From assembly GCA_009778185.1 (NCBI GenBank), contig WRKG01000293.1, forward strand, positions 1-33,905: a stretch of 33,905 bases of DNA, given 5' to 3'. Below the pieces are notes generated by a model that worked only from the letters and a program-made list of their open reading frames with translations, was not told the DNA's origin and searched no databases. Origin of the DNA: Bacillota bacterium. Lineage in GTDB: Bacteria > Bacillota > Clostridia > Lachnospirales > WQUN01. Below are positions 1 through 33,905 of this stretch, piece by piece. The translations under genes were made by a program, and so were the position numbers. Each line of letters begins with the position of its first letter. The stretch's first letter is position 1.

Positions 1-569
1 TTGTAGTTTGTGCGAAACTGGATATACGTTTGCAAAGCGTGCGGAATAAGGATAGTCAGCAGCATCCACCAGCGAATGCTTGCGATAATTGCCAGCGTGC
101 CGACCGAGCCAATTATTGCCGCAAAAAGTATTGACAAATACATTGGCCACAAGTGCCTAACCGTGTTATCTAGGCGGTTGCAGGCTTTATCGATGATTTC
201 CATTGATTCCTCGTTTTCAAAATGCTCATATTTTATGGTTTTCAACTTGTGGAGAATCCGCTCTTTGTAAGCGGTGCGGATAATCAGTTGCGAGCGGCGT
301 TCAACGTAATTGTAAATATAGCCGTCGGACAAATACGGCAAAATTGCCGTTATTGCGACAAGCACCAAAAATATGTAGTAGTCGGCAAACAGCATTTCGC
401 CGTTGGCAACCGCCAAACCGCCGTCAAATACGTTTTGTCGCACGAAAATACCGAACGGCGTTAGCAAGCCAGTTGCGGTGAAGACTATGAACGTTAAAAT
501 CGTCATTATTGGGGCTTCGGCGTACATTATTGCTATGATTTCTTTGTAGGCTTTTGTTATTCGTTTCAT
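1..569 (-). CDS. ABC transporter permease/ATP-binding protein, N-terminal transmembrane part (truncated by window edge)
   Basis: Reverse-strand reading from ATG at 569-567 gives MKRITKAYKEIIAIMYAEAPIMTILTFIVFTATGLLTPFGIFVRQNVFDGG..., continuing to the window start; AGAAAGGA Shine-Dalgarno upstream. Type-1 ABC exporter TMD-like. Not in the ORF track because it is open at the edge. Confidence 0.7.
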   Translation of the reverse strand, partial: MKRITKAYKEIIAIMYAEAPIMTILTFIVFTATGLLTPFGIFVRQNVFDGGLAVANGEMLFADYYIFLVLVAITAILPYLSDGYIYNYVERRSQLIIRTAYKERILHKLKTIKYEHFENEESMEIIDKACNRLDNTVRHLWPMYLSILFAAIIGSVGTLAIIASIRWWMLLTILIPHALQTYIQFRTNY

Positions 570-630
570 GGTTGTTTCCTTTCTTTTGTTTAGTTGAGTG
601 AATTTTTAGAGGGCATGATAAAATTATATC

Positions 631-687
631 ATACAATTTTTTATTTTGGGGGTTTTTGTCCTAAAATGGGGTTATTTGTCATTTCGA
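631..687. repeat. Dispersed AT-rich repeat R, copy 1
   Basis: ATACAATTTTTTATTTTGGGGGTTTTTGTCCTAAAATGGGGTTATTTGTCATTTCG; aligns with 5066-5122. Confidence 0.8.
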
Positions 688-814
688 TAATTTTTGTTGA
701 TTTTTATGGATTTGTGATGTGCAAGTTTTATTTTACCAAAACCAAAAAACAGCGGTCAAATTTCCAAAACTTGACCGCCAAATCCTATAATATTGCCATT
801 TTGGATATTTATTC

Positions 815-1828
815 CTATTCTGCTTGATAAATCCATGGTACAGGCAGTTGGTCGTTGTCGGTTGGGGGATAATTGTTCGCCCAAATTGCCATATAAACAG
901 GCTCGCCATTTTCTATTGCTTGCCTTAATCTTTCAATTTCGGTAGCATCTGTTGCCCAACCTCTTTCGATTAGAAATTCCAAATAAGCGGCTGGGTCAAT
1001 GCGAGTTAATTCAGAGCCGCTTTCTTGGGCGGTTGTTGGCTCAACTTCGGTTGTCAACCTAAAACGCAACTCAAACAGCCGCTGTGCAGATTCTCGTGCT
1101 TGCTCTTCCACAAGGTCTAAATCTCTGCCGTATTCGTCATATAAACGTTGTGCCTCTGCTCGCATAAAGTCAACTTCTTCGTCCGAGAAATATATCGTTT
1201 GCCCTGGCGAACTCAGACCCAATTCACTTCCCAATTCAAACGTAAGAATATTAGTTATTAAGGTGCGATAATACATAACAACCTCAAACGGTTCAAATTC
1301 TTCCCAAGACGGTTGACGCAACATACGAGTCGTTACAAGGTTGGTAATAACAGAATCCGTAGCATCAGGATAACCATTACGTACTACCGCTTCATTCAGA
1401 ATGTCAGCGGCTTCCTGTAAATCTTGCTCGGTTATGATAATTCCATTGGATTCGCCGCTTAAAATTGCGGGAACTTCAATATTTGTAACTGGAATGCTGC
1501 CGTCCTGCAAAGCCCAAATTTGCTCAACTTCTTCGAGAGTTGTGGCGATTATATACGGCATTTGCACTGTTTCGGCTGTTTGCAGCGTTTCGGCGATTTC
1601 CGCTGTTTCCGCCGTTTCGGCGATTTCTTCCACGTTCAAATCTTCGTCCAAATCCACGGCAATATCACTGGAAACCGCCGCAATATAGGCTTGCTCTTCG
1701 GCTTGCAATATCTGCGATGTTTCGGCGGTTTGCGCGGCGGTCGTTTCCTGCGGCAAATCTGTAGCACAGGCGGATAACGCAATTCCTATTGCCGTTACGC
1801 CTAAAAATCCTATAAATATACGTTTCAT
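815..1828 (-). CDS. Putative lipoprotein with ET/AE-rich low-complexity segment; possible SurA/PrsA-like N-domain
   Basis: N-terminus MKRIFIGFLGVTAIGIALSAC is a signal peptide with lipobox LSAC; AETAETAEIAETLQTAETVQ repeat; region FELGSELGLSS...FSDEEVDFMRAEAQRLYDEYG is SurA/PrsA-N-like. Confidence 0.65.
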   Translation of the reverse strand: MKRIFIGFLGVTAIGIALSACATDLPQETTAAQTAETSQILQAEEQAYIAAVSSDIAVDLDEDLNVEEIAETAETAEIAETLQTAETVQMPYIIATTLEEVEQIWALQDGSIPVTNIEVPAILSGESNGIIITEQDLQEAADILNEAVVRNGYPDATDSVITNLVTTRMLRQPSWEEFEPFEVVMYYRTLITNILTFELGSELGLSSPGQTIYFSDEEVDFMRAEAQRLYDEYGRDLDLVEEQARESAQRLFELRFRLTTEVEPTTAQESGSELTRIDPAAYLEFLIERGWATDATEIERLRQAIENGEPVYMAIWANNYPPTDNDQLPVPWIYQAE

Positions 1829-1893
1829 AATGTTTCCTCCATTTTTTTGTTTCGGACTAACGGAAAATTTCCGCCAGTCCGAAAATATTTTAA

Positions 1894-3165
1894 TTAAGCC
1901 AATGCTTGTTGCAAATCCGCCAAAATATCGTCAATATGCTCTGTGCCGATTGACAGGCGAATGCTGTTGGGTTTGATGCCTTGATCGAGTTGATCTTCGG
2001 CGGAAAGCTGCGAGTGCGTTGTGCTTGGCGAGTGAATTACCAGCGATTTGCTATCCGCCACGTTCGCCAATAGCGAGAACAATTTCATTTTGTCGATAAC
2101 GGCTTTTGCGTCCACGTCCGAGCCTTTTACCTCAAACGAGAAAATTGAGCCCGCGCCGTTCGGAAAATATTCCTTATAAAGAGCGTGTTGCGGATGATTT
2201 GGCAAACATGGATGATGTACCGCCTCAACTTTTGGGTGCTTTTGCAGGAAATCCACCACTTTTAGGGCGTTCTCGACATGACGTTCCACTCGCAACGACA
2301 GCGTTTCCAGTCCTTGCAGGAACAAAAACGAGTGAAATGGGCTAATGGTTGCACCAGTATCTCGCATGATAGTAACACGCAACTTTATGATATACGCCAT
2401 TTTGCCAGCAATATCAGCAATAACAGCATTGTGCGCGCTGGGATTTGGTTGCGAAAGCCCAGGAAACTTGTCGTTGGCTTTCCAGTCAAAATTGCCAGAA
2501 TCCACGATAACGCCGCCAATCGCCGTGCCGTGTCCACCGATGAACTTTGTGGCGGAATGCACAACAATATCCGCACCGTATTCAATCGGACGGAGCAAAA
2601 ACGGCGTTGCAAAAGTGTTATCCACGATTAGCGGAATGCCGTGTTTGTGGGCAATTTCGGCTGTTTTTTTGATGTCAATTATCGTTGAATTGGGATTTCC
2701 CAGCGTTTCAATGAAGATTGCCTTTGTGTTGGGTTTTATAGCATTTTCAAAATTGGCGACATCTCCGCCGTCTACGAAAGTTGTTGTAATTCCGCTATCA
2801 GGCAAAGTGTGCGAAAACAGGTTAAAACTGCCGCCATAGATAAATTTATCGGAAACAATGTGGTCGCCAGCACGAGCAATATTTGTGATAGCGTAAGTAA
2901 CCGCCGCCGCACCTGACGAAGTCGCCAAAGCACCAACGCCGCCCTCGAGAGCCGCCATTCGTTGCTCAAAAACATCCGAGGTTGGGTTCATTAGCCGAGT
3001 GTAGATGTTTCCGCCTTGCGACAAGCCAAACCGCCCAGCAGCGGCGGCTGTATCTGGAAAGACATAAGCGGCGGTTGCGTAAATTGGCACAGCACGCGAA
3101 TCTGTGGCAGAATCTGGGTTTTCTTGTCCTGCGTGTAATTGTAGGGTTTCAAATTTGTAACTCAT
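1894..3165 (-). CDS. metY: O-acetylhomoserine sulfhydrylase / Cys-Met metabolism PLP enzyme
   Basis: ETLQLHAGQENPDSATDSRAVPIYATAAYVF...; PLP-binding region HSATKFIGGHGTAIGG; SIGTEHIDDILADLQQAL C-terminus. Confidence 0.93.
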   Translation of the reverse strand: MSYKFETLQLHAGQENPDSATDSRAVPIYATAAYVFPDTAAAAGRFGLSQGGNIYTRLMNPTSDVFEQRMAALEGGVGALATSSGAAAVTYAITNIARAGDHIVSDKFIYGGSFNLFSHTLPDSGITTTFVDGGDVANFENAIKPNTKAIFIETLGNPNSTIIDIKKTAEIAHKHGIPLIVDNTFATPFLLRPIEYGADIVVHSATKFIGGHGTAIGGVIVDSGNFDWKANDKFPGLSQPNPSAHNAVIADIAGKMAYIIKLRVTIMRDTGATISPFHSFLFLQGLETLSLRVERHVENALKVVDFLQKHPKVEAVHHPCLPNHPQHALYKEYFPNGAGSIFSFEVKGSDVDAKAVIDKMKLFSLLANVADSKSLVIHSPSTTHSQLSAEDQLDQGIKPNSIRLSIGTEHIDDILADLQQALA

Positions 3166-3219
3166 TTTTTTACCTCATTTCTGAAATTTTGGAATTTGAA
3201 TTTGTAAAATTCTGTTGAC

Positions 3220-3248
3220 ATTATAACATAATTTTGTTTGGTGTGCAA
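3220..3248 (-). promoter_or_regulatory. Candidate sigma-A promoter for metY (TTGCAC-17-TATAAT)
   Basis: Reverse strand TTGCAC (3248-3243), 17 bp spacer, TATAAT (3225-3220), upstream of the 3165 start. Confidence 0.55.
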
Positions 3249-3414
3249 CAAAAATTTTGGCAAGCACCGCAAATTAAATTTTGGCAAATCGATAAAATTT
3301 TAACATCTATAGTATGCAAACAAACAAAAAAGATATATAATAAAGCTAGAAAAATCACAAAAACATTAAACAGAATTTTATAAAAACAATTAAAAATAAT
3401 AAAAGGAGAAAAAA

Positions 3415-4956
3415 ATGAACCTAAAACCAATAATGGGCTGGTCAACTTGGAACAAATTCAAGCAAAATATCAGCGAGCAGCTAATCCTAGAGCAAGCGAA
3501 AGCAATGAAAAATTTGGGCTTGTTAGCCGCGGGTTACAGCTACATAAATTTGGACGACTGTTGGCAAGCCAGTCAACGCAACTCGGCTGGCGAGTTGCAA
3601 TTTGATGTGGGCAAATTTCCTAGCAAAGAGGGCTTTATAAAAATTCTCAATGAAATGGGATTTAAGGTAGGAATCTACAGCTCTAGCGGGGAATTGACTT
3701 GCGAGGATATGCCCGGCAGTTACGGCAACGAGGAAATTGATGCGGCAACTTTTGCCAAATGGGGAATCGAATATCTAAAATACGATTATTGCCATGTTGT
3801 GGATTTGCCCAGCGATCCGCATTACAACAAAACGGGTTTCGCAACCGAGCCGCCGCCGATTTTATATTTGGCGGCAACTCCAACGGACGGCAGCACAGCG
3901 GAAACCGCTATTTTAGCGGAAAACGCCCAACTTACCGAGCCAGCTTTTTTGCAGGACGGCAAAATAATGGGGCTAAATTGCACAAAAGCAAGTGCCCGAT
4001 TTGCCGTAAATGTGCCAACCGCTGGCGAATATCAAATTGCGGTGGGCTACGACAAAAAATATTCTGTTAATCGGCAATTTGTTTTGCTAACTTTAGCGGA
4101 CGGCTCTTCGCACGAGATGTGGTTTCCGCCAAGTAGCGGCTGGTATACGCCCGCGCGGGCAATGGTAAATATTCCGTTGCAGGCGGGCGAAAACGTTATT
4201 TTGCTGGCAAATCCCATAACTGGGCAAAAAGAAGATACCATTTTTAGGTACGCAAGAATGGGAAAAGCCCTAAAATCCGCCCAAAAAGCCGCTCCTATAT
4301 ATTTCTCCATTTGCGAGCATGGCAGAACAGAACCTTGGACTTGGGCGGCTAATTTTGCTCAATCGTGGCGGGTTTCGCATGATATTGCGCCAAATTGGGC
4401 GACAATTATGTCTTGTTATGAATCCGCCGCCGATTTGTGGCAATATCAAAAAGCGGGCGCATACAACGATCCAGATATGCTAGAAGTCGGCGTTGGCAAC
4501 ACAACCGACGACGAAAATTTAAGTCATTTTGTGCTGTGGTGCATGATGAACGCTCCGCTAATTTTGGGAATGGATATACAAAAATCAAGCGAAAACACGC
4601 TAAATTTAATCAAAAACGCCGAACTAATCGCTATTAACCAGGATTCGCTTATGTTGCAAGCATCTCGTGTAAAAATATTGGATAATAATGCAAATGGCGA
4701 AAATTTGGATTGCCTAATAAAGCCGCTATCAGACGGAACTGTCGCTATTTGCGTGTTTAATAAATCCGATAATCCCGCAAAAAATGTTGAAATTTCCACT
4801 AAAAATTTGCACGATTCACGAATTGATGATAAAATTCTGCACAATTTACATCATTACAAAAACTTAATAACGCACGAAGATTTTTCGCAAACGGCAGATA
4901 TATTGCGTATTGATGAAATAAATCCGCATGGAGTTGTGTTGTATAAATGTAGATAA
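3415..4956 (+). CDS. GH27 family alpha-galactosidase-like glycoside hydrolase with an inserted carbohydrate-binding-like module
   Basis: MGWSTWNKF, YINLDDCWQ, GIEYLKYDYC (nucleophile Asp), GAYNDPDMLEVG (acid/base Asp), NAPLILGMDI; segment about 3870-4280 resembles a CBM35/CBM6 beta-sandwich inserted in the catalytic domain. Confidence 0.88.
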   Translation: MNLKPIMGWSTWNKFKQNISEQLILEQAKAMKNLGLLAAGYSYINLDDCWQASQRNSAGELQFDVGKFPSKEGFIKILNEMGFKVGIYSSSGELTCEDMPGSYGNEEIDAATFAKWGIEYLKYDYCHVVDLPSDPHYNKTGFATEPPPILYLAATPTDGSTAETAILAENAQLTEPAFLQDGKIMGLNCTKASARFAVNVPTAGEYQIAVGYDKKYSVNRQFVLLTLADGSSHEMWFPPSSGWYTPARAMVNIPLQAGENVILLANPITGQKEDTIFRYARMGKALKSAQKAAPIYFSICEHGRTEPWTWAANFAQSWRVSHDIAPNWATIMSCYESAADLWQYQKAGAYNDPDMLEVGVGNTTDDENLSHFVLWCMMNAPLILGMDIQKSSENTLNLIKNAELIAINQDSLMLQASRVKILDNNANGENLDCLIKPLSDGTVAICVFNKSDNPAKNVEISTKNLHDSRIDDKILHNLHHYKNLITHEDFSQTADILRIDEINPHGVVLYKCR

Positions 4957-5035
4957 AATTTTTATAAACTGTAGAAGTGCCAAACATAGGTTACAAAAAA
5001 ATAGCGAAATCTAAAACGTAACAGCTAAAAATTTT

Positions 5036-5055
5036 GCCTGTCTGCCGACAGGTAG
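5036..5055. repeat. Free-standing C-type palindrome
   Basis: GCCTGTCTGCCGACAGGT in the alpha-galactosidase/rtcB intergenic region; resembles the cores found inside A3, A6 and B3. Confidence 0.6.
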
Positions 5056-5065
5056 GACAAAATCT

Positions 5066-5122
5066 ATACAATTTTTTGATTTGGAAATTTTTTGTCCTCA
5101 ATGGGGTTATTTTTTCATTTGG
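5066..5122. repeat. Dispersed AT-rich repeat R, copy 2
   Basis: ATACAATTTTTTGATTTGGAAATTTTTTGTCCTCAATGGGGTTATTTTTTCATTTGG. Confidence 0.8.
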
Positions 5123-5272
5123 TGGAAATTGCCAAAATTTCTTGTAAAATTTCGCAAAAATATTGCTTGAAATATTTACATCCTTTAATAAATTTTTATT
5201 GAAAAAGTTGCCTTTTTATGATAACATAATAATATAAAATCTGCAAGCAATTTGAAAAAAGGATGATATTTT

Positions 5273-6475
5273 ATGATAAAAATAACAGGTTCACATAATT
5301 CGGCAATTTGCTACACAAACGAACTAGAAGCCACCGCATTATCGCAAATACAAGCCGTTTGCGACCGCGAAGACTTCAAAGATAGCAAAATTCGCATTAT
5401 GCCAGATGTTCACGCTGGCAAAGGTTGCACAATCGGCACAACAATGACTATAACCGACAAAATCGTCCCAGGAATGGTCGGCGTTGACATCGGTTGCGGC
5501 ATGGAAACCGTCAAAATACAGGAAAAAGAAATCGATTACGAAAAGCTAGATAACTTAATACGAGAAGAAATTCCAACGGGCTATAATATCCGAGATACGT
5601 TGCATCCTCTCAATGACGAGATAACTTTGGCGAATCTTAAATCGGCGAATCACGTTAATTTGACACGAGCCAGCCGAAGTATTGGAACATTGGGCGGTGG
5701 CAACCATTTTATCGAAGTGGGACAAGCCCAATCTGGCGATTTGTACATTGTTGTGCATTCTGGCAGCCGACATATCGGTTCGGAAGTTGCCGAATATTAC
5801 CAAGAAACCGCATACAAAACCCTTTGCGGAAATTCTCAAGCACAAATTGACGAAACCATCGCAAAACTAAAATCGGAGGGCAAACACAAGGAAATCCAAA
5901 GCACAATCACCGCCATGAAACAACTTGTCAACCCAAATCAACCAAAAGATTTATCCTATGTAACGGGAGAATTATTTGACGATTATATTCACGACATGAA
6001 AATTATTCAGCTGTTTGCAAAATTAAATAGAATCGCAATGACAAATATAATTCTCGAAGGAATGGGATTTACAGCGGTTGATAGATTTACAACTATTCAT
6101 AATTATATCGATACGGACACAATGATGTTACGAAAAGGTGCGGTTTCCGCCAAAAAGGGTGAACGCTTGCTTATTCCAATAAATATGCGCGACGGCAGTC
6201 TTATTTGCGAGGGCAACGGCAACGAAGACTGGAATAACTCCGCACCGCACGGAGCAGGACGCATTATGAGCCGCAAACAAGCCTACAGAGAGCTTTCCAT
6301 GGACGATTACCAAGCCGCAATGACGGGCATTTTCACAACTTCGCTAAATGAGCAAACTTTGGATGAATCTCCTATGGCGTACAAAAAAATGGAAGAAATT
6401 GTCGAAAATATAACGCCAACCGCAAAAATTATCAATCACGTACGCACAACTTACAATTTTAAGGCGAGCGAATAA
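5273..6475 (+). CDS. rtcB: RtcB family RNA ligase
   Basis: IRIMPDVHAGKGCTIGTTMTI, GVDIGCGMETV, LGGGNHFIEVG, VVHSGSRHIG, SAPHGAGRIMSR motifs. Confidence 0.93.
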   Translation: MIKITGSHNSAICYTNELEATALSQIQAVCDREDFKDSKIRIMPDVHAGKGCTIGTTMTITDKIVPGMVGVDIGCGMETVKIQEKEIDYEKLDNLIREEIPTGYNIRDTLHPLNDEITLANLKSANHVNLTRASRSIGTLGGGNHFIEVGQAQSGDLYIVVHSGSRHIGSEVAEYYQETAYKTLCGNSQAQIDETIAKLKSEGKHKEIQSTITAMKQLVNPNQPKDLSYVTGELFDDYIHDMKIIQLFAKLNRIAMTNIILEGMGFTAVDRFTTIHNYIDTDTMMLRKGAVSAKKGERLLIPINMRDGSLICEGNGNEDWNNSAPHGAGRIMSRKQAYRELSMDDYQAAMTGIFTTSLNEQTLDESPMAYKKMEEIVENITPTAKIINHVRTTYNFKASE

Positions 6476-6489
6476 AAAAAACAAAATAC

Positions 6490-6518
6490 TTGACATCTCG
6501 TTTTTTGTGATGTATACT
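6490..6518 (+). promoter_or_regulatory. Promoter of tRNA-Glu: TTGACA-17-TATACT
   Basis: TTGACA 6490-6495, 17 bp spacer, TATACT 6513-6518, 14 bp before the tRNA. Confidence 0.8.
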
Positions 6519-6532
6519 GGATTTATGGTTAT

Positions 6533-6604
6533 GGCCCATTGGTCAAGCGGCTAAGACGCGGCCCTCTCAAGGCTGAAACAGGGGTTCGATTCCCCTATGG
6601 GTCA
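6533..6604 (+). tRNA. tRNA-Glu (anticodon CTC), CCA not encoded
   Basis: GGCCCAT...ATGGGTC acceptor; anticodon stem CGGCC/GGCTG with loop CTCTCAA; T arm CAGGGGTTCGATTCCCCT. Confidence 0.9.
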
Positions 6605-6661
6605 TAAGTTTGTTGAGTTTGGAAAAAAATTAAAAAAAGTTGAAAATATTTTTGAAAATAC

Positions 6662-6690
6662 TTGACAACAAAATTTATCCATGATATTAT
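6662..6690 (+). promoter_or_regulatory. Candidate promoter of the infC operon: TTGACA-17-TATTAT
   Basis: TTGACA 6662-6667; TATTAT 6685-6690 (overlapping TATAAT 6688-6693). Confidence 0.6.
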
Positions 6691-6696
6691 AATAAT

Positions 6697-6812
6697 TACA
6701 AGTAGAGGTTCACGCTTCTCGCCTTCGCCGTTGGCAAAAGGCAATTACATACCGAAAGGTATTTAATTAGTGTGGGCTGTAGCCCATTTTTTATGCGGAT
6801 ATTTCGCTTTTG
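6697..6812 (+). promoter_or_regulatory. Structured infC leader (L20-leader-like attenuation region)
   Basis: Between promoter and SD: GCCTT...AAGGC stem (6721-6742), ATACC-GAAA-GGTAT tetraloop hairpin (6749-6762), and TGGGC-TGTA-GCCCA followed by TTTTTT (6773-6792), a terminator-like hairpin. Confidence 0.6.
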
Positions 6813-6826
6813 AGGAGGTATGTAAC

Positions 6827-7336
6827 ATCACTGATTTTATGATCAATGAACAGATTAGAGACAAAGATGTGCGGCTGATTGATTCGGACGGTGCACAATT
6901 AGGTATTGTTTCTGCAAAAGAGGCTCAAAAAGTTGCCGATAGCAAAAGGTTAGATTTAGTAAAAATATCGCCAACCGCTAAACCGCCAGTTTGCAAGATC
7001 ATGGATTACAGTAAGTTTAAGTTTGACCAAAATAAAAAAGAAAAAGAGGCGCGCAAAAAACAACGTACCGTAAACGTCAAAGAATTGCGTCTTTCGCCTA
7101 ACATCGATACCCATGACATCAATGTTAAGGTAAAAAAAGCCATCGAGTTTTTGTCCGATGGCGATAAAGTTAAAATCACTATCCGCTTTCGAGGTAGAGA
7201 ACTGGGCAACCGTGAAGGTGCTTACGACATTATGCACAACTTTGCAGAACAAGTTAGCGAATTTGGCGTAGTAGAAAAACCGCCAAAAATGGAGGCCCGC
7301 ACAATGGCAATGTTTTTATCTGCCAAACAGCAGTAA
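6827..7336 (+). CDS. infC: Translation initiation factor IF-3, likely AUC start
   Basis: INEQIRDKDVRLIDSDGAQLGIVSAKEAQ... IF-3 N-domain and KVKITIRFRGRE C-domain. AGGAGG (6813-6818) lies 8 nt before ATC 6827; first ATG (6839) is 20 nt away. Confidence 0.9.
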   Translation: MTDFMINEQIRDKDVRLIDSDGAQLGIVSAKEAQKVADSKRLDLVKISPTAKPPVCKIMDYSKFKFDQNKKEKEARKKQRTVNVKELRLSPNIDTHDINVKVKKAIEFLSDGDKVKITIRFRGRELGNREGAYDIMHNFAEQVSEFGVVEKPPKMEARTMAMFLSAKQQ

Positions 7337-7396
7337 AATTAAATTTTTAATTATCCCAACTTATCAGTAAAATATACTAATAAAGGAGTTTTTGTT

Positions 7397-7594
7397 ATGC
7401 CTAAAATTAAATCTAAAAAAGCCGCAGCTAAACGTTTTAAGGCAACTGGCAACGGCAAATTCAAATATTTTAAGGCCAATAAGCAACATATTCTTGGCAA
7501 AAAAAGTTCCAAACGCAAAATGAAATTACGCAAAGGCGCAATCGCCGACAAAACCAACGAATTAGCCATCCGCAGAATGTTACCGTATTCCTAA
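7397..7594 (+). CDS. rpmI: 50S ribosomal protein L35
   Basis: MPKIKSKKAAAKRFKATGNGKFK...; 65 aa, between infC and rplT. Confidence 0.97.
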   Translation: MPKIKSKKAAAKRFKATGNGKFKYFKANKQHILGKKSSKRKMKLRKGAIADKTNELAIRRMLPYS

Positions 7595-7634
7595 TCGGAA
7601 TTATTATAAACTTTGACAACAAGGAGGACTTTTT

Positions 7635-7979
7635 ATGGCAAGGGTAAAAGGAGCGTTAAACGCTAGAAAAAGGCACAAAAAGGTATTAAAACTAGCCAAA
7701 GGTTATCGTGGTGCTAGAAGTAAACAATATAGAGTAGCAAAACAATCTGTAATGCGTGCAATGGCAAGCTCATTTTTTGGTCGCAAGCAAACCAAACGCG
7801 ACTATCGCCGCTTATGGATTACCAGAATCAACGCAGCAGCAAGGCAAAATGGGCTTTCGTACAGCCGTTTTATGAACGGTCTCAAAAATGCCAACATAAA
7901 CATAAACCGCAAAATGTTAGCAGAAATGGCTGTAAATGATGCCGCCGCTTTCACTAAATTGGCTAACCAAGTAAAATAA
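7635..7979 (+). CDS. rplT: 50S ribosomal protein L20
   Basis: [37 protein letters not shown]... Confidence 0.97.
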
Positions 7980-8040
7980 AGTAATAAATTTGTACTCGAA
8001 CAGCTTAAAAATAGGTTGATATAGAAAATAAAAATAAACA

Positions 8041-8066
8041 AGCCCCCAATTTAGGGGGCTTATTTT
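8041..8066. terminator. Rho-independent terminator between convergent rplT and NUDIX genes
   Basis: AGCCCCCAATTTAGGGGGCT followed by TATTTTT. Confidence 0.85.
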
Positions 8067-8587
8067 TACATAACACGTTTTGTAATTTCGCCGTTTTCGG
8101 TTTCGGTGGTAACAAAGTGGCGAACAGACATTTCGGGATTATTAAGTAGCTGGAAAAGTTCCTTTTTGAAAAATTCGGGAAATATGTGAATATCCTTTAA
8201 TTTAGCTATTGGCAACCAATGGAGCGTTAATTTGCCGTAATGTTCGGATACATCGTCAAAATTTTGCTTGGCTACAACTCGCTCCATGAGGAAAAAGAAA
8301 GCTATTTCGTGGCACGGAGTTTTATCTGCGCCCCAACTAAAAAAGTTTTCGTGTATATAAGCCAGCTGTTTAATTTTTAGCGATAAGTTTGTTTCTTCAA
8401 AAACTTCGCGCATTACTGCATTTTGGATAGACTCGCCAAAATGTACCCTGCCGCCGATTGTGTAATAATGGGGATTTCCAACGTTATTTGCCATTAAAAT
8501 ATTGTTCTCATCATTTAAGATTATTGCGGCAACTCGGTAATTAAAAGTGCCGTTATTGGTTGGCAAGGTAATATCGTTTTTATCCAT
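8066..8587 (-). CDS. NUDIX hydrolase
   Basis: Nudix box GGRVHFGESIQNAVMREVFEETNL; start taken at MDKND just after the upstream stop codon (TAACATG). Confidence 0.9.
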   Translation of the reverse strand: MDKNDITLPTNNGTFNYRVAAIILNDENNILMANNVGNPHYYTIGGRVHFGESIQNAVMREVFEETNLSLKIKQLAYIHENFFSWGADKTPCHEIAFFFLMERVVAKQNFDDVSEHYGKLTLHWLPIAKLKDIHIFPEFFKKELFQLLNNPEMSVRHFVTTETENGEITKRVM

Positions 8588-8588
8588 G

Positions 8589-9878
8589 TTACATTCTGCC
8601 GTCAAACAGCATTCCGATGTTCATCATTTGGTTAAGTTGCGAAGTTTGGCGAGCGTTAAAGTTGAACATAGAATTATTAAATGGGTTGTCAGTTTGCACA
8701 AACGATGCAGGATTTCGTGCAGCGTCGCCAGAAAGCCGAGTTAAACGGTTCATAAAGCCAGAATTAGAGCCAACTCTGTCGCGGTTGGCAAAAGCCTCTA
8801 AATCGCCACGTTCTGCGGCGGCAGCCATGCGGTCTTCATCGATGGACATATTGCCGTCTCTGCCAACGGTGATTCCCAAGCGGTTGAGCGAAGCACCAGC
8901 CGAACGAGCCAAATTGGACAAATCTTGTTGCAAACGTCCGTTGCTTGCGCCTGATCTAGCGGAACTTAACAAGCTGTTAAACGAGTTTACCATGTGTCTG
9001 AAAGCGTTAATTTGGCGAGTTTCGTCGCGACCTTGCGTAATACGGGCTGTTCCAGTGCCTTCCAAACGAGCGGTTATTCCTGCACCCAATTCAACATCGT
9101 TCGAACGAGATGTTTGTAATGCTCCCGCAAAGCCACGATTTACCCTAAATTGGGCATCTTGTGCTTGTTGCGTGATATTGTTGATTCCCAAAGCGTTTAC
9201 CAAGCTGCCGCTAACTGTAAAGTTAGGTTGACCACTGTTTGCAACGCCTGTTTCGGACGATTGGAACACAAGCGAACTTGTGCCAGCGTTTGCGTTTCTG
9301 CTAACGGATGCTGTAACGCCAAGGTTTCTGTCGTTTACGGCGCTTGCGATACGTTGCTGTACGCTCTGCACAGAATCGCCAGAGCCAACTGTAAAGTTAA
9401 TATCAAATTGGCGACCGTCCATTGTAATTGAAAGAGTGTTAGCACCCAAGGTAAAACCTGCCGAAGTAGCCGATGCGTTAGAATTAAGAGCAGTTCCTTC
9501 GTTGCGTTGTGCGGTTGCAAGCTGTAAAACTTCAACGGACATTCCCGAAACGTTGTTATTACGCAAGCGGTCGGCATTTACGCCTTGAACGCTCAAAATG
9601 TCAGTATCACTGGATTCTGCACGAATTGCACCAAATGGCGATTCGCCGCGGCTATCGCCCAAGCCACGCATATGATTAAGCGAGGCAACCATCATGTCAG
9701 CACTTTGCCGCAAAGATACCAAACTATTGCGAAAGCCGTCAGATGTATTTGCATTGTTTATGCCAAAACCACCGCTACTACTAGATGTGTTGTTGGCACG
9801 GCTAGTTGTTGGCAACAAAGATACCATACTAGCGTTTGTGTTGACTCTTGTTGCGTTAAAACTTGTGTTTAAGTTCAT
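8589..9878 (-). CDS. Orphan FliD (flagellar cap)-like protein
   Basis: MSVEVLQLATAQRNEG; FTLGANTLSITMDGRQFDINFTVGSGDSVQSVQQRIASAVNDRNLGVTASVSR; LEGTGTARITQGRDETRQINAFRHMVNSFNSLLSSAR; LNRLGITVGRDGNMSIDEDRM, a FliD-like order of motifs. No flagellar neighbours. Confidence 0.6.
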   Translation of the reverse strand: MNLNTSFNATRVNTNASMVSLLPTTSRANNTSSSSGGFGINNANTSDGFRNSLVSLRQSADMMVASLNHMRGLGDSRGESPFGAIRAESSDTDILSVQGVNADRLRNNNVSGMSVEVLQLATAQRNEGTALNSNASATSAGFTLGANTLSITMDGRQFDINFTVGSGDSVQSVQQRIASAVNDRNLGVTASVSRNANAGTSSLVFQSSETGVANSGQPNFTVSGSLVNALGINNITQQAQDAQFRVNRGFAGALQTSRSNDVELGAGITARLEGTGTARITQGRDETRQINAFRHMVNSFNSLLSSARSGASNGRLQQDLSNLARSAGASLNRLGITVGRDGNMSIDEDRMAAAAERGDLEAFANRDRVGSNSGFMNRLTRLSGDAARNPASFVQTDNPFNNSMFNFNARQTSQLNQMMNIGMLFDGRM

Positions 9879-10219
9879 AAGAAATCCTCCCTGAATTTTG
9901 GAATTTATTCAATCCCAAAAAAATTAAAACTATCCATGGTCTAATTTTCATTAAAAACATTAAAAATCTTAATACCTCGGTATCATAAAATGACACCTAC
10001 TAGTAAAGGCTGACCACAAGCCCCTATCCCATAGCCAACCTGCCGCCGAAAAGCGAGTAAAAGTGGCATTTGGGAATACTTTTATCGTTGCGTTTTGAAG
10101 TTTTACGCCGACAAATAATTTTTTGCCGTTTTTGCCGTAAGCAAATACTTTCATATATTATTTCGGCAACTTTGATAAATTTCTTTAGCTAATTTGCAAA
10201 AGAAATTTGCAATATAAAA

Positions 10220-10714
10220 TCAGTGGTTGCCGTAACATTCCAAAATTTCGCCAAAGTACACATGATGATAATCTTTTTCGTAAAATTGTTGTACAAACGG
10301 CGGCATTAAGCTACCTTCGAGTTGTTGCGTAAAGTTAATTTTGCACTCATAATAAAGGTCGCAATCTTTTACAATCGGGCTTTCCACCGTACGAGCCGCC
10401 GAAAATGTTACTATTTCGGCTTTGTTAATATCCTTGCCCGATTTTGTGCCGCAAATTGCCAGTTCTTCCTTAAATTTGCCGTCAAACGGAATGCTTATCG
10501 TAAAGCTGTCCGCCGAATTGTCAAGCACCTCTTTTGTGTAGCGTTGCGGACGTACAACCGTTATAAAATGTGGCTTTGTCCACATAAATCCCACAAAACC
10601 CCACGATATTGTCATTGTATTCACAATGTCCGCTTTATTTTTGACCGTCAAAAATGCTCCCTTGCTCGACAAATTTTCCATTCCTTTATCTAACATAAAG
10701 GTAAAATTTTCCAT
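10220..10714 (-). CDS. Flavin reductase-like FMN-binding protein
   Basis: GAFLTVKNKADIVNTMTISWGFVGFMWTKPHFITVVRPQRYTKEVL...FTISIPFDG motif pattern. Confidence 0.85.
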   Translation of the reverse strand: MENFTFMLDKGMENLSSKGAFLTVKNKADIVNTMTISWGFVGFMWTKPHFITVVRPQRYTKEVLDNSADSFTISIPFDGKFKEELAICGTKSGKDINKAEIVTFSAARTVESPIVKDCDLYYECKINFTQQLEGSLMPPFVQQFYEKDYHHVYFGEILECYGNH

Positions 10715-10756
10715 AATACACCTAACTTTCTATATGCGATAACTTTGGCATTTGCC

Positions 10757-10814
10757 GTAGGGGCGGATAATATCCGCCCATTTTGTCTCACGGGCGGATA
10801 TTATCCGCCCCTAC
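10757..10814. repeat. Palindromic element A1
   Basis: GTAGGGGCGGATAATATCCGCCC-attttgtctcac-GGGCGGATATTATCCGCCCCTAC; 14 bp after the stop codon of the 10828-12057 gene. Confidence 0.95.
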
Positions 10815-10827
10815 AAATTGCCTATTT

Positions 10828-12057
10828 TTACTCTGTTTCGATGGCAACGGTGCAACCTTTCATGTTGCCAGTGTTAATTTTCACTTTCTCCATTTCGCCA
10901 GGAGCGACAACTCGGCGTTTTAGCGTTTTTATCACATTTTCGCCGTCTTTTACCGTTATTTTCGCCTTGCGAAAAACGCCATCGCTGCGGAAAAGCAGTT
11001 CTATTTCCTCGTTTGGTTGCACAAAATTTGGCGAAACGTAACATACGTTTTTACCTGCCGTAACGGCTATTTTGTTGGTTTGAGATATTTTTGTGCCGTT
11101 GCGAATAAAATCGACCGCCGCAACTCCTGCTCTGTATGCCTCGAGCGTTACATCGTCGGCTAAATCGTGAACGTGCAACACATTTCCGCACGAGAAAATG
11201 CCATTTACATTTGTAGACAAATCACTGTTGACAATCGCGCCGCCTGTAACTGACGAAAGTTGTACACCTGCTTTTTTTGACAACTCATTTTCTGGGATAA
11301 GCCCAACCGAGAGCAACAGCGTATCGCAAGGAATAAACTCTTCCTGGGCGTAAATTGGCGTACGAGTTTCGTCAACAGGAGCAACGTAAACGCCTGTCAA
11401 GTTGTAATTTTCGCCCACAATGCGAGTTACTGTGTGCGACAAATGCAAAGGAATCCCATAATCGTCAAGGCATTGCACAATGTTGCGCTTTAAGCCAGAC
11501 GAGAACGAATTTAGCTCAAAAACGCCGATAACTTCAGCACCTTCAAGGCTCATGCGCCGAGCCATTATCAACCCAATATCGCCAGAGCCGAGAATTACAA
11601 CACGTTTTCCAGGCACGTAACCTCGCATATTTACTAAAGCCTGGGCTGTTCCTGCGGAAAATATGCCGCGACCGCGAAAGCCAGGAATGCGGAGTGCGCC
11701 ACGTGTGCGTTCACGACAGCCCATTCCCAAAATAACGGCGTTTGCTTGCACTTGTGCCGCTCCGTTCGGAGAAACGTACGTAACAAGGCGGTTTTCGTCT
11801 AAATCGGTTACCATTGTGTTGTTCATAAATTTAACGCCAAGCTGCAAAGCACGGTCTATCAAGCGTTGCGCGTATTCTGGACCAGTTAATTCTTCGTCAA
11901 AAATATGCAAGCCGAAACCGTGATGTATACATTGATTGAGAATGCCGCCCATGTGGCTGTTGCGTTCTAGTACGCAAACGTCCGCCAAACCCTGTTCTTT
12001 TGCCTTTATTGCGGCAGAAAGTCCTGCGGGCCCGCCGCCAATTATTAACAACTCCAT
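10828..12057 (-). CDS. NAD(P)/FAD-dependent pyridine nucleotide-disulfide oxidoreductase
   Basis: MELLIIGGGPAGLSAAIKAKEQG; GKRVVILGSGDIGLIMARRMSLEGAEV; overlaps the upstream GlpA-like gene. Confidence 0.88.
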   Translation of the reverse strand: MELLIIGGGPAGLSAAIKAKEQGLADVCVLERNSHMGGILNQCIHHGFGLHIFDEELTGPEYAQRLIDRALQLGVKFMNNTMVTDLDENRLVTYVSPNGAAQVQANAVILGMGCRERTRGALRIPGFRGRGIFSAGTAQALVNMRGYVPGKRVVILGSGDIGLIMARRMSLEGAEVIGVFELNSFSSGLKRNIVQCLDDYGIPLHLSHTVTRIVGENYNLTGVYVAPVDETRTPIYAQEEFIPCDTLLLSVGLIPENELSKKAGVQLSSVTGGAIVNSDLSTNVNGIFSCGNVLHVHDLADDVTLEAYRAGVAAVDFIRNGTKISQTNKIAVTAGKNVCYVSPNFVQPNEEIELLFRSDGVFRKAKITVKDGENVIKTLKRRVVAPGEMEKVKINTGNMKGCTVAIETE

Positions 12058-13484
12058 ATTTTTTCCTCGCTTAATCCTAGTTCATTTTGTAGAATATCGG
12101 TTAATTTTAGTGAGCAAAATCCGCCTTGACAGCGGCCTGCTTGCGATCGTGTTCGCCGTTTAATGGCATCTAAATTGCGTGCGCCAACTGGTCGGCGAAT
12201 TGCATCGATGATGTCCGCTTCGGTTACGGTTTCGCAACGGCAAACAACGTGTCCATATTTGAGATTTTCCGCAATAAGAGCCTGTTTTTCGGCAAAAGAA
12301 AGTTCGCCAAATCGTTGAATTGCTCGTCTTGTTGCCACGTAATCGGCTTTTTTTGTGGGATGCAACTTTTTTGTGATAAGTTTTGTCAACATTAAAGCTA
12401 TTGCAGGAGCTGCCGAAAGTCCAGGCGAGTCGATTCCCAAAGCGTTGACAAATCCTGGAAAAGGTTCGTCGATTACAAAATCTTTTGACGAATGTTTGGC
12501 ACGAACGCCCGCAAATGTAGTAATATTGCCGTTTATGGGCAATCCTTTAACGGAAATTGCTATTTTTTCCAAAACGTCCGCCAAACCTGCTTTTGTGGTT
12601 TTAACGTCCTCGGCTGTAGTAAAGTCAACCTCTTTTGAGATATTTTCCGAGTTTGGACCAACTATTATGTTGCCGTCCGCCGTGGGAGCGACAAGTACGC
12701 CTTTTCCGCTGTTATCTGGCAGTTGGAAAAGCGTGTGTTTCACAAAATTTTTGTGAGCGTTATCCAACAAAAAATATTGTCCACGTTGCGGAATAATTTC
12801 TTCGTAATCGGATTTATCTTTTGCCAAAAAGTTGCGAATATAGGCGGAAGAAGTGCCAGCGGCGTTTATTAGGGTTTTGGCGATAAATTTTTGGTTGTCG
12901 GCAAAAACCTCAAAAAGACCGTTGTCGGCTGTAATGTTGGTAACTTTTGTTTCGATTAAAAATTGTACGCCGTTAGTTGCGGCGTTTTCGGCGAAAGCAA
13001 TAGCGGCTTCCCACGGAGAAATTACCGCTGCGGTTTTGGCAAGCAAAGCCGAGTACAAGCCGTCGGCAATGTTCGGTTCAAGTTGATAGGCTTGCTCGGC
13101 AGAAATTATTTCCACCTCGGGAATGCCGTTTTTAACGCTACGGTCGTATAATTCTTCGATGTGGCTGTGTTCGGCTTTATCAAAGCAAAGCACCATCGAG
13201 CCATTGACTTTCAGGGGAAAATCCAGTTGTTTAGCCAACATTGGGAACATTTTCGCACCCTCGGCGTTAAGTTTCGCCTTTAGCGTACCAGGAACGCAAT
13301 CGTAGCCAGCATGGACAATTCCGCTGTTTGCCTTGGTTGCACCGCAAGTTATATCGTTGTTGGATTCTAGCAACAGCACACGCAAATTATATTGCGACAA
13401 AGCCCAAGCCGCCGCACAGCCCACAATACCGCCGCCGATTATTATTGTATCATAATTTTCGGATACTTCCAATACATTTGACAT
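12045..13484 (-). CDS. FAD-dependent glycerol-3-phosphate dehydrogenase-like oxidoreductase with BFD-like [2Fe-2S] C-domain
   Basis: YDTIIIGGGIVGCAAAWALSQYNLRVLLLE DAO fold; C-terminal CRCETVTEADIIDAIRRPVGARNLDAIKRRTRSQAGRCQGGFC. Confidence 0.88.
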   Translation of the reverse strand: MSNVLEVSENYDTIIIGGGIVGCAAAWALSQYNLRVLLLESNNDITCGATKANSGIVHAGYDCVPGTLKAKLNAEGAKMFPMLAKQLDFPLKVNGSMVLCFDKAEHSHIEELYDRSVKNGIPEVEIISAEQAYQLEPNIADGLYSALLAKTAAVISPWEAAIAFAENAATNGVQFLIETKVTNITADNGLFEVFADNQKFIAKTLINAAGTSSAYIRNFLAKDKSDYEEIIPQRGQYFLLDNAHKNFVKHTLFQLPDNSGKGVLVAPTADGNIIVGPNSENISKEVDFTTAEDVKTTKAGLADVLEKIAISVKGLPINGNITTFAGVRAKHSSKDFVIDEPFPGFVNALGIDSPGLSAAPAIALMLTKLITKKLHPTKKADYVATRRAIQRFGELSFAEKQALIAENLKYGHVVCRCETVTEADIIDAIRRPVGARNLDAIKRRTRSQAGRCQGGFCSLKLTDILQNELGLSEEKIWSC

Positions 13485-13700
13485 ATAAAACCACCTTATT
13501 TTGGGAAATTTGAGAAATTGTAAATTCGATTTTATTATACCATAAATTTTTGGTAATTGCTATAATCAAAAACTTAAAAATTGGACGATGTATAAATGGA
13601 TTTGTTGTCAACGGATTTGTTACAAATACATAAATATTGAGAATTTGCAATAAATAGTCGGATAAATTGCAAATTATGTAAACATTGCGAATTTGCAAAC

Positions 13701-13725
13701 AACGGGCGGATAATATCCGCCCGTT
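13701..13725. repeat. Palindromic element A4
   Basis: AACGGGCGGATAATATCCGCCCGTT perfect palindrome, 54 bp after the Gfo/Idh/MocA stop. Confidence 0.95.
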
Positions 13726-13778
13726 ATTTTATTATTTTTGGGATTTTACCCACTGTTACCTAAAACCAAAGTTAAATC

Positions 13779-14879
13779 CTAAAAATACACAGCCTTGCCA
13801 GTTTTGGAGGATTCATAAATGGAATCCAAAACTTTGGTTACAACAAAGGCTTGATCGGCGGTTACAAATAACTCGCCTTCGCCTTTTAGTGCTTTAACCC
13901 AAATTTGAGCCTCTTTTGACGGAGGAGCTTCGCCGCTCGAAAATCCTGGAATGGATTGGGCAACTTTTCCGCCTACCATCGTTACCGATTGCTGTCCTGC
14001 GACAACGTGATTTAGCCGCACGCGATCGTCATAAGTATCCAAACCGCCTTTTGTTCCGCATAAAAGCACCATTCCTGGTTTGGTTTCCATGTTTAATGCC
14101 CAGGATGCTTTCAAATGGATAACAGCACCATTTTTCATTTTGATATAGCCAACTGCGAAGTCTTCAACTTCGTAAGTTTTGTTGTTCCACGAATCGGGAT
14201 TGCCGTTTGCCCAGTTAGTTTGCCCTTGTTGCGATGGCTCTAATAATTTGCCCAAGCGTTCAAACGAAGTTCCCACAACATGGTCAACCTCATAATTATT
14301 CATCATAAACAAAGTTAAGTCAAGTGCATGAGTTCCGATGTCAATTAGCGGGCCGCCGCCTTGTTTTTCTTTGTCCATAAAAACGCCCCAAGTTGGCACG
14401 CCGCGCCGTCTTATATAGGATGCCTCTGCGTAATAAATATCTCCTAGCCAGCCGTCGTCAATAACTTTTTTGGCGATTGCGTTTTCGTGGAAATGCCTGT
14501 ACTGATAGCCGATTGTTAGCAATTTGCCCGATTTATCACGAGCATCAAGCATTTTTTGAGCATCGGCAGTTGTAGCAGCCATTGGTTTTTCGCACAATAC
14601 GTGTTTGCCAGCTTCGAGAGCCGCAACAGTAATTTCGCTGTGAGCAACGTTTGGCGTTAATACGTGGACAGCATCGATGGTTTTGTCCGCCAATAATTCC
14701 TTGTAATTTGCGTAAGATTTGGCATCAGCAGTGCCGTAATCTTTTACAGCTTTTTCGGCACGTTCTTTAACTATATCGCAAAATGCGACCATTTCAACGT
14801 CCTTTTCTTGTTTCATTCCTGGAAAGTGCTTAGCGTTGGCAATTCCGCCACAGCCGATAAATCCAATTTTCAAAGCCAT
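13779..14879 (-). CDS. Gfo/Idh/MocA family oxidoreductase
   Basis: KIGFIGCGGIANAKHFPGM, HVLCEKPMAATTADAQKM, GGGPLIDIGTHALDLTLFMM. Confidence 0.92.
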   Translation of the reverse strand: MALKIGFIGCGGIANAKHFPGMKQEKDVEMVAFCDIVKERAEKAVKDYGTADAKSYANYKELLADKTIDAVHVLTPNVAHSEITVAALEAGKHVLCEKPMAATTADAQKMLDARDKSGKLLTIGYQYRHFHENAIAKKVIDDGWLGDIYYAEASYIRRRGVPTWGVFMDKEKQGGGPLIDIGTHALDLTLFMMNNYEVDHVVGTSFERLGKLLEPSQQGQTNWANGNPDSWNNKTYEVEDFAVGYIKMKNGAVIHLKASWALNMETKPGMVLLCGTKGGLDTYDDRVRLNHVVAGQQSVTMVGGKVAQSIPGFSSGEAPPSKEAQIWVKALKGEGELFVTADQAFVVTKVLDSIYESSKTGKAVYF

Positions 14880-14899
14880 AGTAATTCTCCTTTACTCGA

Positions 14900-15727
14900 T
14901 TAGAGTGTTTTTAAGAACGAGCAATCTTCCGCAACGCATTTGAAAATATCGCCTGCGTAATCAAATTCACGTTCTATTATGAAAGCCTCTGCGCCTTGTG
15001 CAACAGCGGCATCTCTTACTGTGTTCCAATTTATTATACCAGTTCCTGCGGGAACATTCCACTTATTTTGTTCTTCAAATTTTTTGAGAACATCTGGCGG
15101 AATTATCATGTTTCCCTCGGCATCTCTGGGAAAACTTGCAAAGTCGGGAAACGGCTCGGGACCAGCAACAACGGCACATTCTTTAACATGAATCATTTTG
15201 AACCGACCAGCATATTTTGCCAAAAACGCAGGAACATCGCAACCGCCGCAAGTTGCCCAGCCGACATCTAGCTGAAAGCAGACATCGTCAGGGTTAGTAT
15301 TTTTGAGCAACGTGTCCATTAAAGTACCGTCAGGGCTTGGCAAAAATTCGTGGCGATGGTTGTGATAACCAAAGGAAATACCTGCATTTTTGCATTCTTT
15401 GCCAACGTTATTAAGCGTTTCGGCAAATGCCAAAGCGGCATCGTAATCTTTAAGCCCATTCATGGGATCGATAATGTAACGCAAGCCCAATTCTTGTGCA
15501 TATTCCAAATGAGCAGGTGCAAACTCCGACATTATGTGGCTACTAAGTGGTTCAAGCCCTAAATCTGCCAAAATCACTTTTAACTCACTAGCCGCAAGCC
15601 CGCCATAATTACCAGACGCAAATTCCACGCCCGTATAACCAATTTCTGCAACCCTCTTCAAAGCACCCACAAAATCCTTTGCAGTCTCATCCTTCAAAGA
15701 GTACAACTGTATATATCTCTTTTCCAT
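14900..15727 (-). CDS. Sugar phosphate isomerase/epimerase (TIM barrel)
   Basis: MEKRYIQLYSLKDETAKDFVGALKRVAEIGYTGVEFA...; FGYHNHRHEF; start set at MEKRY (AGAGGTG SD); the longer ORF runs into repeat B3. Confidence 0.87.
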   Translation of the reverse strand: MEKRYIQLYSLKDETAKDFVGALKRVAEIGYTGVEFASGNYGGLAASELKVILADLGLEPLSSHIMSEFAPAHLEYAQELGLRYIIDPMNGLKDYDAALAFAETLNNVGKECKNAGISFGYHNHRHEFLPSPDGTLMDTLLKNTNPDDVCFQLDVGWATCGGCDVPAFLAKYAGRFKMIHVKECAVVAGPEPFPDFASFPRDAEGNMIIPPDVLKKFEEQNKWNVPAGTGIINWNTVRDAAVAQGAEAFIIEREFDYAGDIFKCVAEDCSFLKTL

Positions 15728-15757
15728 TTTTACACCTCTTTTACACATTAAAACATT

Positions 15758-15830
15758 AAAACCTTGGGGCGCTGCCCCCCGCCTGCCGGCGGGCAGGCAA
15801 ACCCCGCAAGGAGCACGCCCCTTGACCCGC
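15758..15830 (-). repeat. Two-hairpin element B3 carrying an inserted GC-rich palindrome (C)
   Basis: Reverse strand GCGGGTCAAGGGGCGTGCTCCTTGCGGGGTTTG[CCTGCCCGCCGGCAGGCGG]GGGGCAGCGCCCCAAGGTTTT. Confidence 0.85.
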
Positions 15831-15894
15831 AAATTTGGTTAATTTTATTTTATTGATAATGCGAATCGATGGCTGAAAAATTGCATTTACATAG

Positions 15895-15959
15895 ACCGTA
15901 GGGGCGGATATTATCCGCCCGTGTACTGAAAACTGGCGGATAATATCCGCCCCTACGGT
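15895..15959. repeat. Palindromic element A2
   Basis: ACCGTAGGGGCGGATATTATCCGCCC-gtgtactgaaaact-GGCGGATAATATCCGCCCCTACGGT. Confidence 0.95.
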
Positions 15960-16057
15960 AAATTTAGGCAACCATTTAATTTTGCCAATGGCAAAAAATT
16001 GATTATTCCCAGGTTTTTAACAAACGCAATTTTCCAAAAATAGCCATAGAAAAATTT

Positions 16058-16110
16058 GCGGGTCTGGGTACGCGTACCCAGCGGGGTTTGGGGCAGAGCC
16101 CCAAGGTTTT
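16058..16110 (+). repeat. Two-hairpin element B1
   Basis: GCGGGTCTGGGTACGCGTACCCAGCGGGGTTTGGGGCAGAGCCCCAAGGTTTT; inverted copy of B2. Confidence 0.95.
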
Positions 16111-16113
16111 GCT

Positions 16114-18198
16114 TTATTCTTTTTCGCGCAATGCTTCTAATTCACGTTTTCTTGCTTCGATTACTTTTGTTTGAACTTCGCCTGGAGCTTCTTCGTAGCG
16201 GTCAAAGTGCATGGAGAATTTGCCACGACCTTGTGTCATTGAGCGGAGATCGGTAGCGTAGCGGAGCATTTCGGCAAGTGGTGCCTCGGCGGAAATCACT
16301 TGTTTTGTGCCTTTTTTCTCCATTCCCATAATGCGACCGCGCCGTTTGTTCATATCGCCCATAATATCGCCTGTGTAATCGTCTGGGACGGTTACTGTAA
16401 TTTTGGTAATTGGCTCGAGAATTGTTGGGCGAGCTTTCATAAAGCCGTCTTTGAATGCAATGGAGGTTGCCAATTTGAACGCTAATTCGGATGAGTCAAC
16501 ATCGTGATACGAGCCATCCACTAGCGTTGCTTTTAGCCCCACAACTGGATATGCCGCTAGCGGGCCCGCTAATACGCAATCTTGTAACCCTTTTTCTACC
16601 GCAGGAAAATACGCCTTTGGCACAGAACCGCCAAAGATTTTTTCCTCAAAAATGTACGGCGTATGCAAATCGCCAGACGGTTCAAATTCCATGTGGACAT
16701 CGCCAAATTGACCGCGCCCGCCAGATTGCTTTTTATGTTTGCCTTGCACTTTTACCTTGGATTTTATCGTTTCTCGGTACGGCACAATCGGCGAAACTAG
16801 TTCAACATCGATTTTGTAGCGGTGCTTTAGACGATTGACAAGCACATCAAGTTGATTGTCGCCAACGCCAGAAACAACGGCTTGTTTGGTTTCTTTGTTA
16901 ATCTCAAATTTAATGGTTTTGTCCTCTTCGAGCAATTTTGAGAACGCGCCCGAAATTTTGTCCTCGTCGCCTTTGCCTTTGGGAACAACCGCCAAAGTAA
17001 GCAAAGCCTCGGGAAATTCGATGCCGTGCAATTTGAGAGGTTTATCCTTGTGGCAAAGCGTATCTTGTGTAGCTGTGCCTGACAATTTGGCTATTGCGCC
17101 AATATCGCCAGCCCGCAACTCGGAAACCTCGATTTGTTCTTTTCCGCGCATAACGTACAGCTGCCCAATTTTTTCGGAGATTTCCTTGTTTGCGTTGTAG
17201 AGCGGCGTATCACGTTTTAGAATGCCCGAAAATACACGGAACAGGCTAAGCCGTCCAACATACGGATCAGCGATAGTTTTGAAAACGAAAGCGGACAAAT
17301 CGGAATCCTCGGTACATTTTAGGTCAAAAGTTTCGCCATTTTTTTCAGCCGAGATAGTTTCACGCATTTCTGCAGCGGACGGCAAATAGCGGTCGAGCAT
17401 ATCTAAAAGAGGCTTGATTCCCTCTTTTTTATTGAGAGCCGTTCCGCACAAAACAGGCGTAAGAATCTTCGTTTTAATGCCAATGCTAACGCCACGGCGA
17501 ACTTCTTCGACAGTTAAAGTTTCGTTGCTAAAAAATTGCTCCATAAGTTCCTCGTCCGTTTCGGCGACCGCTTCAACGAGAGCGTTAAAAGCGTTGTCAG
17601 CTTCTTCCATTGCGGCGGCGGGAATATCGCGCGGTTGAGCCTCGTAACTGAAGCCACTTTTAACGAGAGTGTCAACGTAACCAACGCATTTTTCGCCCTC
17701 AAAAAAGGGAACCATAAGCGGCACAATTCCAGAACCGAAAAGGCTTTGTATTTCTTCCAAAACCTTGTCAAAATTGGCGTGTTCGTCATCCATTCCGTTT
17801 ACGAACAAAAAGCAAGGCAAATCCATTTCGTGAGCGTATTCCCAAGCTAATTCTGCACCAACTTCAACGCCAGCTTTTGCGGAAATCATAATCAGCACCG
17901 CATCTGCCGCCGCAAGTGCCTGTTTAACATCGCCAGCAAAATCGAAATAGCCAGGTGTATCTAAAAAGTTAATTTTGCGATCGCGCCATTCAACGGGTGC
18001 AACCGTCATGTTAATGGAAACTTTGCGCCGAATTTCTTCCTGATCGTAGTCGCTGACGGTGTTTCCGTCTTCTACTCTCCCCATTCTGCTAGTAACGCCA
18101 GCGACCGACAACGCCGCCTCAATAAGAGTAGTTTTTCCGCAACCGCTATGTCCTAGCACAGCCACGTTGCGAATTTCATTTGCCGAATATACTTTCAT
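16114..18198 (-). CDS. EF-G-like translational GTPase (EF-G paralog)
   Basis: MKVYSANEIRNVAVLGHSGCGKTTLIEAAL; FLDTPGYFDFAGDV; RGRIMGMEKKGTKQVISAEAPLAEMLRYATDLRSMTQGRGKFSMHFDRYEEAP. Internal ATG chosen after a GGGAAGGG SD. Confidence 0.9.
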   Translation of the reverse strand: MKVYSANEIRNVAVLGHSGCGKTTLIEAALSVAGVTSRMGRVEDGNTVSDYDQEEIRRKVSINMTVAPVEWRDRKINFLDTPGYFDFAGDVKQALAAADAVLIMISAKAGVEVGAELAWEYAHEMDLPCFLFVNGMDDEHANFDKVLEEIQSLFGSGIVPLMVPFFEGEKCVGYVDTLVKSGFSYEAQPRDIPAAAMEEADNAFNALVEAVAETDEELMEQFFSNETLTVEEVRRGVSIGIKTKILTPVLCGTALNKKEGIKPLLDMLDRYLPSAAEMRETISAEKNGETFDLKCTEDSDLSAFVFKTIADPYVGRLSLFRVFSGILKRDTPLYNANKEISEKIGQLYVMRGKEQIEVSELRAGDIGAIAKLSGTATQDTLCHKDKPLKLHGIEFPEALLTLAVVPKGKGDEDKISGAFSKLLEEDKTIKFEINKETKQAVVSGVGDNQLDVLVNRLKHRYKIDVELVSPIVPYRETIKSKVKVQGKHKKQSGGRGQFGDVHMEFEPSGDLHTPYIFEEKIFGGSVPKAYFPAVEKGLQDCVLAGPLAAYPVVGLKATLVDGSYHDVDSSELAFKLATSIAFKDGFMKARPTILEPITKITVTVPDDYTGDIMGDMNKRRGRIMGMEKKGTKQVISAEAPLAEMLRYATDLRSMTQGRGKFSMHFDRYEEAPGEVQTKVIEARKRELEALREKE

Positions 18199-18285
18199 AA
18201 TCTGTAACCCTTCCCTTAAGCCGTTGGGCTTTTTATTTATTATACTGCCCTTTTGGGTTTCTTGCAAGATAAATTTTTCAAATAC

Positions 18286-18338
18286 AAAACCTTGGGGCGC
18301 TGCCCCAAACCCCGCTGGGTACGCGTACCCAGACCCGC
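18286..18338 (-). repeat. Two-hairpin element B2
   Basis: AAAACCTTGGGGCGCTGCCCCAAACCCCGCTGGGTACGCGTACCCAGACCCGC on + strand; reverse complement of B1 with about one mismatch. Confidence 0.95.
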
Positions 18339-18353
18339 ATATTTATTTTTGCC

Positions 18354-18400
18354 GTAGGGGCGGATATTATCCGCCCGTCCGACAGGCGGGTCCGCCCGTT
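18354..18400 (-). repeat. Element A3 with inserted palindrome C
   Basis: Reverse strand CGGGCGGA[CCCGCCTGTCGGACGGGCGGA]TAATATCCGCCCCTAC. Confidence 0.9.
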
Positions 18401-18424
18401 TTACTTGACGTTTCGCATTTTTAT

Positions 18425-18517
18425 GGTCAACGATTTGCATTTTGTGGTCAACAGGATTTTTATGGTCGACAAGATTTTTATGGTCAACAGGATTTTCATG
18501 GTCAACGGGATTTCTAT
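18425..18517. repeat. 18-bp tandem array T1
   Basis: GGTCAACAGGATTTTTAT units at 18446, 18464, 18482, 18500, preceded by a degenerate 21-bp unit at 18425. Confidence 0.95.
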
Positions 18518-19122
18518 GTAGTTTTCACGCCATATAATTTGCCTGGTTGTGGCGTTTCGTAAAATTGCGGTAATAATTCAGAAACGGTTATGAGATTAAA
18601 ATCGTTTTCGGCAAACCATGGAATCAGCCGCTCTACTGCCTTTGCGGTGGCTGGTTCGCTATCGTGTAACAGGATAATATCGCCCTCTTTTACGGTTGAC
18701 GTTATTGTGTCAAAAGTGCGGTCGGCATCATCGTGGTCCCAATCCATTGGGTCGACAGACCAATTTATCAGTGGATAGCCAAATTTTTTTGCCACGGTTG
18801 GCAATGGTTCACGTGCATCGCCAAAAGTTGGACGCATAATTATTGGCGCTTTTCCTATAATTTCGATTATTTTATCGTGAGATTTTTGCAATTCCTGTTC
18901 GGCATCTTCGGCGGAAATTTCCGATATTCTGGCGTGTGTCCAGGTGTGATTGCCAATTTCGTTGCCTAATTGTGCCGTTTTTACCAGAGTTTTTGGCATT
19001 TTGTCAATGCGATTTCCCCATACAAAAAATGTTGCCTTAAAATTGTACTGCTGCAATAATGCCAAAATACGGTCGGTAAATTTGGAAGGTCCATCGTCGA
19101 ATGTCAACGCTATATTTTTCAT
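18514..19122 (-). CDS. Polysaccharide deacetylase (NodB homology domain, CE4)
   Basis: MKNIALTFDDGPSKFTDRILALLQQYNFKATFFVWG; GNHTWTHARIS; ILLHDSEPAT. Confidence 0.94.
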   Translation of the reverse strand: MKNIALTFDDGPSKFTDRILALLQQYNFKATFFVWGNRIDKMPKTLVKTAQLGNEIGNHTWTHARISEISAEDAEQELQKSHDKIIEIIGKAPIIMRPTFGDAREPLPTVAKKFGYPLINWSVDPMDWDHDDADRTFDTITSTVKEGDIILLHDSEPATAKAVERLIPWFAENDFNLITVSELLPQFYETPQPGKLYGVKTT

Positions 19123-19137
19123 TTTAACATCTCCTTT

Positions 19138-21903
19138 TTATGCGAAAATTTCGGCTTTACTGCCGTTTGTCGGTTGTTTTGTAACTACAATTTTGCGGTC
19201 AATGGTTTCGTTCAAATCGGGTACATGGGATATTATGCCCAAAAGTAGGTTGTTTTGCGATATTTTCGAGAGCGTTTTTATGGCTTGCGACAAAGTTTTT
19301 TCGTCCAACGAGCCGAATCCTTCGTCAATGAACATCGCATCGAAGTGGATTCCACCTGCGTAACTTTGAATTTCGTCTGACAAGCCCAATGCAAGCGACA
19401 ACGCCGCCAAAAATGACTCGCCGCCAGATAGCGTTTTTACGTCCCTTTCGGTTGGATTTCCTTGATAATAGTCAATTATGTTCAAATCTAGTCCGCTTTG
19501 ACTTCGCCGACTGCTGTCTTCGCGCCGCTTAAATTCATATTGTCCACTGGACATTTCTGTTAGCCGAATGTTTGCCCGCTGGATAATCCTGTCAAAATAG
19601 ACGGTTTGCATATAGGTTTCCAGACGAATTTTATCTCGTTCTTTCAAAGTGCCGTTTACTGTATTGGAAAGTTTGCTTAACCATTTATATCGATTTCGTG
19701 AAATCGATAAATTTTGCAAAGTTTCTTGTATGGTGGACAACGCTTTTTTGTTGGTTGCCAACCGCACAGATATTTCTTGGTTTTCGGCGATGGTGGATTT
19801 TTGGGCGATTTCGGCGGTTTGTTTGGTGGTTTGCAATGTTGAGATGTCAAAATTTGCGGTTTTGGCAACTTGTTTTTTTAAGGTTGATATTTCTGTTTGG
19901 GTTTGCTGTAACTGGGTTTTGGCGGTTTCGTGGGATTTTTGTGCGGCTTGAAAATTTTGCTCAAATTGCTGTTGTTGTTGCTTTAGCTTGGCTATTTCTG
20001 CGATTGCCGATTGTTCGTTGTCAAATTGCAATTCTTCAAGTTGTCTATTTTTGGATATTTCGTCATTTTCTAGCTGTGCCGATAATTTTACCGATATTTC
20101 ACGGGTTTTTTGCAAATTTTCGGATATTTCCTTTAATTTGTTTTCGTATTGCAATATTTTCTTTTCATTTTCAGCCTTTTGCAATAAATTTTCTTGTTCT
20201 TCTTTTATTTTGGAGGAAATGCTCGCAAAATTTTCAGTTGTTTTTTGCCGAAATTTCGCCAATTTTTCCGATATTTCAGATAAATCTTCCAATTTGCTTA
20301 AATTATCTAAAAAATTTTGCGATAAGTTCAATTTATCTGAAAAATTTGCTAGGTTGGTTAATAATTCGGCTTTTTTTGCTTGAGATTGCCCCGACAAATT
20401 GCTTGCTAACTGGCTTGCGGCGGTTGCGGCGATTTCCGATTTATCGGCGTTTTGCTTGGCTTTTTGCAATTCTTCCTTTGTTGGGGCTTGTTGCGACAAT
20501 TTGGCAGGTTGAGGATGCTCCAACGAGCCGCAAACTGGACAAGGTTCGTTCGGCTGTAGCAAATCCGCCAAAACTCCCGCTTGTTCGTCTAAAAAGGCTT
20601 TGTTAAGGCTTTCGTAAGTTTTTTGCAAATTGCTATAATTGGTTGACAAATTTTTATAATTAGATTTTGCCGCTGACAAATCGGATTGCAATTTTTTGTA
20701 ATCGTTTGTTATTTTTTGCAAATTTTCTATTGTTTGCTGTTCCGATTGCAGAGTTTTTTGTTGATTTTGCAAGGTTTCCAAAATTATTTCCGTTTTGGAT
20801 AACTGTTGCAATTTTATTTCTTCCAATAAAATATTGCCTTTTTTTTGGCGATTTTCGAGGTTGGCAATTTCGTTTTTTGCGGTTGTCAACTGTTCCGATT
20901 TTTGTTGTATGCTGTCCAACAAGGCTTGTAAAACGGCGTATTTTGGCAAAGAGCGTTCCAATTCGGCTGTGGTTTGGTTTAATTTTTCGTATTTTGGCAA
21001 ATTTTCTTGAATAGTTGCTAAATTTTGGGTTGATTCGGTCAAGGTTGTTTCTTCTGTTGGCAACCGATTTTTGGCGGTTTCCAGTTTGGTTTGTATTGCT
21101 TGTATTTGTGCAGCTGTGCCTAATTGCTGATTTATTTCGCCCAAATTTTTAGCTAAATCGTCCAAAATTTGGGAATTAACCGCCAATTTTTCGCCGTCTT
21201 GCGAGATGAAATTTGTTAAAGTTTCGTTTAGTTCAAATTCGGCTGTTTCGGTTAAATTTACGCCGATAACGTTTTTTTTGGCGGTTGTAAGGTTGATATT
21301 TAGCAATTCTTCGTAATCTGTTGCATTTTTCAAGTCTTTTTTTACTGTTTCTTGAAATTCCTCGTAAATTTTTGTATCAAAAATTTGGCGAAAAATTTTG
21401 CTGCGGTCTTCGGTTTTGGCAAGTAGCAACTTCAAAAATTCGCCCTGTGCAATCATGGAAATTTGCACAAATTGGCTTTTGTTCACGCCCAAAATTGACT
21501 CAATCACTTGATTTACCTCGGTTTTTTTGGTCAAAACTTCGCCGTTTGGCAACCGCAATTCTCTTTCTTCTTCCTGGCTAATTAACTTTGATTCGGCATT
21601 TTCCCGCTCGTGCTTGGGAACGCGCCGTATAAAATATTTTTTGTCGTGATACAAAAATGAAAAGTCAACGTAAGTTTCGGCGGTTGACTTTGCGTATTTG
21701 CTGCGTAAAGCGGTTTCGTTGCGGTTTTCGCCGCTTAATTTGCCGTATAATGCAAAGGTAATGGCATCAAAAATAGTGGTTTTTCCTGCGCCCGTGTCGC
21801 CCGTGATTAGGTAAATTCCTCCTGTGCCAAATTTTGTAAAGTCGATTTCGCAAAAGTCGGCATAACAGCCAAAGGCGGACATTTTTAAGTTTAGCGGTCT
21901 CAA
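19138..21903 (-). CDS. sbcC: Exonuclease SbcC (SMC-like ATPase)
   Basis: MRPLNLKMSAFGCYADFCEIDF, GDTGAGKTTIFDAITFALYG, CxxC hook CPVCGSLEHP, TLSGGESFLAALSLALGLSDEIQ, FIDEGFGSLDE. Confidence 0.95.
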   Translation of the reverse strand: MRPLNLKMSAFGCYADFCEIDFTKFGTGGIYLITGDTGAGKTTIFDAITFALYGKLSGENRNETALRSKYAKSTAETYVDFSFLYHDKKYFIRRVPKHERENAESKLISQEEERELRLPNGEVLTKKTEVNQVIESILGVNKSQFVQISMIAQGEFLKLLLAKTEDRSKIFRQIFDTKIYEEFQETVKKDLKNATDYEELLNINLTTAKKNVIGVNLTETAEFELNETLTNFISQDGEKLAVNSQILDDLAKNLGEINQQLGTAAQIQAIQTKLETAKNRLPTEETTLTESTQNLATIQENLPKYEKLNQTTAELERSLPKYAVLQALLDSIQQKSEQLTTAKNEIANLENRQKKGNILLEEIKLQQLSKTEIILETLQNQQKTLQSEQQTIENLQKITNDYKKLQSDLSAAKSNYKNLSTNYSNLQKTYESLNKAFLDEQAGVLADLLQPNEPCPVCGSLEHPQPAKLSQQAPTKEELQKAKQNADKSEIAATAASQLASNLSGQSQAKKAELLTNLANFSDKLNLSQNFLDNLSKLEDLSEISEKLAKFRQKTTENFASISSKIKEEQENLLQKAENEKKILQYENKLKEISENLQKTREISVKLSAQLENDEISKNRQLEELQFDNEQSAIAEIAKLKQQQQQFEQNFQAAQKSHETAKTQLQQTQTEISTLKKQVAKTANFDISTLQTTKQTAEIAQKSTIAENQEISVRLATNKKALSTIQETLQNLSISRNRYKWLSKLSNTVNGTLKERDKIRLETYMQTVYFDRIIQRANIRLTEMSSGQYEFKRREDSSRRSQSGLDLNIIDYYQGNPTERDVKTLSGGESFLAALSLALGLSDEIQSYAGGIHFDAMFIDEGFGSLDEKTLSQAIKTLSKISQNNLLLGIISHVPDLNETIDRKIVVTKQPTNGSKAEIFA

Positions 21904-23012
21904 ATAGATTCCTCCTTTATTTTTTGCAAAAGATTTGTCGAATATTCTTCTTGTTCGGTTGTCATCGGCGTTCCGTTTTGGAAAAAATACAGTTCTTGGA
22001 GCAACTCGAGCGGCAATTTTAGCGTACTTGTTGGCGTAAAATTTGCCGTTTCGGTGCGACGGTTTTCGTATTGCAGTTTCATAATGTTCGGATAAATTTC
22101 TCGCAACCTGCTAATTACGTTGGGTTCTTCCAGTTCGTCCGTCAAAACGATGTAAACATAGTCGTTTGTGGCATTTTTGGGATTACAAATTTCGTCAAAA
22201 CTGCCCTTTATTTCGTGCATATCTCGCAGCGGAGTCAACGGCAATTCTGAAATTGTGAGATTGCCTTTTTCCAAAATGTCAACCATTGTTACAGTTTTTT
22301 TGTGAGCCACTTCCGAAAGGGAATATTTTAGAGGAGTTCCAGAATATCGCAATTCATCTCGAAAAATTCGTTGCGGTTTGTGCAAATGTCCCAAAGCAAC
22401 GTAATCGAACGGAGCGAACAAATCGGCGTTGACATTTTCTAATCCGCCAATATGCAACTCGGATTCGCTTGTGGTTGCGTTCGTGATAAATTGGTGGGCA
22501 AGTAAAATATTGCGTTGCGAAGTGTCAACATCGATATTTTGCAAAACTGCCAAAACTGCATCGTTGTGGGTTTTTATTGAGATTTTTGGAAAATATTGGC
22601 GAACAGCAGCGGGTTTTATATATGGCATAAGCCAAAAATTAAGGTTGCCAAATTCGTCAGTTGCGGTAATTTTGGCAAGGTTTCCGTTATAAGTTTGAGA
22701 TATGTACAAGCCGCTATTATGCAAAAGCGGTGCAACAAAAGAAACACGCTCGGGGCTATCGTGATTACCAGGAATCATATAAATGTTAATTTTTAGATAA
22801 CTTAATTGTATTAAAAAGTTCTCCAACAATTTTACAGCATCGGTGCTAGGAGTGGCTTTATCGTAAACATCGCCAGCAATTAAAATGGCTTGCGGTTGGT
22901 ATTTTTGGGCAAGTTGCAAAATTTCGTCCAAAATATGTTGCTGATCTTCAATCATTGAAAATTCATTTATGCGTATTCCCAAATGCAAATCGGCTATATG
23001 AAAAAATTTCAT
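21900..23012 (-). CDS. sbcD: Exonuclease SbcD (Mre11-like nuclease)
   Basis: MKFFHIADLHLGIRINEFSM, ILIAGDVYDKATPS, IPGNHDSPERV, YVALGHLHKPQ; ATGA overlap with sbcC. Confidence 0.95.
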   Translation of the reverse strand: MKFFHIADLHLGIRINEFSMIEDQQHILDEILQLAQKYQPQAILIAGDVYDKATPSTDAVKLLENFLIQLSYLKINIYMIPGNHDSPERVSFVAPLLHNSGLYISQTYNGNLAKITATDEFGNLNFWLMPYIKPAAVRQYFPKISIKTHNDAVLAVLQNIDVDTSQRNILLAHQFITNATTSESELHIGGLENVNADLFAPFDYVALGHLHKPQRIFRDELRYSGTPLKYSLSEVAHKKTVTMVDILEKGNLTISELPLTPLRDMHEIKGSFDEICNPKNATNDYVYIVLTDELEEPNVISRLREIYPNIMKLQYENRRTETANFTPTSTLKLPLELLQELYFFQNGTPMTTEQEEYSTNLLQKIKEESI

Positions 23013-23030
23013 GGTACCTCCTAAATGGAA

Positions 23031-23102
23031 AGCTACTGGTGAGATTCGAACTCACGACCTGCACATTACGAGTGAGCTGCTCTACCCCTGAGCCACAGTA
23101 GC
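23031..23102 (-). tRNA. tRNA-Thr (anticodon CGT)
   Basis: Reverse strand GCTACTGTGGCTCAGGGGTAGAGCAGCTCACTCGTAATGTGCAGGTCGTGAGTTCGAATCTCACCAGTAGCT; loop CTCGTAA. Confidence 0.88.
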
Positions 23103-23232
23103 GATAAACTCATTATAACATAAATATTGTATCATAAAAATATTTTTTTTACAACTTTTTCAAAAAATTTGCAAAAAAAAAAAAAATGTGCTAAAATTTG
23201 TTGATAGACATTATAAAAAGGAGACTTTCAAT

Positions 23233-24651
23233 ATGTACAGCAAATTAAAAGATTTATACAAAAATAGCAATTTATACACCGACAAGCCCGTTACAATCGG
23301 CGGTTGGATTCGCACAACTCGTGCAAGCAAAGGCATAGGATTTATCGAACTTAATGACGGCAGTTTTTTTCGCTCGGTGCAAGTTGTTTTTGAGGGAACT
23401 TTGGACGGCTCGCAGAATGGCTTAACCTTTGACGAAATCGCCAAACTCGGTGTTGGTGCTTGCGTTACCGTAACAGGAAATTTAATTGAAACGCCAAACG
23501 CAAAGCAACCGTTCGAAATAAAAGCAACCGCAATTTTTTTGGAAGGGGCTTGTCCTACAAATTATCCGTTGCAAAAAAAACGCCACAGTTACGAGTTTTT
23601 GCGAACTATTGCCCATTTGCGACCACGCACAAACACGTTTTCGGCAGTTTTTCGGGTTCGCTCGCTTGCATCCCATGCGGTGCATGAATTTTTCCAAAAA
23701 CGCAATTTTGTTTATGTGCATACGCCCATTCTCACGGGCAATGACGGCGAAGGCGCAGGCGAGTTGTTCCGAGTTACAACCCTTAAACCTGGCGAAAATC
23801 TCGCAACAAAGGAAAACGGCGAACTAGATTACAGCAACGATTTTTTCGGCACAAAAGCCAACTTGGCTGTAACTGGTCAACTTGCTGTCGAACCCTTTAT
23901 TATGGGATTTCGTGATGTTTACACATTCGGACCAATTTTTCGTGCAGAGCATTCTACAACAACAACTCATGCCGCCGAGTTTTGGATGATTGAGCCAGAA
24001 ATGGCTTTTGCCGACATCGACAATTACATGGAAACCGCCGAAGAAATGGTAAAATACGTAATAAATTACGTGTTGCAAAACGCTCCCGAAGAAATGGACT
24101 TTTTCGAAAATTGGATTGAAAAAGGGCTTATCGAGCGATTAAAATCCGTTGTAAATGCCGCTTTTGCCAGATGTTCGTACACGCAAGCAATCGAATTATT
24201 GGAAAAAGCCCAAAAAGACGGCAAAAAATTTGAATATCCCACAAAATGGGGCGACGATTTGCAAACCGAGCATGAACGCTACATTTGCGAGGAAGTCTAT
24301 AATGCTCCTGTTTATTTGACGGATTATCCGCGCGATATAAAGGCATTTTATATGCGACAAAATGAAGACGGCAAAACCGTTGCGGCGGCAGATTTGCTAG
24401 TTCCAGGAGTCGGCGAACTTGTCGGCGGCAGCCAACGCGAAGAGCGGCTTGACAAATTGGAAGAAAGCATTAAACATTTCAACCTAAACGCCGAAGAATA
24501 TGACTGGTATTTGGATTTGCGGCGGTTTGGCGGCGTAAAACACGCTGGTTTTGGCGTTGGCTTCGAACGATTTTTAATGTACTTGACTGGTATGAAAAAT
24601 ATCCGAGATGTTATTGCATATCCGCGAGCATTTGGTCAAATGAACTATTAG
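23233..24651 (+). CDS. asnS: Asparaginyl-tRNA synthetase
   Basis: Class IIb aaRS: OB-fold [89 protein letters not shown] before ATG 23233. Confidence 0.95.
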
Positions 24652-24741
24652 CAATAAATCCGCATATTACTTTCCTAGCGTTCTTCAATATGCCAAAATT
24701 ATGATAATATAAATAACAAAAGTTTACAAAAGGAGACGTAT

Positions 24742-25104
24742 ATGCTAAAATTAGATACACGCAAACATATTGAATGCACAGAAAAGGCATCCTGTTTGGC
24801 GACAATTAACAAAATGATAAAACTTGCCCAATTAGCACGACAATTTGGCGTTTTGGAACTGGAAAATATAATTACCGAAAATGACCATTTTATGCTAAAA
24901 ATTGGCATTGCTCTACTTGTGGACGGCGCAAGCCCAAAACAGGTGCAAGAAATTTTGAACAACCTCATAGTTACATCTTTTGCAACGGGCGAGGAATTGC
25001 TAAATCAGTTGATAATAGTGCAGAGCGTTTTGGCTATTCAAGAAAACTATAATCCACGGGTGCTAGAAACCCATTTATACGCTTTTTTGAATGAACTTAA
25101 TTAA
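24742..25104 (+). CDS. Small soluble MotA-cytoplasmic-loop-like protein
   Basis: INKMIKLAQLARQFGVLELEN...FMLKIGIALLVDGASPKQVQEIL parallels the MotA cytoplasmic motif and the N-domain of the next ORF; no transmembrane helices. Confidence 0.7.
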   Translation: MLKLDTRKHIECTEKASCLATINKMIKLAQLARQFGVLELENIITENDHFMLKIGIALLVDGASPKQVQEILNNLIVTSFATGEELLNQLIIVQSVLAIQENYNPRVLETHLYAFLNELN

Positions 25105-25139
25105 AACACTCTAAAATTACACGAAAGAAAGGGATTAAA

Positions 25140-25925
25140 ATGTTAGATTTGAGGAGCAGGAAATACATCAAATGTCGTAAAGAAGACAAAGCGGAGTGCA
25201 TTCCAGTAATTGACGAAATTATGCGGTTGGCTGATGTTGCTCGCCGCGAAGGCGTTTTGAGCTTGGAAGATGAAGGCGAAAAATTGGAAATTCCGCTACT
25301 TAAAGCAGGAATCCGCCTGGTTGTTGATGGCACCGATCCCGAACTGGTGCAATCAATTTTAGAAACCAATATACTAACAACAGGCAAAACAGGTGCAGAA
25401 TTATTAACGCAGATTATAGTTTGCAATGGCGTATTAAGTATACAAAGTGGCGAAAATCCTACAATTTTGCTAACAAAAATGTTCGCATTTTTGGGCGAAG
25501 ATTACATGGACGTTTTATCCGAAAAATTGGATGCCTATCAAAAAGAGCAAATGTTATCTCTCAATGACCACACAATACATATGCCAGTTACGGCATCGGC
25601 TGTAAGCACGCCGTTTGAAGAAATTTTACATCAAATGGGCAACCGTGATATTCAGCTAGTTTTACGTGAATTAGAAACTCGCATAATTGCACTTGCACTA
25701 AAAGGTGCATCGCCAGCCTTGCGAGAGTACGTTTTGGACAATCATTCTCCGCGAACCGCAAATAATGTGCTACTTTTAATGGAAGCTCTTGGACCTGCGC
25801 TTGTCGCCGATGTGGAAAATGCCCAAAATGCGGTGCTTGAAACGGTAAAACGCTTGGAAGATTCTGGCGAAATAATTGTCGTTAATCCCAAACGTTTAGA
25901 GGCACATCAAACTATACGGTTTTAG
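25140..25925 (+). CDS. MotA-loop-like domain fused to FliG C-terminal-like domain
   Basis: N: IDEIMRLADVARREGVLSLEDE...LLKAGIRLVVDGTDPELVQSILE (MotA-like). C: FEEILHQMGNRDIQLVLRELETRIIALALKGASPALREYVLDNHSPRTANNVLLLMEALGPALVADVENAQNAVLETVKRLEDSGEIIV (FliG_C-like). Confidence 0.78.
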   Translation: MLDLRSRKYIKCRKEDKAECIPVIDEIMRLADVARREGVLSLEDEGEKLEIPLLKAGIRLVVDGTDPELVQSILETNILTTGKTGAELLTQIIVCNGVLSIQSGENPTILLTKMFAFLGEDYMDVLSEKLDAYQKEQMLSLNDHTIHMPVTASAVSTPFEEILHQMGNRDIQLVLRELETRIIALALKGASPALREYVLDNHSPRTANNVLLLMEALGPALVADVENAQNAVLETVKRLEDSGEIIVVNPKRLEAHQTIRF

Positions 25926-26019
25926 TGGATTTTTATTCGCATAATATACGCAAAGGTTAAAAATTGCAAAATGTAATTATTATTACAGAATTATTGAACC
26001 ATTGCGGATTTGGAAAAAA

Positions 26020-26048
26020 CGGGCGGATCCGCAGGTATTATCCGCCCG
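26020..26048. repeat. Element A5 (variant centre)
   Basis: CGGGCGGATCCGCAGGTATTATCCGCCCG; left flank ATTGCGGATTTGGAAAAAA resembles the left flank of A4. Confidence 0.85.
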
Positions 26049-26101
26049 CATTTATATTTTAACATTTGCTACATTATAAATTTTGTGAACAGGAAAAAAT
26101 T

Positions 26102-26836
26102 ATGGACACAACAAATAAAAATTTAGAACAATTCAAAATTTTGGACGTGCCTTTTAACGGTTTAACTTATCAAGCGGCATTAGCTATTTTATTGGATTTT
26201 TTGCAAACTAGTAAAAATCACATAATTGTAACGCCAAATCCAGAAGCGGTAATGTTGGCACAACGCAACAAAAATTTTGGAAAAATATTAAACGCCGCCG
26301 ATTTAGTTTTGCCCGATGCTATTGGCATAATTTTAGCCGCAAAATGGCTAAAATTGCCAATAACCGAGCGCGTTCCAGGCTGCGACATTACACAAGATTT
26401 GCTAAAAACCGCAACAACAAGCAGTTGCTATCTGCTAGGAGCAGCTCCAACAATAGCAGAAAAAGCCGCCCAAAATTTAAGGGAACAAGGCGTAAATGTA
26501 GTAGGTTTCCGAGACGGCTATTATAAGCCTGAAGAAATGTCAACTATAATAGAAGAAATCAATCTTCTAAAGCCAGATATTTTAATTTTGGGAATGGGAA
26601 TGCCACGTCAAGAAAATTGGGCTTTCCAAAATAAGGACAATTTGCCTTGCAAAATAACATTATGCGTGGGCGGCACGATTGATGTTATTGCAGGTAATGT
26701 GAAACGTGCTCCCAAAATTATGCGAAAGGCTGGGCTAGAATGGCTTTATCGGTTGGCGACAAATCCCAGCAGGGCAAAAAGAATGTTGGATTTACCACGG
26801 TTTGTTGTGGCTGTTGTTAAACGTGGTAAACAATAG
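26102..26836 (+). CDS. WecB/TagA/CpsF family glycosyltransferase (GT26)
   Basis: VTPNPEAVMLAQRNKNFGKILNAADLVLPDAIGIILAAKWL; RVPGCDIT; LGAAPTIAEKAAQNL; GGTIDVIAGNVKRAPKIMRKAGLEWLYRLATNPSR. Confidence 0.94.
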   Translation: MDTTNKNLEQFKILDVPFNGLTYQAALAILLDFLQTSKNHIIVTPNPEAVMLAQRNKNFGKILNAADLVLPDAIGIILAAKWLKLPITERVPGCDITQDLLKTATTSSCYLLGAAPTIAEKAAQNLREQGVNVVGFRDGYYKPEEMSTIIEEINLLKPDILILGMGMPRQENWAFQNKDNLPCKITLCVGGTIDVIAGNVKRAPKIMRKAGLEWLYRLATNPSRAKRMLDLPRFVVAVVKRGKQ

Positions 26837-26891
26837 GGGATTTTGTAAAAATAGCGTATGAAAAAATGGGGTAATTTAACGAGATAATAGG

Positions 26892-26990
26892 GAAATGTAG
26901 GTGAAATAATTGGGAAAATTGGGCGAAAATGGGTGAAACAATGAGGAAAATGGGCGAAATAATGGAGAAAATGAGCGAAATAATGGGGAA
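26892..26990. repeat. 21-bp imperfect tandem array T2
   Basis: GAAAATGGGYGAAAYAATGRG units at 26925, 26946, 26967, with a more degenerate unit near 26892. Confidence 0.88.
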
Positions 26991-26994
26991 AAAA

Positions 26995-27039
26995 CGGGCG
27001 GACCCGCCTGCTGGACGGGCAGGTAATATCCGCCCCTAC
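26995..27039 (+). repeat. Element A6 with inserted palindrome C
   Basis: CGGGCGGA[CCCGCCTGCTGGACGGGCAGG]TAATATCCGCCCCTAC; homologous to A3 in opposite orientation. Confidence 0.9.
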
Positions 27040-27098
27040 CTGTAAATCCGCTTATATTTAATTATAGTAAATCAACTTAACAAAAGCCCAAAATTCTA

Positions 27099-27158
27099 AC
27101 GGGTCAAGGGGCGAAGCTCCTTGCGGGGGGTGTGGGGGGCAGCGCTCCCCACGGTTTT
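27099..27158 (+). repeat. Two-hairpin element B4
   Basis: ACGGGTCAAGGGGCGAAGCTCCTTGCGGGGGGTGTGGGGGGCAGCGCTCCCCACGGTTTT. Confidence 0.85.
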
Positions 27159-27191
27159 GAAGTTGTTTGAGTATATACAATTCCAAATTCG

Positions 27192-28181
27192 TCAAATCAT
27201 AACCTGCACGGCTTTATCCAAAATTTTGACAACACGCAGGGCTTGTTCTGCGCCAGTTAGCGAATCTGTGCCGTTTGTAATGCAATCTGCAAAATGCTCA
27301 ACGCTATTTTTTACGACATCTTCCTGTGGAATATACGGAGCAATCATATCGCCAGTCCTGGATTTGAACTCGTAAACGCCGTATTCATCGTGGGGTTCGC
27401 GGTGGATTATTCCGTGGTCGTAAATTGCTAATTTGTCAACGTTTTTCATATCGTCAAAAATTAGCATTTTTTTTGTGCCGCCGATTACCGTTTGCCGCTC
27501 TTTTAATGGAGAAATCCAGCTAGTTTTTATATGTGCCAAAAATCCGTCATATTTCATGGTTAGATATGTAAGCACTTCCTGGTTGCCATAACGTTTTTCG
27601 CCAACTGCACTTACGCCGATTGGCTCTTTTCCGTTGGAAAGATAATCGATGACGGCTAAATCGTGAACAGCTAAATCTAACATTGCGTTCATATCTGGAC
27701 GGATTGGGCCCAGGTTTACTCGGCTGCCGTCGTAATAGATAATATCGCCTAATTCGCCCATTTCGTACATTTTTTTTACGTATTTTATTATGGGATGATG
27801 CACCATAATGTGATCGCAATGCACAACAAGCCCTTTCGATTTTGCCAAATTGCAAATATCTTCCGCCCGTTGAGAGTTGGTTGCAATGGGTTTTTCGATG
27901 AATAAATGCTTGCCAGCATTCAAAATATCGAGGGCAATATCATAGCTAAACTCGGCTTGCGTTGCTACTGCAAAAGCATCTACCTGCGAATCGGTCAAAA
28001 AATCTCGGTAATTTTTGGAATATGCGACATTATCTCGGTACAACAAATTAGCCCTGTTTAAGGCGGCTTCGCTAATGTCAACGATTGCGTGCAGGTTGGT
28101 TTTGGTGGATGCCATGATGTTTCGTGCAACGTTTGGTCCCCAATAACCGTAACCTATGTGAACTATGTTAATATTTTGCAT
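27192..28181 (-). CDS. Gfo/Idh/MocA oxidoreductase, WbpB-like UDP-sugar dehydrogenase candidate
   Basis: INIVHIGYGYWGPNVARNIMAS; HLFIEKPIATNSQRAEDIC; LAVHDLAVIDYL; position next to WbpD- and WbpE-like genes. Confidence 0.88.
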   Translation of the reverse strand: MQNINIVHIGYGYWGPNVARNIMASTKTNLHAIVDISEAALNRANLLYRDNVAYSKNYRDFLTDSQVDAFAVATQAEFSYDIALDILNAGKHLFIEKPIATNSQRAEDICNLAKSKGLVVHCDHIMVHHPIIKYVKKMYEMGELGDIIYYDGSRVNLGPIRPDMNAMLDLAVHDLAVIDYLSNGKEPIGVSAVGEKRYGNQEVLTYLTMKYDGFLAHIKTSWISPLKERQTVIGGTKKMLIFDDMKNVDKLAIYDHGIIHREPHDEYGVYEFKSRTGDMIAPYIPQEDVVKNSVEHFADCITNGTDSLTGAEQALRVVKILDKAVQVMI

Positions 28182-28193
28182 TTTAGTTCCCTT

Positions 28194-28742
28194 CTAATTT
28201 GGGTTATTTGTAAAATTGGGATTTTTTTTGTTGCAGTGGTCGCAAATATCGCTGTGCAAGCGGTTGCCGCATTCGCAAACCCAGCCAATAATTTTAGCAG
28301 GATTTCCCACAACTAAAGCATTAGCGGGAACATCTTTTGTAACAACGCTACCTGCGCCAACCATGCAAAATTCTCCCAAAGTAACGCCGCAAACTATTGT
28401 AGCGTTTGCTCCGATAGATGCACGATTTTTTACGACAGTTGGCGTAACTTTCCAATCGGCGTTTTCGGCACGAGGAAACATATCGTTGGTAAAAACAGCG
28501 TTTGGTCCAACAAAAGCACCATCGCCAATGGTAACGCCCTTGTAAACAGATACTCCATTTTGAATTTTAACGTTATTCCCTATTATAACGCCGCTATCGA
28601 AATATGTATCTTTGCTGATAATGCAGTTAGTTCCGATAATTACATCTTCGCGGATTTGCGAGTTTATCCAAACTTTTGTGCCGTCGCCAATTTGCGCCTT
28701 TTCGGAAACGTGCGCAAGCGGATGTATAAATTTCTCCATCAT
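28194..28742 (-). CDS. Left-handed beta-helix N-acetyltransferase (WbpD-like)
   Basis: Hexapeptide repeats (IGDGTKVW, VIIGTNCIIS, VIIGNNVKIQNG, VTIGDGAFVGPNAVFTND); C-terminal CECGNRLHSDICDHC. Confidence 0.92.
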   Translation of the reverse strand: MMEKFIHPLAHVSEKAQIGDGTKVWINSQIREDVIIGTNCIISKDTYFDSGVIIGNNVKIQNGVSVYKGVTIGDGAFVGPNAVFTNDMFPRAENADWKVTPTVVKNRASIGANATIVCGVTLGEFCMVGAGSVVTKDVPANALVVGNPAKIIGWVCECGNRLHSDICDHCNKKNPNFTNNPN

Positions 28743-29824
28743 ACAAACTCGTTTACTACCTGTGCAACGGTTTTTATTTCGTCGTCCGTAAGGGCAGGAT
28801 GCACAGGAATTGACACAATTTGCGATTTTATTTGGTTCGCTATAGGGAAATTTGTATCAAAATTAAAATGTTCGTAACATTTTTGTTCGGGAATAGTTAT
28901 AGGATAATGTATGCCATGCCCGATGTTGTTTTTGGTTAAATGGTCGACAAAAGCGTCGCGCTTGCCGTCATGGATAAGCAGACAATATTGATGATAGCAA
29001 TGTTTTACGTTTGGCAAAACGGTGGGCAATGTAATTATGGGATTTTGGATATTTTTATCGTAATATTGTGCAATTTGGATTCGCCGTTCGTTAAATTTAT
29101 CGAGTTTTTCAAGTTGACATAATCCTATTGCGGCGGAAATATTTGTCATTCGATAATTGTAGCCGATTTCGTTGTGATAATAGCGAATTTGCATTCCGTG
29201 ATTTATTAGCAATTTTGCCTTTTCGGCGATTGCCTGGTTGTCAGTTACGATAATTCCGCCCTCCGAGGTTGTCATGTTTTTAGTGGGATAAAAACTAAAA
29301 GCGGCGGCTGTTCCAAAACTGCCAGCTTTTTTGTTTTTGTAGGTTGCACCGTGTGCCTGTGCAGAATCCTCTAATAATAGCACTTTGTACTTTTTGGCAA
29401 GTGCAACAAAAGCATCCATATCGCAGGGATGCCCCAATAAATGGACGATTAAAATTGCCTTTGTGTCGGGGTTTTCGATTAGCTTTTGCTCAACATTTTC
29501 GGGAGTTATGTTAAAAGTGGTTGGATCAATATCGGCAAAAATGGGCGTTCCGCCAACGTAAACAATGCAATTAGTGGACGCAATAAAAGAAAACGGAGTT
29601 GTAATAACTTTGTCGCCTTTGCCGATTCCTATTGCACGCAATAAAATTTCCAGTGCAGTTGTGCCTGAAGAAGTTGCAACGCCGTATTGTACGCCAATGT
29701 ATCGTGCAAAGTGATTTTGAAATTCTTCGGTGATTGCACCGCTTGCTAGCATTCCGCTGTCTAAAACTTGCTGAATTGCTTGTATTTCTTTTTCGTCAAA
29801 AGTTGGTTTTGCTATGGTTATCAT
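28739..29824 (-). CDS. DegT/DnrJ/EryC1 PLP aminotransferase (WbpE-like)
   Basis: HFARYIGVQYGVATSSGTTALEILLRAIGIGKGDKVITTPFSFIAS; FSFYPTKNMTTSEGG; ATGA overlap with 28194-28742. Confidence 0.94.
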   Translation of the reverse strand: MITIAKPTFDEKEIQAIQQVLDSGMLASGAITEEFQNHFARYIGVQYGVATSSGTTALEILLRAIGIGKGDKVITTPFSFIASTNCIVYVGGTPIFADIDPTTFNITPENVEQKLIENPDTKAILIVHLLGHPCDMDAFVALAKKYKVLLLEDSAQAHGATYKNKKAGSFGTAAAFSFYPTKNMTTSEGGIIVTDNQAIAEKAKLLINHGMQIRYYHNEIGYNYRMTNISAAIGLCQLEKLDKFNERRIQIAQYYDKNIQNPIITLPTVLPNVKHCYHQYCLLIHDGKRDAFVDHLTKNNIGHGIHYPITIPEQKCYEHFNFDTNFPIANQIKSQIVSIPVHPALTDDEIKTVAQVVNEFV

Positions 29825-29872
29825 TTTTTCGTACCTTCCTAGTTATTTTAACACCATCCTAGTGCTTTGTGG

Positions 29873-31492
29873 TTACATAAATATATTCGCCATATTCATT
29901 ATAAGATTAACAGGTTGTACAATATTTCCAAAAATTTCGATTTGTTCGGCAAGGTTGATTTTTTGGGCTATTTCGGTAAAATTTTTGTTGTACTTTTTGG
30001 CAACGGCAAGTACATCTATATAAATTAGTGGCAGAGATTCTTGTTGCAAAAAATAATTTAGTAACTCATTTATATTATAACTTGCAACTTGGCTTTCGTC
30101 AAGAAATAATCGAAGTTGCTGAAGTTTAATATATGGGCTGTTTTGGTTTGTTGTGGTGGCTAAAATATTTTTTGCTAGGTTGATTTTGGAGATATTTTCT
30201 TGTGCGGATATTTCTAATTCTATTGTAGTAATTATATCGATATATTGTTTATCGGTCGGCTGATATTTTTCGGCGAAATGGCTGTGTAGGTTTGCCAACA
30301 TTTGTGGATTGTGGTTGATTATTGCGGTTGTTAGGCTTTTGTAGCATTCGTATTGGTTTATGGTAACGGTAGAATCAGCTGTTGTGCGTAACATTGGCAA
30401 ATTTTGTAGATAGTCAATGGCGTTTTCCAAAAGATTAGCTGTTATGAAGGTTTGTAGTATTTTTTGGATAAATTCAATGTCTGGTATGTTGGGTAATAAT
30501 GTATAGGCTAAAATGCCATATAATTCGTTGTTGTCAACTTGTTTTTTGAAATTATACGCCTCTATTAGAGCTTTGTTTGCATCCACCAATTTATTTTGTT
30601 GCAGGAAAGATAAACCTTGTTGATATTTGAAACAATAAGCCGTTTCGGCTAATTTTGACTTTGGCACTTTTTCAAAATATTCTTCTACAATATCAATTAT
30701 TTTTTGATATTGATTTGTTTGTGCGTATATATATATGTACGTATGCACAAATAAAGGGTAAAAAAGTGGATAGCTATACGGATATTTTTCGTCAAATTCG
30801 GCTTTTTGGGCTAAATTTATGCCTGTATCGGCGTATTTAAGACAAGTTTCAACATCGTGAGTATGTATAATATATGATAAAAACAAAAAAATATTTTTAT
30901 AATTTGTTGGATTTTCCTCTAAAATAGCTAACATAGAACGCATATATTTTTCGTCCTTGCCTTTTTCTTTTGATATAGCTGAATCATTTCCGTAATGTAA
31001 GATAGTGGAGTTTAAGTTTTTAGTTGGTTCTTCGAACGGTAATAGACGTTCATGAATTTTGTCATGCCATTGCATACCTTCAATTATTTTGAAAAATCGC
31101 AAAGGTTTATTTATTGTTGGGCTATTTTGAATATCTGGCTCTTCTGTTCGTTTTACAGTGGCTGTGCCGTAATTTTTGTATTCGCCGCTATTAAAAAAAT
31201 CAATTATATTTTGTACATTTTCAAATATTTCATCGGGATCTAAAACAAGAAACCACTCGCCTTTAGCACGTTCAAAACCTTGTTGCCTTGCCCAACCAAA
31301 ATCATCCCGCCATTCTATTTCGAAAACTTTGTTTGTAAACTCTTTAGCTATTGCTATCGAGTTATCGGTTGAGCCTGTATCGTGAATTATAAGTTCGCTG
31401 TCAACGTTATCTAAAATGGGCTTTATTGCGGTTAGACAATCTCGCAAAAAACGCTCTTCATTTTTCATTATCATTCCTATTGTTAAAAGCAT
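29873..31492 (-). CDS. GT2 family glycosyltransferase with TPR-like C-terminal region (copy 1)
   Basis: MLLTIGMIMKNEERFLRDCLTAIKPIL..DTGSTDNSIAIAKEF..GEWFLVLDPDEIF. Confidence 0.9.
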   Translation of the reverse strand: MLLTIGMIMKNEERFLRDCLTAIKPILDNVDSELIIHDTGSTDNSIAIAKEFTNKVFEIEWRDDFGWARQQGFERAKGEWFLVLDPDEIFENVQNIIDFFNSGEYKNYGTATVKRTEEPDIQNSPTINKPLRFFKIIEGMQWHDKIHERLLPFEEPTKNLNSTILHYGNDSAISKEKGKDEKYMRSMLAILEENPTNYKNIFLFLSYIIHTHDVETCLKYADTGINLAQKAEFDEKYPYSYPLFYPLFVHTYIYIYAQTNQYQKIIDIVEEYFEKVPKSKLAETAYCFKYQQGLSFLQQNKLVDANKALIEAYNFKKQVDNNELYGILAYTLLPNIPDIEFIQKILQTFITANLLENAIDYLQNLPMLRTTADSTVTINQYECYKSLTTAIINHNPQMLANLHSHFAEKYQPTDKQYIDIITTIELEISAQENISKINLAKNILATTTNQNSPYIKLQQLRLFLDESQVASYNINELLNYFLQQESLPLIYIDVLAVAKKYNKNFTEIAQKINLAEQIEIFGNIVQPVNLIMNMANIFM

Positions 31493-31519
31493 GGTGGATT
31501 CTCCTTGTTATTTTTAATG

Positions 31520-33127
31520 CTACATAAAAATATTCGCCATATTCATTATAAGATTAACAGGTTGTACAATATTCCCCAAAATTTCGATTGATTCGGCAAG
31601 GTTGATTTTTTGGGCTATTTCGGCAAAATTTTTGTTGTACTTTTTGGCAACGGCAAGTACATCTATATAAATTAGTGGCAGAGATTCCTGTTGCAAAAAA
31701 TAATTTAGTAACTCATCTATATTATAACTTGTGGCTTGGCTTTCGTCAAGAAATAATCGAAGTTGCTGAAGTTTAATATATGGGCTGTTTTGGCTTGTTG
31801 CGGTGGCTAAAATATTTTTTGCTAGGTTGATTTTAGCGGAGTTTTCTTGTGCGGATATTTCTAGTTCTATTGTGGTAATTATATCGATGTATTGTTTATC
31901 GGTTGGTTGATATTTTTCGGCGAAATGGCTATGTAGATTTGCCAACATTTGCGGATTATGGTTGATTATTGCGGTTGTTAGACTTTTGTAGCATTCGTAT
32001 TGGTTTATGGTGATGGTGCGTTTTGGCAATTTGCGAGTCATTGATAAATTTTGCAAATATTCGATAGCATTTTGCAAAAGGTTGGATAACACAAACGTTT
32101 CCAATATTTTGGAAATAAATTCTTCGTCCGAAATGATTGGCAACTGAACAAAAGAATACGCTGGCGATAACTTGTGATTATCCATTTGGTCTTTTAATTT
32201 ATATGCTAATAAAGCGGATTTGTTGGCTTCCAAAAATTTATGTTCGTTTATGTAGGCTGTAATTTGCATATATTTTAGCAAAAAAGCGTTATCTAGTAGT
32301 TTAGATTTTGGCGTGTTTTCAAAGTAATTTGCAACAAAATCGATGGCTTTTGTATATTGTTGGTTTTCAACATACATTGCAGTCAACAACTGTGCAAAAG
32401 AAGCGTACATAAGCGGACTTCGCAAATATTCTTCGTGCAATTCGGTTTGTTTGGCTAAATTAAAGCCCATTTCGAGGTACTCGATAGTAATTTGCGGTTG
32501 ATTTATATAATTAGTCGCCAAAGAAAATATATTTGTATAGTTAGTCGGATCTTCTTTGTAAATATTTTGCACAAGATTAAAATAAAGTTGGCTTTTTTTT
32601 TCAGAAATTTCGCCTTGCATAAGCCCATAATGTAACATTAAGCAATCTAACTGTTTGACAGGCTCTTCGTAAGGAGATAGATGTTCATGTACTTTATCAT
32701 TCCACTGCATACCGTCTATAATTTTGAACAAGCGCAATACTCTACCTATAATTTTGTTTTCACTAGATTCAGGATTATTATCCCTGTTGACAATAGCAGC
32801 ACCGTATTTTTTGTAATCGCTACTGTTAAAAAAATCAATTATTTCTTGAACATCTTCAAAAATTTCATCGGGATCTAAAACAAGAAACCACTCGCCTTTA
32901 GCACGTTCGAAACCTTGTTGTCTTGCCCAGGCAAAATCGTTGCACCATTCTATTTCAAAGACGTTATCAGTAAACTCTTTGGCTATTGCTATCGAGTTGT
33001 CCGTTGAACCTGTATCGCAAATTATCAGTTCGCTGTCAACGTTATCTAAAATTGGCTTTATTGCGGTTAGGCAATCTCGCAAAAAACGCTCTTCGTTTTT
33101 CATTATCATTCCTATTGTTAAAAGCAT
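31520..33127 (-). CDS. GT2 family glycosyltransferase with TPR-like C-terminal region (copy 2)
   Basis: Same N- and C-terminal blocks as copy 1; divergent middle. Confidence 0.9.
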   Translation of the reverse strand: MLLTIGMIMKNEERFLRDCLTAIKPILDNVDSELIICDTGSTDNSIAIAKEFTDNVFEIEWCNDFAWARQQGFERAKGEWFLVLDPDEIFEDVQEIIDFFNSSDYKKYGAAIVNRDNNPESSENKIIGRVLRLFKIIDGMQWNDKVHEHLSPYEEPVKQLDCLMLHYGLMQGEISEKKSQLYFNLVQNIYKEDPTNYTNIFSLATNYINQPQITIEYLEMGFNLAKQTELHEEYLRSPLMYASFAQLLTAMYVENQQYTKAIDFVANYFENTPKSKLLDNAFLLKYMQITAYINEHKFLEANKSALLAYKLKDQMDNHKLSPAYSFVQLPIISDEEFISKILETFVLSNLLQNAIEYLQNLSMTRKLPKRTITINQYECYKSLTTAIINHNPQMLANLHSHFAEKYQPTDKQYIDIITTIELEISAQENSAKINLAKNILATATSQNSPYIKLQQLRLFLDESQATSYNIDELLNYFLQQESLPLIYIDVLAVAKKYNKNFAEIAQKINLAESIEILGNIVQPVNLIMNMANIFM

Positions 33128-33147
33128 GGGGATTCTCCTTTATTGTT

Positions 33148-33905
33148 TTAGTTAAACAGCATTTTACGCATTGTCGGAATATCAGAATCAGCCGGATTAA
33201 TTTGTGCGTAAGTTTCAAAAATTTGTTGTGCTTGCGTTACGTTGCCTGTGTTTAGAATTTCGTATATCATGGATTTTAGGCGGTCGATTTCTTGTTTTAG
33301 CTGTGCTTGCGGATTTTGCTCAACTTCAATTTGGCTGTTATCTATTTGCTGTATGTAATGCTGATATAATGGAGCATATTTTTCAGCAATTTGTAGATAC
33401 TCAGTAAAATTTATATCTTCTTTTTTATTTTTATATGCTTTTGCTAAATAAAAAATTGCAATGTGTTCGTTAGGCAATAAATCAATATTTTCCTCGTTAT
33501 ATGTATTTGTGGAGTATAACATTTTACAATAACGGTGCGAAATATCCACAAACAACTCAAATATTGGTTGACTTTGCGTTTCTTCCAATTTATTTTTTAA
33601 TGTGTTTACAATTTTATACAAAAACCGAATGGGATTTATTTTTTTGTCAAGTACAAATATTTGAGTGTTCAATTTTTGATATATTTCTGTGAAATATTTA
33701 CCATATTGTATAGCAATTACAAGCACATCTGCATATATTATTGAAATTTCTGTTTGTTGTGCAAAATAAGCTAAACAGTTATCTATATCGTAATTTTGCG
33801 TATTCAATTTGTCAATATTTAATTGGATTCGTTGAAACATGACAAATTGACTTTCGTTATTATTTTTTTGCAATATAATATTTGCCAAATTAGTTTTAGT
33901 GGCTT
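33148..33905 (-). CDS. Third tandem GT2-TPR paralog, C-terminal part (open at window edge)
   Basis: LANIILQKNNNESQFVMFQRIQLNIDKLNTQNYDIDNCLAYFAQQTEISIIYADVLVIAIQYGKYFTEIYQKLN matches the C-terminal block of copies 1 and 2 (LAKNILATTTNQNSPYIKLQQLRLFLDESQ...); reading frame continues past the window end. Confidence 0.75.
   Translation of the reverse strand, partial: ATKTNLANIILQKNNNESQFVMFQRIQLNIDKLNTQNYDIDNCLAYFAQQTEISIIYADVLVIAIQYGKYFTEIYQKLNTQIFVLDKKINPIRFLYKIVNTLKNKLEETQSQPIFELFVDISHRYCKMLYSTNTYNEENIDLLPNEHIAIFYLAKAYKNKKEDINFTEYLQIAEKYAPLYQHYIQQIDNSQIEVEQNPQAQLKQEIDRLKSMIYEILNTGNVTQAQQIFETYAQINPADSDIPTMRKMLFN

Follow-up and report, generated by a model that had tools for sequence, protein, structure and literature searches.

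The contact between MotA and FliG is the site of torque generation in the flagellar motor. On the stator side it depends on R90 and E98 of MotA, and on the rotor side on R281, D288 and D289 of FliG as primary and K264 and R297 as secondary residues, with MotA E98 and R90 pairing with FliG R281 and D289 (PMC6079164). In the solved stator complex, two neighbouring MotA cytoplasmic domains hold FliG_C between them (PMC11302681). The element LSQxEIDALL at the N-terminus of FliM binds CheY-P (PMC6700473). A soluble protein of natural origin with both the MotA and the FliG face would be a handle on this contact.

Such a protein is encoded in the stretch of DNA analysed here (the window), 33,905 nucleotides of contig WRKG01000293.1 from a Bacillota bacterium of the order Lachnospirales. 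A first-pass annotation made from the letters alone had marked a 261-amino-acid ORF at 25140-25925 as an apparent stator-rotor chimera, and its position, plus strand and length were borne out. The ORF has an ATG start with the Shine-Dalgarno-like sequence AAAGAAAGGG 5' of it and is a real gene. A shorter paralogue directly upstream had been missed. The features of the locus are:

24700..24710 (+): candidate extended -10 box TATGATAATAT, housekeeping-type promoter, by consensus match alone
24742-25104 (+): upstream paralogue, soluble MotA cytoplasmic domain alone, 120 aa, by profile matches
25140..25925 (+): soluble MotA(cytoplasmic)-FliG_C fusion gene, 261 aa, by profiles, relatives and purifying selection
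25179..25511 (+): MotA cytoplasmic domain, residues 14-124, by two-stretch MotA matches, residue map and fold (8ucs_C)
25512..25613 (+): linker, residues 125-158, from the predicted model, with residues 140-155 at low confidence
25614..25883 (+): FliG_C torque domain, residues 159-248, by Pfam PF01706, 1qc7, fold and residues

The C-terminal half had been taken for FliG_C, which agrees with Pfam (PF01706, residues 159-246, E = 3e-22), with the solved sequence of T. maritima FliG_C (1qc7, 4.6e-18) and with the predicted fold, which Foldseek superposed on 1qc7_B with an rmsd of 1.1 Å over 87 columns and a TM score of 0.91 by target. The N-terminal half matched NCBIfam MotP/MotA models at 2e-17 and 2e-16, in two stretches, and PDB MotA chains at 3e-14, again in two stretches. 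In this half the TM2-TM3 loop (about residues 14-82) is directly joined to the post-TM4 tail (about residues 86-126): TM1-TM2 are absent, the TM3-TM4 hairpin is cut out, and the two cytoplasmic pieces are linked by a few residues. The original reading as the MotA loop is therefore right as to the MotA cytoplasmic domain and too narrow as to the loop, since the post-TM4 tail is included too. The Pfam MotA model did not match the fusion protein; we assign the N-half to MotA because of the NCBIfam models, the PDB sequences, the fold and the tree described below.

By hydropathy the protein has no membrane segment, as had been noted, and the four transmembrane helices of MotA stators are missing; its maximum over 19 residues is 1.30, compared with 2.60 for the MotA of the same genome. 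FliG_N and FliG_M are absent from the 261 residues and present in the genome's true FliG, and the linker, which reads STPF, lacks an intact copy of the MFxF motif found ahead of FliG_C in FliG. Pfam detected neither an EpsE-type glycosyltransferase nor a YcgR PilZ domain. The AlphaFold2 model has a mean pLDDT of 72.6 and a pTM of 0.47, at which the relative placement of the two domains carries no confidence. The predicted fold matched both kinds of chain in the MotAB-FliG complex 8ucs; the MotA chains were found with a Foldseek probability of 1.00 and E = 0.01, the superposition over the whole chain being poor. Taken together, the profiles, the fold, an architecture conserved among relatives and purifying selection give good support to a soluble stator-rotor fusion. 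The protein shows that the MotA cytoplasmic domain, though split in sequence by the membrane hairpin, is able to form a compact soluble unit.

The MotA half keeps both rotor-contact residues, R35 corresponding to MotA R90 and E43 to MotA E98. The FliG half keeps K188 (K264) and R205 (R281). A change in the torque helix had been pointed out and is real: K-E-E-M of FliG reads L-L-L-M here, so that D288 and D289 have become LL (L212/L213) next to the retained R281 and K264; R297 is likewise replaced by L. LL is found at D288/D289 in the window protein and in its counterpart in the sister genome G001, whereas DD or EE persists in several other relatives, and an acidic residue stands at these positions in 7-8 of the 12 better-conserved relatives. 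By this comparison, the loss is peculiar to the clade of the window protein. Across 27 soluble proteins, E98 (0.89) and R90 (0.85) are the best-kept charges of the MotA half (rank p = 0.004), ranked among the 22 MotA positions with an invariant charge in membrane MotAs. In the FliG half, the torque charges are not preferentially kept across the family (p = 0.34). A rotor-like partner thus seems to constrain the MotA half more strictly than a stator-like one constrains the FliG half. The suggestion that the protein was repurposed with loss of torque charges accordingly applies to the window clade and fails for the family, in which most of the better-conserved relatives keep the acid; the preferential retention of R90 and E98 points to continued motor contact and not to repurposing away from it. 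It might also be that these two residues are kept for folding reasons. R90 is lost and E98 partly lost in G107, G059 and G011, which are more divergent, so that not every member can bind FliG in the usual mode.

The upstream gene ends 35 bases before the fusion gene, lacks FliG_C and is 45% identical to the fusion gene. The two are probably carried on one transcript. G001 has the same pair, with a fusion 77% identical to that of the window, and the TATGATAATAT box also precedes its counterpart of the first gene. No flagellar sigma-28 promoter scored above the shuffled background before the gene pair, and the membrane motA controls likewise had none. The neighbours of the fusion gene are asnS, the MotA-only paralogue and a WecG-type glycosyltransferase. 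The statement that flagellar neighbours are lacking is correct for the adjacent genes: no motB lies beside the fusion gene, and the motAB of the genome sit on a different contig. A normal motor set is encoded in the same genome (MotA, MotB, FliL, FliM; FliF, FliG, FliH, FliI and FliJ), named by eye from ORF translations and, for FliG and MotA, also by search.

Elsewhere in the window, a 429-aa protein at 8589-9878 (-) resembles by eye a filament-cap (FliD-type) protein; no flagellar model in Pfam or NCBIfam matched it. A sugar/glycosyltransferase cluster at 27192-33888 (-) encodes a UDP-GlcNAc 3-dehydrogenase-like oxidoreductase, a hexapeptide acetyltransferase, a PseC-like aminotransferase (326 bits, under the cut-off) and two closely alike GT2 proteins, and is possibly a surface or flagellin glycan locus.

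Relatives were sought in 38 genomes of the family, 392 of the order, 388 of the class and 398 of the phylum. The scans returned 28 soluble MotA proteins in 17 genomes, all within one order, mostly in the window's own family and a few in two other families. In the class and phylum draws none was found outside the order at 1e-30, a limit that divergent forms could escape. FliG_C or a FliG_C-like remnant follows in 23 of the 28, with scores from 3e-30 (G036) down to below the Pfam cut-off (G007, G022); four consist of MotA only and one carries a receiver domain. A contig search with a four-row alignment recovered three relatives and two ordinary membrane MotAs, and nothing else. The nearest named relatives lie on WRKK01000354 ('Defluviitaleaceae bacterium Th196P1bin9'), WRKH01000295 (same sample) and JAIRVD010000096; judging from the isolate codes, these would be termite-gut MAGs, and the genome of the window may be another of them. 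Defluviitaleaceae belongs to Lachnospirales in the NCBI taxonomy. In a phage collection, no MotA-FliG fusion was detected. One record, MT835480.1 ('Bacteriophage sp.', 75 kb, human faeces; H21), gave a FliG_C-like match of 32.6%; filed as phage, it may be bacterial sequence.

In a tree of the MotA half, all 28 soluble proteins fall on one side of a branch supported at 99/93, against ten membrane MotAs from the same genomes. The FliG-half tree is less resolved and mostly agrees with it, and places G036 and the long-linker protein of G030 near true FliG. From these trees, a single origin of the soluble MotA domain appears likely, and a single origin of its joining to FliG_C probable. Between the window and G001, dN is 0.14 and dS 1.18, with dN well below dS in both halves; the fusion gene is under purifying selection. 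The family-specific residues C20 and LGExY are conserved, and the ORFs are intact, with good ribosome sites and no frameshifts. The relatives' genes are orphans in varied contexts, without fli, mot or che neighbours. One divergent MotA-FliG_C gene (L064:2188-2973, G022) lies directly before a BrxC/BrxD (BREX) gene at 2983-3555. In L059:7303-8475 (G030) and L069:1-969 (G023), an AraC-type HTH stands in frame upstream of MotA-FliG_C. We regard a three-part fusion as unsafe, given a perfect internal Shine-Dalgarno sequence with ATG (AAAGGAGGACATATG), and the in-frame junction may separate two genes. An apparent stand-alone FliG_C in G023 was set aside, since it is the far end of a gene that is broken at a contig end.

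Other relatives are joined to chemotaxis parts. The protein at L063:6747-7880 (-) of G010 consists of a soluble MotA domain and a receiver domain (Pfam 4e-27), followed by SQAEIDHII near the C-terminus; among solved proteins, the receiver is closest to CheY (1.7e-33). Its gene is followed on the same strand by one for a ClpP-like SDH-type serine protease (5727-6710). Plasmid pTS2 of Treponema saccharophilum (L107, NZ_AP025290.1) encodes three neighbouring hypothetical proteins, each with a soluble MotA domain and, at the C-terminus, a FliM-N-like EIDxLL motif, which in one of them reads SQDEIDALL:

1720-2265 of pTS2: soluble MotA protein with C-terminal EIDxLL motif
2694-3230 of pTS2: soluble MotA protein with C-terminal EIDxLL motif
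3689-4546 of pTS2: soluble MotA protein with C-terminal EIDxLL motif

The same plasmid stretch holds leucine-rich-repeat proteins, and a fourth, partial match lies at 179655-179846 of the record. A strict version of the FliM-N-like motif was found in 4 of the 32 soluble MotA proteins, where shuffled sequences would give 0.0045; the figure serves as a guide and not as a test, the pattern having been written after these proteins were seen. The clostridial loci contain 1651 other ORFs, and in these the motif occurs only near the start of seven, those checked being FliM. In the tree, the Treponema branch falls apart from the clostridial soluble branch; it is long, and the comparison contained no Spirochaete membrane MotA. 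Soluble MotA domains are repeatedly joined to rotor or switch parts, and on this topology the joining to switch parts may have arisen twice, in Lachnospirales and in Treponema.

We give an even chance to the reading that the window protein is a soluble mimic of the stator face, tied to the stator-contacting domain of the rotor, that acts on the flagellar motor from the cytoplasm. Somewhat more tentatively, we propose a new class of soluble stator mimics with at least two origins (Lachnospirales and Treponema), working as a clutch or brake dependent on switch state. Through R35 and E43, the MotA half would dock on the FliG torque helix in the C-ring, and there compete with or block real stators as a clutch, brake or decoy stator, so that the motor would be slowed, disengaged or biased. 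The attached module, FliG_C in the window protein and a CheY-type receiver or FliM-N-like peptide in relatives, would couple docking to the state of the rotor or switch. Since two adjacent MotA domains grip one FliG_C in the solved complex, the MotA-only protein at 24742-25104 may supply the second jaw on FliG_C. We infer the docking of the MotA half on FliG, the direction of its effect and the partnership with the upstream paralogue. If true, the fusion may reveal how imitation of the stator lets cells brake or disengage their motors. The variants with a CheY receiver or FliM-N suggest that the torque face can come under direct chemotactic control.

The link to the motor is drawn because of co-occurrence with flagella, retention of R90 and E98, and the CheY and FliM-N partner modules. 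Co-occurrence with fli and mot genes had been suggested as a check, and every one of the 17 carriers (the 16 of the order scan and G011) is flagellated as judged by FliG_M, the window's genome having a normal motor set. FliG_M is found in 16/16 order-scan carriers compared with 242/392 order genomes (p = 4e-4, kinship not controlled). Against a motor role stand the orphan genes without fli, mot or che neighbours, the lack of a sigma-28 promoter and the absence of bias in the FliG half (p = 0.34). Such orphan loci in varied contexts would also suit a protein no longer tied to the motor, one with a signalling or scaffold function that uses the MotA and FliG_C folds as protein-protein modules in a pathway unrelated to rotation. 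The two modules would pair head to tail with one another, or the fusion with its upstream paralogue. The loss of D288/D289 in the window clade, the degeneration of both halves in G107, G059 and G011 and the in-frame AraC-type HTH of one lineage agree with this. We nevertheless consider it unlikely, given that R90 and E98 are the best-kept charges, that no carrier lacks flagella and that CheY and FliM-N modules recur; the AraC junction itself may be one between two genes.

Of the roles named at the outset (regulator, clutch/brake or assembly factor), the regulator, clutch or brake is by inference the best reading, and the assembly factor becomes a rival that we hold to be rather improbable. As an assembly factor or chaperone, the MotA half would cover FliG_C, or the FliG_C half MotA, protecting subunits or ordering assembly, much as FlgX protects stators in Campylobacter. 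A soluble protein with both binding faces that is confined to flagellates would fit; its sporadic presence, with carriers making up 14/31 FliG_M-positive genomes of the family, argues that it is not generally needed for assembly, and the joins to CheY and FliM-N point to switching instead. Sporadic presence and the long branches of some members could also be expected of a functionless, decaying duplicate of motA and fliG. That explanation is very improbable in view of the low dN relative to dS in both halves, the intact ORFs with good ribosome sites and no frameshifts, and the conserved C20 and LGExY.

We found no description of a natural stator-rotor fusion or of a soluble MotA adaptor in the open-access literature, subscription papers being mostly outside that scope. 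The text of a paper on MotAB evolution contains none of the words 'fusion', 'fused', 'soluble' or 'truncated'. To us the architecture is new in kind, and its function may turn out to be that of a familiar type of protein, a motor brake or clutch. The MotA-FliG_C and MotA-chemotaxis fusions are probably undescribed regulators of the flagellar motor.

With the MotA/PomA/MotP stators (PRK08124, PRK06926), the fusion protein has in common the cytoplasmic torque-contact domain with R90 and E98; it differs in the absence of the four membrane helices and the MotB partner and in being joined to FliG_C. It shares with FliG (PF01706, TIGR00207) the C-terminal torque domain with K264 and R281, and lacks FliG_N, FliG_M and an intact MFxF motif, with D288/D289 and R297 replaced. 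The flagellar clutch EpsE and the brake YcgR/MotI resemble it in the proposed role, as soluble proteins acting at MotA or FliG; EpsE is a glycosyltransferase and YcgR/MotI are PilZ proteins, and neither is homologous to it. The LIC10244 family of Leptospira (NF047717) aligns to fusion residues 10-150 without a gap for the membrane hairpin, at 42.7 bits against a cut-off of 475 and with the last 100 residues of the family unaligned; its match covers the MotA domain in the fusion and in the upstream paralogue alike. From this alignment, LIC10244 proteins may be further soluble MotA proteins. Their function is given as unknown in the NCBIfam entry, and they are up-regulated in a perRA/perRB double mutant. 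Closest in design is the engineered C. sporogenes MotA-FliGc fusion (PDB 8UCS, PMC11302681), which has the same two domains in one chain and in the same order. That fusion is man-made, contains the full membrane MotA and was built for structure solution, whereas the window protein is natural and soluble: it is the natural counterpart of the engineered fusion with which the MotA-FliG contact was solved.
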